This document shows, one piece after another, positions 1-64,000 of a stretch of 64,000 bases of DNA; position 1 is the first letter of the stretch; each line of letters starts with the position of its first letter. Source of the DNA: Deferrisoma camini S3R1. Its GTDB lineage: Bacteria; Desulfobacterota; Deferrisomatia; Deferrisomatales; Deferrisomataceae. The stretch covers positions 1,637,014 through 1,701,013 of the forward strand of contig NZ_JAFN01000001.1 of assembly GCF_000526155.1 (NCBI RefSeq), read 5' to 3'. The notes under the pieces are model-generated. The model had not been told where the DNA came from. It searched no databases and was given only the letters and a program-made list of their open reading frames with translations. The translations under genes were made by a program, and so were the position numbers.

Positions 1-1987
1 GGCCGTCGCGCAGGATGTTGCCGATGCGGAAGTCCGGCAGCCCGGACTGGCGGGTCCCCAGCAGGTCACCCGGTCCCCGGATGCGCAGATCCTCCTCCGC
101 GATCCGAAACCCGTCCGAGGTGCTCGCGAGCACCCGCAGCCGTTCCCACCCGTCCCGCCCGGCCTCCCGGCCGGCCACCAGCACGCAGTAGGACCGCTCC
201 GCCCCCCGGCCCACCCGGCCCCGCAGTTGATGCAGCTGGGCCAGCCCGAACCGCTCGGCGTGCTCCACCACCATGACCGTGGCGTTGGGCACGTCGATCC
301 CCACCTCGATCACGGTGGTGGACACCAGCACCTGGATCTCGCCGGCCGCGAACGCGGCCATGACCGCTTCTTTCTCGTCGGCCCGCATTCGCCCGTGCAG
401 AAGCCCAACCTTCAGGTCGGGGAACACCTCGCCTTGGAAGTGCTCGGCCATGGTGGTGGCCGCGCGGAGGTCCAGGGCCTCGCTCTCCTCCACCAGGGGG
501 TACACCAGGTAGGCCTGGCGCCCGCGGCCCACCTGCTCGCGAACGAAGGCATACACCTTGGGCAGATCGCGCTCCCGCACCACCCGGGTCGCGATGGGCT
601 GGCGGCCCGGGGGCAGCTCGTCGATCACCGAGAGATCCAGGTCCCCGTACACGGTGAGCGACAGGCTGCGGGGGATCGGCGTGGCGGTCATCACCAGCAG
701 GTCGGGGTTGCGGCCCTTCCTGAGGAGGCCCGCCCGCTGGAGCACCCCGAACCGGTGCTGCTCGTCCACCACGACGAGCCCCAAGCGGTGGAACTCCACC
801 GGGTCCTGGATAAGGGCGTGGGTCCCCACCACGATGGGTAGGGCGCCGGTGCACAGGGCCTCGAGGACCTCCTCGCGCTCGGCCCGGGGCGTGGAGCTGG
901 TCAGGCACCCCACCTCCACCCCGATGGGCCGGCACATCCGCTTCAGATTGAGGGCGTGCTGCTCGGCCAGGATCTCGGTGGGCGCCATGATGGCGGCTTG
1001 GTAGCCCGACTCCACGGCCATGAGCGCGCTCAGGAGGGCCACCAGAGTCTTGCCGCTGCCCACGTCGCCCTGGAGCAGCCGGTGCATGGGCCGGGGAGCC
1101 TCCATGTCGCGCCGGATCTCCCCCAGCACCCGGCGTTGGGCCCGGGTGAGCCGAAACGGCAGGCTCCCGAGCAGCGGCTTGATCAGATGGAAGTCCGGCC
1201 GGAAGGCGATCCCCTCCACCGGGCCCTTTCCCTCCCGCCGGAGCAGGAGCCCCAACTGGAGGAAGAAGAACTCCTCCAGCACCAGAGCCTTGCGGTGCCG
1301 GGCCACCCACCGGGGCAGGTCCGCCCCCCCCCGGCTGGGGAAGTGGACCTCCTGAAACGCCCGGGCCATGGGGGGAAGGCCGAGCTCGTCGGCCAGGTGC
1401 GGAGGGATCAGGTCCACTACGGCGGGGAGCGCCTGGTCCAGGACGGACTCGAGGATTCGGCGGAGGGCCTTGGGGTGGACCCCCTCCACCTCGGAGTACA
1501 CGGGCACCACCCGCTCGAACCCGGCCGGGTCTCGATCGTCCTCGAGGGGCTCGAGCTCGGGGTGGTGGATCTCGGCCCGGCCCTGGAACATCCTCACGGC
1601 GCCGGAGCCCGCCACCTCGGTTCCCGGCGGATACCGGCCCTGGAGCCACCCGAAGTTTCCCCGGAACCATTTGAGGGTGACCCAGCCGTTGCCGTCGGTG
1701 AGCCGGGCCTCCAGCACCCGGCGGCGGTGGTAGTCGCGGATCCCGATCGACTCGATCCGGCCCCGAAAGGCCACGGTGTCGCCCGGTACGAGCCGGTGGA
1801 GAGGGGCCGGCCGGGTTCGGTCCTCGTGGCGCAGGGGCAGGAACACCAACGCGTCACCCAGGGTCCGAAGCCCCTTGCGGGCCAGCTTCTCCGCCACCTT
1901 CGGCCCCACCCCCCTCACGCCGGTGAGCGGGGTGGCGAGCACCGAGCGCATGTGGCGGTACGAGGCGAGGTCGGCAGGACGGCGCAC
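1..1987 (-). CDS. recG: ATP-dependent DNA helicase RecG (3' end outside window)
   Basis: RecG unwinds stalled replication forks and branched recombination intermediates. About 662 codons are visible in a frame that stays open to the left edge, so the C-terminus is missing. The N-terminal part has the helix-hairpin-like PLTGVRGVGPK segment and an OB-fold wedge domain. Walker A (GDVGSGKT) lies near residue 305 and the DEQHRFG box near 406, followed by the helicase C domain (HGRM, QLRGRVGRG) and the family-specific RIRGPGDLLGTRQSG. I chose the GTG start at 1987 because a GGAGG lies 10 bases upstream, inside the end of the preceding gene; ATG 1951 lacks such a site. It follows the PP-loop gene with a 4-base gap, so it is probably co-transcribed. 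The long antisense frame across this gene is a high-GC shadow. Confidence 0.95.
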   Translation of the reverse strand, partial: MRRPADLASYRHMRSVLATPLTGVRGVGPKVAEKLARKGLRTLGDALVFLPLRHEDRTRPAPLHRLVPGDTVAFRGRIESIGIRDYHRRRVLEARLTDGNGWVTLKWFRGNFGWLQGRYPPGTEVAGSGAVRMFQGRAEIHHPELEPLEDDRDPAGFERVVPVYSEVEGVHPKALRRILESVLDQALPAVVDLIPPHLADELGLPPMARAFQEVHFPSRGGADLPRWVARHRKALVLEEFFFLQLGLLLRREGKGPVEGIAFRPDFHLIKPLLGSLPFRLTRAQRRVLGEIRRDMEAPRPMHRLLQGDVGSGKTLVALLSALMAVESGYQAAIMAPTEILAEQHALNLKRMCRPIGVEVGCLTSSTPRAEREEVLEALCTGALPIVVGTHALIQDPVEFHRLGLVVVDEQHRFGVLQRAGLLRKGRNPDLLVMTATPIPRSLSLTVYGDLDLSVIDELPPGRQPIATRVVRERDLPKVYAFVREQVGRGRQAYLVYPLVEESEALDLRAATTMAEHFQGEVFPDLKVGLLHGRMRADEKEAVMAAFAAGEIQVLVSTTVIEVGIDVPNATVMVVEHAERFGLAQLHQLRGRVGRGAERSYCVLVAGREAGRDGWERLRVLASTSDGFRIAEEDLRIRGPGDLLGTRQSGLPDFRIGNILRDG

Positions 1988-1991
1988 CCGG

Positions 1992-3077
1992 TCAGAACCT
2001 CCAGGCCTCGATCTGCTCCTCGGCCGCCCGCACGGCCCGAACGGTCTGGGGCAGGTCGTCCGGAGCCGGCCCCACCCCCACCTCGTGCTCGGGGCCGGCC
2101 TTCGGGCAGTACCGCAGCAGCACCCCGGCCGCCAGGGGCAGATCATCCGGGCTCCGGAGCCGCACCAGCCCCAGGGGGCCCGGCACCTCCCGGGCCTTCA
2201 GGAACCGGTCGCCGGGCCGGGCCAGGCCGGCCACCGCCCGGTTCTCCCCCTGGTTCCGGCCCAGGGTCAGCCAGCTTCCTCCGGGCAGCCGGAACGGCCG
2301 GCCGGCCAGCAGCAGCCGCACGTCCTCGCTGGAGCGCTCGTCCGCCGGCACCTCCTCGAAGTACCTGCGCACCCGGTTCGCCAGGGTGGGGTCAGTGAGG
2401 TAGCACCCCCCCGCCGGGCTCGGATACTCGGTGATCCCCATTCGCTCGGCCAGCTCCATCTGGGGCTTCCGGGACCGGCCCCGGAACCCGAACAACCGCT
2501 TCCGGTCCACCCAGCCGTGACGCTCCGGCGCCGTGATCGGCATCAGCTGGGCCGAGAGCGGCCGCAGGATGATGTCCCGGGCGCCCGACTGGCGGGCCAC
2601 GGCGTTCATGGCGTCCCGGCGCTGGCTCATGGGACGCTGCCCCAACACCTCGCCCGTGATCAGGAACCGAGCCCCCTCCTGACGCATGATCTCCAGGGCC
2701 TTGCGCACCAGGAAGATCTTGCAGTCGATGCACGGGTTGAAGTTCTTGCCGTACCCGTACCGGGGTTTGGCCAGAACGTCCATGTACTCGTCCGACACGT
2801 CCACCACCCGGGCGTTCAACCCGTACCTCTCCCGGAAGAACGCCTCCACCTCGGCCTCGCGGCCCCGCTTGTGGCCCCCGAAGAACGGGGTGATGAAGTG
2901 GAGAGCCAGCACTTCCACCCCCTGGTCCTGCACCACCCGGGTGGCCAGGATCGAGTCGAGCCCCCCGGACAGGAGGCTCACCGCCTTGATCGGCCCCTCG
3001 GGGACCGGGGTCGGTTCGTTTCGCTCGTCGGTCAAGGTCTCGTCTCGCTGATCGGTGTGATGAGCCCAGCGGCTCAT
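1992..3077 (-). CDS. PP-loop ATPase of the ThiI/MnmA-like tRNA thiolation group
   Basis: The 361-residue protein has an N-type ATP pyrophosphatase loop (SGGLDS, residues 37-42) as in ThiI and MnmA, which adenylate a tRNA uridine before sulfur insertion. There are paired cysteines in PCIDCK (C116, C119) and a later Cys in GGCYLT (C225). Three such cysteines could hold an Fe-S cluster or carry sulfur, as proposed for cluster-dependent tRNA thiolases; that part is inference. It lacks the THUMP domain of full ThiI. The C-terminal ~130 residues resemble the domain often attached to this family in deltaproteobacteria. It overlaps nothing and ends 4 bases before recG. The exact tRNA position modified cannot be told from sequence. 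Confidence 0.7.
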   Translation of the reverse strand: MSRWAHHTDQRDETLTDERNEPTPVPEGPIKAVSLLSGGLDSILATRVVQDQGVEVLALHFITPFFGGHKRGREAEVEAFFRERYGLNARVVDVSDEYMDVLAKPRYGYGKNFNPCIDCKIFLVRKALEIMRQEGARFLITGEVLGQRPMSQRRDAMNAVARQSGARDIILRPLSAQLMPITAPERHGWVDRKRLFGFRGRSRKPQMELAERMGITEYPSPAGGCYLTDPTLANRVRRYFEEVPADERSSEDVRLLLAGRPFRLPGGSWLTLGRNQGENRAVAGLARPGDRFLKAREVPGPLGLVRLRSPDDLPLAAGVLLRYCPKAGPEHEVGVGPAPDDLPQTVRAVRAAEEQIEAWRF

Positions 3078-3315
3078 TGTGAACCTAGCGTTCCGTTTCG
3101 CAAAAAATATACGGATTGCGGCGGTGGGGCTGGGGGCTCCGACGAAGCGCGACGGCCGAGCAGCTAGGGACGCCCGGCGCTAGGGGAGCGGCCGCGGCGC
3201 GTGCCCTCACGCGCCGCAGCGGACCGCGCCGAGGCGGCCCCTGCGAGGCCGTTCAGCGAAGGAGGGGCCCCTAGCCCCACCGCCAGGGAACACCGCGAAA
3301 TTTCCGAACCACGAC
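3078..3315. other. Intergenic stretch, no gene seen
   Basis: No convincing coding frame. The part nearest the PP-loop gene contains an A/T run with TATATT on the minus strand (about 3107-3112), which could be a -10 box for that gene, but no good -35 is visible. The rest is GC-rich and unremarkable up to the repeat copy that begins near 3316. Confidence 0.4.
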
Positions 3316-3394
3316 ACCAGCGGATAAACAGGCGCCATCGTTCCCTGCTCGGAGGGGCAAGGGGCCTGCCGGAGCGCCGGGCGCGGCGGTATCA
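3316..3394 (+). repeat. Short copy of dispersed element A
   Basis: Starts with CAGCGGATAAACAGGCG and carries the conserved core CTCGGAGGGGCAAGGGGCC, ending in GGTATCAG. The same core recurs near 6485, 15965, 38115 and 46395. On the minus strand the terminal CTGATACC supplies the TGA stop of the purine nucleoside phosphorylase gene. Compared with the 262-bp copy at 46363-46627 it lacks the middle. Confidence 0.85.
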
Positions 3395-4210
3395 GGGGCC
3401 AGAATTCCACGCCCGGACCGTGGCCTCGAGCAGCGCCCTCCCCTCGGCCGCGTTCCGGCCAACCTGGGCGAGCACGTCCCCATGGCTCACCGGCGCCTCC
3501 GAGACCCCGGCCGCGGGGTTCGCCACCCGGGCCCAGGCCACCACGTCCAGGCCCAGGAACCGGGCCCATACCGCCTCGGGCACCACCGACATCCCCACCA
3601 CCCGAGCCCCCTGGCTCCGGGCCCACAGCACCTCGGCCGGCGTCTCGTAGGTGGGGCCGGCGAACGCGGCGTACACCCCCCGGGCCGTGGGAATCCCCCG
3701 GGTCCGGGCCAATGCGGGCCACAGATCGGTGCGGTACACCCCCGTCAGGTCCACGAACGCGGGGGTCCGGTCCGGAAACCGCACCCCTTCCAGGGGGTTG
3801 CGGCCCATGTCGTTCACGTGGTCGCTCACGAACACCCAGGTGCCGGGCTCGAGCCCCGGGTCCACGGAGCCGGCCGCAGCGAACAGCACCACCAGTCTGG
3901 CCCCCAGCCGCCGGGCCAGGCGAATCGGGAACGCGGCCTGGCCCGGGGAGATCCCCTCGTACAGGTGGCGCCGACCCTGGAACACCACGACCCGCGTCTG
4001 CGCCACCCGGGCGATCCCGACCCTTCCCGCATGGCCCGGCACCCCGCAGGACGACAGTCCGGGCACCCGAGCAAAAGGAACAGATCGCTCCAGGGGCCCC
4101 GCCACCTCCCCCAGGCCCGACCCCAGCACCACGGCCACCTCGGCCCGGAACGCGGGCCCCAAGGCCCTGGCCGCGGCCGCGGCCAACGGGTCGCCGGACC
4201 ACCCGATCAC
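3392..4210 (-). CDS. Purine nucleoside phosphorylase
   Basis: A 272-residue member of the trimeric PNP/MTAP family, which cleaves purine (deoxy)nucleosides with phosphate to give the free base and (deoxy)ribose-1-phosphate in the cytoplasm. Visible family features are VVLGSGLGEVA near the N-terminus, the FQGRRHLYEG phosphate/sugar loop, AAAGSVDPGLEPG, the AFAGPTYETPAE substrate segment and VGMSVVPEA. The GTG start at 4210 overlaps the TGA of the rodZ-like gene (GTGA); longer upstream starts would lie inside that gene. Length fits the family. Its stop codon is the TGA in the terminus of a dispersed repeat. A second family member (mtnP) lies 4 kb away, and the present protein looks like the general purine enzyme. 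Confidence 0.87.
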   Translation of the reverse strand: MIGWSGDPLAAAAARALGPAFRAEVAVVLGSGLGEVAGPLERSVPFARVPGLSSCGVPGHAGRVGIARVAQTRVVVFQGRRHLYEGISPGQAAFPIRLARRLGARLVVLFAAAGSVDPGLEPGTWVFVSDHVNDMGRNPLEGVRFPDRTPAFVDLTGVYRTDLWPALARTRGIPTARGVYAAFAGPTYETPAEVLWARSQGARVVGMSVVPEAVWARFLGLDVVAWARVANPAAGVSEAPVSHGDVLAQVGRNAAEGRALLEATVRAWNSGP

Positions 4211-5070
4211 GGCAGCAAGGCCTCCAACTCCGCGGGCAGCCGCACCTCCTTCACCTCCCCCGGCCGACCGGGCACCTTGAGGAGCGTGCCGTTCCACACG
4301 AACCGCACCCCCCCGGCGTTGCCCAGCTTCACGGAGAATCCGTTGCGGGCCTCGTAGGTGCGCTTCTCCCCGGGCTGGAACACTTGGTCGTCCGGCTCGC
4401 CGCCGTCGGCCACCACCCGAACCCAGGCCTTCTCCGTGGCTCGGATCTCCAGGGTGAACGGGGCGGTTGTCGGCGTTGCGGTTTCCTCCGCCGGCGCCTC
4501 CCGGCCCGGGGGGGGCTCGGGAGCCCGGGCCTCTGCCGGCACCTTCGGTTCGGGTGCGGGGGCCGGCTCGGTTCCGGGGGTCTCATCCCCAGCCCCGTCG
4601 GCCCCGCCCGGCGCGGCCGTCTCGACCGCCGGCTTCGACGGCGCGGGGGGGACCGCGCCCCCCCAGAACCACCACCCCGCCCCGAGGGCCGCCACCAGGA
4701 GAACCAGCACCAAACCGCCGGGCAGGAGCCTGCGCCGTCCCCTCCGCAGGGAAACCTCCCATTCGGGCTCCGGCAGTCCCCGCGCCGGGGCCGAGGCCTC
4801 GTCGGGCCGGCAGCGGTGATACAGTTCCAGCAGCTCGGCCTCGACCGCGCCGATCTCCTTGGCCACCACCCGCACGAATCCCCGCCCGATCACGCCCCGC
4901 GGCACCCGGGCCCAGTCCTCTGCCTCGAGGGCTTCGAGGTACGCCTGCCGGATGCGGGTGGCCCGGGCCACGTCGTCGAGGGTGAGGCCCGCGGCCTCCC
5001 GGGCGGCTCTCAGGGCCGGACCGAACCGGTGGGGTTCGGAGGGACGGGGCTCGTGTTCGGTGGTGGCCAT
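4207..5070 (-). CDS. RodZ-like HTH membrane protein
   Basis: A 287-residue protein with a Cro/HTH_25-type helix-turn-helix (about residues 16-80), a basic stretch (RRGRRR), one membrane helix (about 117-137), a Pro/Ala/Glu-rich linker (about 140-200) and a beta-rich C-terminal domain of the DUF4115 kind (about 205-287). This is the architecture of RodZ, which links MreB filaments to the inner membrane in rod-shaped cells. The ATG at 5070 has GAGGAG seven bases upstream. It lies 42 bases downstream of the TPR lipoprotein gene and overlaps pnp by 4 bases, so the three genes look like one leftward operon. A TPR/PilF-type gene next to rodZ is common in proteobacteria. Confidence 0.82.
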   Translation of the reverse strand: MATTEHEPRPSEPHRFGPALRAAREAAGLTLDDVARATRIRQAYLEALEAEDWARVPRGVIGRGFVRVVAKEIGAVEAELLELYHRCRPDEASAPARGLPEPEWEVSLRRGRRRLLPGGLVLVLLVAALGAGWWFWGGAVPPAPSKPAVETAAPGGADGAGDETPGTEPAPAPEPKVPAEARAPEPPPGREAPAEETATPTTAPFTLEIRATEKAWVRVVADGGEPDDQVFQPGEKRTYEARNGFSVKLGNAGGVRFVWNGTLLKVPGRPGEVKEVRLPAELEALLP

Positions 5071-5112
5071 GGACGTCCTCCTCGGTCTGCCGGTTCCCGA
5101 ACCCCCTCCGCA

Positions 5113-5829
5113 CTACTCCACGAGATCCAGATAGGTCTTTGCCGACTTGCCCACATCCGTCCGAGGCGCCAGCCTCCAGGCCTTCTCCAGGTCGGCGCGG
5201 GCGCCGTCCCGGTCGCCCGTGCGCAGCCGGGCCAGTCCCCGGTACAGGAGCACCTCAGCATCCTGGGGCAACGATTTTGCGGCCCGCGTGAGATGCTCCA
5301 AGCCCTCTGCGTACTCTCCCCGGTCGTACAGGACGATCCCCAGGTTCTTTTGGGCCAGGGGGAAGCCCGGGGCCACCTCCAGGGCCTCGCGCAAGCGGCG
5401 CTCGGCCTCTTCGAGGCGCCCCTGCTTGTACAGGGCCCAGCCCAGATTCGTCAGGGCCCTCTCCTGGGTGCCGTAGAACACGTTGTTCAGGGCCTGCCGG
5501 AACGCCTCCTCCGCCTCTCCGTACCGGCCGGTGTCCAGGTACAAGGCCCCCAAATTGTTCCAGGCCTCGGAGTAGTCGGGCTTGAGCTCCACCGCCCTCC
5601 GGAACCCGCGCTCGGCCTCCCCCACCTCCCGCCGGGCCCAGTACGCCAACCCCAGCGCGTTGTGCACCTTGGGATCGTCGGGGGTGAGTCGGACCGCCTT
5701 GGTGAACTCGCGCAGGGCCGGGGCGGGCCGGCCCTCGGCCAGGAACGCGACTCCAAGCTGGTACGCCGCCTTGGCCTGGCGCCTCACGGCCTCCTTGTTG
5801 CCGGCGCAGGCGGCCAAAAAAAGAGCCAT
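5113..5829 (-). CDS. TPR-repeat lipoprotein, PilF/PilW-like
   Basis: About 238 residues. A very short hydrophobic start (MALFLAAC) contains a lipobox cysteine, followed by five to six tetratricopeptide repeats (motifs such as ALGLAYW, WNNLGALYLDTG, LTNLGWALYKQG, KNLGIVLYDRGEY). PilF/PilW proteins help assemble the type IV pilus secretin in the outer membrane; that role is inferred from architecture and from the rodZ neighbour. The signal is unusually short. In-frame codons upstream offer only GTG 5832, so either the signal really is minimal or an unusual start is used. Transcription diverges from the receiver gene at 5924 across 94 bases. Confidence 0.75.
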   Translation of the reverse strand: MALFLAACAGNKEAVRRQAKAAYQLGVAFLAEGRPAPALREFTKAVRLTPDDPKVHNALGLAYWARREVGEAERGFRRAVELKPDYSEAWNNLGALYLDTGRYGEAEEAFRQALNNVFYGTQERALTNLGWALYKQGRLEEAERRLREALEVAPGFPLAQKNLGIVLYDRGEYAEGLEHLTRAAKSLPQDAEVLLYRGLARLRTGDRDGARADLEKAWRLAPRTDVGKSAKTYLDLVE

Positions 5830-5844
5830 CACAAGAAAAAACGG

Positions 5845-5872
5845 TTGACACCGGAGGGCGGACCGGTATCTT
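5845..5872 (+). promoter_or_regulatory. Sigma-70 type promoter for the receiver gene
   Basis: A perfect -35 (TTGACA, 5845-5850), a 16-base spacer and TATCTT (5867-5872), 50 bases before the response-regulator start. The same -35/-10 pair with a 17-base spacer occurs at 16045. Confidence 0.7.
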
Positions 5873-5923
5873 TGGCGCGGTTTGCTTCCCGGCCGGGACG
5901 CGGGGGAGGGGCAGGAAGGAGTC

Positions 5924-6280
5924 ATGGCGGTGGGCCGCATCCTTTTCGTCGACGACGACGACAACATTCGGTTCTTGCTCCAAGAGGAACTGTCCTCGGC
6001 GGGGCACGAGGTGTTCGCCGCCGCCGACGGGCCCCAGGCCTTGCGGTTGCTGGACGACCGCTCTCCCGACCTCGTGATCCTCGACCTCAAGATGCCGGGC
6101 ATGGACGGCCTCGAGGTGCTTCGCCGGATCCGGGCGCGGTATCCGGAGATGCCGGTCGTGGTGTTCTCCGCGTTCTGCGAACCCGCCCGCGAGGCCTTGG
6201 CCCTGGGGGCCAACGGGTGCGTGGCCAAGTCCGCCGACCTCACCGAGCTGCATCAGCAGATCCGGCGATACTGCAGCTAG
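5924..6280 (+). CDS. Stand-alone receiver (CheY-like) response regulator
   Basis: A 118-residue receiver domain with no output domain. The acidic pocket (VDDDD, residues 9-13), the phospho-acceptor Asp54 in ILDLKMPGMDG, a Ser at the switch position (FSAF, S82, instead of the commoner Thr) and Lys102 (VAKSADL) are all present. The ATG at 5924 has AGGAAGGAG just upstream; the frame extends further 5' to 5882 but without a ribosome site. Single-domain receivers act by protein-protein contact in phosphorelays or at flagellar and pilus motors. No kinase gene is adjacent, so the partner is unknown. The stop TAG is followed at once by repeat element A. Confidence 0.88.
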   Translation: MAVGRILFVDDDDNIRFLLQEELSSAGHEVFAAADGPQALRLLDDRSPDLVILDLKMPGMDGLEVLRRIRARYPEMPVVVFSAFCEPAREALALGANGCVAKSADLTELHQQIRRYCS

Positions 6281-6281
6281 C

Positions 6282-6545
6282 AACCCGGCGACAGATTAGG
6301 CGCGTCACCTCGGAGGGTGGGGCAAGGCACCTGCCTCCGGCCGGGCGCGAAGCCGAGCATGAGATTCGCCGCGCAGGAACAGGACCGAAGAGCTGGTTAC
6401 ACGACAACTCGATGGAATCCGAGCCATTTCGCGGTCCGAGCGTCCGAGGCACTGCGCGGCGGGCTATGGGGCCGCGCCCGGCTCTCCGGCAGGTCCCTTG
6501 CCCCTCCGAGCAGGGAGCGATAGCGCCTGTTTATCCGCCGGGTTC
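6282..6545. repeat. Long copy of dispersed element A with inverted ends
   Basis: About 264 bp filling the gap between the receiver gene and the pfkB-family gene. Both ends carry the same motif in opposite orientation (AACCCGGCG at 6282; CGCCGGGTT at the right end). The interior is the inverse of the copy at 46363-46627, including TGCTCGGAGGGGCAAG and the GCGCGGCGAATCTCAT module. No protein is encoded. Confidence 0.85.
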
Positions 6546-6555
6546 ATAGCCCCCC

Positions 6556-7476
6556 TCACCCCACCTCGGCCTCGAACTGCGTGAGCGTCTTGAACTGACG
6601 GTACCGGGAGGCCACCTCGTCGTAGGTGAGGCGCTCCAGCCGGCGGAAGCTGAAGTCCTCCACGTTGAAGCTCGCCATGGCCGACCCGAACACGATAGCC
6701 CGGCGGATGTTGTCGGGCTCCAGGTTGCCGGTGCTGGCCAGGTACCCCATCATGCCGCCGGCAAAGGTGTCCCCCGCGCCCGTCGGGTCGAACACCTCCT
6801 CCAGGGGAAACGCCGGCGCCGCGAACACGTGGCCGTCCGCAAAGTACATGGCGCCGTACTCGCCCCGCTTCACCACCACGCCCTTGGGCCCCCACGACAG
6901 GATCTTCTGGGCCGCCCGGACCAGGTTGGGCTCCTCGGCCAGCATGCGGGCCTCGGCCTCGTTGAGCACCACCATGTCCACCCGGGCGACGGCCTCCAGA
7001 AGGCTCCGGCGCTTCCCCTCGATCCAGAAGTTCATGGTGTCCAGGGCCACGAACCTCGGGTCCTCCACCTGATCGAGCACCCGTTGCTGCAGATCGGGGT
7101 CGATGTTGGCCAGGAACACGTACGGACACGCCCGGTGGGCCGGCGCGAGCTCCGGCGAGAACCCCTCGAACACGTTCAGGTGGGTCTCCAGGGTGTGGGC
7201 CTCGTTCAGGTCGAACCCGTACCGCCCCTTCCACCGGAAGGTCTTGCCCGGCGCCCGCACCAGGCCCGACAGGTCGGCCCCCCTCTCCGCCAGGAAGGCC
7301 ACCCGCTCGGTGGGGAAGTCCTCGCCGATCACGGCCACGAGCCGCACCGGGGCGAACAGGCTCGCCGCCGCCGTGAAGTAGAGGGCCGAGCCCCCGAGGG
7401 CCTCGTCCTCCCGGCCGAACGGGGTCTCCACCGCGTCGATGGCCACCGAGCCCACCACGAGCAGATCGCCGCTCAT
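6556..7476 (-). CDS. PfkB-family sugar/nucleoside kinase
   Basis: A 306-residue ribokinase-like protein. The N-terminal GGSALYFT segment matches the family substrate site, and FDPTGAGDTFAGG carries the catalytic Asp and anion hole. Such kinases phosphorylate sugars or nucleosides with ATP. Its ATG overlaps the TGA of mtnP (ATGA), so the two are translationally coupled and probably act in one salvage route. The natural guess is a nucleoside or ribose-type substrate made from methylthioadenosine breakdown. MtnP already yields a phosphorylated sugar, however, so the true substrate is open. Confidence 0.82.
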   Translation of the reverse strand: MSGDLLVVGSVAIDAVETPFGREDEALGGSALYFTAAASLFAPVRLVAVIGEDFPTERVAFLAERGADLSGLVRAPGKTFRWKGRYGFDLNEAHTLETHLNVFEGFSPELAPAHRACPYVFLANIDPDLQQRVLDQVEDPRFVALDTMNFWIEGKRRSLLEAVARVDMVVLNEAEARMLAEEPNLVRAAQKILSWGPKGVVVKRGEYGAMYFADGHVFAAPAFPLEEVFDPTGAGDTFAGGMMGYLASTGNLEPDNIRRAIVFGSAMASFNVEDFSFRRLERLTYDEVASRYRQFKTLTQFEAEVG

Positions 7477-8351
7477 CCCTCCCCCTCCCCGCTCGTGAGG
7501 TACCGGCCGAACAGCAGCTCCACCCGGCGCCGGGTCTCGGCAGGGACCCGAGCCGGGTCGGTGAGCACCGCGTACCGGGCCGCCTCGGCGCAGGGGCAGG
7601 AGCGCTCGGCCGGGATCCGACCCACGGCCTCGCGCACGATCCTTCGGGCGGTGTCCACGTTGCGGTGGAGCACCTCGAGCACGGCCTCCACGCTGACCTC
7701 CTCCTCGGTCTCGTGCCAGCAGTCGTAGTCGGTCACCAGGGCCACCGTGGTGTAGCAGAGCTCCGCCTCCCGGGCCAAGCGGGCCTCGGTGGCGTTGGTC
7801 ATGCCGATCACCCGCGCCCCGATCGACCGGTACCAGTATGACTCGGCCCGGGTGCTGAACTGGGGCCCCTGAATGCACACGTAGGTCCCCCCCCGGTGGA
7901 ACGGCACGCCCACGGCCTCGCGGGTCTCCCACACGGCCTGCTGCAGGGCCTGGCACACCGGGTCGGCCATGGCCACGTGGCCCACGATGCCGTCGCCGAA
8001 GAACGTGCTCTCCCGACCCCAGGTGCGGTCCAGGAACTGGTCGGGCAGGCAGATGTGGCCCGGCGCCACCCCTTCCTGCAGGCTGCCCACGGCCGAGATG
8101 GAGATCACCCACTCCACCCCGAGGGACTTCAGGGCCCAGACGTTCGCCCGGTACGGCACCTCCGAGGGCAGAAACCGGTGGCCCCGGCCGTGGCGGGGCA
8201 GGAACACAAGCCGCCGGTCGCCCAGGCGCCCCTCGATCAGGGCGTCGGACGGCGCCCCGAACGGGGTGGACACCTCCACCTCCCGAACGTCGGTGAGCCC
8301 CTCCATCTCATAGAGCCCGCTTCCTCCGATGATTCCGATCGCTCTGTCCAT
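7473..8351 (-). CDS. mtnP: S-methyl-5'-thioadenosine phosphorylase
   Basis: A 292-residue PNP-superfamily enzyme converting methylthioadenosine and phosphate to adenine and 5-methylthioribose-1-phosphate, recycling the by-product of polyamine and radical-SAM chemistry. Diagnostic segments are IGIIGGSGLYEM, FLPRHGRGHRFLPSEVPYR, ISAVGSLQEG, CIQGPQFSTRAES and IGMTNATEARLAREAELCY, followed by VTDYDCWHE. Length and motifs match bacterial and archaeal MtnP rather than the PNP at 3392. It starts just after a block of iterated repeats and overlaps the pfkB-family gene by 4 bases. Confidence 0.92.
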   Translation of the reverse strand: MDRAIGIIGGSGLYEMEGLTDVREVEVSTPFGAPSDALIEGRLGDRRLVFLPRHGRGHRFLPSEVPYRANVWALKSLGVEWVISISAVGSLQEGVAPGHICLPDQFLDRTWGRESTFFGDGIVGHVAMADPVCQALQQAVWETREAVGVPFHRGGTYVCIQGPQFSTRAESYWYRSIGARVIGMTNATEARLAREAELCYTTVALVTDYDCWHETEEEVSVEAVLEVLHRNVDTARRIVREAVGRIPAERSCPCAEAARYAVLTDPARVPAETRRRVELLFGRYLTSGEGEG

Positions 8352-8511
8352 GCAGTGATCCTTGTGGGTCGTTGGTCAGGGACTGCCGTAAATCGTAAGT
8401 CGTAAATCGTGAATCGTGGGTCGTCCGTCGTTGGTTGTGCCCGGCCGTGAGTCGTTGGTCGTTGGGAGGTCGGGGCGACAAACCACCTGCGAGGAACAGT
8501 CGTTGCGCCTT
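8352..8511. repeat. Degenerate heptamer iterons (family C)
   Basis: Repeated units such as AAATCGT, AAGTCGT and GTCGTTG run from about 8370 to 8480, then a GCTAGGAGGCTAG-type motif (minus strand) that supplies the last codons and stop of rlmN. Similar iterons occur at 28330, 30280 and 34808. Confidence 0.75.
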
Positions 8512-9555
8512 CTAGCCTCCTAGCGTCCCCCCCTCCTCCGCCTTCAGCTGCCCGCAGGCGGCCAGGATGTCCTCCCCCCGGCTCTTGCGCAGGGTGGCGG
8601 TGAAGTTCTTGTCCAGCAGGATCTTCCGGAACGCCTCCACCGCCTCGGGCCGCGGCCTCTCGAAGGGGCTGTCGCCGTGGGGGTTGTAGGCGATCAGGTT
8701 CACCTTGCACCGCACGTGGGACAGCAGCTTCACCAGCCGCCGGGCGTCGTCCGGCGAGTCGTTCACCCCGCCCAGGAGCACGTACTCCACGGTGTAGCGG
8801 TCCCGGGGGGGCAGCGGGCTCTCCCGCAGGGCCTCCAGGAGCTCCTGGATCGGAAACCGGCGGTTCACCGGCATGATCCGGTCGCGGACCTCATCGGTGG
8901 TGGCGTTCAGGCTCACGGCCAGGCTTCCCAACATCTCGGGCGGCAACCGCCGGATCCGGTCCGCCAGGCCCGCGGTGGACACCGTGAGGCGACGCCGGGT
9001 GATGTTCAGACCGTGGTCGCTCGACAGGATCCGGAACGCCCGCACCACGTTGTCGAAGTTGTGCAGGGGCTCGCCCATGCCCATGAACACCACGTTGGTG
9101 ATCCGCCGATCCGGCCCCATACGGGCCTGCCCCACCACGACCTGGGCCACGATCTCTCCGGCGGTGAGGTGGCGACGCAGCCCCAGGGTGCCGGTCCGGC
9201 AGAACGCGCAGCCCATGGCACACCCCACCTGGGTGGACACGCACTGGGTCACCCGGCCGTCGTCCGGCATCAGCACGGTCTCCACCCGCTCGCCGTCCGC
9301 CAGCTCGAGCAGAAGCTTCACCGTGCCGTCCCGGCTGGTCTGCTCGGCCGCGATCCGTGGCAGGGCGGCCGTGGCCTCCCGGCCCAGCCGCTCCCGCAGG
9401 GCGGCGGAAAGGTCGGTCATCTCCTCGAACCGGGTCACGCCCTTCTTGTAGAGCCAGTTCATCACCTGCCGGGCCCGGAACCGCTTCTCCCCCCACCTCT
9501 CGAAGACGCGTTCCAGGCCGGGCAGGTCGTGGTCGAACAGATCAAGGGCCGTCAT
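8512..9555 (-). CDS. rlmN: 23S rRNA/tRNA C2-adenine methyltransferase RlmN
   Basis: A radical SAM enzyme of 347 residues that methylates A2503 of 23S rRNA and A37 of some tRNAs. The cluster motif CAMGCAFC (C112, C116, C119) is intact. The two accessory cysteines of the mechanism are also present: one near 105 (QCVSTQVGC) and the methyl-carrying one near residue 334 (ACGQL). FMGMGEPL and VNLIAYNPHG are family signatures. The last residues (LGG) and the stop are encoded by the intergenic repeat, so the tail may have been remodelled by repeat insertion. No strong Shine-Dalgarno precedes the ATG. Confidence 0.95.
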   Translation of the reverse strand: MTALDLFDHDLPGLERVFERWGEKRFRARQVMNWLYKKGVTRFEEMTDLSAALRERLGREATAALPRIAAEQTSRDGTVKLLLELADGERVETVLMPDDGRVTQCVSTQVGCAMGCAFCRTGTLGLRRHLTAGEIVAQVVVGQARMGPDRRITNVVFMGMGEPLHNFDNVVRAFRILSSDHGLNITRRRLTVSTAGLADRIRRLPPEMLGSLAVSLNATTDEVRDRIMPVNRRFPIQELLEALRESPLPPRDRYTVEYVLLGGVNDSPDDARRLVKLLSHVRCKVNLIAYNPHGDSPFERPRPEAVEAFRKILLDKNFTATLRKSRGEDILAACGQLKAEEGGTLGG

Positions 9556-9659
9556 CGGTCGTGAGGAACCTTGGATCGAAGAGGAGTTGCGACATCCCTG
9601 CCGGACTCGGCTTTATACCGTGGGCCGCAAACGACCGTCAAACCTGGGAGGTTCCCGGC

Positions 9660-9686
9660 TTGACACGGCCCGGTCAAGGGGATAAA
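9660..9686 (+). promoter_or_regulatory. Promoter for the riboswitch leader
   Basis: TTGACA at 9660-9665 and GATAAA at 9681-9686 with a 15-base spacer. It lies just upstream of the cobalamin aptamer, as expected for its promoter; the spacer is short. Confidence 0.5.
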
Positions 9687-9702
9687 AGGCCCCTTCAACA
9701 CA

Positions 9703-9866
9703 CGTCCGCCGGTGCCCCACGGGGCTGAAAAGGGAAGTGGGGTGAGAATCCCCCGCGGACCCGCCGCTGTGAGCGAGGACGACGGGCCACTGGTGCCACT
9801 GGCCGCTTCGCGGCTGGGAAGGCGGCCCCGAGGACGAATCGCGAGCCAGAAGACCTGCCGGACGGA
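9703..9866 (+). ncRNA. Cobalamin (B12) riboswitch aptamer
   Basis: The conserved B12-box elements appear in order: GGTGCC (9711), GGGAAGTGGGGTGAGAATC, CCGCCGCTGTGA, CCACTGGTGCCACTGG, GGGAAGGCG and GAGCCAGAAGACCTGCC. The outer stem pairs GTCCGCCGG with CCGGACGG. It lies upstream of an operon for corrinoid uptake and synthesis, which fits repression when adenosylcobalamin is plentiful. Confidence 0.93.
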
Positions 9867-9933
9867 CTCCCCTTGCACGCAGCTCCCCGGGTGGATCGGG
9901 AGAGAGGGGAAATCGGGTGCTTCGAATACGGGA

Positions 9934-9963
9934 AGCCCACTCCCCCGGAGTGGGCTTTTTGTT
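9934..9963 (+). terminator. Intrinsic terminator of the B12 riboswitch
   Basis: Stem AGCCCACTCC / GGAGTGGGCT followed by TTTTTGTTG, about 70 bases after the aptamer. It is the likely expression platform, with B12 binding favouring termination before the transporter operon. Confidence 0.85.
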
Positions 9964-10082
9964 GTCGCAGAGGCCCCAACACGGGGCCTTCGCCTCACCC
10001 CTTCGGGGATTCGCGGCCTTCCGACCAACGACCGCTGTTACGAACTTAACCGGAAAGCCCCCTTCGGCCCTGGGGGCCCTAC

Positions 10083-10425
10083 GACGGGGAGAGTAACTTT
10101 CCCTGAACCGGGTAGTTGCGGCGGGCACGGGGCCTGCTTCCGGCCGCGCGCGAAGCCGGGCACCGAGATTCGCCGCGCAGGCACGAGGCATCAGCGGTGG
10201 CTTCATGACCGTTCGGCCGGCACGAACGATTTCGCGGTGCGAACGTGGGAGGCCCTGCGCGGCGAGCCAAGGAGCCGCGCGGCGCTCCAGCAGACCCCGT
10301 GCCCCCTAGCTTTGGCGCGGTTCCAGAGCCGCCCGGCCGCCCAGCTGCCTAGCCGCCGAGCGGGCCGAAGGCCCCAGACCGACGACCGTTGACCGTTGAC
10401 CGAAGACCGTTGACCGAAGTTACGA
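10083..10425. repeat. Mosaic of dispersed elements A and B
   Basis: The 470 bases between the riboswitch terminator and the first transporter gene hold no gene. From 10083 to about 10300 the sequence matches the interior of element A (CGAAGCCGGGCAC, ATTCGCCGCGCAGGC, GAGGCCCTGCGCGGCG). From about 10300 to 10425 it matches the outer half of element B (GCCTAGCCGCC, GCGGGCCGAAGGCCCC) followed by ACCGTTGACCG iterations. It lies inside the untranslated leader of a riboswitch-controlled transcript. Confidence 0.75.
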
Positions 10426-10431
10426 AGTGAC

Positions 10432-11327
<896 letters not shown>

Positions 11328-11331
<4 letters not shown>

Positions 11332-12062
11332 ACGGGGTGAGGGGTGTCCTGTACCGGGAGCTGCGCATCTACCGCAGGCGCTGGAAGAAGCACCTGGCCT
11401 CCTACGCGGTGTCGCCGTTCCTGTTCCTGGTGGTGTTCGGCTGGGGCCTCGGCCGGCACGTCGAGTTCGACGGGGTGGGCTACCTGGCCTTCATGATCCC
11501 GGGGCTGGCCACCATGGCCAGCATGACCCAGAGCTACGGCACGGCCACCGAGATCAACATCGCCCGGTTCTACTGGCGCATCTTCGAGGAGTTCCAGATG
11601 GCGCCGATCCCGGCCTGGGAGATCACCCTCGGCGAGGTGGTGTACGGCATGCTCCGGGGGATCGCGGCGGCGGTGATCGTGTACCTGCTGGCCTGGCCGT
11701 TCGGCATCCGGCCTCCGGCCAGCCCCCAAGTGGCCGGGTTCTTCCTGCTCCACACCTTCACCTTTGCCTCGGCCGCGGTCACGGCCGCCATGGTGGTGCG
11801 CAGTCACGCCGACCAGGGGCACATCAACACGTTTTTCATCGTGCCCATGTCGTTCCTGTGCGGCACCTTCTTCCCCCTGGATCGCCTGCCCGGGTGGGCC
11901 CAGACCATCGCCTACGGCCTGCCGCTGACCCACTCGAGCCTGGTGATCCGGGCGGCCAGCCTGGGCACCCCCGTGCCCGGGATCAATGTGGTCGCCCTGA
12001 CCGGCTTCGCCGCGGTCTTCTTCGGCTCGGCCGTGTGGGCGGTGAGGAGGAGCAGCTGTTGA
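11328..12062 (+). CDS. ABC-2 type transporter permease
   Basis: A 244-residue membrane protein with about six helices, of the NodJ/DrrB class. The conserved FLCGTFFPLDRLP segment before the last helices is the ABC-2 signature. It starts at GTG 11328 inside the ATPase stop codon, giving a complete two-gene exporter. The cobI gene follows after 305 bases of repeat sequence, on the same strand, without a visible terminator. Confidence 0.85.
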
Positions 12063-12367
12063 CCCGGCGACAGAACAGGCTCGTTTTTCCGGGGGATGGG
12101 AGCTGGTTCCGGCCGTGCGTGAGTTGCAACATCCGACTTACGCTGCATCCGACACTCAGCCGATGCTCGCCTTGCCGACGGACCACGAGGCGCTCTCGCG
12201 GATCGGGCCACAACAGCGCTTTGCAGGCCGGGCTGAGTGCCGGATGCGGCGACTCTAGGAGCCACGCCCGGCGCTCCACCAGATCCCATGCCTCCGGGTC
12301 ACCAGCGTGTCGTTGGGTCCCCGACCGACGACCGTAGACCAGCGACCGACAAATCAGGAGCCCCGTC
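12063..12367 (+). repeat. Repeat-filled gap with a long inverted repeat
   Basis: Begins at the permease stop with CCCGGCGACAGAACAG, a variant of the element A end also seen at 6282. It contains a 20-base inverted repeat (12142-12161 against 12231-12250, around GCATCCGACACTCAG / CTGAGTGCCGGATGC) with a ~70-base loop, and ends in GACGACCGTAGACCAGCGACC iterons. No gene is present. Confidence 0.65.
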
Positions 12368-13093
12368 ATGACCCAGCTCGGAACCTTCTACGGCATCGGG
12401 GTCGGCCCCGGCGACCCGGAGCTGCTCACGGTGAAGGCCGTTCGCGTGCTCCAAGAGGTGGACGTGGTGTTCGCCGCGGGCCACGAGCGATCGGGCCGGA
12501 GCGCCGCCCTGGAGATCGCCCGACCCCACCTTCGGCCGGGCTGCCCCGTGGTCACCCTGCCCTTCCGGCACACCTTCGAGGACGTGCGGTCCCGCGAGGT
12601 GCACCGGGATCACGCCCGAAGGGTAGTGGACGAGCTCCGACGGCCCGCCGCGGCCGCGTTCCTCACCCTGGGGGACCCCATGACCTACTCCACCTTCACC
12701 TATCTGCTCGAGGCCGTCCGCGAGCTCGAGCCCCGGGTGCCGGTGGAGGTGGTGCCGGGCATCACCTCGTTCGCCGCGGCAGCGGCAGAGGCGCGCGTTC
12801 CCCTGGTGGAGGGCGACCAGACCCTGGCCGTGGTGAGCGCGGCCCGGGGCACCGCCGCGGTGGAGCGGGCGCTCGAGGCCGCCGACAGCCTGGCCATCCT
12901 CAAGCCCTACCGGAACACGGCCGAGGTGTGCGACCTGCTCGAGGCCCGGGGCCTGGGCGGGAAGGTGGTGTTCGCCTCCCACTGCACCCGGCCGGGGGCC
13001 CTGGTGGCTCGGGGGGTGTGCCAGGCCCGGACCCACGCCAACGGGTACATGAGCCTGTTCCTCGTCCGGCCGGGGGAGGACCGCACCCCGTGA
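12368..13093 (+). CDS. cobI: Precorrin-2/cobalt-factor II C20-methyltransferase
   Basis: A 241-residue SAM-dependent tetrapyrrole methylase acting in corrin ring synthesis (CobI in aerobic, CbiL in anaerobic naming). It shows the family's YGIGVGPGDPELLTVKA start, the LTLGDPMTYSTF loop and VVPGITSFAAAAA. The cobI or cbiL choice depends on whether cobalt is inserted early, which this window does not show; an anaerobic lifestyle would favour CbiL. It is located between the exporter and btuC, overlaps btuC by 4 bases (GTGA), and lies downstream of the B12 riboswitch. Confidence 0.88.
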   Translation: MTQLGTFYGIGVGPGDPELLTVKAVRVLQEVDVVFAAGHERSGRSAALEIARPHLRPGCPVVTLPFRHTFEDVRSREVHRDHARRVVDELRRPAAAAFLTLGDPMTYSTFTYLLEAVRELEPRVPVEVVPGITSFAAAAAEARVPLVEGDQTLAVVSAARGTAAVERALEAADSLAILKPYRNTAEVCDLLEARGLGGKVVFASHCTRPGALVARGVCQARTHANGYMSLFLVRPGEDRTP

Positions 13094-14130
13094 CCGCTCG
13101 GCCCGGCCGGGTGATCCTGGGGATCGCCCTGGTCCTTCCGCTGGTGTTCCTGTGGGCCGCGGGCATCGGCTCGTCAGGCCTGGGCTCGTCCGACCTGCTC
13201 CGGGCCCTGGCCGAGGCGGCCGGGCTGATCCCGCCCACCCTCGACCCCGTGGATCGCACCATCCTTCTCACCGTGCGCCTGTCGCGGGTGTGCCTGGCAG
13301 GGCTCGTGGGTGGGGGGCTGGCCGTGGCCGGCGTGGTGTTCCAGGGGATCCTGCTGAACCCCCTGGCCGACCCCTACACCGTGGGGGTGTCGTCGGGCGC
13401 GGCCCTGGGCGCGAGCATCGCGATCCTGGCCGGCCTGGGCGGGTACACGGCCTGGGGGCTCGGGCTTCTTCCCGTGTTCGCCTTTGCCGGCGCCCTGGCC
13501 GCCCTGGGCGCGGTGCACCTGCTGGCCTCGGACCGGGACTTCGGCTCCGGAAACACGCTGATCCTGGCCGGGATCGTGGTGAGCACGACCCTGTCGGCCG
13601 GCATCAGCCTCCTCAAGAGCCTCAACGAGGACAGCGTGTCCTCCATCGTGTTCTGGATTTTGGGCAGCTTCAACGGCCGGAGCTGGGCCCACGTGGCGTT
13701 CTCGGCCCCCTACGTGTTCGCCGGTGTCGTATGGGCCTGGTGCCTGGGCCGGGACCTGGACCTGCTGGCCCTGGGGGACGAGTCGGCCCGCCAACTGGGG
13801 GTGGACGCCGCCCGGGCCCGGCGGTGGCTCCTGGTGGCCGCGTCGGTCATGACCGGCGCGTGCGTGGCCGTGAGCGGGGTGATCGGGTTCGTGGGCCTGG
13901 TGGTGCCCCACCTGCTCCGGATGGTGCTGGGGCCGGGGCACCGCAGGCTCGTGGTGGGCTCGTTCCTGACAGGGGCCTCGCTCCTGGTGCTCGCGGACGG
14001 GCTGGCGAGGACCGTGCTGCCGGGGGGCGAAGAGCTGCCGGTGGGCGTGGTGACGGCCCTGGTGGGGGGCCCCTTCTTCTGCTGGCTGCTGCGGTGGAGC
14101 CCCCGGAGCCGCAGGGCGGAGGCGCCGTGA
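13090..14130 (+). CDS. btuC: BtuC/FecCD-type corrinoid ABC permease
   Basis: A 346-residue inner-membrane permease of the vitamin B12/siderophore importer family with about ten helices. Family segments LNPLADPYTVGVSSGAALG, GDESARQLGV (coupling region for the ATPase) and IGFVGLVVPHLLRM are clear. The GTG start at 13090 sits in the cobI stop (GTGA). With btuD and btuF it forms a full importer; the riboswitch and cobI make a corrinoid substrate much likelier than iron-siderophore. Confidence 0.9.
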   Translation: MTARPGRVILGIALVLPLVFLWAAGIGSSGLGSSDLLRALAEAAGLIPPTLDPVDRTILLTVRLSRVCLAGLVGGGLAVAGVVFQGILLNPLADPYTVGVSSGAALGASIAILAGLGGYTAWGLGLLPVFAFAGALAALGAVHLLASDRDFGSGNTLILAGIVVSTTLSAGISLLKSLNEDSVSSIVFWILGSFNGRSWAHVAFSAPYVFAGVVWAWCLGRDLDLLALGDESARQLGVDAARARRWLLVAASVMTGACVAVSGVIGFVGLVVPHLLRMVLGPGHRRLVVGSFLTGASLLVLADGLARTVLPGGEELPVGVVTALVGGPFFCWLLRWSPRSRRAEAP

Positions 14131-14936
14131 TCTCGGTGCGGGACCTGTGGGCCGGGTACGGCCGCGAGCCGGTGCTGCGGAGCGTGGACCTTCAGGTGGA
14201 CCACGGCGGGTTCCTGGGCATCCTCGGGCCCAACGCCTGCGGCAAGTCCACCCTGCTGCGGGTCCTCACGGGGGTGCTGCGGCCCCAACGGGGCGAGGTG
14301 CGGGTGGGGGGGCTCGACCCCAGGGAGGCCGCCCCCCGCAACCTGGCACGGGTCGCGGCCACCGTGCCCCAGTCCACCTGGATCCCCTTCCCGTTCACCG
14401 GGTTCGAGGTGGTCATGATGGGCCGCCACCCCCAGCTCGGCCGGTTCGGCCGACCCGGCCCGCCCGATCGGGAGGCCGTGCGCCGGGCCATGGCCGACAC
14501 CGACACGCTGGGGCTGGCCGACCGGCTGATCACCCAGGTCTCGGGCGGCGAGCGGCAGCGGCTGGTGCTGGCCCGGGCCCTGGCCCAGGAGGCCCCCCTG
14601 CTGCTGCTGGACGAGGCCACGGCCGCCATGGATGTCCACCGACGAATCGACGCCTTCGACCTCCTGGCCCGGGTGAACGCCCAGGGCACCACGGTGTGCG
14701 CCGTGATGCACGACCTGAACCTGGCCGCCCTGTACTGCCGGCGCCTCGTGTTCCTCAAGGAGGGGAGGGTCTGGGCCGAGGGCCCCACCGAGCGGGTGTT
14801 TTGCAAAGAGATCCTGGAGGCGGTGTACGAGACCCCGGCCGAGGTCTCCGTGCACCCGGCCACGGGCCGGCCCCATGCCGTGTTCCTGCCGCGGGCCCGG
14901 CGGGGCGGGAACCAGAGACCAGAAACTAGAAACTAG
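14127..14936 (+). CDS. btuD: BtuD-type corrinoid ABC ATPase
   Basis: A 269-residue ATPase of the FepC/BtuD class: Walker A GPNACGKST, Q-loop VPQS, signature VSGGERQRL, Walker B LLLLDEATAAMD and switch His (VMHDLNLAA). The GTG start overlaps the btuC stop by 4 bases. The C-terminal NQRPETRN and the TAG stop are encoded by a tandem AGAAACTAG repeat that continues into the gap, so the true ancestral C-terminus has probably been replaced. Confidence 0.9.
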   Translation: MISVRDLWAGYGREPVLRSVDLQVDHGGFLGILGPNACGKSTLLRVLTGVLRPQRGEVRVGGLDPREAAPRNLARVAATVPQSTWIPFPFTGFEVVMMGRHPQLGRFGRPGPPDREAVRRAMADTDTLGLADRLITQVSGGERQRLVLARALAQEAPLLLLDEATAAMDVHRRIDAFDLLARVNAQGTTVCAVMHDLNLAALYCRRLVFLKEGRVWAEGPTERVFCKEILEAVYETPAEVSVHPATGRPHAVFLPRARRGGNQRPETRN

Positions 14937-15005
14937 AGACTAGAAACTAGCTTTTCAGCCTTCAAGCGGGCCGAAGGCCCCAGACCGACAACCAACGACC
15001 GAAGG
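14911..15005 (+). repeat. Tandem AGAAACTAG nonamers plus part of element B
   Basis: Imperfect nonamers (CAGAAACTAG, AGAAACTAG, AGAGACTAG, AGAAACTAG) span about 14918-14950 and cover the end of btuD, then GCGGGCCGAAGGCCCC and ACCAACGACCGA as in element B. It separates btuD from btuF. Confidence 0.7.
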
Positions 15006-15015
15006 TTACGAGAAG

Positions 15016-15906
15016 ATGAAGAGGAGACTCTTTTGGGGGCTGCTGGCCCTTCTTCTGCTGGGCCCCCTCTCCCCGGCCCTGGCGGCGTGCATCGTGGACG
15101 ACACCGGCACCCGGGTGTGCACCGACGGCTCGCCGCGGATCGTCTCGCTCTACGGCGCGTACACCGAGGTCCTGTGGGAGATCGGTGCGGGGGACCGGAT
15201 CGTGGGCCGCACCCGCCACGACGACACCGTGCCCCAGCTGCGCGGGGTCCCCTCGGTGGGCACCGGCCTGCGGCCCAATGTCGAGTACGTCCTGGCCCTC
15301 CGGCCGGGGCTGGTGGTGGCGCGGGCCGGCCGGGCCGCGGCCCGGGCCGTGGCGACCCTGCGGGAGCGGGGGCTCACCGTGGCCGCGTTCGACCCGCGCT
15401 CGATCGACGACGCCCTCGGCGTGATGGAGCGTCTGGGGGTGCTCACGGGCCGCGTGGCCCAGGCCCGAGAGCTGGCCGGCCGGCTACGGGCCGAGGTCGA
15501 TCGGGTGCGCACAGCGGTCGCCGACGCCCCCAGGGTCCGCCTGGTGTACGAGATCCGGGGCCAGCCGCTGACCGTGGCCGGCACCGACGGCCTGATCCAC
15601 GACATCATCGTGGCGGCCGGCGGCGAGAACGCGGTGCGGGTCCCCAAGAAGCTCCTCACCCTGGACGTGGAGGCCCTCCTCCGGCTCGATCCCGAGGTGT
15701 ACGTGATCCAAGAGGGCCCCATGAACCGCAACCCGCCGCCCCTGTCCGAGCGCCCCCTGTTCCGCGAACTGCGTGCGGTGCGCGCAGGCCGGGTGCTCAC
15801 GGTGGCCGAACGCGAGTTCGCCCGCCCCGGCCCGGGGCTGGCCCGGGCCGTGCGCACCCTGGCCCGGTTCCTCCACCCCGACCGGGTGCCGGACCGGGCC
15901 GAATGA
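15016..15906 (+). CDS. btuF: Corrinoid-binding periplasmic protein BtuF-like
   Basis: A 296-residue protein with a cleavable signal peptide (MKRRLFWGLLALLLLGPLSPALA) and a helical-backbone binding-protein fold: RIVSLYGAYTEVLWEIGAGDRIVGRT at the start, and the long linker helix region (RAVATLRERG ... AQARELAGRL). It would deliver corrinoids to BtuCD. Cysteines C25 and C36 just after the signal could form a disulfide. It is last in the riboswitch operon, and a palindrome (GAGGAGCGCTCCTC) overlaps its stop. Confidence 0.87.
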   Translation: MKRRLFWGLLALLLLGPLSPALAACIVDDTGTRVCTDGSPRIVSLYGAYTEVLWEIGAGDRIVGRTRHDDTVPQLRGVPSVGTGLRPNVEYVLALRPGLVVARAGRAAARAVATLRERGLTVAAFDPRSIDDALGVMERLGVLTGRVAQARELAGRLRAEVDRVRTAVADAPRVRLVYEIRGQPLTVAGTDGLIHDIIVAAGGENAVRVPKKLLTLDVEALLRLDPEVYVIQEGPMNRNPPPLSERPLFRELRAVRAGRVLTVAEREFARPGPGLARAVRTLARFLHPDRVPDRAE

Positions 15907-16012
15907 GCGAGGAGCGCTCCTCATTACCATGAACCCGGCGGAAAAACAGACCCTATCGCTCCCTGCTCGGAGGGGCAAGGGGCCTGCCCCCGGCACTCGC
16001 GCCCGGCCGGAA
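15907..16012 (+). repeat. Truncated copy of element A
   Basis: After the palindrome at the btuF stop, GAACCCGGCGGAAAAACAG and CTGCTCGGAGGGGCAAGGGG match the left end of element A. The copy decays after about 80 bases. Confidence 0.75.
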
Positions 16013-16044
16013 ACAAAACATATCCGAGTTTGTCTTTTTTATTC

Positions 16045-16073
16045 TTGACACGGGGATCGGAAACGCTTATCTT
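16045..16073 (+). promoter_or_regulatory. Strong sigma-70 type promoter
   Basis: TTGACA (16045-16050), a 17-base spacer and TATCTT (16068-16073). Predicted start near 16080, 45 bases before a small gene. The leader contains a perfect stem, CGGGTCC-GGTTT-GGACCCG, directly before GGAGGAGG. Confidence 0.75.
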
Positions 16074-16124
16074 TCGCGCGACTTTTGGATACGGGTCCGG
16101 TTTGGACCCGGGAGGAGGCGCCCG

Positions 16125-16325
16125 TTGGAGACCCTGATCACCCTATTCCCCACCCTTGTGACGGCCGTGGTGCTCACCACCCTGACCCTGGCCCCTGAGG
16201 CGGCGTACCGGTTCGCCCAGGAGAGCCGACGGCGCATCGCCGAGCTTCGGCGCACGTTGCGGAGGCGGGAGCCCGAGGCGCCCCGTCGGGTCGTACGAAC
16301 CTACGGCCGCTCCTGGTGTGAATAG
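16125..16325 (+). CDS. 66-residue membrane protein of unknown function
   Basis: An unrecognised small protein with one N-terminal membrane helix (about residues 6-28, LITLFPTLVTAVVLTTLTLA). A short, very basic amphipathic tail rich in Arg/Glu (ESRRRIAELRRTLRRREPE) follows and ends in CE. The TTG start is unusual, but GGAGGAGG lies 6-13 bases upstream and no ATG is available. It has its own consensus promoter, a leader hairpin touching the ribosome site, and an intrinsic terminator directly after the stop, so it is a complete monocistronic unit. That organisation, more than the sequence, argues that it is real. It might be a membrane-bound regulator or a toxin-like peptide; no function can be assigned. 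Confidence 0.62.
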   Translation: METLITLFPTLVTAVVLTTLTLAPEAAYRFAQESRRRIAELRRTLRRREPEAPRRVVRTYGRSWCE

Positions 16326-16352
16326 AAAAACCGGCCCTCGGGCCGGTTTTTT
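16326..16352. terminator. Bidirectional intrinsic terminator
   Basis: AAAAA, stem CCGGCCC/GGGCCGG, then TTTTTT. It serves the small gene on the plus strand and the metallopeptidase gene that ends at 16389 on the minus strand. Confidence 0.88.
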
Positions 16353-16388
16353 CGTGCGGATGGTAGGACGTTGGGACGGCCCCGCGTC

Positions 16389-19300
16389 CTACCTCTCCGA
16401 CAAACGAACCTCCACACGCTTCGTTTCTCCCCCCCTGCGGAACACCACTTCGACCTGGTCCCCCGGCCGGTGGGCCTTGAGCACCCGGCCCAGGTCCGCG
16501 AGGCTCCGGACCTCGGCACCCCCCACCCGATCCACCACGTCCCCCGCCCGCAGGCCCGCGGCCTCGGCCGGAGAGCCGGGCGTGACCCCGGACAGGCGCA
16601 CTCCGGGGCCCGGAAACGCGAAGTCGGGCACCACGCCCAGCGTCACCCGCCGCCCTCCTGACCGCTCCGGGGACCGTTCGGCGCCGGACGATGTCCCCCG
16701 GGTGAGGGGTTCTCGCCGGTCGGCCAGGTAGGCCACGAACTCCCGGGCCACCTCGGCCACCCGCACCAGCCCATCAATGTCGATCTTGTCCGGCGTGTCG
16801 GTGGGGCGGTGGTAGTCTGGGTGGGGTCCGGTGGTGAGCTGCACGGCAGGGACCCCTGCCTCCACGAAGCTCACCTGGTCGCTCCCACCCTCGTCCCGGG
16901 CCACCGGCTCCACCCTCACCCCGGTCACGTACCCCGCGCCGTTGGCGATGTGGACCCACTCCCGGGCCGTGCCCGTGCCCAGCACCAGGAGCCTGCCCCC
17001 ACCCAGCCGACCCACCGTGTCCAGGTTCACCATGGCCACGATCCGGCTCACCGGGAACGGCCGGCCCGCGGCCACGAACTGCTTCGATCCCAGACGGCCG
17101 GCCTCCTCGGCCGCGAACGCCACGAACACCACGCTCCGGGCCGGGCGGGCCGCGGCCACGACCCGGGCCAGCTCCAGGAGCACCGCGACCCCGCTGGCGT
17201 TGTCGTCGGCGCCGGGGTGCACACGGCCCCGGTCCCCTGCGTGGGCATCGGGCCAGCCCCGGCCCAGGTGGTCGTAGTGGGCCCCCACCACGACCGCCGT
17301 GGCCGAGAGCTCCGGATCGGTGCCCCGCACCAGGCCCACCACGTTTCGCAGCCGGACCTCGGCCTCGGGCTCTCCCCCGCGGGCCCGGAACTCCTGAAAC
17401 CAGACGCCGTCGTCGCCCCCCGGCTCGAGTCCGGCCTCGGCCATGCGCCGGGCGATCCACTCCGCCGCCTCCGCCAGCCCCGGCGTGCCGAACCCCCGCC
17501 CCTCCCGCTCGGGCGCTGCCAGGAACTCCACGGTCTCCCTCAAGCGCTGGGCCGAGAACACCGGAGCCGGCCGGGCCAGGGGCTCCCGGCGGGGCAGCTT
17601 CGCCCGGGCCGCCGGGGCGTCGGCCAGCTGGGCCGTCAGGGGGGAGTCGCTCACCGGCCACCGACCCTTGGCCGTGTTGGTGGGCTCCTCCCCTTCGAAC
17701 ACCAAGAAACTGTACTTGTGGTAGTGGGGCAGCTTCCGGGCGAGCCCGGGCAGGGCCTCCGGAGGAGCCGCCGCGAACGCCACCACCTCGGCCGAATTGC
17801 CGGGCCGGCGGGTCACCAGCACCACCGAATCCCCCGGCCGAAGGGCGCCGTTTCCATCCCAGGCCACCCCGCCGTCGGAGAACACCACCCCGTGGGTCGC
17901 GGCTGCCTCGGCGAACCGCGGCCGGTGGCGGTTCTCCCACCCCAGGATCCAGACCGCCCCCTCCTCGGGGAACGGCTCGGTGTCCGGCAGGATCTCCCAG
18001 CGCCCCTCCTGGCCGGCGGCCCAGGTCCGGGCCGCCTCTTCGTAGGCCCGGCGCAGGCGGGCGTCCGCCGCCGAGGGCAGGAGCACCGTGACCCGATCGG
18101 CGCCGAACGCCCCGCTCAGGGCGGGCGGGATCTCCCCCGGATCCAGCCTGCGGAAGCAGTCGTAGGCAGGGTCCACGTCCACCCGCAGGGGACGCCGGTC
18201 GAACCATCCCTGCCACCGGGCCCACCGCCCGTCCGTGTCGAGCTCGATCCAGCGGGCCCGGGGTTCCCCCTCCACCGTCACGGCCACCGGAATCCGCAGG
18301 GGGAAGGCGGGGCCGGGTTGGCGCTGGAACACGGACACCCGGAGCTTCCACCGCCGCCCCCGCCGCACGGCCAGCGCCTCCCTCAGATCGAGGTCCGGGG
18401 CCCCGGCCCGATCTACCCAGGCCCGGAAGAACCCGGCCAGGTCCTCCCCAGCGGCCTGTTCGAAGGCCGCGCGCACGTCCTCCCAGGAGGCCCGGCGGAA
18501 CCGGTTTCGCCGGTAGAAGGTGCGCAGCGCCGCCACGAACGCCTCGTCCCCGAGCCTGCGGCGTAGCATGTGGAACACCATGAGCCCCTTGCCGTACCCC
18601 ACGGCTTCGGTGGTGGCGCTGTGCCGGGCGGTGAACTCCCGCAGGGCGAGGTCCCGGCCCCGGGCCGCGTAGTCCGCGTACTTCTGAAGGGTGGCCTGCC
18701 GGTACTCCGCCCCCTGCCCCCGCCCCTCTTGGATCAGGTGGTCGGCCAGGTACGCGGTGAGCCCCTCGCACCAGTTACCCGACGCATAGTCCACGAACAC
18801 CCCGTTCCCCCACCAGTCGTGGAGGATCTCGTGGGGAAACGAGGAGTGCAGAATGAAGGGAAACCGGATGATCCGGGGCCCCAGCAGGGTGAAGGAGGGC
18901 ATGCCCCACCCGGTCTCCCAGAAGTTCTCCACCAGGGCGAACTTGGGGTAGGGGTACGGCCCGAGCAGCGCCGAGTACATGGCCAGGTAGGAGCCGCCGG
19001 CCTCCAGGTACTTGCGGGCCAGGGCGGGATCGGGCTGGCGCAGGTACACCTGCATCTCCACGGAGCCGGAGGGCCGGCGGTAGGCGGTCCAGGGGCCGGC
19101 CACCAGAAAGATCTCGTCCTGGGGCGCCTCGCAGGTCCACCGGGCGGGGCCGTTGCCGCCAGCCTCGCCTCCCCCCTGGCTCACGGCCATCCATCCCGGG
19201 GGCAGGTCCACTCCCAGCCGGAACGTGACCTGCCCGTCTCCGGTGTCCGGATACCACCCGCTCTCGCCCGCCAGGTACACCCCCTCGTCCGAGATCAGCC

Positions 19301-19655
19301 CGGGCGTGGTCCGGAACCCCCGGGCGTACCCCTCGGGCCCGGAAAGGGAATGGCGGATCGCCCCCCGGTACCGGAGCCGGAAGGTGCGGGCGGGCTCGTC
19401 GAACCGCAGGCGGTACCGGACCCGCACCCCCTCCTCGTCGCCCAGGAGCTCGGCCGAGTCGGTCTCGATCCGGAGGTCTCGATGCAGCCAAAACCCCACC
19501 TCGGGGACCGGAGCGGGCAGGGTCACCCGGTCCTCGGCCTCCAGGGTCCCGGCACGGGGATCGAGCCGCACCCGCAGGTCGTGGTGCACGGTGCCACCGG
19601 CCCAGCAAACGGCCGCAAGCCCCACCAGAAACAGGGAGAGGAAGAGGGCGCGCAT
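16389..19655 (-). CDS. Secreted fusion protein: M1-like peptidase, M28 peptidase, PDZ
   Basis: A 1088-residue exported protein with a signal peptide (residues 1-19). The N-terminal half resembles M1 aminopeptidases: zinc motif HEILH (275-279), a third ligand Glu in NWCEGLTAY (E297) and SATTEAVGYGKG. It lacks a clear GxMEN motif and has 17, not 18, residues before the third ligand. The next ~350 residues hold an M28 aminopeptidase with all expected metal ligands (AHYDHLG, GADDNASG, AAEEAG, NLDTVGR, PDYHRPTDT). A PDZ domain ends the protein (about 1005-1088). It presumably digests peptides in the periplasm or outside the cell. ATG 19655 suits the signal peptide; GTG 19667 overlaps the kinase stop and is the alternative. 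It shares an operon with the kinase. Confidence 0.82.
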   Translation of the reverse strand: MRALFLSLFLVGLAAVCWAGGTVHHDLRVRLDPRAGTLEAEDRVTLPAPVPEVGFWLHRDLRIETDSAELLGDEEGVRVRYRLRFDEPARTFRLRYRGAIRHSLSGPEGYARGFRTTPGLISDEGVYLAGESGWYPDTGDGQVTFRLGVDLPPGWMAVSQGGGEAGGNGPARWTCEAPQDEIFLVAGPWTAYRRPSGSVEMQVYLRQPDPALARKYLEAGGSYLAMYSALLGPYPYPKFALVENFWETGWGMPSFTLLGPRIIRFPFILHSSFPHEILHDWWGNGVFVDYASGNWCEGLTAYLADHLIQEGRGQGAEYRQATLQKYADYAARGRDLALREFTARHSATTEAVGYGKGLMVFHMLRRRLGDEAFVAALRTFYRRNRFRRASWEDVRAAFEQAAGEDLAGFFRAWVDRAGAPDLDLREALAVRRGRRWKLRVSVFQRQPGPAFPLRIPVAVTVEGEPRARWIELDTDGRWARWQGWFDRRPLRVDVDPAYDCFRRLDPGEIPPALSGAFGADRVTVLLPSAADARLRRAYEEAARTWAAGQEGRWEILPDTEPFPEEGAVWILGWENRHRPRFAEAAATHGVVFSDGGVAWDGNGALRPGDSVVLVTRRPGNSAEVVAFAAAPPEALPGLARKLPHYHKYSFLVFEGEEPTNTAKGRWPVSDSPLTAQLADAPAARAKLPRREPLARPAPVFSAQRLRETVEFLAAPEREGRGFGTPGLAEAAEWIARRMAEAGLEPGGDDGVWFQEFRARGGEPEAEVRLRNVVGLVRGTDPELSATAVVVGAHYDHLGRGWPDAHAGDRGRVHPGADDNASGVAVLLELARVVAAARPARSVVFVAFAAEEAGRLGSKQFVAAGRPFPVSRIVAMVNLDTVGRLGGGRLLVLGTGTAREWVHIANGAGYVTGVRVEPVARDEGGSDQVSFVEAGVPAVQLTTGPHPDYHRPTDTPDKIDIDGLVRVAEVAREFVAYLADRREPLTRGTSSGAERSPERSGGRRVTLGVVPDFAFPGPGVRLSGVTPGSPAEAAGLRAGDVVDRVGGAEVRSLADLGRVLKAHRPGDQVEVVFRRGGETKRVEVRLSER

Positions 19656-19659
19656 GGGG

Positions 19660-21585
19660 CTAACCACCCAAAGCTCTTGCCACGGCCGCCAGGAACTCGC
19701 GCTGGGCGAACGGCTTGGCCAGCACCGGGTGCTCCGGTCGGGCCAGGTTCGCGGCCAGGTCCTCCCGGCCCGTCACCAGGACCACCGGCAGCTCCGGCGC
19801 CACCCCCTGAATCAGTCGGTACACCTGGGTGCCGTCGAGCTCCGGAAGCACGAGGTCCAGCACCAGCAAGCCCACCGGCTCGTCCTGCTGCAGGCGGTCC
19901 AGGGCCTGAAGTCCGGTGCGCGCCCGCTCGACCCGGTACCCCGCGGCCTCCAGCCCCAGGACCATCAGATCGGCCACCCCCTCCTCGTCCTCCACCACCA
20001 CCACGACCCGGTCGGTGAGGGGATGGGCCGCGGCGCTGCCCCCGGCCCTCCGCCCGGCGGGCGGGGTCCCGGGATCCGCCGCTGGAAGCCACAGCCGGAA
20101 CACGCTGCCCTCAGGACCGGAGGTCTCTAGTTCCAGGGAACCGCCCCAACCGGTCACCCCGGCGTGGGCCTCGGCCAACCCCAGGCCGACCCCGTCCCCC
20201 GCCTCTTTGGTGGAGAGAAACGGCTCGAAGACCCGGTCCCGGATCGCCACCGGGATCCCGGAGCCGGTGTCGGCCACCCGGATCTCGATGCCGCGATCGG
20301 CCACCCGGTCGCTGGACCGGGCCGCCAGGGTCAGGGTGCCCCCCGCCGGCATGGCGTCGCGGGCGTTCAGGCACAGGTTCAGGAGCGCGGTGGTCAGGAG
20401 CGACCGGTCGGCCCGGGCCGGGGGCAACCCCGGCTCCACGTCCATCACCAGGGTCACCGTCTTGGGGAGCGTGTGGTCCAGCAGCACCCGGATCTCCTCC
20501 AGGCACTCCTTCACGCCCACCGACTCCACCCGCCCCCCCTCGCGGCGGGCCACGGCCAGGAGCCGGCGCGTTATCTCTCCCCCCCGGCGGCAAAGGCCGC
20601 TGATCCGCTCGAACTCCGAGTGGGGCACCGAGCCCTCCGGCACCTCCAGCCGGCCCACGTACGCACACCCCAGGATGCTGCCCAGGATGTTGTTGAAGTC
20701 GTGGGCCACGCCCGCGGCGAGCCGCCCCACGGCCTCCAGAACCTGGGCGTGGCGGAGCCGGTTCTGGAGCCGTTCCCGCTCCACCTCGGCCGCCCTCTGG
20801 AGCGTCAGATCTACCAGCTGGCACAGCACGTGGAGGGGCCGCCCCTCGGCGTCCCGCACCAGCGCCGCATGGGTCTCCACCCACACCTCCGACCCGTCGG
20901 GCCGGAGGTAGCGCTTGCGCAGACTGTAGGAGTCCACCTCTCCGGCCACGAGCCGTCTCAAGAACTCCTCGCTGGGGCCTCGGTCCTCGGGGTGGGTGAA
21001 CTCGGCGTACCGGCGGCCCACCAGCTCCTCCGCCGTCCGGTCCAGCATGCGGCACAGGGAGGGGTTAACCCGGACGAACACCCCCTCGGGCGTGGCCAGG
21101 CTCATCCCCACCGGCGCCAGATCGAACGCGGCGGTCATGTGGGCCTCGGCCTCCCTCAAGGCCTCCTGCCCGCGCTTCGCCTCGTCGATGTCGCGCACGC
21201 TGGCCACCACCAGGTCGTGGCCCGCCACCCGGGCCCGCCGCAGGCACACCTCCACCCAGAACAGCCGGCCGTCCCGGGCCCGCGCCCGCCACTCGAACCG
21301 CTGGGGGCCTTGCTCGCCGGCCCGGCGCACCCACTCGGCCGCCTCCCTCTGGGAGTAGGGAGGCTCGCCCTCGCTCAAGTCCCCCACCTCCATCCCGAGC
21401 AGTTCCTCGGCCGGCCAACCGTAGAGGTCGCACGCGGCCCGGTTCACGAACACGATCCGACCGTCGGCCGGATCGTGCACGAACAGAGCCTCTGCCACGG
21501 CGTCGAGGAGCGAGGCGTGGAATCCGAGCTGCTGGGAGAAGGGAGCCGACACGGGTGGCGAAACAGCGGGCCCGGGACGGTTCAC
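19660..21585 (-). CDS. PAS-PAS hybrid histidine kinase with receiver
   Basis: A 641-residue soluble kinase. Two PAS domains (about 20-145 and 150-270) are followed by a HisKA domain with phospho-acceptor VAHDFNN (near 290) and an HATPase with LLNLCLNARDAMP, VADTGSGIP and GVGLGLAEAH. A C-terminal receiver carries its Asp in LLVLDLVLPELDG and Lys in LAKPF. No membrane helices are seen, so it senses a cytoplasmic signal. The start is a GTG directly after ferritin (22-base gap), implying co-transcription, and it overlaps or abuts the peptidase gene. No output regulator is nearby; the attached receiver probably passes phosphate to an unlinked protein. Confidence 0.88.
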   Translation of the reverse strand: MNRPGPAVSPPVSAPFSQQLGFHASLLDAVAEALFVHDPADGRIVFVNRAACDLYGWPAEELLGMEVGDLSEGEPPYSQREAAEWVRRAGEQGPQRFEWRARARDGRLFWVEVCLRRARVAGHDLVVASVRDIDEAKRGQEALREAEAHMTAAFDLAPVGMSLATPEGVFVRVNPSLCRMLDRTAEELVGRRYAEFTHPEDRGPSEEFLRRLVAGEVDSYSLRKRYLRPDGSEVWVETHAALVRDAEGRPLHVLCQLVDLTLQRAAEVERERLQNRLRHAQVLEAVGRLAAGVAHDFNNILGSILGCAYVGRLEVPEGSVPHSEFERISGLCRRGGEITRRLLAVARREGGRVESVGVKECLEEIRVLLDHTLPKTVTLVMDVEPGLPPARADRSLLTTALLNLCLNARDAMPAGGTLTLAARSSDRVADRGIEIRVADTGSGIPVAIRDRVFEPFLSTKEAGDGVGLGLAEAHAGVTGWGGSLELETSGPEGSVFRLWLPAADPGTPPAGRRAGGSAAAHPLTDRVVVVVEDEEGVADLMVLGLEAAGYRVERARTGLQALDRLQQDEPVGLLVLDLVLPELDGTQVYRLIQGVAPELPVVLVTGREDLAANLARPEHPVLAKPFAQREFLAAVARALGG

Positions 21586-21607
21586 CCGCCCCGGGCCCGC
21601 AGCAAGG

Positions 21608-22120
21608 CTACTGTCCGGCCGGCGGGGGAGTAAACGTGCGTTGACCGGCCTCCTGATCGAGCATCAGGAGGCCGCGGCCGTCGCCCTCGACCCGCCGGAC
21701 CTTGGCCAGCCAGGCCGAGAAGTTGGCCTCCTCCTCCACCTGCTCGGTGACGAACCACTGGAGGAAGATCCGGGTGGCGTGGTCGCTCTCGGCCATCGCC
21801 AGGTCGGTGAGGCGGTTAATCATGCCGGTGACCTTGCGCTCGTGCTCCAGGCCGTACTGGAACACCTCGGTGAGGGAGGCATAGTCGTTCTTGGGCTCGG
21901 GGACCGCCGCCATCCGGGCCCGGCCCCCCGCCTCGCAGATGTAGCGGTAGATCTTGTCGGCGTGGGTGAGCTCCTCCATGGCCTGCACCCGGAAGAAGCT
22001 GCCGAAGCCGGGCAGGTCCTCGGCCTCGCAGTAGGCCGCCATGGCCAGGTAGAGGTACCCGGAGAAGAACTCGTTCTTCATCTGCTCGTTGAGCGCGTCC
22101 TGCACCTTTTGGCTCAGCAT
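21608..22120 (-). CDS. ftnA: Ferritin
   Basis: A 170-residue FtnA-type iron-storage protein. Ferroxidase ligands are visible: E17 (NEFFSGYLYL), EE in AMEELTHADK, and QWFVTEQVEEE. A 24-subunit cage oxidising and storing Fe(II) is the family role. The last ~15 residues (GQRTFTPPPAGQ) are a loose tail. ATG 22120 has AAGGAGGAG upstream. It lies first in a block with the hybrid kinase, next to one arm of the inverted repeat around tex. Confidence 0.93.
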   Translation of the reverse strand: MLSQKVQDALNEQMKNEFFSGYLYLAMAAYCEAEDLPGFGSFFRVQAMEELTHADKIYRYICEAGGRARMAAVPEPKNDYASLTEVFQYGLEHERKVTGMINRLTDLAMAESDHATRIFLQWFVTEQVEEEANFSAWLAKVRRVEGDGRGLLMLDQEAGQRTFTPPPAGQ

Positions 22121-22157
22121 GGAATCTCCTCCTTATGCTGGGGAAAGGCCGTTGGCG

Positions 22158-22462
22158 GAGGTCGTCGGTCGTCGGTGGGGGGCCTTCGGCCCGCTAGGCG
22201 GCTAGGCAGCTAGGCGGCCGGGCGGCTCTCGGATCGCGCCCACGCTCGGGGGTATGGGTTTCAGGGATCAGAATTCAGCGGACCGAAGACAGGAAAAGAC
22301 CATGGGCGCACTCCTGCATCCGACGTTGCACCCTGTTCTCTGAACTCTGTCTTCTGGCTCCTGAACCGCAGGCCCCATGCCTCCGGCGTGAAGGCTCCGG
22401 ACCAACGAACGTCACCCTATCCCGTTGTGGGGCCCCGCAGGGGCCTGACGAGGCCTCCCGGC
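22158..22462. repeat. Element B, left inverted copy
   Basis: A ~300-bp sequence that reappears inverted at 24806-25103 with only scattered mismatches. Modules include GGGGGGCCTTCGGCCCGCTA, TTCAGGGATCAGAATTCAGC, GACCGAAGACAGGAAAAGAC, CATCCGACGTTGCACCCTG and CCCCGCAGGGGCCTGACG. The two copies bracket the tex gene. No open frame or transposase is seen. Confidence 0.9.
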
Positions 22463-22527
22463 CTCCTAGCGTTCTAGTGGGCCGAAAGCCCGACCTCAAA
22501 GTAAGGTTGCCGAGGTGCCGGGGCGTG

Positions 22528-24786
22528 TCAAGGCCGCCGGCCGGCCGGGCTCACCCGGTACCGTTGGGCGAGCCTAGCCTTCCAGTCGTCCGGTTTCGGG
22601 TCGCGCCCTCCCTTGCGGGGCCGGGACCGCGGCCGATCCGACCGCATGGACAGCGAGATCCGGCCCCGGTCCCGATCCACCCCGAGCACCCGCACCCTGA
22701 CCTTCTGGCCCACCCGAACCACCTCGGCCGGGTCTTCCACATACCGGTCGGCCAGCTCCGACACGTGCACCAGCCCGTCCTGGTGGACCCCCACGTCCAC
22801 GAACGCCCCGAACCGGGTCACGTTGGTCACCACCCCCGGCAGCTCCATGCCCTCGCGAAGGTCGTCCAGGGTCTGGACCCGCTCGTCGAACCGCACCGGA
22901 TCGAACGCCTCCCGGGGGTCCCGGCCGGGCTTTCGGAGCTCGTCGAGGATGTCGCGCACGGTGGGCAGGCCCACGTCCCCCTCCACGTAGGCCTCGGGCC
23001 GGATCCGGTCGATCAGCCGGTCGTTCCCGATGAGGTCCGCCACCGGCACGCCGAGGTCCCGGGCCATCCGCTCCACCAACCCGTAGCGCTCGGGGTGCAC
23101 GGCCGAGGCGTCCAGGGGATCCTCCCCACCAGGGATCCGCAGGAACCCGGCGGCCTGCTCGAAGGCCTTGGGCCCCAGCCGGGGCACCTCCAGTAGGTCC
23201 TGCCGTTGCCGGAACGGACCCCGCTCCCGGCGGTGGGCCACGATGTTTCGGGCCAGCCCCTCGCCCACCCCGGCCACGTACCTGAGCAGCGACGGGCTCG
23301 CCGTGTTCACGTCGACCCCCACCCGGTTCACGCACCACTCCACCACCCGGTCCAGGGCCTTCTTGAGCCGGGTCTGGTTCACGTCGTGCTGGTACTGGCC
23401 CACGCCGATAGACTTGGGGTCGATCTTCACGAGCTCGGCCAACGGATCCTGGAACCGACGACCGATGCTCACGGCCCCCCGAACCGACACGTCCAGGTCC
23501 GGGAACTCCTCCCGGGCCACGGCCGAGGCGGAGTACACGCTCGCCCCGGCCTCGGACACCATGAGCACCCGGCATCCCCACTCGGGGTGCTCGGCCAGGA
23601 GCGCCCGCACGAACCCCTCGGTCTCCCGGCCCGCGGTGCCGTTGCCCACCACCACGAACTCGGGCTTGTGGCGGGAGATCAGGCCGGCCAGGGTCTGCCG
23701 GGCCTCGTCCACCCGATTCTGGGGCGGATGGGGATAGATCGGCTTCCACTCCAGCAGATCGCCGACCTCGTCGAGGGCCACGACCTTGCAGCCGGTGCGA
23801 AAGCCCGGGTCGATCGCCACCACCCGCCGTCTGCCGGCCGGGCTCTCGAGTAGCAGGTGACGCAGGTTCTCGGCGAACACCTCGATGGCGGCCTCGTCCG
23901 CCCGCGCCTTGAGCTCGACCCGCACGTCCACCTCAATCGAGGGGGCCAGGAGCCGGCGGTAGGCGTCTCCCACGGCCTCGCGCACAAACCCGGCCCAGAT
24001 CGACCCCGGGGTCTTGACGAACCGCCGCTCCAGGTCCGCCAGGATCTCCGCCTCCGGCGCCTCGACCCACACCCGCAGCACCCCCTCGTCCTCACCCCGC
24101 CGCACGGCGAGCACCCGGTGGGACGGCACCTTGGGAATCGCCTCCCGGAACTCGTAGTAGGCCTCGAACTTGGTGCGCTCGGCCTTGCGCTCGGGCAGGA
24201 CCTCGCTCCGGAGGAACCCCTTCTCCCAGGTGAGCCGCCGGACCCCGGCCCGGGCCTCGGGGTCGTGGGCCACGGTCTCAGCCACGATGTAGGCGGCCTG
24301 GGCCAGGGCCTCGTCGGGGGTGGTCACCTCCCGTTCGGGGTCCACGAAGGCCGAGGCGATCTCGCGTACGTCGCCCCGGAGGTCTTCCTGGGCCAGGGCC
24401 CGCAGGGCCAGGGGCTCGAGACCCCGCTCCCGGGCCACGTCGGCCCTGGTCCGGCGGCGGGGCTTGAACGGAAGGTAAAGGTCCTCCACCTCCTGCTTGG
24501 TGGCGGCGGCCCGGATGCGGGCGGCCAGCTCGTCGGTGAGCTTGCCTTGGGCCTCGATGCTCTCGATCACCGCGGCCTTGCGATCCTCGAGCTCGGCCAG
24601 GTAGCCGTACCGATCCCAGACGGCCGCGATGGCCACCTCGTCGAGGCTGCCCGTGGCCTCCTTTCGGTAGCGGGCCACGAACGGGATCGTGGCCCCCCCG
24701 GACAGCAGCTCCACCACGGCCCGGACCTGCCCGGGCCGCAGCCCCTGGTCCGCGGCCACCTGCCGCAGCAACGACTCCTGAATCAA
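22528..24786 (-). CDS. tex: Tex-family S1 RNA-binding transcription accessory protein
   Basis: A 752-residue protein with the complete Tex architecture: N-terminal helical region, YqgF/RNase H-like domain (VVAIDPGFRTGCKVVALD), two helix-hairpin-helix segments (NTASPSLLRYVAGVGEGLARNIV, RLGPKAFEQAAGFLR) and a C-terminal S1 domain (GMELPGVVTNVTRFGAFVDVG). It binds RNA and influences transcription and stress tolerance. The start is TTG 24786 with CAGGAG eight bases upstream; no in-frame ATG fits. That ribosome site lies at the very edge of the right inverted repeat, so the repeat forms most of the leader. Confidence 0.93.
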   Translation of the reverse strand: MIQESLLRQVAADQGLRPGQVRAVVELLSGGATIPFVARYRKEATGSLDEVAIAAVWDRYGYLAELEDRKAAVIESIEAQGKLTDELAARIRAAATKQEVEDLYLPFKPRRRTRADVARERGLEPLALRALAQEDLRGDVREIASAFVDPEREVTTPDEALAQAAYIVAETVAHDPEARAGVRRLTWEKGFLRSEVLPERKAERTKFEAYYEFREAIPKVPSHRVLAVRRGEDEGVLRVWVEAPEAEILADLERRFVKTPGSIWAGFVREAVGDAYRRLLAPSIEVDVRVELKARADEAAIEVFAENLRHLLLESPAGRRRVVAIDPGFRTGCKVVALDEVGDLLEWKPIYPHPPQNRVDEARQTLAGLISRHKPEFVVVGNGTAGRETEGFVRALLAEHPEWGCRVLMVSEAGASVYSASAVAREEFPDLDVSVRGAVSIGRRFQDPLAELVKIDPKSIGVGQYQHDVNQTRLKKALDRVVEWCVNRVGVDVNTASPSLLRYVAGVGEGLARNIVAHRRERGPFRQRQDLLEVPRLGPKAFEQAAGFLRIPGGEDPLDASAVHPERYGLVERMARDLGVPVADLIGNDRLIDRIRPEAYVEGDVGLPTVRDILDELRKPGRDPREAFDPVRFDERVQTLDDLREGMELPGVVTNVTRFGAFVDVGVHQDGLVHVSELADRYVEDPAEVVRVGQKVRVRVLGVDRDRGRISLSMRSDRPRSRPRKGGRDPKPDDWKARLAQRYRVSPAGRRP

Positions 24787-24805
24787 ATGAACACTCCTGG
24801 GGAAA

Positions 24806-25103
24806 CCCCGTCAGGCCCCTGCGGGGCCGGGCAACGGGGAAGGGTAACTCTCGTTGGTCCGGGGCCATTGCCGGCAGCGGGGCATGGGGCCTGCGGTTCA
24901 GGAGCCAGAAGACAGAGTTCAGAGAACAGGGTGCAACGTCGGATGCAGGAGTGCGCCCGTGGTCTTTTCCTGTCTTCGGTCCGCTGAATTCTGATCCCTG
25001 AAACCCATGCCCCCGAGCGTTGGCGCGATTCGAGAGCCGCCCGGCCGCCTAGCTGCCTAGCCGCCTAGCGGGCCGAAGGCCCCCCACCGACGACCAACGA
25101 CCG
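24806..25103. repeat. Element B, right inverted copy
   Basis: The inverse of 22158-22462, including GGTGCAACGTCGGATGCAGG and CGGTCCGCTGAATTCTGATC. A partial related copy lies at 57540-57665. It ends about 30 bases before the DUF6485 stop. Confidence 0.9.
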
Positions 25104-25131
25104 AAGTTACTGGGAAGGTGCCGTCCCCCCC

Positions 25132-25323
25132 TCACCGGAACTGCGACACGAAGTTCTGCATGGAACGGTCGTAGGTGCGCTCCACCTCGGGCTTGAAGTA
25201 GCAGGCCACCATCTGGTTCTTCGACCGGTGGTACGCGATGCACTGGCAGCACAGCCCGTGGCGGGGGCATCCCGGGTAGGTGCAGGTGCACTGGGCCTCG
25301 TTCTTTTCCTTCTGACACTCCAT
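25132..25323 (-). CDS. DUF6485-type cysteine-rich small protein
   Basis: A 63-residue cytosolic protein with cysteines in CTCTYPGCPRHGLCCQCIAYH plus C3 and C41. The pattern is very like the DUF6485 family (ME-C-x-K ... CTCTY.PC.R.G.CC.CI.YH ... YDRS), known from anaerobes and of unknown function. The cysteines suggest zinc or Fe-S binding. ATG 25323 has GGAGG eight bases upstream. It stands alone between tex and nuo. Confidence 0.8.
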   Translation of the reverse strand: MECQKEKNEAQCTCTYPGCPRHGLCCQCIAYHRSKNQMVACYFKPEVERTYDRSMQNFVSQFR

Positions 25324-25661
25324 GACGCGGACCTCCGTTGGAACGTTAGGACGTTGGGACGCTCGGCGGCTTGCCTTGCCGCCTAGCTGCCCAGCCGCCT
25401 AGCTGCCTAGCGGAGGCGAAGCCTCCTAGCCGCCCGTATCCTAGGCAACCGGTCGGGCGGGGGCAAGGGAGCCGGAACCGGGGGGCGCGGGTTCGTGCGG
25501 ATTGCCACAACAAAAACGCGGTTTGTTGTCACAGGGTCACAAGGCCACACGACCCAAGCCACGGCGAGAGTCAAACAGCATAAAGCCATTTTATAACACA
25601 CGAATCCCTTGCTGTTGCAGGAGGTTTCAGGACCAGGAAACGTTTTCCTCTGGACTTCCGG
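25324..25661. other. Repeat remnants and AT-rich leader before nuo
   Basis: 25335-25445 carries ACGTTAGGACGTTGGGACG and GCCTAGCTGCCTAGC iterations like element B. 25500-25660 is unusually AT-rich for this window (TTTTATAACACACGAATCC, CAGGAAACGTTTTCCTC, the last a small palindrome). No gene is seen. Confidence 0.55.
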
Positions 25662-25689
25662 TTGACACCAAACGGGCCTTTCGCATAAG
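25662..25689 (+). promoter_or_regulatory. Promoter for the nuo operon
   Basis: TTGACA (25662-25667), a 16-base spacer and CATAAG (25684-25689), 44 bases before nuoA. The palindrome AGGAAACGTTTTCCT just upstream (25635-25650) could bind a regulator. Confidence 0.65.
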
Positions 25690-25733
25690 GTCCCCGCCGA
25701 CCTGCCCCGGGTCGGCCCAAGGGAGGAGAGGCC

Positions 25734-26123
25734 GTGGACCAGAAATGGGTGCTCGATCACGCCTACGTCATCTTTTTCCTGGCCGTTGGCCTGGTGGTGG
25801 CCGCCGCGCCGTTTCTGGTGTCGGCCCTGATGGCCCCCCGCGTGTTCTCCCGCAAGACCTCCGACACCTACGAGTGCGGCATGGACCCCATCGGACCCGC
25901 CTGGATCCGTTACGGGGTGCTGTACTACCTGTACGCCCTGATGTTCCTGGCCTTCGACGTAGACGTGCTGTACCTGTTCCCCGCAGCGCTCGCCTACCGC
26001 AAGGTCCCCGGGTTCGGGGTGGCGCTCGAGGTGATCCTGTTCGTGGCCGTCCTGGCCCTGGCCATCGTCTATGCCTGGCGCAAGGGAGTGTTCACGTGGC
26101 CCCGAAAAATCCAGACGCGGTGA
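25734..26123 (+). CDS. nuoA: NADH-quinone oxidoreductase subunit A
   Basis: A 129-residue, three-helix membrane subunit at the quinone-site end of complex I. The conserved YECGMDPIG loop (with its Cys) and the acidic [13 protein letters not shown] helix are intact. The GTG start has GGGAGGAG upstream. It is first in the operon and overlaps nuoB. Confidence 0.95.
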
Positions 26124-26716
26124 GCCCGGCCTGTCGGCTGTGCCCCTCGTTCGACCCGGGCCCCGGGTACGAGTACGAGACCCTGCCGCCCCGGCTCCGG
26201 AACCCCGCCATCGACGCGGTGATCAACTACTGCCGGGCCAACTCCATCTGGCCCATGACCTTCGGCCTGGCCTGTTGCGCCCTGGAGATGATGGCCGTGG
26301 GAATGGCCCGGCTCGACATCTCCCGGTTCGGGGCCGAGGTGTTCCGGCCGAGCCCGCGCCAGTGCGACCTGATGATCGTGGCCGGCACCGTGAACAAGAA
26401 GATGGCTCCGGCCGTGCTGACCTTGTACGAGCAGATGACCGCGCCCAAATGGGTGATCGCCATGGGCAACTGCGCGATCTCCGGCGGGCCGTTCGCGATC
26501 CCCGAGAACTACAACGTGGTGGAGGGGGTGGACCGCTTGATCCCGGTGGACGTGTACGTGCCGGGGTGCCCGCCGCGGCCCGAGGGGCTCCTGGAGGGGA
26601 TTCTGCAGCTCCAGGAGAAGATCTCGGGCGTGCGCCACCCGCTGCCCCAGACCAAGGGACGGTTCCGGCCCAAGCGCGACCCCGAGGCCGGGAGGTGGAA
26701 CCCCCATGACGCCTGA
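26096..26716 (+). CDS. nuoB: NADH-quinone oxidoreductase subunit B
   Basis: A 206-residue subunit carrying the N2 [4Fe-4S] cluster next to quinone. All four ligands are visible: tandem Cys in [10 protein letters not shown] (C60, C61), GNCAISGG (C126) and VPGCPPRPE (C158). GTG 26096 has GGGAG seven bases upstream but overlaps nuoA by 28 bases; GTG 26120 overlaps it by only 4 (GTGA) but lacks a ribosome site. The N-terminal ~30 residues have two further cysteines (ACRLC) not usual for NuoB, which exist only if the longer start is used. Confidence 0.95.
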
Positions 26717-27194
26717 GGAGATCCGGCAGGTGCTCGAAGCCATCGGCGCCGAGGCCTCCCTGGCCGACCACCCGGCCAAGGGCGTGCACGTGGAGGCGTG
26801 GGTGCCGGCCGATCGAGTCCGCGACGCAGCCCAGGCCCTCCGGGACCGGGAGTTCCTGATCGAGGACGTGATCGGCGTGGACGCGACGCCCGAGATGATG
26901 GTGGTGTACCACTTCCACCGCCTGGAAGGGGGCTGCCGGGTGCGGCTCCGGGTCCGAGCCGACCGGGAGACCCCGCGGGTGCCCACGATCCAGGACATCT
27001 TCCCCGGCGCCAACTGGCACGAGCGCGAGCAGCACGACTTCTACGGGGTGGAGTTCGAGGGCCACCCCGATCTCTCCCCCCTGATCCTGCCCGAGGACGC
27101 GGGGGACCTGCGGCCCCTGCGCAAGGACGAGAAGAAGCTCAAGAGCCTGGACGACCTCGTCCCGCCGCCGGCTGACCAAGGGGAGGCGTCATGA
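26706..27194 (+). CDS. nuoC: NADH-quinone oxidoreductase subunit C
   Basis: A 162-residue 30-kDa-type subunit of the Q module, with the signature [20 protein letters not shown] followed by LILPEDAG. The start lies inside nuoB (11-base overlap), and the end overlaps nuoD by ATGA. It is a separate gene, not a NuoCD fusion. Confidence 0.95.
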
Positions 27195-28306
27195 TCCCCC
27201 GGCCCGACCCGACCCTGGAGACCCTGGTCCTCAACATGGGCCCCCAGCACCCCAGCACCCACGGGGTGCTCCGGGTGGTGCTGAAGCTCGACGGCGAGTA
27301 CGTGCTCGAGGCCCACCCGGTCATCGGCTACGGCCACCGCATGCACGAGAAGATGGGCGAGGTGCGAAACGTCAGCGGCTTCTACGCCAACGTGGGCCGC
27401 ATGGACTACGCCGGCGCGCTCTCGTTCGGCCACGGCCACGTGCTGGCGGTGGAGCGGATGCTCGGGATCGAGGTGCCGCCCCGGGCCGAGTACATCCGGG
27501 TGATCACCACCGAGCTCAACCGCATCGCGAGCCATCTGTTGTGGTTCGGGGCGTTCCTGTTGGACCTGGGGGCGTTCACCCCCATCCTGTACTCGTTCGA
27601 CGACCGGGAGTACATCCTCGACCTGCTGGAGCACGTGACCGGTGCCCGCCTCACCTTCAGCTACTTCCGAGTCGGCGGGGTGAACCGGGACCTGGACGAG
27701 AGGTTCATCCAGGGCACCCGGGTGTTCATCCGGCGGATGCGCAGCCGGTTCGAGGTGTACCACAAGCTGGTCACCGGCAACGTGATCTTCCGCAAGCGGG
27801 TCGAGGGCGTGGGGGTGATCTCGCCGGACATGATCCGCAAGTACGGCGCCACCGGCCCGGTGGCCCGGGGCAGCGGCATCCCCTACGACATCCGCCGGGT
27901 GGAGCCCTACTCGGTGTACTCCGAGTTCGACTTCGACATCCCCACGTTCCCCGAGGGCGACTGCTTCGCCCGGTACCGGGTGCGCCTGGCCGAGATGGAG
28001 CAGTCGCTCCGGATCGTGGAGCAGGCCCTCGACCGGCTGCCCGACGGGCCGATCATGGCCGAGAAGGTCCCGAAGAAGCTCAAGCTCGGCCCCGGCGAGG
28101 TGTACCAGGCCGTGGAGGCGGCCCGGGGCGAGCTGGGGTACTACCTGGTGGGCGACGGAACGGACGTGCCCTACCGGCTCAAGATCCGGCCGCCGTCCTA
28201 CTCGAACTTGAGCCTGCTCAACGAGCTGGCCGAGGGCGTGCTGCTGGCCGACCTGGTGGCCATCATGGGCAGCCTAGACCTGGTGATCCCGGAGATCGAT
28301 CGGTAA
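27191..28306 (+). CDS. nuoD: NADH-quinone oxidoreductase subunit D
   Basis: A 371-residue 49-kDa-type subunit lining the quinone cavity: GPQHPSTHGVLR, the GYGHRMHEKMGE segment (position 46 onward), FGAFLLDLGAFTP, GGVNRDL and a C-terminal MGSLDLVIPEIDR. Normally nuoE, nuoF and nuoG would follow; here a 421-bp gap with repeats follows and then nuoH. So electron input is not through a locally encoded NADH module. Confidence 0.95.
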   Translation: MIPRPDPTLETLVLNMGPQHPSTHGVLRVVLKLDGEYVLEAHPVIGYGHRMHEKMGEVRNVSGFYANVGRMDYAGALSFGHGHVLAVERMLGIEVPPRAEYIRVITTELNRIASHLLWFGAFLLDLGAFTPILYSFDDREYILDLLEHVTGARLTFSYFRVGGVNRDLDERFIQGTRVFIRRMRSRFEVYHKLVTGNVIFRKRVEGVGVISPDMIRKYGATGPVARGSGIPYDIRRVEPYSVYSEFDFDIPTFPEGDCFARYRVRLAEMEQSLRIVEQALDRLPDGPIMAEKVPKKLKLGPGEVYQAVEAARGELGYYLVGDGTDVPYRLKIRPPSYSNLSLLNELAEGVLLADLVAIMGSLDLVIPEIDR

Positions 28307-28727
28307 GGCGCGCTTCGCGCGCCGCGGGGACGCTAGGACGTTGGGAAGTTAGGAGGCTAGGAGGCCGTTCGTCGGTAAGTCGTAGGTCGTAGGTGGTTGA
28401 AGGTCAACGACGAACGACCTACGACCGGCGACCTACGGAACTTCACACGACGAACGGCAGTTCAACGATTCACGATTCCCGGCTTCTGAGCCACTGATCA
28501 ACACAGATTCACACTGATTTGGGGGAGCTTTGAACTTGGATTGGCACCGCAACACAACAAGGGCGCACAAACGCACTGACGCACATCTAACGCTATGGTG
28601 CCGTAACACAAGAACAGGGTGCGGCGCATCAGCGTTTCAGGATTCGTGACAAGAGATTTCCAATACGCTGGGCCCAGTCTGTGTTCATCTGTGTAAATCT
28701 GTGGCCAAAATCATTCACGGATTTCCC
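28307..28727. repeat. Repeat island between nuoD and nuoH
   Basis: 421 bases with no gene. 28330-28475 holds family C heptamers in palindromic order (GTCGTAGGTCGTAGGTGG ... CGACCTACGACCGGCGACC). 28495-28710 is a low-GC stretch flanked by inversely related motifs, ACACAGATTCACACTGATTT and GTGTTCATCTGTGTAAATC. It lies exactly where nuoEFG sit in standard operons. Confidence 0.75.
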
Positions 28728-29732
28728 ATGACCGACCTGTTTCCGCCCGACCTGATCCGCCTGATCGTGTCGTTCGTGATCGTGGTGGCGTTCGCGTTCA
28801 CCAACGCCGCCGTGCTGGTGTTGGTGGAGCGGAAGATCTGCGGCCACATCCAGCGACGGCCGGGGCCGTTCGAGGTGGGCCCCCACGGGCTCCTGCAGAC
28901 CGCGGTGGACGGCGTGAAGCTCATGGCCAAGCAGATGCTGGTGCCCCGCAACGCCGACGCCGGCCTGTTCCGCGCCGCCCCGATCCTGAGCTTCGTGCCC
29001 CCGATCGCGGCCCTGATCGTGGTGCCGTTCGCCCGGCTGCTCCAGGTGCGCGACCTGGACATCGGCGTGCTGTTCATCCTGAGCCTGGCCGCCGTGAACG
29101 TGCTGGCCATCCTGGTGGCCGGGTGGAGCTCGGCCAACAAGTACAGCCTGTTCGGGGCCATCCGGGCCGTGGCCCAGAACGTGGCCTACGAGATCCCCCT
29201 GCTCCTGAGCCTGCTGACCATCGTGATCTGGGTGGGCAGCTTCCGCATGAGCGACATCGTGGCGGCCCAGGGCGGGTTCTGGTTCGCGTTCACGCCCATG
29301 GGATTCGTGGCATTCCTCGTCTACTTCATCTGCGGCATCGCCGAGACGAACCGGGCGCCGTTCGACCTGCCCGAGGCCGAGAGCGAGCTCACGGCCGGGT
29401 TCCACACCGAGTACGCCGGCATGGGCTTCGGCCTGTTCTTCCTGGGCGAGTACACCAACATGCTCCTGGTGTCGGCCATCGCCACCACCCTGTTCCTGGG
29501 CGGGTGGAACGGACCGGCGTTCCTGACCACCGCCGGCACCGGGTTCTGGGCCACGGTGATCCAGACCCTGTGGTTCCTGGCCAAGGTGTACGGCCTGATC
29601 GTGGTGATGATCTGGGTGCGGTGGACCTACCCCCGGGTGCGGTTCGACCAGCTCCTGAACTTCTGCTGGAAGATCCTGATCCCGATCTCCATGGCCAACC
29701 TGGCCGTCACGGCCGTGTGGCTCAAGCTCTAG
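28728..29732 (+). CDS. nuoH: NADH-quinone oxidoreductase subunit H
   Basis: A 334-residue, eight-helix membrane subunit joining the Q module to the pump arm. Conserved parts are [28 protein letters not shown], the quinone-cavity loop [17 protein letters not shown] and [14 protein letters not shown] 28728 (MTDLFPPDL) matches usual lengths; a frame extension to 28701 would run into repeat sequence. Confidence 0.95.
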
Positions 29733-29739
29733 GGACGCC

Positions 29740-30246
29740 ATGATCCGCTACTTCCGCGAGATCTTCGAAGGGCTGTGGTCGTTGCTGGTGGGGCTGAAGG
29801 TCACGGGCCGGTTCGCCCTGGCCCCCACCGTGACCACCCACTACCCGTTCGACGAGCTGGAGGTGACCCCCAACTACCGGGGCCACATCGACCTGGTGGT
29901 GAACCCGAAGACGGGCAAGGACAAGTGCATCGTGTGCATGATGTGCCAGCGGGCCTGCCCCTCCGGGTGCATCACGGTGAAGGGCCAGAAGCCCGAGGGC
30001 GCCAAGAAACGGGTGCTCACCGAGTACCGCCTGGACTTCACCAAGTGCAGCCTGTGCGGCAACTGCGTGGAGGCCTGCCCCACCTCGGCGATCGAGTTCT
30101 CCCACGAGTACAACATCGCCGGCACCAGCCGCCACGACTTCCACTACGACCTGGTGGAGCGGTTCCGGGACCGATGCCGGGCCCTGGGCGTGGAGCCCAA
30201 GATCGCCGACCTGACGCCGGTGGCGTCGAAGCCGCCGGAAAGCTAG
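29740..30246 (+). CDS. nuoI: NADH-quinone oxidoreductase subunit I
   Basis: A 168-residue ferredoxin-like subunit with two [4Fe-4S] sites: CIVCMMCQRACP (C63, C66, C69, C73) and CSLCGNCVEACP (C103, C106, C109, C113). In a complex without NuoEFG these clusters are the likely entry point for electrons, perhaps from ferredoxin. The stop TAG lies in an AGCTAGGA tandem repeat that fills the next gap. Confidence 0.95.
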   Translation: MIRYFREIFEGLWSLLVGLKVTGRFALAPTVTTHYPFDELEVTPNYRGHIDLVVNPKTGKDKCIVCMMCQRACPSGCITVKGQKPEGAKKRVLTEYRLDFTKCSLCGNCVEACPTSAIEFSHEYNIAGTSRHDFHYDLVERFRDRCRALGVEPKIADLTPVASKPPES

Positions 30247-30431
30247 GAAGCTAGGAAGCTGGGAGGCTAGGAGGCTGGGAAGCGAAAAGGCCGTTCGTCG
30301 CAGGTCGTTGGTCGTAGGTCGTAGGTGGTAGAAGTTCAACAACGAACGACGAACGACCGACGACGAACGACAACTCAACGACTTACGACTCACGATTCAC
30401 GACTCACGATTCACGACTCACGGACCCAGAC
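30247..30431. repeat. AGCTAGGA tandem units and family C iterons
   Basis: Starts inside the nuoI stop with GCTAGGAAGCTAGGAAGC, then GTCGTAGGTCGTAGGTGG, AACGAACGACGAACGACC, and alternating ACTCACGATTCACG units up to the nuoJ start region. Confidence 0.8.
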
Positions 30432-30980
30432 ATGACCTTCACCTTCGATCCGAGCCTGAGGCTGTACATCTACCTGGCCGACGCCGCGTTCCTGGGGTTC
30501 GTGTTCCTGGCCCTGGCCGGCGGGGTGGTGGCGGTGGGCGCCAAGCGCCTGATCCACGCGGTGCTGGGGCTCGCGACATCTCTGGTGGGCGTGGCCGGGC
30601 TGTACGTGTACCTGGGCACCCACTTCATCGCGGCCATGCAGATCCTGATCTACGTGGGTGCGGTGTGCATCAGCATCGTGTTCGCCGTGATGCTGGCCCG
30701 CCCCCCGAGCGAGGCCGAGAAGGCCCCCCGGGCGGGGCCCGGCAAGCTGATGGCCGGGTTCGGGGTGGGGCTCTTCGCGGCCCTGGTGCTGGGCTCGGCC
30801 GTGTTCGCCACCCGCTGGCAGGCCGAGCCCACGGCGGTGGCCGGCACCCTGCAGGAGGTGGGCGAGGGCCTGCTGACCCGGTACGCGTTCGTGTTCGAGC
30901 TGATCTCCCTGGTTCTCCTGGTGGCCATCGTGGGGTCGGTGGTCCTGGCCCGCCGGGGCCGGCGGCCCGCGGGAGGGTAG
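30432..30980 (+). CDS. nuoJ: NADH-quinone oxidoreductase subunit J
   Basis: A 182-residue, five-helix membrane subunit. Helix 3 carries the family's LQILIYVGA-like sequence (MQILIYVGAVCISIVF), part of the coupling element. The start lies directly after repeat DNA, and no clear Shine-Dalgarno is seen. Confidence 0.93.
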   Translation: MTFTFDPSLRLYIYLADAAFLGFVFLALAGGVVAVGAKRLIHAVLGLATSLVGVAGLYVYLGTHFIAAMQILIYVGAVCISIVFAVMLARPPSEAEKAPRAGPGKLMAGFGVGLFAALVLGSAVFATRWQAEPTAVAGTLQEVGEGLLTRYAFVFELISLVLLVAIVGSVVLARRGRRPAGG

Positions 30981-30983
30981 ACC

Positions 30984-31307
30984 ATGCAGCCGGCGTTCTT
31001 CGGCCATCTCGAGGCCTATCTGCTGGTGGCCCTGTGCCTGTTCGCCCTGGGCCTGTACGGGCTGGTGAGCCGGCCGGGTTTCATCAGCATGCTGATCAGC
31101 GTGGAGCTGATCCTGAACGCGGCCGGGCTCAACTTCGTGGCGTTCAACACGTTCCTGGCGCCCGACAAGACCGTGGGCCAGACCTTCACCCTGTTCATCA
31201 TGGGCCTGGCCGCGGCCGAGGCCGCCATCTGCCTGTCGATCGCCGTGGTGGTGTACCGGCGGTTCCGCACCATCCTGGCCGACGAGATCTCCGAACTGAA
31301 GGACTGA
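30984..31307 (+). CDS. nuoK: NADH-quinone oxidoreductase subunit K
   Basis: A 107-residue, three-helix subunit (MrpC-like). It has the two conserved membrane acids: Glu in MLISVELILNAAGLNF and Glu in LAAAEAAICLS. Three bases separate it from nuoJ. Confidence 0.95.
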   Translation: MQPAFFGHLEAYLLVALCLFALGLYGLVSRPGFISMLISVELILNAAGLNFVAFNTFLAPDKTVGQTFTLFIMGLAAAEAAICLSIAVVVYRRFRTILADEISELKD

Positions 31308-31317
31308 CGGGGTCGCC

Positions 31318-32787
31318 ATGTACGAGATCGAAACCGCCCGCATCGTGATCCCGATCCTGCTGCCGCTCTTGACGGCCGTGGCGATCCTGGCCACCGGCCG
31401 GTGGCCCAACGTGCGCGAGGCCTGCTCGGTGGTGGGGGCCGCGGCCACGTTCGTGGCGGCCATGACCCTGCTGCCCGCGGTGATCCACGGCGGGGTGTAC
31501 ACCTACACCCTGTTTGAGTTCTTCGACGGCGTGGCGATCCGGCTGCGGGTGGACGGCATGAGCCTGCTGTTCGCCGGGGTGAGCTCGTTCCTATGGATCC
31601 TGGCGGGATTCTACTGCGTGGGCTACATGCGGGGGCTGCACGAGCACGCCCAGACCCGGTTCTACGTGTGCTACGCCGCCACGATCTTCAGCGCCGTGGG
31701 GGTGGCGTTCTCGGGCAGCCTGCTGAGCCTGTACCTGTTCTACGAGCTGGTCAGCATCTTCACCTATCCCCTGGTGATGCACCACCAAGACGGCGAGGCC
31801 TACGACGGCAGCCGCAAGTACATCACCTACCTGATGGTCACCTCCAAGGTGCTGCTGCTGCCGGTGTTGGTGCTCACCTACGTGACCACCGGCACCCTGG
31901 ACTTCGCCACCAACATCCAGACCGGCATCTTCCCGGCCGACGCGGGCCGGATGCTGGTGACCGTGCTCTTCTTCATGAGCCTGTTCGGGTACGCCAAGGC
32001 CGCGATCATGCCGCTGCACAACTGGCTGCCCTCGGCCATGGTGGCCCCCACCCCGGTGAGCGCGCTGCTGCACGCCGTGGCCGTGGTGAAGGTGGGCGTG
32101 TTCTCGATCTGCCGGGTCATGCTCTACGTGTTCGGGGTGGACCTGCTCCACCGGTACGGCCTGGGCCTGATCACGGCGTACATCGCGGCGTTCACCATCC
32201 TCATGGGCTCGGCCATCGCGCTCACCAAAGATAACCTCAAGGCCCGGCTCGCCTACTCCACCATCAGCCAGCTCTCCTACATCGTGCTGGGGGTGGCCAT
32301 GCTCACCCCCAGCGGGATCACCGGCGGGTTGATCCACATCCCCAACCACGCGTTCTCCAAGATCACCCTGTTCTTCTGCGCCGGCGCCATCATGGTGGCC
32401 CACCGGAAGACCGAGATCAGCCAGCTCGACGGCATCGGGTACAAGATGCCGTTCACCATGGCCGCGTTCGGCCTGGCCAGCCTCTCGATGATCGGGGCGC
32501 CGCCGGTGGCCGGGTTCGTGTCCAAGTGGTACCTGGCACTGGGCACCATGGAGCTCAAGAGCCTCGGGCTCCTGGTGGTGCTTTTGGCGAGTTCGCTCCT
32601 GAACGCCGGGTACTTCGTGCCGGTGTTCCTGCGGGCCTTCTTCCCCCGCAACGGAGGCACGGCCCGGCTCCAGATGGCCGAGGCCAGCCCCTTCATGGTG
32701 GTGCCGCTGTTCCTCACGGCGGTGTTCAGCGTGGTGTTCGGCTTCTACCCCGACCTGTTCCTGAAACTCATCGAGGTGGTGCGATGA
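31318..32787 (+). CDS. Antiporter-like (MrpD/NuoM-type) proton pump subunit
   Basis: A 489-residue, ~14-helix membrane protein. The key pump residues are present: an acidic residue in YLFYELVSIFTYPL, Lys in TSKVLLLPV and in YAKAAIMPLHNWLPSAM, the HAVAVVKVG segment, and Lys/His in IPNHAFSKITLFFCAG. It has no long C-terminal lateral helix. It occupies the position after nuoK where nuoL normally sits, but the NuoL-type extension is on the gene two places downstream. It is therefore best seen as an extra pump module of this complex. An Mrp antiporter role is the alternative, but no other Mrp genes occur here. Confidence 0.85.
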   Translation: MYEIETARIVIPILLPLLTAVAILATGRWPNVREACSVVGAAATFVAAMTLLPAVIHGGVYTYTLFEFFDGVAIRLRVDGMSLLFAGVSSFLWILAGFYCVGYMRGLHEHAQTRFYVCYAATIFSAVGVAFSGSLLSLYLFYELVSIFTYPLVMHHQDGEAYDGSRKYITYLMVTSKVLLLPVLVLTYVTTGTLDFATNIQTGIFPADAGRMLVTVLFFMSLFGYAKAAIMPLHNWLPSAMVAPTPVSALLHAVAVVKVGVFSICRVMLYVFGVDLLHRYGLGLITAYIAAFTILMGSAIALTKDNLKARLAYSTISQLSYIVLGVAMLTPSGITGGLIHIPNHAFSKITLFFCAGAIMVAHRKTEISQLDGIGYKMPFTMAAFGLASLSMIGAPPVAGFVSKWYLALGTMELKSLGLLVVLLASSLLNAGYFVPVFLRAFFPRNGGTARLQMAEASPFMVVPLFLTAVFSVVFGFYPDLFLKLIEVVR

Positions 32788-33050
32788 GCTCTGCCCTCGT
32801 GCGCGTGATCGACCGGCTTCGGGAGCGGCCCGACCGGCTCCGGGCCGTCTTCTTTGGGCTCCTGGGGCTGTTCGTGGCCTACGACGTGTTCACGCCACGC
32901 CACGAGCTCCACTTCTGGGGAGACCGGGTCCGGGGGTTTTGGGCCCTGTTCGCCCTGCTGGGCGGCCTGGTGATGGCCAAGGGCATGAAGGGCCTCGGCC
33001 ACCTGTGGCTCATGAAGCCCGAGGATTTCTACGACCGGGAGGAGGACTGA
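32784..33050 (+). CDS. 88-residue membrane protein between two pump subunits
   Basis: An unrecognised small protein: an Arg-rich start, a first helix (about residues 20-37, LRAVFFGLLGLFVAYDVF), a short periplasmic or cytosolic loop with HELHFWGDR, a second helix (about 50-65) and an acidic tail (EDFYDREED). It overlaps the upstream pump gene (ATGA) and is two bases from the next, so it is translated with them. It is probably an accessory subunit of the enlarged complex. Confidence 0.7.
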   Translation: MSSALVRVIDRLRERPDRLRAVFFGLLGLFVAYDVFTPRHELHFWGDRVRGFWALFALLGGLVMAKGMKGLGHLWLMKPEDFYDREED

Positions 33051-33052
33051 CC

Positions 33053-34807
33053 ATGGGCCTCATGCACCCGGCGCTCCTCTTCGTGGTGGGCGCGGCGCTC
33101 GCGGCCGTGCTGCGGGGCCGGCCCCGGCAGGTGGTCCTGGTGGCCGTGCCCCTGGTGGCGTTCCTCTCGGTGAACGCCATGGTCCCCGGCACCTACGGCA
33201 CGCTGGAGTACCTGGGGTTCCGGCTGGTGCCGGCCCACGTGGACAAGCTGGCCCTGGTGTTCCTCAACGTGTTCACCCTGATGGCCCTGATCGGCGCGAT
33301 CTACGGGCTCCACGTGGAGGACACCGGCCAGCACGTCTCAGCCATGCTCTACGTGGCGGGCTCGCTGGGGGTCACCCTGGCCGGCGACTACCTGACGCTG
33401 TTCGTGTGGTGGGAGCTGATGGCGTTCGCCTCGGCGTTCCTGGTGTTCCTGCGCCGCCGGCAGGCGTCGGTGCGGGCGGGGTTCCGGTACCTGCTGGTCC
33501 ACACCGTGGGCGGGCTGGTGCTGATGGCCGGCATCTTCCTGAAGTGGATGAAGACCGGGGACCTCTCGTTCGGGCCGATCCCCGCCGACACGGCCGACCT
33601 GGCCGCCTACCTGATCCTGATCGGGTTCGCCCTGAACGCGGCCGTGCCGCCGATCCACGCCTGGCTGCCCGACGCCTACCCCGAGGCCACGGTGATGGGG
33701 GCGGTGTTCATGTGCGCGTTCACCACCAAGACCGCGGTGTACGTGCTGGCCCGGGCCTTCTCGGGGTACGAGGTGCTCGCGGTGGCCGGCGCGATCATGA
33801 CCATCTACGGGGTGCTCTACGCCATCATCGAGAACGACGGCCGCCGGATCCTGGCGTACCACATCGTGAGCCAGGTGGGGTACATGGTGTGCGGCATCGG
33901 CATCGGCACAGCCCTGGCCGTGAACGGGGCGGTGGCCCACGCCTACGCCCACATCCTGTACAAGGCGCTCCTGTTCATGGGGGTGGGCGCCGTGCTGGAG
34001 ATGGCCGGCACCTCCAAGCTCTCGGAGCTGGGTGGCCTGTACAGGCGCATGCCCCTGGCCATGGTGGCCACCGTGATTGGCGGCATCTCCATCTCGGGCT
34101 TCCCGCTCACCAGCGGGTTCATCTCCAAGTCCATGGTGATCGCCGGCGCGGGCGCGGCCCACCGCACCGTGCTCATGCTGATGCTCAGCCTGGCCGCGGT
34201 GGGGACGTTCCTGTCGGTGGGAGTGAAGCTCCCCTACTTCATCTGGTTCGGCAAGGACTCCGGCCGCGAGTGCAAGGACCCGCCCAAGAACATGCTGGTG
34301 GCCATGGGCATTGCCGCGTTCTTCTGCTTCTTCCTGGGCGTGTACCCCGACTACCTGTACCGGATGCTCCCGTTCCCGGTGGAGTACCACCCGTACAACG
34401 CCTACCACCTCTCCGAGACCCTGCAACTGCTCGGGTTCACCGGCCTCGCCTTCTACCTGCTGCGCAAGAAGCTCACCCCCGAGGCCAAGCTGAACCTGGA
34501 CCTGGACTGGTTCTACCGCCGGGCCACGGCCTGGTTCCTGCGGATCGACCGGCGGTGGTTCGAGCCGGCCAACGAGTGGGTGAGCGAGATCTACCGCCGG
34601 GTGGGATACCGGTTCGCCCTGGGCGCGGCCGCCCTGTGGAGCCGGTTCGACGTGAAGGCCATCGACGGGGTCGTGGACGGCACCGCCTACGGGGTGTTGG
34701 GCCTGGGCGACCGGGTGCGGCGGGCCCAGACCGGCCGGCTCCAGCAGTACATCGCCATGGCCGTGGCGGCGCTCTTCTTCCTGGTGGCCCTGGTGATGCA
34801 CATGTAG
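33053..34807 (+). CDS. NuoL-like antiporter subunit with lateral-helix extension
   Basis: 584 residues. The first ~470 are a 14-helix antiporter fold (WWELMAFASAFLVFLRR, PPIHAWLPDAYPEATV, TTKTAVYVLARAF, HAYAHILYKALLFMGVGA). The last ~115 form a long amphipathic stretch, then VDGTAYGVLGLGDRVRRAQTGRLQQY and a final membrane helix. That tail matches the lateral helix and terminal anchor of NuoL, so this is the probable NuoL equivalent even though its core looks MrpD-like. Its stop TAG begins a run of TCGTAGG iterons. Confidence 0.82.
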   Translation: MGLMHPALLFVVGAALAAVLRGRPRQVVLVAVPLVAFLSVNAMVPGTYGTLEYLGFRLVPAHVDKLALVFLNVFTLMALIGAIYGLHVEDTGQHVSAMLYVAGSLGVTLAGDYLTLFVWWELMAFASAFLVFLRRRQASVRAGFRYLLVHTVGGLVLMAGIFLKWMKTGDLSFGPIPADTADLAAYLILIGFALNAAVPPIHAWLPDAYPEATVMGAVFMCAFTTKTAVYVLARAFSGYEVLAVAGAIMTIYGVLYAIIENDGRRILAYHIVSQVGYMVCGIGIGTALAVNGAVAHAYAHILYKALLFMGVGAVLEMAGTSKLSELGGLYRRMPLAMVATVIGGISISGFPLTSGFISKSMVIAGAGAAHRTVLMLMLSLAAVGTFLSVGVKLPYFIWFGKDSGRECKDPPKNMLVAMGIAAFFCFFLGVYPDYLYRMLPFPVEYHPYNAYHLSETLQLLGFTGLAFYLLRKKLTPEAKLNLDLDWFYRRATAWFLRIDRRWFEPANEWVSEIYRRVGYRFALGAAALWSRFDVKAIDGVVDGTAYGVLGLGDRVRRAQTGRLQQYIAMAVAALFFLVALVMHM

Positions 34808-34958
34808 TCGTAGGTCGTAGGTCGCAGGTCGCAGGTCGTCGGTCGTAGGTCGTAGGTCGTAGGTCGTTGCAGTTCAACCACCAACGACGAACGACCAGCG
34901 ACCTACGGCAGTTCAGCCATTCACGATTCACGGCCCTTATCACCGCAAGGTTTTGCCC
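34808..34958. repeat. Family C heptamer iterons before nuoM
   Basis: About eight units of GGTCGTA or GGTCGCA from the stop codon on, then GCAGTTCAACCACCAACGACG, AACGACCAGCGACC and ATTCACGATTCACGG. The same order of modules occurs at 28330 and 30280. Confidence 0.82.
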
Positions 34959-36599
34959 ATGACGCCAGCGTTCGCCGTGGAAACCAACGTGGGATACCCG
35001 CTCCTGAGCGTGCTCGTGTTCCTGCCCCTGGCCGGGGCCCTGGTGGCCCTGATGCTCAAGGGCGACCGCACGCTCAAGGCCTGGGCCTTTGCCGTGACCG
35101 TGGTGGAGGCGGCCCTGTCCGTGCCCCTGTGGACCCGGTTCGACCCCTCGACCCACAGGTTCCAGTTCCTCGAGATGGCGGACTGGATCCCCACGTTCCA
35201 CATCCGCTACGCCCTGGGGGTGGACGGGATCAGCCTGCTGCTGGTGCTCCTGACCACCTTCGTGCTGCCCCTGTGCGTGCTGTCCTCCTGGCGCTACATC
35301 GAGCGGCGGGTCAAGGAGTTCGTGGTGAGCCTCCTGATCATGGAGACCGCCATGATCGGGGTGTTCGCCGCCCTGGACCTGGTGCTGTTCTACGTGTTCT
35401 GGGAGGCCATGCTGGTCCCCATGTACCTGCTGATCGCGGTGTGGGGCGGGCCGCGCAAGGTGTACGCCTCGATCAAGTTCTTCCTGTACACCCTGGCCGG
35501 CAGCGTGCTCCTGTTGGTGGCCGTGATCGCCCTGTACCTCAAGGCCGGCACCTTCCTGATCCCCGAGCTCATGGACCAGGGGTACTCGTTCGCGTTCCAG
35601 TTCTGGGTGTTCCTTGCGTTCGCCCTGGCCTTCGCCATCAAGGTGCCGATGTTCCCGTTCCACACCTGGCTGCCGGCGGCCCACGTGGAGGCGCCCACAG
35701 CCGGATCGGTGATCCTGGCCAGCGTGCTCCTGAAGATGGGCACCTACGGGTTCCTGCGGTTCTGCCTGCCCATTACCCCGGCCGCCGTGGCGTACCTGGC
35801 GCCGGTGTTCCTGTGGGGCTCGGTGGTGTCGATCCTGTACGGCGGGTTCGTGGCCCTGGGCCAGACCGACATGAAGAAGCTGATCGCCTACTCCTCGGTG
35901 GGCCACATGGGGTTCGTGACCCTGGGGATCTTCCTGGTGAACCAGCGGGGCATCGAGGGGTCGATCCTCCAGATGATCAACCACGGCATCACCACCGGCG
36001 CCCTGTTCATCTGCGTGGGCATCCTGTACGAGCGCACCCACAGCCGCCTGATCCGCGACAACTCGGCCGTGGGCGCGTTCATGCCCGTGTACGTGGCGTT
36101 CCTGGGGCTGTTCAGCCTGTCGTCCCTGGCGTTCCCCGGCACCAACTCGTTCGTGGGGGAGCTGCTGGTGCTGGTGGGCGCGTTTCAGCAGAACAAGCTC
36201 TTGGCCGCCTTCGTGATCCCGGGGGCGCTCCTGGCCGCCACCTACATGCTGCGGATGCTGCAGAAGATCATCTGGGACCGGGTGAGCGGTCACCACCACG
36301 GCCACGACGAAGGGCACGGCGGCGAGCACGAGGCCGGCGAGGCCCACCGCCGGCGCCTGTTCGACCTGGATCTCCGAGAGGCGGGGATGCTCGCGTTCCT
36401 GTCGGTGTTCGTGTTCTGGATCGGCCTCAATCCCAAGCCGTTCCTCAAGGTGATGGACCGGAGCATCGCCCACGTGATCACCCAGGCCCAGGCCGTGGAA
36501 GGCCTGCCCGAGGGCGGTATGACCGGGCTCATGAATACCCTGTTCCCGGCGCTGGGACATTCAGGGGGGGAAGAGAATGCGGCACCGGAACACGAGTAG
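34959..36599 (+). CDS. nuoM: NADH-quinone oxidoreductase subunit M
   Basis: A 546-residue pump subunit: GVDGISLLLVLLTTFVLP, the Glu in FYVFWEAMLVPMYLLI, FAIKVPMFPFHTWLPAAHVEAPTAGS, LLKMGTYG and MINHGITTGALFICVG. A His-rich loop (HHHGHDEGHGGEHE) lies near residue 450. ATG 34959 has AAGG upstream; a TTG two codons earlier is less likely. Confidence 0.94.
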   Translation: MTPAFAVETNVGYPLLSVLVFLPLAGALVALMLKGDRTLKAWAFAVTVVEAALSVPLWTRFDPSTHRFQFLEMADWIPTFHIRYALGVDGISLLLVLLTTFVLPLCVLSSWRYIERRVKEFVVSLLIMETAMIGVFAALDLVLFYVFWEAMLVPMYLLIAVWGGPRKVYASIKFFLYTLAGSVLLLVAVIALYLKAGTFLIPELMDQGYSFAFQFWVFLAFALAFAIKVPMFPFHTWLPAAHVEAPTAGSVILASVLLKMGTYGFLRFCLPITPAAVAYLAPVFLWGSVVSILYGGFVALGQTDMKKLIAYSSVGHMGFVTLGIFLVNQRGIEGSILQMINHGITTGALFICVGILYERTHSRLIRDNSAVGAFMPVYVAFLGLFSLSSLAFPGTNSFVGELLVLVGAFQQNKLLAAFVIPGALLAATYMLRMLQKIIWDRVSGHHHGHDEGHGGEHEAGEAHRRRLFDLDLREAGMLAFLSVFVFWIGLNPKPFLKVMDRSIAHVITQAQAVEGLPEGGMTGLMNTLFPALGHSGGEENAAPEHE

Positions 36600-36660
36600 G
36601 GATCGTACCACGTCCCAGCGTCCCGACATCCTAACGTCCTAACGTCCCAACGGAACCGAC

Positions 36661-38076
36661 ATGGCCTTTGCACACGAAACCGTTCTGATCCTGAGCTGCC
36701 TGGCCCTGTTTGCCCTCACCCTGGTCCACGTGCGGCCCGGCACGGCCCGGGCCGCGGCCCTGGGGCTGTCGGCCCTGGCCGTGGTCACGGCCCTGTGGGG
36801 CGTGGGTGCCCAGGGGGAGCTGTTCTTCGGGGCCTACCGGGTGGATGCGTTCAGCCAAGGCGTGAAGCTGCTGCTGGCCGTGGGGTTCTTCCTGGCCGTT
36901 GCGTTCGGCGAGGGCGTCCGGGGCATCGAGGCGGAGCACGAGCCCGAGTACTTCCTGTTCCTGGCGGTGAGCGTGCTGGGCCTGACCTTCCTGGCCAGCG
37001 GGGTGGAGCTCCTCACCATCTACATCGCCCTGGAGCTCTCGTCCTACTCCCTGTACATCCTGGTGCCCCTGCGCCGACACGAGCACATCCACCAGGTGGA
37101 GGCCGGCATCAAGTACGTTCTGTTCGGGGCCATGGCCTCGGGGGTCAGCCTGTTCGGCATGAGCTACGTGTTCGGCCTGGCCCACACCACCCGGGTGGAC
37201 GACCTGCTGCGGCTGTACCCCGAGCTGGTGTCGTCCCCCCTGGGGCTGATGGGCCTGACCCTGATGCTGGGCGGGTTCTTCTACAAGTTGGCGCTCTTTC
37301 CGTTCCACTTCTGGACCCCGGACATCTACCAGGGCGCGGCCAACGAGACCTCGGGGGTGATCGCCACCCTGCCCAAGGTGGGCGCGGTGGCCGTGCTGAT
37401 CCGGCTCACCGGCCTGGGGGCGGAGTCCGCCGGGTTCGCCACGGTGCTCACCCTGCTGGCCGTGCTCTCCATGACCTACGGCAACCTGGCCGCCCTGGTC
37501 CAGGAGGATCTGAAGCGGCTGCTGGCCTACTCCTCCATCTCCCACGCCGGGTTCATGGTGGCCGGCATCCTGGCGGGCACCGTGCGGGGCTACGCCGGCG
37601 CGCTGTATTACGTGGCGGGCTACCTGATCATGAACCTGGCCCTGTTCCACGTGATCTACGCCCTGGCGCCCAGGGGGCAGAACATCACCTTGGCCGACCT
37701 GCGGGGCCTGTACCGGCGCTCGCCGATCCTCGCGCTGACCCTGGCCGTGGCCGCCTTCGGCCTGGCCGGCATCCCGCCGACTGTGGGGTTCGCCGGCAAG
37801 TTCTTCGTGCTCGCCGCGGCCTTGGAGAAGGGCCACCTGGCCCTGGTGATCATCGGCGCCCTGAACACCGCGATCTCGATCTACTACTACTTGAAGATGG
37901 TGAAGGCGGCCTACAGCCCTGAGGAGGAAGGAGGGGAGGCTCCCGCCGGCCGCGTGGCCCTGTCGCCCCTGGGCTGGGCCCTGGGCTGCGCCTTTGTGGT
38001 GAGCATCCTGGTGATCGGGGCGCTTCCGGGGCCGGTGCTGGGGTGGTTCCAGCGGGCCCTGTCCTGGGCGGCCTGA
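36661..38076 (+). CDS. nuoN: NADH-quinone oxidoreductase subunit N
   Basis: A 471-residue pump subunit: ALELSSYSLYILVPLRR, KYVLFGAMASGVSLFG, ALFPFHFWTPDIYQGA, LPKVGAVAVLIRL and RLLAYSSISHAGFMV. It is last in the complex I locus, separated from nuoM by 61 bases of ACGTCCTAACGTCCCAACG repeats. Its TGA stop is the first triplet of the inverted end of a repeat element (TGATACCAAGTT). Confidence 0.94.
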   Translation: MAFAHETVLILSCLALFALTLVHVRPGTARAAALGLSALAVVTALWGVGAQGELFFGAYRVDAFSQGVKLLLAVGFFLAVAFGEGVRGIEAEHEPEYFLFLAVSVLGLTFLASGVELLTIYIALELSSYSLYILVPLRRHEHIHQVEAGIKYVLFGAMASGVSLFGMSYVFGLAHTTRVDDLLRLYPELVSSPLGLMGLTLMLGGFFYKLALFPFHFWTPDIYQGAANETSGVIATLPKVGAVAVLIRLTGLGAESAGFATVLTLLAVLSMTYGNLAALVQEDLKRLLAYSSISHAGFMVAGILAGTVRGYAGALYYVAGYLIMNLALFHVIYALAPRGQNITLADLRGLYRRSPILALTLAVAAFGLAGIPPTVGFAGKFFVLAAALEKGHLALVIIGALNTAISIYYYLKMVKAAYSPEEEGGEAPAGRVALSPLGWALGCAFVVSILVIGALPGPVLGWFQRALSWAA

Positions 38077-38203
38077 TACCAAGTTACATTCAAAACCATT
38101 GGCCCCCTGCCCAGAGGGGCAAGGGGCCTGTCGGAGAGCCGGGCGCGGCCAGGTTCCTTGCCCCGCCCCCGGATACGTATCCGATGGATGGCAACTTGGT
38201 ATG
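38074..38203. repeat. Element A copy with inverted TGATACCAAGTT ends
   Basis: ~128 bp from TGATACCAAGTT to AACTTGGTAT. The core AGAGGGGCAAGGGGCC and GAGAGCCGGGCGCGGCC match other element A copies. The left end overlaps the nuoN stop. Confidence 0.85.
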
Positions 38204-38237
38204 AGATTCCGATCCGATCCGGACCTCGGATGGTCCG

Positions 38238-38263
38238 CGGCCGCACCCGAATGGGTGCGGCCG
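38238..38263. terminator. Strong hairpin between converging genes
   Basis: An 11-bp perfect stem (CGGCCGCACCC / GGGTGCGGCCG) with a GAAT loop between the converging nuoN and chemoreceptor genes. It is followed by GTCTTGTTCG, so the T-tract is weak. Confidence 0.65.
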
Positions 38264-38301
38264 TCTTGTTCGTGCCCGACCCCTTGCGGTCTCCGGGCTC
38301 G

Positions 38302-40368
38302 TTACGTCCGAAACCGCTCCGTGAGGTGCCGCAGGTCGTCGGCCTTTCGGGCCACCGTGTCAGCCGTGCGGGCCACCTCTTCCCCGGCCCGCGTGTTCTC
38401 CCCCACGCCGTGGGCGATCTGATCCAGACCGGTGGTTAGGTTCTGGATCGTGGCCGTGAGCTCCTCGGTGGCCGCGGCGATCTGCTGGACCTGGGTCGCG
38501 GCCCCGGCCACCTCGTGCTCCACCTTGGCCATGGCGGCCGCGGCCTTCTGACCCAGCTCCCGCCCCTCCTTGACGCCAGCCACCCCCTTGCCCATGGCCT
38601 CCACGGCCCGGCCGGCCTCCCGCTGGATGCCTGCGATGGTCTGGCCGATCTCCTGGGTGGCCTTCACGGTCTTCTCGGCCAGCTTCCGCACCTCGTCGGC
38701 CACCACCGCGAACCCCCGGCCGTGTTCCCCCGCCCGGGCCGCCTCGATCGCCGCGTTCAGGGCCAGCAGGTTCGTCTGGTCCGCGATGTCCTCGATGGCC
38801 CGGACCACGGCGTCGATCTTCTCGGCCTCGCTTCCCAGCCCCTCCACCACGCCACCCGCGTCGGCAACGGTCGCCGCGATCCGCTCGAGCGCCTCGCCCG
38901 TGGCCCGGACCATGCGCGCCGCATCCGACGCGCCTTCGCTCGCCGAGTCGGCCGCCTGGGCCACGGCGGCCGCGTTCTGGGCCACCTCCCTCACCGTGGC
39001 CCCCATCTCCTCCCCGCTGGCGGCCAGGGCCTGGGTTTGGTGGGACACCTGCTCGTTGCTCGCCGCGATCTGGGTGGTGGTGGCCGAGAGCTCCTCGGAC
39101 ACCGCCGCCATCTCGCCCGCAGAGGTCTTCACCTGGTCCACCAGGTAGCGGATCTTGTCCGCGAAGATGTTGAACCAGTTGGCGAGCTCATCGAACTCGT
39201 CCCTCTGGGCCCCCCGGAACACGGCGCACTCCGAGCAGTCCTTCACCTTGCCCGAGAGCACCCCGGGGCACCGGATCTGCTCCCGCATGGGCTGCATGGA
39301 CCCCACCCGGCTCCAGCACGCCTCTTTCTTGCCGAACGAGTCGCACTCCTCGTGACCGCAGTCCTTGATTCGGGAGCACTCCAGGTACGGCAGGGGCAGG
39401 CGCCGGGTGAGGTCCCCGTCCCCCTCGGCCAGGTCCTTCAACAGCCGGATCGTCCGGTCCAGTCTTCGGCTCGTTCCGACCCCGATCCACACCATCAGCA
39501 GGAGCACCACCGCCACCACGACGGCCCCACCCACCGCCACGGTGCGTTGGGTGCGGGCCATGGCCTGCACCGTCCGGGCCCGGATGGCGCCGAGACGGGA
39601 CCCGATCCGATCCTCGGCGGCCTTGGACGCCTTTCGAAACTCGCCCACGGCCTGGGTGAGGCGCTCCCCGAGATCCTTGCGCCGGAGCACCAGCTCGGCC
39701 GCCCGCTGAAACGCGTCGTCGTACCGGTCCAGCAGGGGCATGAACCGCCCCCCGGAGCCGTAGGGAAGCCCTGCGATGGTTTCGCGCAGGCGTGCCAGGG
39801 CCTCCCGGTGCTTGTCCAGGTAAGCGGGATCCTCCCGCAGGAAGAAGTCCTTCTCCCGACGACGCACCTGGAGCAGCGCCTGCATCAGCCGCGCGCCCTC
39901 CAGCCCTTGCTCCAAGCGGTGGGCCGCCTCCCGAAACTCTCCGCGGACCCCTTCATCCTCGGTCAGCCCCAGGGCCTGGCAGCTGGCGATCCACTCCCGA
40001 AGCAGGCTTACCACGGGAAGCACGGCCTGGGAGGCGTTCCCGAGGGCCGCGGCCGCGTCCCCGGCCAGACGGCCCCGCCATTCGTCCAGGGCCGCTTTGC
40101 GTTCCTTCTCCAGGGCGACGATGTGGTCCTGGATCGTCGGCAACGAACGGGACGACAGGCCCTTGGTCACGTCCTCCACCAGGCCCAGCAGGTGGATCTG
40201 CGTCTCCTTCAGGTCGTCCAGGGCGCTGGTGAGCCTCTCGGTCTGCGCATGGGCGCTGCGTAGCTCACCAAACGTGCGCCACACCTCGACGCCCAAGCCT
40301 CCGAAGGCCACGAGCACCACTGCCACCACGATCCCCAACCGTGCCCGAAACGTGAGCCTGACCGTCAT
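38302..40368 (-). CDS. Methyl-accepting chemotaxis protein with Cys-rich insert
   Basis: A 688-residue receptor: membrane helix 1 (about 10-30), a ~245-residue periplasmic helical sensor and membrane helix 2 (about 278-299). HAMP-like sequence follows, interrupted by a ~55-residue insert with seven cysteines (C331, 337, 342, 351, 367, 378, 381) of the 'two-CW' kind. The C-terminal signalling domain has the hairpin tip in the [20 protein letters not shown] region. It steers flagellar or pilus motility. The cysteine cluster just inside the membrane may bind metal or sense redox state; that is inference. ATG 40368 has GGAAGGAGAG upstream; the frame runs on to 40443 without support. Confidence 0.9.
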
Positions 40369-40716
40369 GGCGTCTCTCCTTCCATGTAACTTCCGCTGGG
40401 AGGCTGGGACGCTGGGAGGTTTGAAAACCTCCCGTATTCCCACACGTTCTAGGCATTACCATGCCTCTTCGCCTCCACCTCATGGTCCGAGGGGCATGGG
40501 GTCTGAGGGGACTCCCAATGAACGCCCCGTGTTCGCCCCTGACCTCCTCTCCCGAGGGCGGCCCGAAGGCCGCAGGGTGCGACGGCCGGGGGGCATCGAA
40601 CGGTCCTCCGGCGTTATCGGCGCGGGTCTTCCCTTGCATTAGCAGGAGAAACAGCGGCAGGGAGAGGCTGGTTCTGGTAGGATCGGGGCTCCCCCAGCAG
40701 CGTCAGGAGGAAGGTC
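40369..40716. other. Intergenic region, no gene seen
   Basis: Holds GCTGGGAGGCTGGGACGCTGG-like units near 40395-40420 and a GGGGCATGGGGTCTGAGGGG stretch related to the repeat families. A TAGGAT near 40678 is a possible but unsupported -10 for the thioesterase gene. Confidence 0.4.
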
Positions 40717-41202
40717 ATGGACGGGCGGTTTCCGGTGATCGCCAGGATTCAGGTGCGGTGGCGGGACATCGACCCCCTGGGTCACGTGAACAACGCGGTC
40801 TACTTCACGTACTTCGAGACGGCTCGGGCCCGGTACTACGAGGAGGTGCTCGACGCCCGAGGCATCGAGGACATCGACTTTCTGGTCGCCTCGATCCGGT
40901 GCGACTACCTGAGCCCGGTGGTATACGGCGAGACCGTGGAGGTGGGGATCCGGGTCGTGTGGGTGGGGAAGACGAGCTGGTCGTTCGAGTACGAGGCCCG
41001 TACCGGCGACGGCCGCGTGGTGGCCCGGGCCGACAGCGTACAGGTCCGCTTCGACCACCAGACCGGAAGGCCCCGGCCCCTGGACGAGGACTGGATCGCC
41101 CGGGTGACCCGCGCCCAGGGCGGCCCGCCGGCACCCAAGCCGAACGACGGGCCCGAATCAGGGGAGCCTGCGCCCCATGCCGTCACCGGGGAACGGCGCT
41201 GA
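40717..41202 (+). CDS. Acyl-CoA thioesterase, YbgC/4HBT family
   Basis: A 161-residue hotdog-fold enzyme hydrolysing acyl-CoA thioesters. It has RWRDIDPLGHVNNAVYFTYFE with the catalytic Asp and the His-Val-Asn-Asn turn, and a domain ending near residue 130. The Pro/Glu-rich last 30 residues are probably disordered. AGGAGGAAGG precedes the ATG. It is the only plus-strand gene among leftward neighbours. Confidence 0.85.
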   Translation: MDGRFPVIARIQVRWRDIDPLGHVNNAVYFTYFETARARYYEEVLDARGIEDIDFLVASIRCDYLSPVVYGETVEVGIRVVWVGKTSWSFEYEARTGDGRVVARADSVQVRFDHQTGRPRPLDEDWIARVTRAQGGPPAPKPNDGPESGEPAPHAVTGERR

Positions 41203-41252
41203 CGCAACAGGAGTTCCCCGGCACAGCCGCGGCGAGGCACGCGCTCCGTCGT

Positions 41253-43547
41253 TCACATCCAAGCGGCGAGTTGGGCCGCGTACTTCGAGTCCGGCGCCAA
41301 CGCCTTGACTTTCCTGGCGACCTTCTTCGCCTCGGCCTCGGCCCCCCTGGCTCGGAGGTTCTCCGCGTAGTGGAACAGTACCTCGGGTGAGTCCGGCAAC
41401 CCCTCCGCGGCCCTGCGCAGCCAGGGTGTGGCCTCCTCCACGCGGCCCGTGCGGTGCAATGCCCATCCCAGGGTGTCCATGACCCGGGGCTCGGACGGGG
41501 CCCCGAGCACGGCGATCCGCGCCAGTTCCAACGCCTCTTGTTCACGGCCCGTCTCCAACAGGAGCACGGCCAGGTTGTTGCTGGTGATCGGCTCCCTGGG
41601 GTGCTCCTCCAGCAGCCGCCGGTACACATCCTCCGCCTTGGTGGGGTACCCCTCCTCCAGATACAGGGCTGCCAGCTCGTTGTAGGCGGTGGGCTCCGAC
41701 GGGGCCAGCCGGATCGCCTGCTCCAGCTCACCGATGGCCTTCGCCCGCTCGCCCTGCTCCAACGCCAGCTTGGCCTTGAGATACCGGGTCTCCCAGTAAT
41801 TGGGTTCCACCAGCAGGCTCCGGTCCACCGCGCGAGCGGCCTGGGCGAGGTCACCCGTCTCCAGGTAGAGACGCGCCAGGAAGTTCAGTACGAAGGGGGT
41901 CTCCCGGGCGCGTTCCTGATACGCGTCGAGAGCCTCTGCAATCTTCCGGACCGGCCGTCCCAGCCGGTACAACACGCGGGCCTCGGCCAAAACCGGCTCG
42001 AACGCCGACGGACTCTGTTTCTGGGCCTTCCGGTACCATCGCAGCGCTTTCCTGAGCTTGCCGGAGGCCTGGGCGAGATCGCCTTCCAAGGCCAACAGCA
42101 CCGCGTTGTCGGGTGAGTTCGATCGCAGGCGGTCCAGCACCTTTCGGGCATCCTTCAGCCGGCCCAGGGCGATGAGCACCCTCGCACGCAGCAGCTCGGC
42201 CCGAGGATTCTTCCGGGCCCTCGCGGGCAGCCGGTCGAGCTGTTCCAACGCCCCCTCGCGGTCCCCCACCCTGGCCAGGAGGTTTGCGTAGTCGAGCCGG
42301 GCCAGCACGTGACCGGGCACCCGGTCGAGCACCAGCAGGAACTCCCGCCGGGCGTCCACCCAGCGCCGCATGGCTGCCAGGGCCTTCCCGTAGAGGTAGT
42401 GGAGATCGACGCCGAGATCCCCGCGGGCGAGAAGGGGCTCCAACACGAAACGGGCCCGGGGGGCCAGCCCCTCCGCCAGGTACATCCGGGCCTCCAGGAG
42501 GGCGGCCGTCCTGCCGGCGGGGTCTGCTTTGGCCGCCAGGGGCAGCAGGTCTCGGACCTGACGGGTGCGCCCCAGACTGATCCACACGTCCGCCAAGCCG
42601 GCAGCGAGGTTCGGATCCTCCGGCGCCCGTTTTCTGGCCCCCTCCAGGAGCTCGGCCGCATCCTGGAGCCGCCCGATGGGCACCAACACGTCGGCGGCCT
42701 GGAGCACCATCGGCACGAGCCCGGCCGGATCGTCCCCGGCCTCCTCCACCGAGCGCCGGAGAAAATCCACGGCCTCCTGCACGCGCCCTTTCCGCACCAG
42801 GAGCTTCGCCCATGCCCCGCGCACCTCGGGCGCCCGGGGAAACCGTTTCCGGCACGATACGAGGACCTGCTCCGCGTCGTCCCCTCGGCCCAGGCGGACC
42901 AGCAGTCCGGCCTTGGCGAGCCACAGGGAGCGATCGTCCGGAAAGGAGGAGAGCCCTTTCTCCAGAAGATCAAGGGCCTTCTGGGATTGCCCCGCCCGGC
43001 TGAAGAAATCCGCCGCCATGGCCCAAGCCCGCGCGTGGGGCGGCCCCAGCTCCAGAATCCTGTTCCATGCCTGTTCCGCTTCCCCGGTCGTTCCGAGCCC
43101 GGTCAGGGCCTGGGCCCGGACCAGCCAGGCCTGGGGGTCGGAGGAGTGCTGCTTCAACACCCGGTCCGCCAGCTCCGCGGCCCGCCCGTAGGCGCGGGCC
43201 GCAAGGAAAAACGAGGCCATCTCCAGCGCAGCCTCCCGGTGCCCTGGGTCCGCCGCCAAGACCTTGCCCAGAAACGTCCGGTACTCGCCCTGGTCGCCCT
43301 GCGCCTTCAGCACCCGGGCCAGCCCGTACAACAGGTCCGGGTCGGACGGGGCGTTCTGGAGGGCAGCCTGGTACTCCACGGCCGCTTCCTGGTACCTGCC
43401 CTGACGCAGGTACGCCTCGGCGCGTTGCTGATGCTCCCGGGCCTTTTCGGCGGGGCCTCCGGAACAGGCGGCGATCGCCAGGACAGCGCCCAACGCGATC
43501 CCCAGCCAGGGGCCGCGGCCCCGAGATCTCCGGCCCACCTTCTCCAT
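41253..43547 (-). CDS. TPR-rich lipoprotein, PEP-CTERM system PrsT-like
   Basis: A 764-residue exported lipoprotein: a signal with lipobox AIAAC (C about 28), then roughly 18-20 tetratricopeptide repeats to the C-terminus. Length, lipobox and repeat number resemble the TPR lipoproteins found with PEP-CTERM/exosortase loci and extracellular polysaccharide export, and a PEP-CTERM protein gene lies immediately upstream. The start at 43547 has GGAAGGGGA upstream and suits the signal peptide; the frame is open to 43694 but without a ribosome site. The exosortase itself is not in the window. Confidence 0.75.
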   Translation of the reverse strand: MEKVGRRSRGRGPWLGIALGAVLAIAACSGGPAEKAREHQQRAEAYLRQGRYQEAAVEYQAALQNAPSDPDLLYGLARVLKAQGDQGEYRTFLGKVLAADPGHREAALEMASFFLAARAYGRAAELADRVLKQHSSDPQAWLVRAQALTGLGTTGEAEQAWNRILELGPPHARAWAMAADFFSRAGQSQKALDLLEKGLSSFPDDRSLWLAKAGLLVRLGRGDDAEQVLVSCRKRFPRAPEVRGAWAKLLVRKGRVQEAVDFLRRSVEEAGDDPAGLVPMVLQAADVLVPIGRLQDAAELLEGARKRAPEDPNLAAGLADVWISLGRTRQVRDLLPLAAKADPAGRTAALLEARMYLAEGLAPRARFVLEPLLARGDLGVDLHYLYGKALAAMRRWVDARREFLLVLDRVPGHVLARLDYANLLARVGDREGALEQLDRLPARARKNPRAELLRARVLIALGRLKDARKVLDRLRSNSPDNAVLLALEGDLAQASGKLRKALRWYRKAQKQSPSAFEPVLAEARVLYRLGRPVRKIAEALDAYQERARETPFVLNFLARLYLETGDLAQAARAVDRSLLVEPNYWETRYLKAKLALEQGERAKAIGELEQAIRLAPSEPTAYNELAALYLEEGYPTKAEDVYRRLLEEHPREPITSNNLAVLLLETGREQEALELARIAVLGAPSEPRVMDTLGWALHRTGRVEEATPWLRRAAEGLPDSPEVLFHYAENLRARGAEAEAKKVARKVKALAPDSKYAAQLAAWM

Positions 43548-43678
43548 GGTTCCCCTTCCTCCGCCGTGCGGCTGCTCCCGGTGCGCTGTGCGTATCTTCG
43601 AGACGCGTCGGTCGAAATCCGCCGTCACTTTACCGGCTCCCGGTCTGCCGCGCCAACATCCCCCCAAGCGCCGGGCAC

Positions 43679-43703
43679 AAAAAAAGAGCCCCAAACGAGG
43701 CCC
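43679..43703 (-). terminator. Intrinsic terminator after the PEP-CTERM gene
   Basis: On the minus strand, the stem GGGCCTC-GTTT-GGGGCTC (two G-U pairs) is followed by TTTTTTT. It separates the PEP-CTERM gene from the TPR lipoprotein gene. Confidence 0.75.
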
Positions 43704-43728
43704 TCGCGGTTGCCAGAGGTCGGCGCCG

Positions 43729-44535
43729 TCAGCCCTGCTCCCCCTTTTCCGGTCCCCCGGCCCCCCTCTGGCGACGGACCCAAGCCCCCATGCCCAGGAG
43801 GCCCGTGCCCAGGAGCACCATGGTGCCCGGCTCCGGGACCACGTTGGGGGCGTCGGCGGTGTACCACACCTCGTAGTTCTCGCACGAAGGCCAGATACCC
43901 ACCGCCGACATGGCCGTGCCCCCTTCGCTGGGGAACATGAAGTCCGCGGCCCGCGGGGTGTGGCTGCTTCCCGGTTTGGAGGTGACCTTGTAGGTCACGT
44001 ACTCGCCCACGTCGAACTCCCAGTTCCCCCAGCCCCCCACGTCAGGGAACGCAAAGTCGAACAGGATATCGAACGTTCCCAACGCCCCGGTGACGATGGT
44101 CCCCCCGTTGCCCACCTCGTTCACCGGTGCGCTTCGAGTCACCCCGCCGTCGTTCGAGATCGTCGCGGGAGCGGTGAAATCTCCGGTCTGGACGGTGGCG
44201 GCCTGGGTGAAAGAATCGCTCTTGTCGCTAAGGTACTGGAACTCCAGATCTGTTGGATCACCCGAGTAGTTGAACAGCCAACTCCGGACGTAGTACTGGA
44301 AATCATCGTTTCCCCTCGCCATGCTGCCGAGATCCATCTTGATCTCGACCCCATCGGAGAGATCCGTGAACACGACGCTCGGGGTGCTGGTCGGTTCGGC
44401 CGGGAGGGTCGCGTTCGCGTTGTCCCTTCCGTCCACCTTGAACTCCCGCTGAAAGCTCACGACACTCGCCCCTGCCGCGACCGGGACCAGCATGACGCTT
44501 GCAATCACCAACGCGACGAGTCGCGCACTCCGCAT
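43729..44535 (-). CDS. PEP-CTERM sorting-domain protein
   Basis: A 268-residue secreted protein: a signal peptide (about 1-24, ending AAGA), a beta-rich body with no recognised enzyme domain, and a C-terminal VPEPGTM motif, then a hydrophobic helix (VLLGTGLLGMGAWV) and a basic tail (RRQRG). That tripartite tail is the signal cut by exosortase (EpsH/XrtA-type). Such proteins are surface or exopolysaccharide-associated. Gly/Asp/Thr richness fits the class. ATG 44535 has GAAGGAGG upstream. A sigma-54-like promoter precedes it. Confidence 0.9.
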   Translation of the reverse strand: MRSARLVALVIASVMLVPVAAGASVVSFQREFKVDGRDNANATLPAEPTSTPSVVFTDLSDGVEIKMDLGSMARGNDDFQYYVRSWLFNYSGDPTDLEFQYLSDKSDSFTQAATVQTGDFTAPATISNDGGVTRSAPVNEVGNGGTIVTGALGTFDILFDFAFPDVGGWGNWEFDVGEYVTYKVTSKPGSSHTPRAADFMFPSEGGTAMSAVGIWPSCENYEVWYTADAPNVVPEPGTMVLLGTGLLGMGAWVRRQRGAGGPEKGEQG

Positions 44536-44593
44536 CCTCAGCCTCCTTCGCTGCACGCCCACACGGGGCATCTCCGTATCAAGGAGGAGTTCA

Positions 44594-44610
44594 TGCAGAT
44601 CCCATGCCAT
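44594..44610 (-). promoter_or_regulatory. Sigma-54 (RpoN)-type promoter
   Basis: Reading the minus strand: ATGGCATGGGATCTGCA. The invariant GG (-24) and GC (-12) are exactly ten bases apart, and the match to YTGGCACGRNNNTTGCW is broken mainly at two positions. The predicted start near 44583 is 48 bases before the PEP-CTERM gene. Confidence 0.7.
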
Positions 44611-44718
44611 ACAAAAAAGAAGATCGTTGGGGCGATTTTCGGCTTCAGATCAACGAGTTCCCCGCAACCTTCCCGCAGCCCCCCCAAATGAGGGAAAAAT
44701 TTTTCCACTTTTTGCACC

Positions 44719-45522
44719 TCATCGCCCTTTCTCCTCCCTCCCCGAAACGCCCCTGTCGGCGTCCTCGCCTCTTCCCTCGGCCAGACGGTTGATGAGGTGG
44801 GCTTGGTAGCCGGCGCCGAAGCCGTTGTCGATGTTGACCACGCTCACCCCGGAGGCGCAGGAGTTCAGCATGGCCAGGAGCGCGGCGATCCCGCCGAAGC
44901 TCGCGCCGTAGCCCACGCTGGTGGGCACGGCGATCACGGGTACGGCCACCAGGCCGCCGATCACCGAGGGCAGGGCCCCCTCCATGCCGGCCACCGCCAC
45001 CACGCACCGGGCTCGGCGCAGAACCTCGCCGTGGGCGAGCAAGCGGTGGAGCCCCGCCACGCCCACATCGTAGAGCCGCTCGACCCGGCTTCCGAACGCC
45101 TCGAGGGTGAGGGCGGCCTCCTCGGCCACCGGAAGGTCCGAGGTGCCGGCCGCGGCCACGGCCACCAGGCCCTTCGGCTCGGGAGGGCTCTTCCGGAGCA
45201 CGATCATTCGAGCCGTGGGGTGGTATTGGGCGTCCGGCGTCCGCGCCCGCACCGCGTCCCATGCCGCCCCATCGGCACGGGTGCACAACACCGTGGGAGA
45301 GCACTCGGCCAGCCGGGCGAAGATCTCGGCCACCTGCTCCGGGGTCTTGCCCGCGCCGTAGATCACCTCGGGCAGCCCCTTGCGAAGCCCCCGGTGGTGA
45401 TCCACCTTGGCGAAGCCCAGGTCCTGGAACGGCAGCCCCGCCAGGGCCTCGAGCACCTCGTCGGGGGTCGTGTCCCCGGCCCGCAGCGATTCCAGCAGCC
45501 TGCGCACCTGGTCGCGGGTCAC
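44719..45522 (-). CDS. larB: Nickel-pincer cofactor biosynthesis protein LarB
   Basis: A 267-residue protein. LarB carboxylates nicotinic acid adenine dinucleotide and hydrolyses its phosphoanhydride, the first step in making the Ni-pincer cofactor of lactate racemase-like enzymes. The C-terminal half is PurE-like (TSVGYGASFGGIAALLAMLNSC, SVVNIDNGFGAGYQA). The GTG start overlaps the larE stop (GTGA). The last ~20 residues are Arg/Glu/Gly-rich and likely disordered. Confidence 0.92.
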   Translation of the reverse strand: MTRDQVRRLLESLRAGDTTPDEVLEALAGLPFQDLGFAKVDHHRGLRKGLPEVIYGAGKTPEQVAEIFARLAECSPTVLCTRADGAAWDAVRARTPDAQYHPTARMIVLRKSPPEPKGLVAVAAAGTSDLPVAEEAALTLEAFGSRVERLYDVGVAGLHRLLAHGEVLRRARCVVAVAGMEGALPSVIGGLVAVPVIAVPTSVGYGASFGGIAALLAMLNSCASGVSVVNIDNGFGAGYQAHLINRLAEGRGEDADRGVSGREEKGR

Positions 45523-46346
45523 GGTGAGCCCTCCCGAATCTCGGGGGGCAGGACCTCGTTCAGGGCCCCGGGGCGATAGCCCTGGAGGTCCAGGGCCACG
45601 TAGGCGTAGCCCGCGTCCTTCACGATGCGCACCACCTCGTCGCGCAGGTCTCCGACGACCCGGGGGAACTCGTCGGGCCCCACCTCGATCCGGGCCACGT
45701 CCCCGTGGTGGCGCACCCGCAGCACCCGCAGGCCCAGGCCCCGGAGCCCCTCCTCGGCCCGGCCCACCCGGGCCACCTCGGGCCGGGTGATCGGGGTGCC
45801 GTAGGGAAACCGCGAGGAAAGGCACGCCATGGCCGGCTTGTCCCAGGTGGGCAGCCCCCGGCGGCGCGACAGCTCGCGGATGTCGTCCTTGGTCAGGCCT
45901 GCCTCCTCCAAAGGGCTCCGCACGCCCAGCTCCCGGGCGGCCCGCCGGCCGGGACGGTGGTCGGACCGATCGTCGGCGTTGGTGCCGTCCGCCACCCACG
46001 GAAGCCCCTCTTCCCGGGCCACCTCCCGGAGCCTGCCGAACAGCTCGCGCTTACAGTGGTAGCACCGGTCCGGGGGGTTGCGGGTGAACGCGGGGAGATC
46101 CAGCTCCTCGCTCACGATCCGGCGATGGCGCCCGCCGAGGGCCCGGGCCAGGGCCTCGGCCTCGCGCCGCTCTCGCTCGGGGTAGGTCTCGGACACGGCC
46201 GTCACGCCCAGGGCCCGCTCTCCCAAAACCTCGACGGCCACGGCGTAGAGATAGCTGGAGTCCACCCCTCCGGAGAACCCGATGACCACTCCCCCCATGT
46301 CCTGGAGGATGGCATGCAGACGGCGCTCCTTCTCGGCTAGTGTCAT
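45519..46346 (-). CDS. larE: Sacrificial sulfur transferase LarE
   Basis: A 275-residue PP-loop enzyme (GFSGGVDSSYL) that donates its own cysteine sulfur to the Ni-pincer cofactor. The sacrificial Cys is present in KPAMACLSSRFPYG (C175, matching C176 of the Lactobacillus enzyme), and RCYHCK carries two more. ATG 46346 or TTG 46355; neither has a good ribosome site. larC and a LarA-type racemase are not in the window. Confidence 0.92.
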   Translation of the reverse strand: MTLAEKERRLHAILQDMGGVVIGFSGGVDSSYLYAVAVEVLGERALGVTAVSETYPERERREAEALARALGGRHRRIVSEELDLPAFTRNPPDRCYHCKRELFGRLREVAREEGLPWVADGTNADDRSDHRPGRRAARELGVRSPLEEAGLTKDDIRELSRRRGLPTWDKPAMACLSSRFPYGTPITRPEVARVGRAEEGLRGLGLRVLRVRHHGDVARIEVGPDEFPRVVGDLRDEVVRIVKDAGYAYVALDLQGYRPGALNEVLPPEIREGSP

Positions 46347-46362
46347 GCTCTGCAAGTTATTA

Positions 46363-46627
46363 CCCCAGCGGATAAACAGGCGCTATCGCTCCCTGCTCGG
46401 AGGGGCAAGGGGCCTGCCGGAGAGCCGGGCGCGGCCCCTTAGCTCGCCGCGCAGGGCCTCGGACGCTCGGACCACGAAATAGTTCGGATTCCACCGAGTT
46501 GTCGTGAAACCTGCTTTTCGGTGCCGTGCCTGCGCGGCGAATCTCATGCCCGGCTTCGCGCCCGGCCGGAGGCAGGTCCGTTGCCCCGTCCCCCGAAGGC
46601 TCTCGGTTTGAACGCAACTCGGTATCA
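46363..46627. repeat. Full-length copy of dispersed element A
   Basis: The best reference copy (~265 bp): CAGCGGATAAACAGGCGC at the left, then CTGCTCGGAGGGGCAAGGGG, GAGAGCCGGGCGCGGCC, CGCGCAGGGCCTCGGACGC, CACCGAGTTGTCGTGAAACC, GCGCGGCGAATCTCATGCC, and AACGCAACTCGGTATCAG at the right. The right end forms the stop of the TlpA-like gene on the minus strand. Confidence 0.88.
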
Positions 46628-47908
46628 GAACAGTTCCACCCGAACCCGATCTTCGCCTTGGGGTTCCGCGAAGATCCGTAGGCCAAGGGAGAGCCCCCGG
46701 ATCTCGGCGGCCAGCTGCCCGGGGGTGCCGTAGTAGATCAGATCCTCCCCCCGTACCTGCTGGAGCCGGTACGAGACCCTGCGGAGCTCCTCAAGCACCG
46801 CCCGGGCCTTGAAGTCGAAGTCGGTCACCACCTCGAGCCGGATCGTGCTCGGCTTCGTCGGGAACTCCAGGTCCTTCAGCTTGGCCCGGAGCCTGCCCAG
46901 GTCCACGTCCCCCACCATGCCGGCCCGATACACGTCCCCGGTCCAGAGCGCCTGTCGGTCCTCCTCGCGATACAGGCCGTCGAACTCCAGGTCGGCGTAC
47001 AGCCGCGCCCACCGGCCGTCACCCGCCAGGGGGCTCTCCGGAACCCGGATTCCCTCGCCCGCCCGCGCTGCCGCGTCCGGGCCTGGGAGCCGCACCCCCA
47101 CGCTCGCAAGGGCCTCCTGGGCCAGGGCCACCCTCAACCGGTCGGCCACCACCCCTTCGACCCGGCGCGACTCGGCCTCCCGGTCGGCCCGGCCGACCGG
47201 ATCGGCGATCCAGCCCGACGCGTCGTACAGACCGAACCGGGGCAACTCCGCCTCGACCCGAAAGCTGCCCCACTCCACCCCGCCGCCCGCCCCCTGGCTA
47301 CGCAGCAAGGTGACCAGGCGGGCCCGCAGCCCGGTTCCCCAGGCCCCCAGGGCCACGGTGCCCTCTTCCAGGGCCCGGCCCAGGCGCTCCCGGTCCCCCT
47401 GCCGGTAGCCGGACACCAGGGCCGTGATCCGGCCGGTCCGATCGGCCACCACCAGCAAGGGGATGTATCGGATGCCCAGCGACCGGAGGATCGCGGCGTC
47501 CCGATCCAGCAGGTGGGCCACTCCCAGCGGCCCCCGGGCCGCCTCGTACCTTCGCACGAACCCCGCAATCCGGTTGACCGGCAGCCCCGAGTCGGTGTTC
47601 ACGGCCACCAGGGTCAGGTCCTCGCCCCGGAACTCCCTGCCCACCAGCCGCAGATCGTCCAGCTCCCGCACGCAGTCCCGGCAGTGGACCGACCAGAACG
47701 ACAAGACCACGGCCCCGTCCCCGGCCAGGTCCTTCAACGTCACCGGCCGGCCGGCCAGATCCACCCCTGCCAGGGGGGGAAGCACGTCGCCCACCCGCAA
47801 CCTCGCCGGCGCGTTCTCCTGGGCCGGGGCCGGTTCCTGGGCCGCCCCCTGGCTGGCCAGGGCGAGCAACACCAGCCAGCCCAGGGGCCACCGGATCCGC
47901 CGGATCAT
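46625..47908 (-). CDS. TlpA-like thioredoxin-fold exported protein with unknown C-terminal domain
   Basis: 427 residues: a signal peptide (about 1-23), a redoxin domain (about 35-190) with WSVHCRDC (C76, C79) and a cis-Pro (YIPLLVV). A ~235-residue C-terminal region without a recognised family follows. TlpA-type proteins reduce disulfides in the periplasm, for example in cytochrome c maturation. The CRDC active site differs from the usual CxPC by having Asp instead of Pro. The ATGA overlap with the small gene upstream implies joint function. The TGA stop comes from a repeat element. Confidence 0.75.
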   Translation of the reverse strand: MIRRIRWPLGWLVLLALASQGAAQEPAPAQENAPARLRVGDVLPPLAGVDLAGRPVTLKDLAGDGAVVLSFWSVHCRDCVRELDDLRLVGREFRGEDLTLVAVNTDSGLPVNRIAGFVRRYEAARGPLGVAHLLDRDAAILRSLGIRYIPLLVVADRTGRITALVSGYRQGDRERLGRALEEGTVALGAWGTGLRARLVTLLRSQGAGGGVEWGSFRVEAELPRFGLYDASGWIADPVGRADREAESRRVEGVVADRLRVALAQEALASVGVRLPGPDAAARAGEGIRVPESPLAGDGRWARLYADLEFDGLYREEDRQALWTGDVYRAGMVGDVDLGRLRAKLKDLEFPTKPSTIRLEVVTDFDFKARAVLEELRRVSYRLQQVRGEDLIYYGTPGQLAAEIRGLSLGLRIFAEPQGEDRVRVELF

Positions 47909-48159
47909 TTGAGCTCCTCGTCGTCGATCAGGTAGATGATCCGATTCTTCAGCTCTCCCCGGCTCTTGAGGCTGAGGTAGTACACCCGGTTGCCCACGAT
48001 GGCCCACGCCGAGTCGCCCGCGGCCGAGATGGACACCGGCGGGCCCGCGGGCTCGGGCAGGGTGTACGCCACCGGCGCCTCGGGCCGCAGGAGATTCGCC
48101 AGCAGCAACGCCCCCACCGCGCCCATTCCCACACCGAACAGAAACTCTTTCCGGCTCAT
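47905..48159 (-). CDS. 84-residue anchored protein, unknown
   Basis: Not recognised. One N-terminal membrane helix (about residues 7-25, FGVGMGAVGALLLANLL) is followed by a ~55-residue beta-type domain (SAWAIVGNRVYYLSL ... RIIYLIDDEELK) that would face the periplasm. ATG 48159 has GAAGGAGG upstream. It is coupled to the TlpA-like gene. Confidence 0.65.
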   Translation of the reverse strand: MSRKEFLFGVGMGAVGALLLANLLRPEAPVAYTLPEPAGPPVSISAAGDSAWAIVGNRVYYLSLKSRGELKNRIIYLIDDEELK

Positions 48160-48310
48160 GGTTCGCCTCCTTCCGCCGGCTCACGGGCCGGCGTCGGATG
48201 TGATGACTTGGGTCTGCTGGGCGGCTCGGCAGCTAAGCGGCTCCCAAGCCGCCACCAAAGCTTCGGCGCTCGATTTCCTCCATCCCTCCGCCGATGCCCG
48301 GTCTCGCCTC

Positions 48311-49567
48311 TCACCCCCTCCACACCTCGGGCTCGAAGTTCAGGGTGGCGAAGTAGTCGTCCGCCGTTTCGGCCCGCCGGATCCGCTCCACCGTGCCGTC
48401 GGCCCGCAGCAGCAGCTCCTGGGGCCGGAGCCGGCCGTTGTAGTTGAACCCCATGGCGTGGCCGTGGGCCCCGGTATCGTGGACGAGCACCAGGTCCCCC
48501 TCCTCGATCCTCGGCAGGGCCCGCTGGACCGCGAACTTGTCGTTGTTCTCGCACAGCGCGCCCACCACGTCCACCACGGTGTCCGCCGGCGCGTCCTCCT
48601 TACCGTGCACCGTGACGTGATGGTACGCCCCGTAGATCGCCGGCCGCATCAGCGCCGACATGCAGGCGTCCACGCCCACGTACTCGCGGTAGATGTGCTT
48701 GTGGTTGATGCACCGGGTCACCAGGACCCCGTGGGGGCCGGTCATGTACCGGCCGCTCTCCATGAGCAACCGGGGCACGTACCCATGGGTGCGGCCGAAC
48801 TCCTCGAGCAGCCCCGCGATCCGCGTGGCCATGGACTCCAGGTCCAGGGGCTCGTCCTCGGGCCGGTACGGGATGCCCAGCCCGCCCCCCATGTTCACGA
48901 ACTCGAACCGGATCCCCAGGGCGTCCTGGACCTCCTCGACCACCGCGAGGAGCATCCGGACCGTCTCCACGAAGTAGCCGGCGTTGCGCTCGTTGGAGCA
49001 GATCATCGTGTGCAGCCCGAACCGGCGCGCTCCCCGGTCCCGGGCCTCCCGGTAGGCGTCCACGATCTGCCCGTGGGCCACGCCGTACTTGGCCTCCACC
49101 GGGTTTCCGATGATGGCGTTGCCGGTGCGCCGCGGCCCTGGGTTGTACCGGAAGCAGATCAACTCCGGCATACTCGGCACCTTCGGGATCAGCGTCACGT
49201 CGTCGAGGTTGAGGATCCCGCCCACCGCCAGGCACGCCTCCATCTCCTCGACCGTGGTGTTGTTGGAGGTGAACAGGATGTCCTCCCCGGCCGCCCCCAC
49301 CCGCCGGGCCAGCTCGATCTCCGGGATCGAGCTGCAGTCGAACCCGAACCCCATCTCCGCCATGATCCGGAGCACCGCCGGGTTGGGCAGCGCCTTGACC
49401 GCGTAGTACTCCCGAAACTCCGCCACCCCCGCAAACGCCCTCTTGAGCCTCTCGCCCGTGCTGCGGATCCCGATCTCGTCGTAGATGTGAAACGGGGTGC
49501 CGAAGGTCTCGGCGATGCGAGGCAGAATGGGCGAGAGCCTGTGGTGAAAGTCGGCAGACATCGGCAT
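48311..49567 (-). CDS. lysA: Diaminopimelate decarboxylase-type PLP enzyme
   Basis: A 418-residue fold-type III PLP decarboxylase. The cofactor lysine is K58 (YYAVKALPN), with a phosphate-binding glycine loop (NMGGGLGIPY), a substrate loop (MESGRYMTGP), and DACMSALMRPAIYGAYHHV and LCENNDKFA with the second-subunit Cys-Glu. The usual role is meso-diaminopimelate to lysine. It is a divergent subgroup (LHTMICSNERN instead of LHFHVGSQ). Because it sits beside a lipid-type cluster, a role in making an amine substrate cannot be excluded. GAGGAG lies eight bases before ATG 49567. Confidence 0.8.
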   Translation of the reverse strand: MPMSADFHHRLSPILPRIAETFGTPFHIYDEIGIRSTGERLKRAFAGVAEFREYYAVKALPNPAVLRIMAEMGFGFDCSSIPEIELARRVGAAGEDILFTSNNTTVEEMEACLAVGGILNLDDVTLIPKVPSMPELICFRYNPGPRRTGNAIIGNPVEAKYGVAHGQIVDAYREARDRGARRFGLHTMICSNERNAGYFVETVRMLLAVVEEVQDALGIRFEFVNMGGGLGIPYRPEDEPLDLESMATRIAGLLEEFGRTHGYVPRLLMESGRYMTGPHGVLVTRCINHKHIYREYVGVDACMSALMRPAIYGAYHHVTVHGKEDAPADTVVDVVGALCENNDKFAVQRALPRIEEGDLVLVHDTGAHGHAMGFNYNGRLRPQELLLRADGTVERIRRAETADDYFATLNFEPEVWRG

Positions 49568-49758
49568 AGACGGCGCTCCTCGCTGGCAGAAGAACGGACG
49601 CAAGTCCCCCGAGCGGCTCCCAGCAGCTCGATGGCCGGGGCCGTCCGAGAGCCCTGCTTCCTTCTCGGGAATCGGACTCGGAAGCGGTAAGGATACCCGA
49701 AACCGCGGCACGGGCGCCACGGCGAGGCGCATGGATGAGGGATGGAGAAAGGGGCGGG
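49568..49758. other. Gap before lysA, nothing clear
   Basis: 191 bases with no gene and no repeat copy. A weak GG-N10-GC pair on the minus strand (near 49718) is not convincing as a sigma-54 site. Confidence 0.3.
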
Positions 49759-51546
49759 TCAGGCGGCGGCCGAGGACTTCTTCTCGTTCTCCTCCAGGCT
49801 TCCGGAGCTCGACGCGGTCGCCAGCCGGCGGCTCTCGGCGTTGATCCGCCGGGAGATGCCGAGGAGGGTTCGGTAGTCGCACGACACGATGTCGAGCAGG
49901 GTCTCCCGCTTGAACTCCTCGGCCCCGTCGCGCCCCTCGTACCCGGCCGCGCGGAGCATGAGGAAGTGCTCGTCCGAGATGTCGGTGGGGATCCCCATGG
50001 CCTCGACCGCCTTGCGGAACCGGCCGCACTCCTCCAGCAACCGGACGAAGCTGCGGCCCTGGAGCCCGATGTCCAACCGGGGCCACAGGGAGGGGGGCTT
50101 GTACAGGACGTACTCGTACTCCATGGCCGACGGGATCACCGACTCCTCGAACTCGAACCCGAACCGTTCCTTCTCGGTGTACCACCGGCTGTGCTTGAAC
50201 GGACCCGGAGGGGTCACCATGACCGAGTCCGGCTGGAACTCGCGCAGCAGCTCGAGGTTCGCCTCGAACACCTCCTGGTCGGTCACCCCCTCCACGAGGG
50301 GCGTGGGATAGATCAGGGCCAGCGACACGTCGATGTGGATCCCCGTGCGGGCCTCGGCCTCCCGGATGGCCCGGGCCGTGGCCACCAGTTCCGAGCGGGT
50401 GACGCCCTTGTTCATCACCTGGTCGTTGATCCGGTCGTGGCCGGTCTCCCCGCCGATGAACACGGCCCGCAGCCCCGAGCGCAGCATCACCTCGTACTGG
50501 CGGACCGTCCGCTCGAACACCTCGGGCCGGGCGGCGTTCCGCACGGCCCGGCTCCCCATGCCGTAGACGACCTGGAGTCCGGCGTCCAGGATGCCCTCGG
50601 CGATCCGGGCGCCGAAGGCCGGCGGCGTGTCCGAGCCGGCGAACCGGAAGATACCGATGCCCTGGGCCACCATGGCCTGCATCTCGGCGATCACGTCCTC
50701 CACGGGCCGGGGCGCGTACTTCTTGTAGAAATGGGGGTGAACGCAGAAGTGGCACTTGCCCCAGGGGCAGCCGAGGCTCTCCAGCAGCACGTGGATCCGC
50801 ACCTTCCCCGGGCGGTCTCCGTACCGGGGAACGGCCTTCTTCACGATCTTCACGGGCCGTTTCCGGCCCTTCCGGATCGTCCCGTCCGGCTCCCGCCACA
50901 GCACGTTCTCGAACCTCCGCGACGCCACCGCCTCCAACACCGCCTCCCGGCCCGCTCCGGGCATGGCGTCGATGAGGTCGAGGATCTTGGTCAGCGCGAA
51001 CTCCCCCTCCCCCCGCACGGCCAGGTCGAAGGGGCTCCGCCGCAGGACCTCCTCCTCGTACAGGGTGGCGTGGTACCCCCCGGCGATCAGCACCACCTCG
51101 GGGTCCCGCTCGCGCACGAGCTCGGCGAACCGCCGCGCCCAGCCGAACGCCTCGCCGTACCACAGCTTGACCCCCACGATCGGCACCCCCTCCTCCACCA
51201 CCCGCCACGCCAGGTCCCGCAGGCGGGCCTCCATGGCCCGCCTCTGGAGGGCGGACTGCACCTCCTGGAGCCCCATGGTCGCCCCACCCAGGACCTTCAC
51301 CCAGACCGGGGGGGGGCCGTCGCGCCGGGCGCCCAGCAGCAGGCCGTAGGCCGGCCGCAGGAGCCGGGCCACCGGCTTCAGGGTCAGGTCGGCGAAGAAC
51401 TCGTCGGTGGCCCAGTCCTCCAGCCATACCGAATGGCCCCTGGCCTCGAGATGGGCGGCCAGCACCCCGAGACCATTGTCGAAGAACGTGTCGCTCGCGG
51501 ACCGGCGCCGGGTGGTGAGGGAGTTCCAAAGGAGGATTCTGGCCAT
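49759..51546 (-). CDS. B12-binding-domain radical SAM protein
   Basis: 595 residues. An N-terminal Rossmann-type domain (about 1-190) ends in IAGGYHATLYEEE and LAVRGEGE, typical of cobalamin-binding radical SAM enzymes, although the DxHxxG loop is absent. The radical SAM domain has CPWGKCHFC (C260, C265, C268), a CX4CX2C spacing instead of CX3CX2C. FIGGETGHDRIND and PTPLVEGVTDQE follow, then a ~130-residue C-terminal region. Such enzymes carry out methylations or rearrangements on lipids and natural products. ATG 51546 has GGAG upstream. It is followed by lysA and preceded by the acyl ligase on the same strand. Confidence 0.8.
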   Translation of the reverse strand: MARILLWNSLTTRRRSASDTFFDNGLGVLAAHLEARGHSVWLEDWATDEFFADLTLKPVARLLRPAYGLLLGARRDGPPPVWVKVLGGATMGLQEVQSALQRRAMEARLRDLAWRVVEEGVPIVGVKLWYGEAFGWARRFAELVRERDPEVVLIAGGYHATLYEEEVLRRSPFDLAVRGEGEFALTKILDLIDAMPGAGREAVLEAVASRRFENVLWREPDGTIRKGRKRPVKIVKKAVPRYGDRPGKVRIHVLLESLGCPWGKCHFCVHPHFYKKYAPRPVEDVIAEMQAMVAQGIGIFRFAGSDTPPAFGARIAEGILDAGLQVVYGMGSRAVRNAARPEVFERTVRQYEVMLRSGLRAVFIGGETGHDRINDQVMNKGVTRSELVATARAIREAEARTGIHIDVSLALIYPTPLVEGVTDQEVFEANLELLREFQPDSVMVTPPGPFKHSRWYTEKERFGFEFEESVIPSAMEYEYVLYKPPSLWPRLDIGLQGRSFVRLLEECGRFRKAVEAMGIPTDISDEHFLMLRAAGYEGRDGAEEFKRETLLDIVSCDYRTLLGISRRINAESRRLATASSSGSLEENEKKSSAAA

Positions 51547-51627
51547 GACGTTGCTCCGCAACGGGTCTCGACGAACGCGTCGTCCTCCCCTTCGGCGGGT
51601 TTGGGGCGGAACTTGAGGTTCGTCGGA

Positions 51628-53106
51628 TCAGGGATTCGGGTCCAGCCGAAGCTTGTAGCTTCCGGTCTTGGGGGCCTCTGCCTCCAGGCTCACCCGGCAA
51701 GGGACCGGGGCTTCTCCCGCCAGGTTCTCCGGATCCGGGCGGGAGCCCCGGGCCGGCACCACGTGGAGGGTTCGCGCCCGCTCCGCCTCCGACACCCAGG
51801 CCAGGCACACCTCGGGTCGAGCCTCGGCCCAGTCCCCCAGGGCCCGGGCCGCTGGGGAGGGCACCCGGCCCTCCCGTCCCAGCACGTGCAGGTATCCCCG
51901 GCGGTCGAGGAACCCCCGGTCCCCGGTGATGTAATACCCGCGGTGCCGTGTGACGGCGGTGAGGTCCGGCCGGCGCCAGTACCCCGGCGACACCGTGGGC
52001 CCCCTGACCCGGATCGATCCGGGCTCGCCCGGCGGGAGCGGGTTTCCGTCCGGGTCCGTGACCCGGAGGTCCACGGCCCGGGTGGGCCGGCCGGCCGTCT
52101 CGAGGATCCACGGTTCCCCGTCCAGGGCGCGGGCGTGCTCATCGGGGTGGAGCAGGCAGACCGGCGGCAGGGCCTCGGCCATGCCGTACCCCTGCTGGAG
52201 CACGGGGCCCAACACCTCCAGGGCCTTTCGGATGCGCGGGGCGGGTGCGCCCTCGGTGCCGTAGATCACGGCCCGCAGGCTCGACACGTCCCGCCGCCCG
52301 GCCCGGACCACGTCCACGAACTCGGCCAGCATGGTCGGGGTCAGGAAGATCCGGGTCACCCGGTGGGCCTCCACCAGATCCGCTGCCGCATCCGGATCCC
52401 AACGGGGCAGGAACACGCTCGTGGCCCCCGAGAGCACGGCCGGCAGGATCAGGGTGGAGCCGGCCGTGGCAAGGGGCACCGCGTGGAGGAACACCTCGTC
52501 CGCGCCCACCGGCGAGCGGTTCTCGCGCAGTGCGTGGTACAGACTCGCGCCCCATCCCCTGCCGGTGCTCACGACCCCCTTGGGCTCGCCCGTGGTCCCC
52601 GAGGTGAAGTTGATGGTGACCACGGTATCGCGGGCCCGCCGGAGCGGCCGGGGGATCGGGGCGGCCGCCGCCAGGGCGGCCTCGTACTCCCTCCGGTCGC
52701 CGGCCAGGGGGTCGAGGTGGACCCGCCTCACGCCGGGAACGGCGTCCCCCCGGGGTCCCAGGTACGCCCGGGCCTGGGTGGCCTCGGCGATCCAGCCCAG
52801 CCGATCGTCCCCGGTGCCCGGCGGCACCGGTACGGCCGTGGCGCCGAGCCACAGGCATGCCAGCCGGGCCTCCACAAAGGCGGGGTCGTTGGGCAGGTCC
52901 AGAAGAATCCGGTCCCCCACCGAGATCCCGGCCCCGGCCCACGCGCCCGCCAGGCGCGCCACCCGTTCCCCCAGGCCGGCGTAGGTGACCCCGTCGGGGA
53001 ACGCGGGGCGTCCGGCGTTGCGCCGGAGGGCGGGCCGCAGCAGGCGGTGGGGCAGGCCCGCCGCCCGGATGACGGCCAGGCTCAGGAGGGTTCGGAGGTC
53101 TCGCAC
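51628..53106 (-). CDS. AMP-forming acyl ligase
   Basis: A 492-residue ANL-superfamily enzyme: P-loop TINFTSGTTGEPKGV, YGMAEALPP, YYITGDRGFLDRRGYLHVLGRE, and a catalytic Lys in GSYKLRLD at the extreme C-terminus. It would activate a carboxylate (fatty or aryl acid) as acyl-AMP for transfer to CoA or a carrier. The C-terminal lid domain is short. GTG 53106 lies 25 bases inside the acyltransferase gene. Together with that gene it suggests an activation-and-transfer pair. Confidence 0.85.
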   Translation of the reverse strand: MRDLRTLLSLAVIRAAGLPHRLLRPALRRNAGRPAFPDGVTYAGLGERVARLAGAWAGAGISVGDRILLDLPNDPAFVEARLACLWLGATAVPVPPGTGDDRLGWIAEATQARAYLGPRGDAVPGVRRVHLDPLAGDRREYEAALAAAAPIPRPLRRARDTVVTINFTSGTTGEPKGVVSTGRGWGASLYHALRENRSPVGADEVFLHAVPLATAGSTLILPAVLSGATSVFLPRWDPDAAADLVEAHRVTRIFLTPTMLAEFVDVVRAGRRDVSSLRAVIYGTEGAPAPRIRKALEVLGPVLQQGYGMAEALPPVCLLHPDEHARALDGEPWILETAGRPTRAVDLRVTDPDGNPLPPGEPGSIRVRGPTVSPGYWRRPDLTAVTRHRGYYITGDRGFLDRRGYLHVLGREGRVPSPAARALGDWAEARPEVCLAWVSEAERARTLHVVPARGSRPDPENLAGEAPVPCRVSLEAEAPKTGSYKLRLDPNP

Positions 53107-54020
53107 CGTTCCCTTCCCTGGGCCTCGGCCCAAACCCGAAACGCAGCCACGTCGGCAAACCCGTGGACCCGGGCGAACGCATCCGCCTCGGAGGGCGCCG
53201 CCCGGGCGAGGGCCCCGCCCTCCACGGCGAATCGCCATGCCGTGGCCGGATCGAGGCTGGGAAGCCGTTCCTCTCCGCGGAAGAAACCGTGTTCCAGGCG
53301 GAAGAAGAACCGCCCCAGACCGAACATCCGGTCGCTCTCGCGCATGGCCCGGTCGAGGCGTTCCGGAAGCCGGTTGAGATCGAGCTGCAGCGGCACCGCC
53401 GGCGCCCCCCTGACCGAGTCGTAGGGCTTCACCTCGCCGAACCGCTCGAACAGGTACAGTCGCTCGTAGAACGGAACGTGCCTCGGGTTCACGGTGATGA
53501 CCAGATGATCCACCTCCTTCTGCCGGGCGTAGTACAGCACCGCCTGGTGCAGCAGCCAGAACAGCCCCCGGCGTTTCCCCTCCTCGTCGATCAGGAGCCA
53601 CCGGTACTGGGAGTCCACGGCCAGGGCCGACACCTCGGCCAGCCGGAGTCCCTGCTCCCGGAACCGGTCCAGCTCCTCCTGGTACAGGGCGCTCATGGGA
53701 AGCCCCATGCCTCCGGGATCGTCGAAGATGAGGCTCACCGTTCCCAGGATCAGCGTCTCTTCCCGAGCCAGGAACACCAGGGTCGAGGGAACCAGCTGGT
53801 GGAGGGTGGCCCGCAGCCCGCTCGGGTGGGGCTCGGCATACCCCATGTCCACGTACACGTCGTGGACCAGCCGAAAGGCGGTCTCGAACTCCGCGGCCTC
53901 CTCGGCCACCTTGACGTTGGGCTTCCGGAGGCCCCGGTCCGGGCCCATCCGGATGCTTCGTCGGCGGTCCCTGCGCGGATCCTCGGCGAAGCTGTTCTTG
54001 GGGCCGGGACTACCCCCCAT
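53082..54020 (-). CDS. FeeM-like N-acyltransferase (acyl-homoserine-lactone-synthase fold)
   Basis: A 312-residue GNAT-fold protein resembling FeeM, which joins acyl-ACP to the amine of an amino acid. Key stretches are FRLVHDVYVDMGY, GLPMSALYQEELDRFR, AEVSALAVD, VNPRHVPFYERLYLFERFG and APAVPLQLDLN. PEP-CTERM-associated acyltransferases share this fold. ATG 54020 has GAGGAG upstream. The product is probably an N-acyl amino acid or amine; the substrate is unknown. It starts a leftward group with the ligase, radical SAM protein and lysA. Confidence 0.8.
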   Translation of the reverse strand: MGGSPGPKNSFAEDPRRDRRRSIRMGPDRGLRKPNVKVAEEAAEFETAFRLVHDVYVDMGYAEPHPSGLRATLHQLVPSTLVFLAREETLILGTVSLIFDDPGGMGLPMSALYQEELDRFREQGLRLAEVSALAVDSQYRWLLIDEEGKRRGLFWLLHQAVLYYARQKEVDHLVITVNPRHVPFYERLYLFERFGEVKPYDSVRGAPAVPLQLDLNRLPERLDRAMRESDRMFGLGRFFFRLEHGFFRGEERLPSLDPATAWRFAVEGGALARAAPSEADAFARVHGFADVAAFRVWAEAQGRERCETSEPS

Positions 54021-54434
54021 GGATGGCTCCTCGGGTCACGAACGGCTCCCTCTCCGGCGATCCCCCGACGACCGGATCGAAGGCTCGGGGGCGTGGGGCC
54101 TGCCGGGGCGGTCCCCCCCCGCGGCCGCGTCTGGGCCGCGCGCGCCACACCCTAACAAAAACCTTGACATAAAACCGAACCCAAAAATTGTTTTCCTATA
54201 GACAATCCGCCTCCCCGCCGGTACCCTTACCCACCACGCCGCGCCTCTCCCAGGTGTTCCCTTTCCGGGACGCGTCGCGGCCCGGCGTTTCGAAAGGGTG
54301 CCCCCTCGTCGGGCACCGAGGGAGTTTTTGGGGATCCGGGCGCTTGTCGGATCCGGCACAAGACGTGCATACTTCGCGCCCCTGACTCCACGGGCCCATG
54401 CCCCATCCATATTTGTTCTCCAGGAGGCCTCCCC
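54021..54434. other. Divergent control region between two acyltransferase genes
   Basis: No gene. It contains an AT-rich segment at 54150-54202 (TTGACATAAAACCG, then ATTGTTTTCCTATAGACAAT with short inverted arms) amid ~70% GC DNA. This is likely the shared promoter/operator zone. The TTGACA and TATAGA boxes are 27 bases apart and do not make one promoter. Confidence 0.5.
54344..54373 (+). promoter_or_regulatory. Candidate promoter for the rightward acyltransferase
   Basis: TTGTCG (54344-54349), an 18-base spacer and CATACT (54368-54373), 62 bases before the start codon. Confidence 0.45.
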
Positions 54435-55328
54435 ATGATCTCCACGGCGTGCCGTCGCGCGGAAGACTTCGTTCGGGTCTCGCGGTCCCAGGACTCGGGC
54501 GCGGTCGATCCCGGGCCGTTCACGTTCGCCCAGGCGTCCCGATGGTCTGAAGTTCGGGGCGCCTTTTCTCTGCTGTACCGAAACTACCTGTCCCGAGGCC
54601 TGATCCCCCCCGACGGGGTGGGCCTGCGGTACACCCATTTCAATCTCCTGCCGGAGTCGGCCACCTTCGTGGCGTCGGACGGGGGCCGGGTGGTGGCCAC
54701 CTTCTCCCTGATCCCCGACACCCGTTCGTTCGGTCTCCCCATGGACACCCTGTACGCCGAGGAACTGGCCGCCCTCAGGCCGGGCCGACGGCCCGCCGAG
54801 ATCTCCGGTCTGGCCGTGGCCCCTTCCTACGAATCGGTGACCCTGCTCCTGATCTTGAACCTGGTGAGGATGATGTACGCCTACGCCCAGCGTACGGGCA
54901 TCACCGATCTGGTGGTCGCCTGCCATCCCCGCCACGCCCGGCTCTACACCCGGTTGTTCCGGTTCGAGGAGCTGGGCCCCCTGCGCACCTACCGGGCCGT
55001 GAACGACGCCCCGGCGGTGGCCCTGCGCCTGGACATCGAGACCGCGGAAGAGCGGTACCGACAGGCATTCGGCGAGGGGCAGGGCCTCCACGGATTCCTG
55101 TTCCGGCAGCAGGCCACGGAGCTCCCCTGGATCCCCCTGCGGGTGGGAGCCATGGACACCGATGCGGTTCGCCAACTGCTGACCCTGCGGCCGGAGATGC
55201 TGGACCTCCTCGAGGCCGGAGAGCCCGGGCTGGCCGCCCGCATCTCGGGCTGGGCCGTGCCCACCGCCCGCCGGTTCCTGGAGAACGCGCCCACCCCCGG
55301 CTGGTTCCCGGCCTTCGTGCCCGCCTGA
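54435..55328 (+). CDS. Second FeeM-like N-acyltransferase
   Basis: 297 residues. It is a paralogue of the divergent gene at 53082. Both share GLPM-x2-LY-x-EEL, AE(V/I)S-x-LAV, (N/H)PRH-x3-Y-x-RL, FE and APAV-x-L-x-LD. It has AGGAGG before the ATG. The fold implies transfer of an acyl chain to an amine. The C-terminal ~80 residues (TDAVRQLLTLRPEMLDLLEAGEPG) differ from the partner and look like a short helical domain. It converges on the comEA-like gene. Confidence 0.8.
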   Translation: MISTACRRAEDFVRVSRSQDSGAVDPGPFTFAQASRWSEVRGAFSLLYRNYLSRGLIPPDGVGLRYTHFNLLPESATFVASDGGRVVATFSLIPDTRSFGLPMDTLYAEELAALRPGRRPAEISGLAVAPSYESVTLLLILNLVRMMYAYAQRTGITDLVVACHPRHARLYTRLFRFEELGPLRTYRAVNDAPAVALRLDIETAEERYRQAFGEGQGLHGFLFRQQATELPWIPLRVGAMDTDAVRQLLTLRPEMLDLLEAGEPGLAARISGWAVPTARRFLENAPTPGWFPAFVPA

Positions 55329-55336
55329 CCCGATCC

Positions 55337-55699
55337 TCAGGGCGAGGGCAGGCACAGGTAGGGCCGAACCGCCGCCAGGGTCTTCGGCCCGATCCCCCGC
55401 ACCTCCACCAGCTCGTCCACCGACCCGAACCCGCCCCGTCGGTCCCGCTCGGCCACGATCTGTGCGGCCCGCACCGGGCCGATGCCGGGAACGGCCGTGA
55501 GGTCCTCAGGGGTGGCCCGGTTCAGATTCAGCGGAACCCCCCGGAGGAGCCCCTCCCAGCCGCCGCCGGTCGGGCCGGCCGGAACGACGGCGGGGTGCGG
55601 CCGGACCGGGCCCCGCACCGTCCACCCGACGGCTCCGGACACCGCGGCCAGCACCAGCAGGCCGACCGCCCAACGCCCGCTCGGGGGTTCCGGCCTCAC
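55337..55699 (-). CDS. ComEA-like helix-hairpin-helix protein
   Basis: 120 residues: one N-terminal membrane helix (about 10-30), a linker, and a helix-hairpin-helix DNA-binding domain (LNRATPEDLTAVPGIGPVRA ... VRGIGPKTLAAVRPYL). ComEA binds incoming DNA during natural transformation; short versions are widespread. It starts at GTG 55699 inside the deaminase stop (GTGA). Confidence 0.85.
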   Translation of the reverse strand: MRPEPPSGRWAVGLLVLAAVSGAVGWTVRGPVRPHPAVVPAGPTGGGWEGLLRGVPLNLNRATPEDLTAVPGIGPVRAAQIVAERDRRGGFGSVDELVEVRGIGPKTLAAVRPYLCLPSP

Positions 55700-57459
55700 C
55701 CCGCGGGTTCCCACGGCACCACCACCTCGTCGGCCTTGACCCGGACCCACCCCCGGCGGGTCACCCGCAGATCGGGCAGAAAGTCGCACGAGAGGAACAA
55801 CAGGGTGTAGTTGGGGTCCGAGTGGGCGTACCCCCCGGCCTCCATGGCCCGCTGGAACGCCGAGGCAGCCTCGGCCGCAGGCCCGAACGGGCCGGGCATC
55901 TGGATGCCGGCCAGGGGCAAGGGGAACTCCTCCACCCGACCGTTTCCGAGCAGCACCACGATCCCCCCGCCCAGGGCCCGCAGCCGGCCCAGGGCGTCGG
56001 CCATGGCGGCCGGATCCTGGCCGGCCACCACCAGACCCCCGTTGGTGGTGTACGAGCTGGCCACGGCCCGCAGCCCCTCGCCCAGCCCCAGGACCACACC
56101 GCGGCTGATCCACGAACCGGTCCGGTCCGTCAGCGCCACCACGTGGGCGTCGCCGGCCCGGGGCCACCGCCCCGCGCCCCGGCGCGTCAACGGCACCGGC
56201 TCCTCCCGGGTGATCACGGCGTTCACCAGGCGCCCGGCCGGAAAGGGGTCCGGCACCTCCCCCGGCAACAGGAACCGATCGGGGCCCCAGACCGGCACCC
56301 GGGGCTCCGCCCCGGCGTAGGCGCTCTCCCAGGGGAAGACCCTGCTGGGCGGGGGCACCGTCAGACGGCCGTCCCGCGCCACCACCCGTCCGCCCACGAT
56401 CACGACGCAGGGGGTGGGGTCCGAGAGGTCCCGCAGGAGGTTCATGTCGGCCAGGCGGCCGGGGGCCACGGCGCCGAGGTCGTCGTCCAGGCCCAGGAAC
56501 GCGGCGGCGTTGCGGGTGGCCAGCACGTAGGCCGTGCCCGAGGGAACCCCGGCCGCGAGCGCCTCCCGGATCAGGTGGTCGGTCAGGCCCTTTCGGGCGA
56601 TCTGGTGGGCCTTGGCGCCGTCCGTGGTCAGGGTGATCCGGTCGAGGAACCGGGTCCGGCCAAGTGCCGGCAGGAGCTCCTCCAGGTCCTCCCGGAGGCT
56701 CGAATGGCGAAGCAGCACCCAGAGCCCCTGCCGCAACCGCTCCAGGACCTCGTCCGCGGTGATCGCCTCGTGGCACGAACGAAGCCCTGCCGCAGCCAGT
56801 GCGGGCAGCCGGCGACGGCTCGCCCCTGCCGTATGGCCGTCCGCGAACCGGCCCCGGCCCCGCGCGCCTTCGATCAGCCGCAGGAGTCGACGCGCCCGGT
56901 CCGGCCGGAGGAGGTCCGTCCACCGGGTCATCTCGCCGGCGGCCACGAACTCGGGCATCCCGAGCATCCCCAGCACGGCCTCCTCCGAGAACACCTCGGC
57001 CTCCTGGGGAAACCACGACTGGCTCGCGATGCGGGCCACCCAACGGATCCGGCCCAGGCTCGCGTCGGTCAGCGCGGCCGCCAGGGCTCCGAACGCCTCG
57101 GCACCCAGGGCCAGGTACAGGAGGAGGTTGTCGTACACCAGGAACGTCGTACCCCGGCACACCGCGGCCTCGGCCAGGGACAGGGGGTTGTGGAACGGCC
57201 AGGGGTGGGTGTGGGGCTCGATGTAGCCGGGCACGATGGTGAACCCGCGCGCGTCGATCCGGACCGTGGCGTCCCCCATGGGCCCCTCCCACGGGCCGAC
57301 CCGGGCGATCCGGTCTCCGCACACGGCCACGTCCGCCTCGAAAACCTCGCCGGTGAACGCGTTCCAGACCCTGCCCCCCCACACCAGCAGATCCGGCGCG
57401 TCCAGCCCTTGGGCGACGCGGATCAGGCGCCAGCGCAGATCGGGATCGCATCGAACCAT
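55696..57459 (-). CDS. ade: Adenine deaminase family amidohydrolase
   Basis: A 587-residue Ade-type enzyme (adenine to hypoxanthine and ammonia). Metal ligands are visible: HTH (H83, H85 in PHTHPWP), GHTAG, CHEAIT and LTTDGA. A C-terminal domain with YTTNGGLVV and GGYAHSDPNYTLLFLSCDFLPDLRVT follows, as in Ade. It fits with pnp and mtnP in this window, which release purine bases. Some family members use other substrates. Confidence 0.88.
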   Translation of the reverse strand: MVRCDPDLRWRLIRVAQGLDAPDLLVWGGRVWNAFTGEVFEADVAVCGDRIARVGPWEGPMGDATVRIDARGFTIVPGYIEPHTHPWPFHNPLSLAEAAVCRGTTFLVYDNLLLYLALGAEAFGALAAALTDASLGRIRWVARIASQSWFPQEAEVFSEEAVLGMLGMPEFVAAGEMTRWTDLLRPDRARRLLRLIEGARGRGRFADGHTAGASRRRLPALAAAGLRSCHEAITADEVLERLRQGLWVLLRHSSLREDLEELLPALGRTRFLDRITLTTDGAKAHQIARKGLTDHLIREALAAGVPSGTAYVLATRNAAAFLGLDDDLGAVAPGRLADMNLLRDLSDPTPCVVIVGGRVVARDGRLTVPPPSRVFPWESAYAGAEPRVPVWGPDRFLLPGEVPDPFPAGRLVNAVITREEPVPLTRRGAGRWPRAGDAHVVALTDRTGSWISRGVVLGLGEGLRAVASSYTTNGGLVVAGQDPAAMADALGRLRALGGGIVVLLGNGRVEEFPLPLAGIQMPGPFGPAAEAASAFQRAMEAGGYAHSDPNYTLLFLSCDFLPDLRVTRRGWVRVKADEVVVPWEPAG

Positions 57460-57709
57460 TCGGAAACTCCGTGGGGAAAACCGGCCGGTAGCATCTGCAT
57501 CAACCCTGCAGCTTCCGCTGGAAGGCTGGGAGGCTTCCCAGTGACTTCGGTCTACGGTCGTCGGTCTACGGTCGTCGGTCTGGGGCCTTCGGCCCGCTAG
57601 GCGGCCGGGCAGCTAGGCAGTTGGGCGGCTCTCGGATCGCGCCAAAGCTCGGGGGCACGGGTCTGGCAATATTTTCGTTGGGATCTGTCAAAAAACGGAT
57701 TCCTCACCC
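57460..57709. repeat. Partial element B copy
   Basis: 57540-57665 matches the outer half of element B (TCTGGGGCCTTCGGCCCGCT, GGGCGGCTCTCGGATCGCGC), preceded by CGGTCTACGGTCGTCGGTC iterations. The remaining bases near 57665-57700 are AT-rich (GGCAATATTTTCG) and hold no gene. Confidence 0.7.
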
Positions 57710-58573
57710 TTACGGTCCACCGCCCCCCGCCGTCCACCTCGGGCACAGCTCGGGGGACGACAGACCCTCCAGGCACAGCAACCTGCGGTAGTGCCGAACC
57801 ACCCCGCCGACGTCCTGGAACACGTCGAGCAGGGTTCCGTCCGAGCACCGCAGGCACGCCTCGGGCTGGCACGAGAACGTGGAGGCCGTGTGCTTGGCCG
57901 CCAGGCCCTCGGCAGCGGTCCACACCCGGCCCCGGCCCCGTTCCAGCACCTCCACCCGGCCCACCCGGCCCAGCACGATCCGCCCCCGGTCCTGACCCAG
58001 GGTGGCCACGCACTCGATCCGGTCCCCCGCCCGGAACGCGTGCCGGTCCTGGGCCGAGCGGGACACTTTGAGGTACACGGGCGCGTCGATCCGGGTCCAG
58101 TCGAGATGAGCCCCGGCCAACACCACCAGGAACCCCTGATACCGCACCCGGGTCCCCGCGTCCACTTCGCGCACGAAGCTGGGCTTGACCTCGGCCACCT
58201 CGCCGGTCACCTCCACCCGCCGGCCGACGGTCTCGTCGAACCACGCCTCGAACGCCTCGAGCTCCCGGCGGTAGTCCAGCCACTGCCCCGGCGTGAGCAG
58301 GAGCCGGGGTTGTTGGTGCACCTTCTCCTCGTCGTACTCGCGGCACCCCCGGCACAGCCGGCCCACGTGGCGGAACCTGCGTTTGCAGGGTTTGCCCTTC
58401 TCGAGACGGCGGCACCGCCACCGGAAGTAGATGCACCCCCTCGGAAAACAGCGCTTCTCGCGCAGCACGTGATAGGGGCTCACCATGCCGGCGAAGTCCT
58501 GGTGGGCCAGGTGGTCGCAGGCGAACACGCCCACCCGCTTCCAGGGGTTCGAAAACCGCTGCGCCCGCCGCAT
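57710..58573 (-). CDS. Unknown Cys-rich protein with OB-like middle domain
   Basis: 287 residues, unrecognised. The N-terminal ~100 residues carry many Cys/His and basic residues (CDHLAHQDF, RCFPRGCIYFRWRC, PCKRRF, LCRGCREYDE), which looks like a zinc- or Fe-S-binding, perhaps nucleic-acid-binding, module. The middle (about 140-225; GEVAEVKPSFV, RIDAPVYLKV, DRIECVATLGQ) reads like an OB-fold. The C-terminus has a second small cluster (CQPEACLRCSDG). ATG 58573 has GGGAG upstream; the longer frame to 58723 is not supported. It stands alone. Confidence 0.65.
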   Translation of the reverse strand: MRRAQRFSNPWKRVGVFACDHLAHQDFAGMVSPYHVLREKRCFPRGCIYFRWRCRRLEKGKPCKRRFRHVGRLCRGCREYDEEKVHQQPRLLLTPGQWLDYRRELEAFEAWFDETVGRRVEVTGEVAEVKPSFVREVDAGTRVRYQGFLVVLAGAHLDWTRIDAPVYLKVSRSAQDRHAFRAGDRIECVATLGQDRGRIVLGRVGRVEVLERGRGRVWTAAEGLAAKHTASTFSCQPEACLRCSDGTLLDVFQDVGGVVRHYRRLLCLEGLSSPELCPRWTAGGGGP

Positions 58574-58769
58574 CGTCGCGAGTCTCCCAGGGGACCGGCG
58601 TCCCGGTTTCGTTCCGTCACGAGACGCCGGCCAGTCTACCCGGGGCGGCCCGCCAGGGCCAGGAGGGGTTGCAACCGGGGTCGGGAGAGCGTAGGGTACG
58701 CGCCTGAATCTCCATTCAGCCAAGAACGACGCGAGGTTCGAGGGGGCTCCCCCCTACAGGAGGACGTGC

Positions 58770-60086
58770 ATGAAGCGTTGGACCGTGTGGGCGGCGGCGG
58801 TATGCGTGTGGATTGCGGCGGCCGGGGCGCCGGTGCGTGCCCAGGAACCAGCCCAGACTCCCCTCCGGCTGGACCTGCCGGCTGCGGTGTCCATGGCCAT
58901 GGAACGAAACCACGAGGTGCTCCGGGCCCGGGAGCGGATCCGGCAGCTGGAGGGCCGGATCACCGAGGTCAAGAGCCAGGCCTACCCCCGCCTGGGGCTG
59001 GAGGCGGCCTACCGCCGCAGCTACGACGAGAGCTTCCTCGATCTGTTCGACGGGTTCATCCCCCCGGAGGAGGTCGATTTCTACTCCCTCAAGGGCACCC
59101 TGGACCAGATCCTGTTTTCGTGGGGACGGGTGTCCACCGCCATCGAGATCGCCCGGGTCGCCCGGGAGCAGGCGAGGTGGCAGCAGGAGGCGGTGGAGCG
59201 GGACGTGAAGCTCCGGGTCCACGAGGCGTTCTACGACCTGCTGCTGGCCCGACGCCTCGTGGAGGTGGCCGAGGAGACCCTCGCCCAGAAAAAGCGGCAC
59301 CTCGACGTGGCCCGCAAACGGTTCCAGGCCGGCGTGGTCAACGAGTTCGAGGTGGTCCGGGCCCGGGTGGCCGTGGCCAACGCCCGCCCCCCGGTGATCC
59401 AGGCCCGGAACCGGGTTCGGCAGGCCGTGGCCAAGCTCAACAACCTGCTGGCCCGCCCCCAGGACGCCCCCCTGGAACCCCAGGGCGAGCTGGATCAGCC
59501 GCCGCTGCCGGTGCGGGACCTCTCGGCGGTGATCGAGCGCGCCTGGGAACGCCGGCCGGAGCTGCAGGCCCTGGTCCAGGCCCGGGACCTGGCCCAGAAG
59601 AACCTGACCCTGGCCCGGGCCGAGGACAAGCCCACCGTGGGGCTGAGGGCCGAGTACGGGTTCGCGACCCAGGAGTGGGACCGGCTGGACTTCCGCCGCG
59701 AGCAGTGGTCGGTTGGGGTGCAGATGACCTGGCCGTTCTTCGATTCGGGCAAGACCCGGGGGAAGATCGCCCAGGCGCGCAGCCAGCTGCGCGACGTGCA
59801 GATCGCCCTGGACCAGAGCCGCCAGGGCATCGCCCTGGAGGCCAAGGTGGCCCTCGACGCCGTGGAGGAGGCGGAGAAGATCATCGAGGCCGCGGGCCAC
59901 AACATCGAGCAGGCCCGCAGGGCCCTGGAGCTGGCCGAGGCCTCGTACCGGTACGGGGTGGGGACCACCCTGGACGTGACGGACGCGGAACTGGGCCTCA
60001 CCGCGGCCCGCACCGACCACGCCCGGGCCCTAAGGGACTACCTGGTCGCCCGGGCCCGGGTGCTGGCCGTGATGAACGATCTGTGA
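58770..60086 (+). CDS. TolC-family outer membrane efflux protein
   Basis: 438 residues with a signal peptide (about 1-24) and two repeats of the long helical-hairpin/beta-barrel pattern of TolC (DLPAAVSMAMERNHEVLRAR ... LYDLLLARRLVEVAEETL ... GVVNEFEVVRARVAVANARP). Trimers form the outer-membrane duct of efflux or type I secretion. No inner-membrane pump or adaptor gene is adjacent. ATG 58770 has AGGAGGACG upstream. Confidence 0.88.
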   Translation: MKRWTVWAAAVCVWIAAAGAPVRAQEPAQTPLRLDLPAAVSMAMERNHEVLRARERIRQLEGRITEVKSQAYPRLGLEAAYRRSYDESFLDLFDGFIPPEEVDFYSLKGTLDQILFSWGRVSTAIEIARVAREQARWQQEAVERDVKLRVHEAFYDLLLARRLVEVAEETLAQKKRHLDVARKRFQAGVVNEFEVVRARVAVANARPPVIQARNRVRQAVAKLNNLLARPQDAPLEPQGELDQPPLPVRDLSAVIERAWERRPELQALVQARDLAQKNLTLARAEDKPTVGLRAEYGFATQEWDRLDFRREQWSVGVQMTWPFFDSGKTRGKIAQARSQLRDVQIALDQSRQGIALEAKVALDAVEEAEKIIEAAGHNIEQARRALELAEASYRYGVGTTLDVTDAELGLTAARTDHARALRDYLVARARVLAVMNDL

Positions 60087-60439
60087 GCCAACGTCGTTAG
60101 AAGGCTGGGAGGCCAGAAAGCTGGAAGGCTAAATGCAGTGCCTCCCGCGTCCGGACCGCGGAATGGTATCCATCTGTACGGAACTGTGATGAAACCAGCT
60201 CCCGTGTCTTGTGCCTGCGCGGCGAATCTCTACGCCCGGCTTCGCGCCCGGCCGGAAGCAGGCCCCATGCCCGCCGCCGGCGATGGCCCCGAACCAATGG
60301 AAGTTACCCTCGCTCCCCCGGCCCCGCAGGGTCCCGGGGGAGCGAGGGTGGCGGGCCCGCAACTTTTCCTTGAGTTTCGGGTATCCGCTGCCTCCCCCGT
60401 CCGAAAACCCGAAAACGGGCGTCCTTACCGGAGAGTTTC
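60087..60439. repeat. Element A interior plus B-type module
   Basis: 60133-60312 matches the interior of element A in forward order (GTGCCTGCGCGGCGAATCTC, CCCGGCTTCGCGCCCGGCC) and then a module shared with element B (GCAGGCCCCATGCC, AAGTTACCCTCGCTCCC). It is preceded by GCTGGGAGGCCAGAAAGCTG repeats after the tolC-family stop. No gene. Confidence 0.75.
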
Positions 60440-61414
60440 ATGGCGCTTTTCCACGAGGTGTCGGCCGTCGGTCAGGACATGCTGGCCGAGATCGGCGCGA
60501 TCTGGCCCTACTTCGCCCTGGGGGTCGCCCTCGAGGCGTGGATCCGCACCAAGAAGTGGCACCTGAAGATCCGGCGGGCCCTGACCCGGTACGGCCCGTG
60601 GGCCGTGGTGGTGGCCACCGTGCTGGGCATCGTGAGCCCCCTGTGCGCCTGCGGCATCCTGCCTCTCACCATCAGCCTGATCCTGGGCGGGCTCCCCCTG
60701 GCCCCGGCCATGAGCCTGCTGGTCGCCTCTCCCCTCATGAGCCCAGCGGGCTACACCCTGGCGGTGAAGAACCTGGGCCCGTTCTGGGCCAACGCCGAGC
60801 TCGCCGCAGCCGTGTTCATGGGCTTGTTCGCCGGCGGGGTGACCCACTGGTTCGAGACGAGGGGGCTGCGCCTAGAGACCCTGTTCCGCAAAGAGCTGCC
60901 CAAGGGCAACTTCCACGACCCGGACTACCCCGAGGAGATCCTCCGCTGCCACTGCAACGAGATGCTCAGCAAGCGGGTGGAGGCGCGCGGCGGCAACCCG
61001 CTGCTCGTGTTCCTGGCGAAGGCATGGGAGGGCGGGGTCAAGGTGGGGAAGTACGTGTTGATCGGGGTGCTGATCGAGGTGCTCGCCCGCCGCTACGTAC
61101 CCAACGAGTGGATCGACCGGCTCCTGGTCTCGGGAGACCCTCTGGCGGTGCTGGGGCTCACCCTGGCCGTGGTGCCCCTCCACATCACCCAGATCACGGC
61201 CTCGGCCATCCTGTTCGGGTTCAGCGACCTGGCCATCTCCCGCGCGGCCGGCATGGCGTTCCTGGTGGGGGGGCCGGTCACGGCGCTGCCGGTGATGGGG
61301 GTGTTCCTCACCTTGTTCAAGCCCAAGATGTTCGCCCTGTACCTGGGGCTGTGTCTCGTCGGCACCCTGATCGTGGCCACCGCGTTCCAGGCCACGGCGT
61401 GGCTCGGAATCTGA
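60440..61414 (+). CDS. ArsP/DUF318-type membrane permease
   Basis: A 324-residue protein with about eight membrane helices in two halves. The first half has SPLCACGILPLTISLILGG, matching the family's Cys-Xaa-Cys-Gly substrate motif, and the cytoplasmic loop carries CHC (LRCHCNEML). ArsP members export trivalent organoarsenicals; others are uncharacterised or move metals. Cysteines in both places fit binding of a soft metal(loid). It is not followed by arsenic genes. Confidence 0.8.
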   Translation: MALFHEVSAVGQDMLAEIGAIWPYFALGVALEAWIRTKKWHLKIRRALTRYGPWAVVVATVLGIVSPLCACGILPLTISLILGGLPLAPAMSLLVASPLMSPAGYTLAVKNLGPFWANAELAAAVFMGLFAGGVTHWFETRGLRLETLFRKELPKGNFHDPDYPEEILRCHCNEMLSKRVEARGGNPLLVFLAKAWEGGVKVGKYVLIGVLIEVLARRYVPNEWIDRLLVSGDPLAVLGLTLAVVPLHITQITASAILFGFSDLAISRAAGMAFLVGGPVTALPVMGVFLTLFKPKMFALYLGLCLVGTLIVATAFQATAWLGI

Positions 61415-61423
61415 AATTTCGTC

Positions 61424-61452
61424 TTTACACAAAGGGCTTTCGCTGTTACCCT
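61424..61452 (+). promoter_or_regulatory. Candidate promoter of rimP-nusA-infB
   Basis: TTTACA (61424-61429), 17 bases, TACCCT (61447-61452). It lies just upstream of a terminator-like hairpin and rimP. Confidence 0.45.
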
Positions 61453-61478
61453 TTCGCTCTTCGCTTCGAGGCACTCCG

Positions 61479-61505
61479 AAGTGGGCCGTTCGCCCACTTT
61501 TTTCG
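61479..61505 (+). terminator. Leader terminator/attenuator before rimP
   Basis: Stem AAGTGGGC/GCCCACTT followed by TTTTTTCGTTTTG. It ends 14 bases before the rimP start, too close to serve only the upstream permease gene; it could attenuate the rimP-nusA transcript. Confidence 0.75.
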
Positions 61506-61518
61506 TTTTGGCGCGGCC

Positions 61519-61992
61519 ATGCAGAAAAGTCCCAAGGAAATCGAGATCCAGGAGCTCCTGGCCCCGGTGGTCGAGGACGCGGGATACGAGGTGGTGGACC
61601 TGCGGCTTCGGACCGAGGCGGGCCGGCTGGTGCTGCGCCTCCTGGTGGACCGGCCCGGCGGGATCACGCTCGACGAGTGCGCCCGCCTCAGCCGGGAACT
61701 GAGTGCCCACATGGACGTGGCCGACCCCATCCGGGGGGCCTACGTGCTGGAAGTGTCCAGCCCGGGGATCCGCCGCCCCCTCACCCGGCCCGAGCACTTC
61801 GAGCGGTTCGTGGGGGAGCGGGTCGTGGTGAAGACCACCGAGGCGTTGGGAGGCCGCAAGACGTTCCGCGGCGTCAACCGGGGCCTGGGCGAGGACCAGA
61901 CGGTCCTGGTGGAGGACGACTCCGGGGCCACGACGCGGATCCCGTTCGCGTCGATCCGGGAGGCGAACCTCGACCCGGAGATCCGGTTCTGA
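61519..61992 (+). CDS. rimP: Ribosome maturation factor RimP
   Basis: 157 residues with the two RimP domains: N-terminal alpha-beta (LLAPVVEDAGYEVVDL ... LRLLVDRPGGITLDECARLSREL) with YVLEVSSPGIRRPL, then an Sm-like C-terminal domain (GATTRIPFASIREANLDPEI). It is needed for 30S subunit maturation. First in the classic rimP-nusA-infB order. The ribosome site is weak because the leader hairpin lies just upstream. Confidence 0.93.
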   Translation: MQKSPKEIEIQELLAPVVEDAGYEVVDLRLRTEAGRLVLRLLVDRPGGITLDECARLSRELSAHMDVADPIRGAYVLEVSSPGIRRPLTRPEHFERFVGERVVVKTTEALGGRKTFRGVNRGLGEDQTVLVEDDSGATTRIPFASIREANLDPEIRF

Positions 61993-62036
61993 CCGGCGGC
62001 CAGACACGCTAAAGACACCGAACCAGCGGGGACACC

Positions 62037-63452
62037 ATGAAAGACCTGAACCGAGTCATCGACCAAGTGGTCCGGGAGAAGGGCATCGACCGGGAGGTGC
62101 TGATCGACGCCCTGGAGCAGGCCATGGCCACGGCCGCCCGGCGGCAACTGGGCAACCGAGAGATCGAGGCCCAGTTCGACGAGGAGACCGGCCGCGTCCA
62201 GATCTTCGAGTACATGACCGTGGTGGAGGAGGTGGAGGACTCCTACACCCAGATCAGCCTGCAGGAGGCCCGGGAGAAGTACGACCCCGAGTGCGAGGTG
62301 GGCGACGAGCTCGGCATCCCCCTGGAGCTCGGCGAGATGGGCCGGATCACGGCCCAGGTGGCCAAGCAGGTGATCATCCAGAAGGTCCGGGAGGCCGAAC
62401 GGGAGCTGATCTACAGCGAGTTCATCGACCGCCGCGGCGAGATCATCAACGGCATCGTCCAGCGGTTCGAGCGCGGCGACATCATCGTGAACCTGGGGCG
62501 CACCGACGCGGTGCTGCCCCACGCCGAGCAGATCCGAAGCGAGAACTACCGCCAGGGCGACCGGATCCGGGCGCTGCTGCTCAAGGTGCAGAAGGAGTCC
62601 CGGGGACCGCAGCTGGTCCTGTCGCGGACCCATCCGGATTTCGTGAAGAAGCTGTTCGAGGCGGAGGTGCCCGAGATCCGGGAGGGCGTGGTGGAGATCC
62701 AGGCCTGCGCCCGCGACCCGGGCGAACGGGCGAAGATCGCCGTGGTCTCCCACGATCCGGACGTGGACCCGGTGGGCGCCTGCGTCGGCGTGCGCGGGAG
62801 CCGGGTCCGAGCCGTGGTCCAGGAGCTCCGTGGCGAACGGATCGACATCGTGGTGTGGAACGAGGAGCCGGCCATGTTCGCGGCCAACGCCCTCTCCCCC
62901 GCGCAGATCTCCCGGGTGCTGGTGGACGAGGAGCGGCACGTCATGACCGTGATCGTGCCGGAGGACCAGCTGAGCCTCGCCATCGGCCGAAGGGGCCAGA
63001 ACGTGAAGCTCGCGGCGAAGCTCATGGGGTGGCGGCTCGACATCATCACCGAGCAGGAGGCCCGACGCCGAGAGGAGGAGCGGGGCAAGATCTTGCGTCT
63101 TCCCGGCATGGACCCCCTCAAGGTGGCCCTGCTCGGCCGGATCGACGTGCACTCGCTGGAGGATCTGTCCGAGATCCCGGTCCCCAAACTGTGCGAGGCC
63201 CTCGGCCTGGACACCGAAGAGGCCGAGGCCCTGCGGGACGCGGCCAAGAAGGCCTTCGAGGCCGAGCTGATCGCCGCCACGAGCGAGGCCGCTACGGAGC
63301 GGACCGAAGGGGGGCCCGAGGAGGCGGGTCCGGGGGCCCCACCCGCGGGTGAGGAATCCGAACCGGCCGAAGAATCCGAACAAGAGGACGAAGAAGACGA
63401 GGAGCGGGCCGAGCACGGCGCCTCGGCCCCGGACCTCCCCCCGGCCGACTGA
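62037..63452 (+). CDS. nusA: Transcription termination/antitermination factor NusA
   Basis: 471 residues: an N-terminal RNA-polymerase-binding domain (1-~130), an S1 domain (RRGEIINGIVQRFERGDIIV), two KH domains (DPVGACVGVRGSRVRAVVQEL; LSLAIGRRGQNVKLAAKLMG) and one helix-hairpin-helix repeat (about 355-420). A highly acidic, probably disordered tail (EESEQEDEEDEERAEHG) ends it. NusA controls pausing and termination and often regulates its own operon. Confidence 0.95.
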   Translation: MKDLNRVIDQVVREKGIDREVLIDALEQAMATAARRQLGNREIEAQFDEETGRVQIFEYMTVVEEVEDSYTQISLQEAREKYDPECEVGDELGIPLELGEMGRITAQVAKQVIIQKVREAERELIYSEFIDRRGEIINGIVQRFERGDIIVNLGRTDAVLPHAEQIRSENYRQGDRIRALLLKVQKESRGPQLVLSRTHPDFVKKLFEAEVPEIREGVVEIQACARDPGERAKIAVVSHDPDVDPVGACVGVRGSRVRAVVQELRGERIDIVVWNEEPAMFAANALSPAQISRVLVDEERHVMTVIVPEDQLSLAIGRRGQNVKLAAKLMGWRLDIITEQEARRREEERGKILRLPGMDPLKVALLGRIDVHSLEDLSEIPVPKLCEALGLDTEEAEALRDAAKKAFEAELIAATSEAATERTEGGPEEAGPGAPPAGEESEPAEESEQEDEEDEERAEHGASAPDLPPAD

Positions 63453-63524
63453 GCCGGCCCGAGGAACCGAAGGGTAGCGCCCCCGGGGCGCATGACACGA
63501 TCTGTCCCTGGCAGGAAGGCGGGA

Positions 63525-64000
63525 ATGGCGAAGATCCGCGTATTTGAAGCCGCGAAGAAGCACGGTGTGGAGGTTCAGGCCTTGCTGGGCGCCTTGACCG
63601 ACCTGGGCGTCAAGGTCCGAAGCCACCTTTCGCCCGTGGACGAGGCCGACCTCGAGAAGGCGCTGGGCACCCTGGGCGCGGGGCAGACGCCCGAGGCCGA
63701 GGCCGCCACGGCGCCGAAGCCGGCGAAGGTGGTGCGCCGCCGCCGAAAGAAGGAAGAGACCCCGCCGCCGGAGGAACCGGCGACCGAGGCCGAAGCGGCC
63801 GGTGTGCCTGCGGAGAAACCGATTTCGGAACCCCGGGAGGAGGGCGAGGCCGCCCCTGCCGAGGCGGAGGCGCCCCCACCGGCGGAGCCCCCCGAACCCG
63901 CGGGGGAACCCACGGCTCCGGAACCGGAGCCCGCCCCGCCCGCCGAGGAGCCGTCGAAGGAGGCCGAGGTCCCTGCCGAACCCGAGGCCGGCGAGCCCGC
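63525..64000 (+). CDS. infB: Translation initiation factor IF-2 (5' part only)
   Basis: The first ~158 codons are visible and the frame runs off the right edge. The N-terminal IF2_N domain (MAKIRVFEAAKKHGVEVQAL, LGALTDLGVKVRSHLSPVDE) is followed by a basic RRRRKKEE patch and a long Pro/Glu/Ala-rich linker, typical before the GTPase domain. GGAAGG precedes ATG 63525. The ylxR-like gene usually found between nusA and infB is absent (72-base gap). Confidence 0.9.
   Translation, partial: MAKIRVFEAAKKHGVEVQALLGALTDLGVKVRSHLSPVDEADLEKALGTLGAGQTPEAEAATAPKPAKVVRRRRKKEETPPPEEPATEAEAAGVPAEKPISEPREEGEAAPAEAEAPPPAEPPEPAGEPTAPEPEPAPPAEEPSKEAEVPAEPEAGEP

Follow-up and report, generated by a model that had tools for sequence, protein, structure and literature searches.

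Short repeats with exchangeable ends and hairpin cores in Deferrisoma camini S3R1, probably mobilised by IS630-family transposases

In the 64,000-nucleotide stretch of the Deferrisoma camini S3R1 genome analysed here (the window; G000:C1:1637014-1701013 of a genome that is a single contig of 4.24 Mb), a short element with inverted ends shares its modules with other places in the same stretch, but in varying combinations. The locus raises the questions of what kind of element this is, which transposase could have moved it, and how its copies became mosaic. The first-pass annotation had proposed a non-autonomous mobile element, or a large REP-like family, that recombines within itself. Motifs were counted as genome-wide pattern matches and compared with reversed-pattern controls, and about 120 loci chosen by pattern matches, short of every copy, were read as stretches, so that adjacency counts given below refer to these loci and are not genome totals. 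Two congeners, G001 and G002, whose drafts are 97% and 81% complete, served as comparison genomes.

The core 20-mer GAGATTCGCCGCGCAGGCAC has 147 matches genome-wide (control, 0), end 1 has 52 (control, 1), and the end 2 pattern CTGATACCAAGTTGCGTTCA has 108 (control, 0), which is far from a chance occurrence in two or three places. As a DNA query, 6282-6545 gave at least 45 matches, the best 40 of 287 candidates having been scored, and the plasmids and viral contigs searched with the core and the element gave no match. With copies of 66-293 bp and this number of core matches, the family has the size (about 30-300 bp) and high copy number of bacterial MITEs. Modules are present at all eight places previously grouped as one family (near 3316, 6282, 10083, 12063, 15931, 38074, 46363, and 60133). 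The copy named 6282-6545 is a real element, and its limits, 6280-6546, lie a few bases off; it has two end-1 ends, 38077-38201 has two end-2 ends, and a copy at about 46360-46624 has one end of each kind, just as had been described. Both kinds of end are real; a further type (CTAAKRCC..GTATTGCC) had been missed, and the copy near 10083 has neither of the two named ends.

Each copy can be read as a pair of ends with a long imperfect hairpin core. The end and flank modules are E1a, E1b, E2 (with variants), E5, and an octamer/terminator-type flank, E4; the core modules are i, ii, and v, and a further set, iii, was found with type-2-like ends only. Their order is end-core-end, and a border common to the copies, GGGGCAAGGG(A/G)CCTG, lies between end and core. 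In modular repeats of the BOX type, the order is fixed as boxA-boxB(n)-boxC. Positions are listed in Table 1.

Table 1. Positions in the window of family members, their modules, and their target duplications.
Feature	Position	Strand	Remarks
TA target duplication, left	6278..6279		within TAG stop (6278-6280) of upstream frame ending ..RRYCS; G002 empty site with single TA
Type-1 MITE, 267 bp, E1b + core i + E1a	6280..6546	+	exact insertion by comparison with G002; ends like the IS-A inverted repeats
TA target duplication, right	6547..6548		G002 empty site comparison
Core i of the 6280-6546 copy	6315..6505	+	hairpin, 190-192 bp in most copies
Truncated copy, E1a + border + arm of core i	3315..3390	+	
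Core i (10118-10307) between octamer/terminator-type flanks	10040..10410	+	G002: core v instead of core i, octamer-type flanks of the same kind
E1b + core ii	12059..12310	+	G002 at the same place: E1a + core v instead
Truncated copy, E1a + border + inverted arm	15931..16010	+	
TGA target duplication, left	38074..38076		stop codon of NADH:quinone oxidoreductase/Mrp-type (antiporter-type) gene 36661-38076
Type-2 MITE, 125 bp deletion derivative, two E2 ends	38077..38201	+	absent from congener G001
TGA target duplication, right	38202..38204		
Hybrid copy, left E1a + core i + right E2	46360..46624	+	G002: E5-type left end, same right end
Partial copy, B side of core i + octamer-type flank E4b	60180..60309	-	
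Core v + border with octamer-type flank, part of 222-bp inverted pair	22226..22381	+	
Second arm of 222-bp inverted pair, core v with octamer-type flanks	24842..25036	-	

Other features were noted beside these copies. A second intergenic repeat class, in which a GGGGCCTTCGGCCC hairpin is surrounded by octamers (GCTAGGCG / GCTAGGAA) and runs of the GGTCGTCGGTC type, occurs at 10296-10412, 22160-22260, 25004-25103, 57548-57662, 28313-28445, 30223-30394, and 34826-34932, and doubles as the flank for many core-i copies. The copy near 10083 has a cobalamin riboswitch (9693-9876; Rfam RF00174, 108.7 bits) just upstream. On the minus strand, a tex-like gene (22528-24786) stands between 222-bp inverted repeats that are 98% identical and contain core v with octamer-type flanks (22160-25102), and inversion or conversion could take place at this pair. 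Elements of about 220 bp at L063, L070, L074, and L075 form another MITE-like family, with TNA flanks, ends TACCAAGTCGCATTC / TACCAATTTGCGATCAAG, and a core of its own (GCGATTTGG..GGCCG).

Among the end-1 matches, inverted pairs 1.1 kb apart represent an insertion sequence, IS-A, with four copies that are more than 99% identical mutually (G000:C1:3403288-3404388, 4028592-4029692, near 1209358, and 716556-719763). In the last of these (L033, G000:C1:715500-721000), the transposase gene is interrupted by about 2.1 kb of other DNA. The IS-A product of 345 aa matches DDE_3 and the IS630 model NF033545 (246.7 bits), and its termini, TTAACCCGG(C/T)G..AAATAGGCGCG, have TA on each side. Over 25 positions, the ends of the 267-bp element agree with the IS-A inverted repeats at 18-20, and none of 20000 shuffles of its left end reached 19 identities with the IS-A end. 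The TA target expected of an IS630-derived MITE is found for end 1 at the window copy and at three IS-A copies. G002 has an empty site, ..GATACTGCAGC TA GCCCCCCTC.., where the window reads ..GATACTGCAGC TA [267 bp] TA GCCCCCCTC..; since a single TA is present there, the element extends over 6280-6546 with a TA duplication. The same site is occupied by the 267-bp element in G001. Because the TA lies inside the TAG stop of the upstream frame, the stop was restored by the insertion. For other type-1 copies, insertion-free sites were found in G001 or G002; their flanks are often eroded, and in several the flanking TA pair is no longer clean.

The genome has a second IS630-family IS, IS-B, present as three copies of 1104 bp with TA flanks; its termini are CTAATACCTACAAAAGTATTGCC and CTAAGACCTTCAAAAGTATTGCC, and it scores 280.2 bits with NF033545. 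The third end type matches IS-B; it borders 268-bp MITEs at L004 and L040 in this genome and at L158 and L194 in G001, and has TA flanks in most copies.

Copies with two type-2 ends (66-293 bp) start with TACCAAGTTGC and have TNA flanks. The middle base is the same on the left and right in 36 of the 47 type-2 elements (17 expected, z 5.9), clean empty sites such as CACTAC TGA GGGC at L116 indicate a 3-bp duplication, and similar elements in relatives of other families have identical TNA flanks in 9 of 11 cases. The IS630 family is usually described with a TA target, from which end 2 departs with its 3-bp TNA. An IS5/PIF-like origin of end 2, considered on account of the TNA, was rejected, because the Desulfatibacillum ISs with end 2 encode an IS630-family transposase. 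In Desulfatibacillum alkenivorans, of the same phylum (Thermodesulfobacteriota, or Desulfobacterota), end-2 termini, which lie on separate contigs and were joined through identical overlapping coding sequence, flank an IS with a transposase spread over two reading frames across a run of A, the parts scoring 117.1 and 35.2 bits with NF033545. Its left termini follow TCA and TGA and its right termini precede TGA and TCA, which is consistent with two copies, each with a TNA duplication. The loci of this TNA-duplicating IS are L201, L203, L147, L159, and L160, and related ends are also present in G017 and G036, two genomes from other families. Complete IS relatives from betaproteobacterial genomes (L161, L162) were without end 2, and no IS with end-2 termini was found in the D. 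camini genome, all IS630 matches there being IS-A or IS-B.

The absence of a transposase noted in the first-pass annotation therefore holds for the copies themselves, but matching DDE transposases exist in two IS630-family ISs of the same genome and one of Desulfatibacillum. As in MITEs, the terminal inverted repeats are like those of autonomous ISs (end 1 of IS-A, the third end of IS-B, and end 2 of the Desulfatibacillum IS), the cognate transposases belong to the IS630 family by the scores given above, and TA or TNA duplications occur together with empty sites.

For the window element, the fold has an energy of -148.6 kcal/mol, with a z-score of -5.26 relative to shuffled sequences. This hairpin fold, the intergenic location, and the high copy number would also be expected of large REP/BIME-like repeats mobilised by a RAYT (tyrosine) transposase. 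REP/BIME units, however, are hairpins of 20-40 bp without target duplication, whereas the unit here is about 265 bp, with copies of 260-290 bp, and has TA and TNA target duplications with empty sites, ends of the IS630-family kind, and matching DDE transposases. We regard this part of the earlier proposal as extremely improbable.

Across 51 copies of core i, the 12-bp inner stem hardly varies, and one of the outer pairs occurs as AU (28), UA (17), CG (1), or GC (1), which could reflect structure or exchange between the hairpin arms. Many type-2 copies lie exactly on a stop codon that is regenerated by the duplication: 26 of the 37 type-2 duplications reading TGA or TAA terminate open frames 130 codons or longer, compared with 12-14% of all TGA/TAA in the window, and 25 of the 47 type-2 elements are involved in such stop-codon insertion. 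A near-invariant stem, a position with four pair types, and many copies directly 3' of stop codons would suit a host-beneficial RNA or terminator module whose spread is kept by selection. We consider this quite unlikely, as the presence or absence of copies varies between congeners, covariation is essentially limited to one pair, and no family of Rfam was matched, while choice of the TNA target together with loss of gene-disrupting insertions explains the stop-codon sites with no further assumptions. An argument for RNA function from covariation was likewise dropped, with only one pair clearly covarying.

The length of core i is 190-192 bp in nearly every extracted copy, regardless of the ends. 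In the loci read, its A side adjoins E1a 25 times and E2 15 times, and its B side adjoins E1b 12 times and E2 16 times; the corresponding counts for core ii are 2 and 9 on the A side and 2 and 11 on the B side, and core v is present with both kinds of end. The polarity of ends relative to core sides is kept in these loci with few exceptions. Hybrids with one end of each kind are found at L016, L019, L026, and L028 in addition to the window copy. On a tree built from 74 copies of core i, no fewer than five changes between end types 1 and 2 are required, and one set with an SH-aLRT of 95 mixes both; since resolution is poor (6 of 71 inner branches starred), this mixing gives support short of proof. 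Two families without later exchange are ruled out by the hybrids together with the mixed core tree. Mixed copies could also have arisen without homologous exchange, if one MITE inserted into another and deletions followed, and nested arrangements do exist at L038 (type-1 ends around a type-2 end), L107, L114, and L079. Repeated insertion and deletion would not yield the constant core length seen under most end combinations, and the mostly kept polarity and the hybrids having no leftover second end argue in the same direction, so that we judge this route rather unlikely.

The strongest sign of exchange between dispersed copies is given by in-place differences at three window loci, and they are taken as such because the surrounding genes are orthologous. 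Two of these loci differ from G002 in their cores (Table 1); at the hybrid locus, G001 has the same arrangement as the window, and G002 shares core i and the right end but not the left end. As G002 differs in an end, the core, or both at each of the three loci, modules have been replaced in place there, and recombination between dispersed copies is the most likely route. The hybrids, shared cores, and in-place differences thus bear out the earlier view of a non-autonomous mobile element that recombines within itself to give mixed copies.

Precise TA and TNA insertions, matching ISs, cores common to different ends, hybrids, and in-place orthologous differences are all observed, and on these grounds we consider it very probable that the family consists of bacterial MITEs whose ends and cores can be exchanged and which are moved by IS630-family (DDE) transposases acting in trans. 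These transposases would cut and paste the copies, and dispersed copies would swap ends or cores when homologous recombination or gene conversion takes place over the border GGGGCAAGGGRCCTG and the hairpin arms. A core gaining the ends of another IS could then be mobilised again as the IS repertoire turns over, and the short copies would be deletion derivatives of the hairpin. One hairpin core appears to be carried by several IS "engines" through recombination between copies.

Many MITEs of this family are present in both congeners, G001 and G002, and no IS630 transposase was found at 1e-8 in these incomplete drafts. The ISs present today may therefore differ from those that spread the MITEs, and either MITEs outlast ISs in the genus or the ISs lie in the missing parts of the drafts. 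We put forward, as a tentative possibility, that the hairpin core, rather than the pair of ends, is the lasting parasite, outliving each IS family because recombination among its copies repeatedly gives it the ends that the IS630-type transposase active at the time recognises.

These results bear on how MITEs stay mobile once the founding IS is lost, and the genus offers a test case in which the same cores are found with three IS630-type end sets, mixed copies exist, and sister species differ in their modules at some shared loci. A 3-bp TNA duplication made by an IS630-family IS, and insertion at stop codons that restores the stop, are further features of the system. In the literature searched, outside which most subscription journals lie, no report was found of one core set under three IS630-type end sets with in-place replacement.

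Partial likenesses to known systems can be listed. In the CMITEs of Acropora corals, the internal region is more conserved between families than the terminal repeats, as here, and the origin of the core is reported as unknown (PMC2872659); CMITEs are eukaryotic and piggyBac-like, with one terminal motif in all families (PMC2872659), whereas the present ends are those of distinct ISs whose target duplications differ, and replacement in place is seen. TIMEs of Pseudomonas are also mosaic and non-autonomous, with recombination between copies proposed, but they are Tn3-derived, make 5-6 bp duplications, and are usually single copy (PMC4133298). Correia elements of Neisseria are likewise short repeats with more than 100 copies and strain-dependent insertion, while core exchange between end sets of different ISs is not described in the part of the source consulted (PMC10969869). 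The nearest bacterial cases are MITEPlu5 with CCC-type IS630 ISs and RUP with IS630-Spn1. MITEPlu5, an ERIC-like element of Photorhabdus, shares the strong hairpin, the terminal-proximal CCC as in end 1, the TA target, and a high copy number (hundreds), but has mostly one length class (123 bp) and one end type (PMC6267812). RUP of Streptococcus pneumoniae is also short, with about 100 copies, ends resembling an IS630-family IS of the same genome, and a TA target; it is 107 bp long with one end type (PMC2229807), whereas here several cores are common to three IS630-type end sets.
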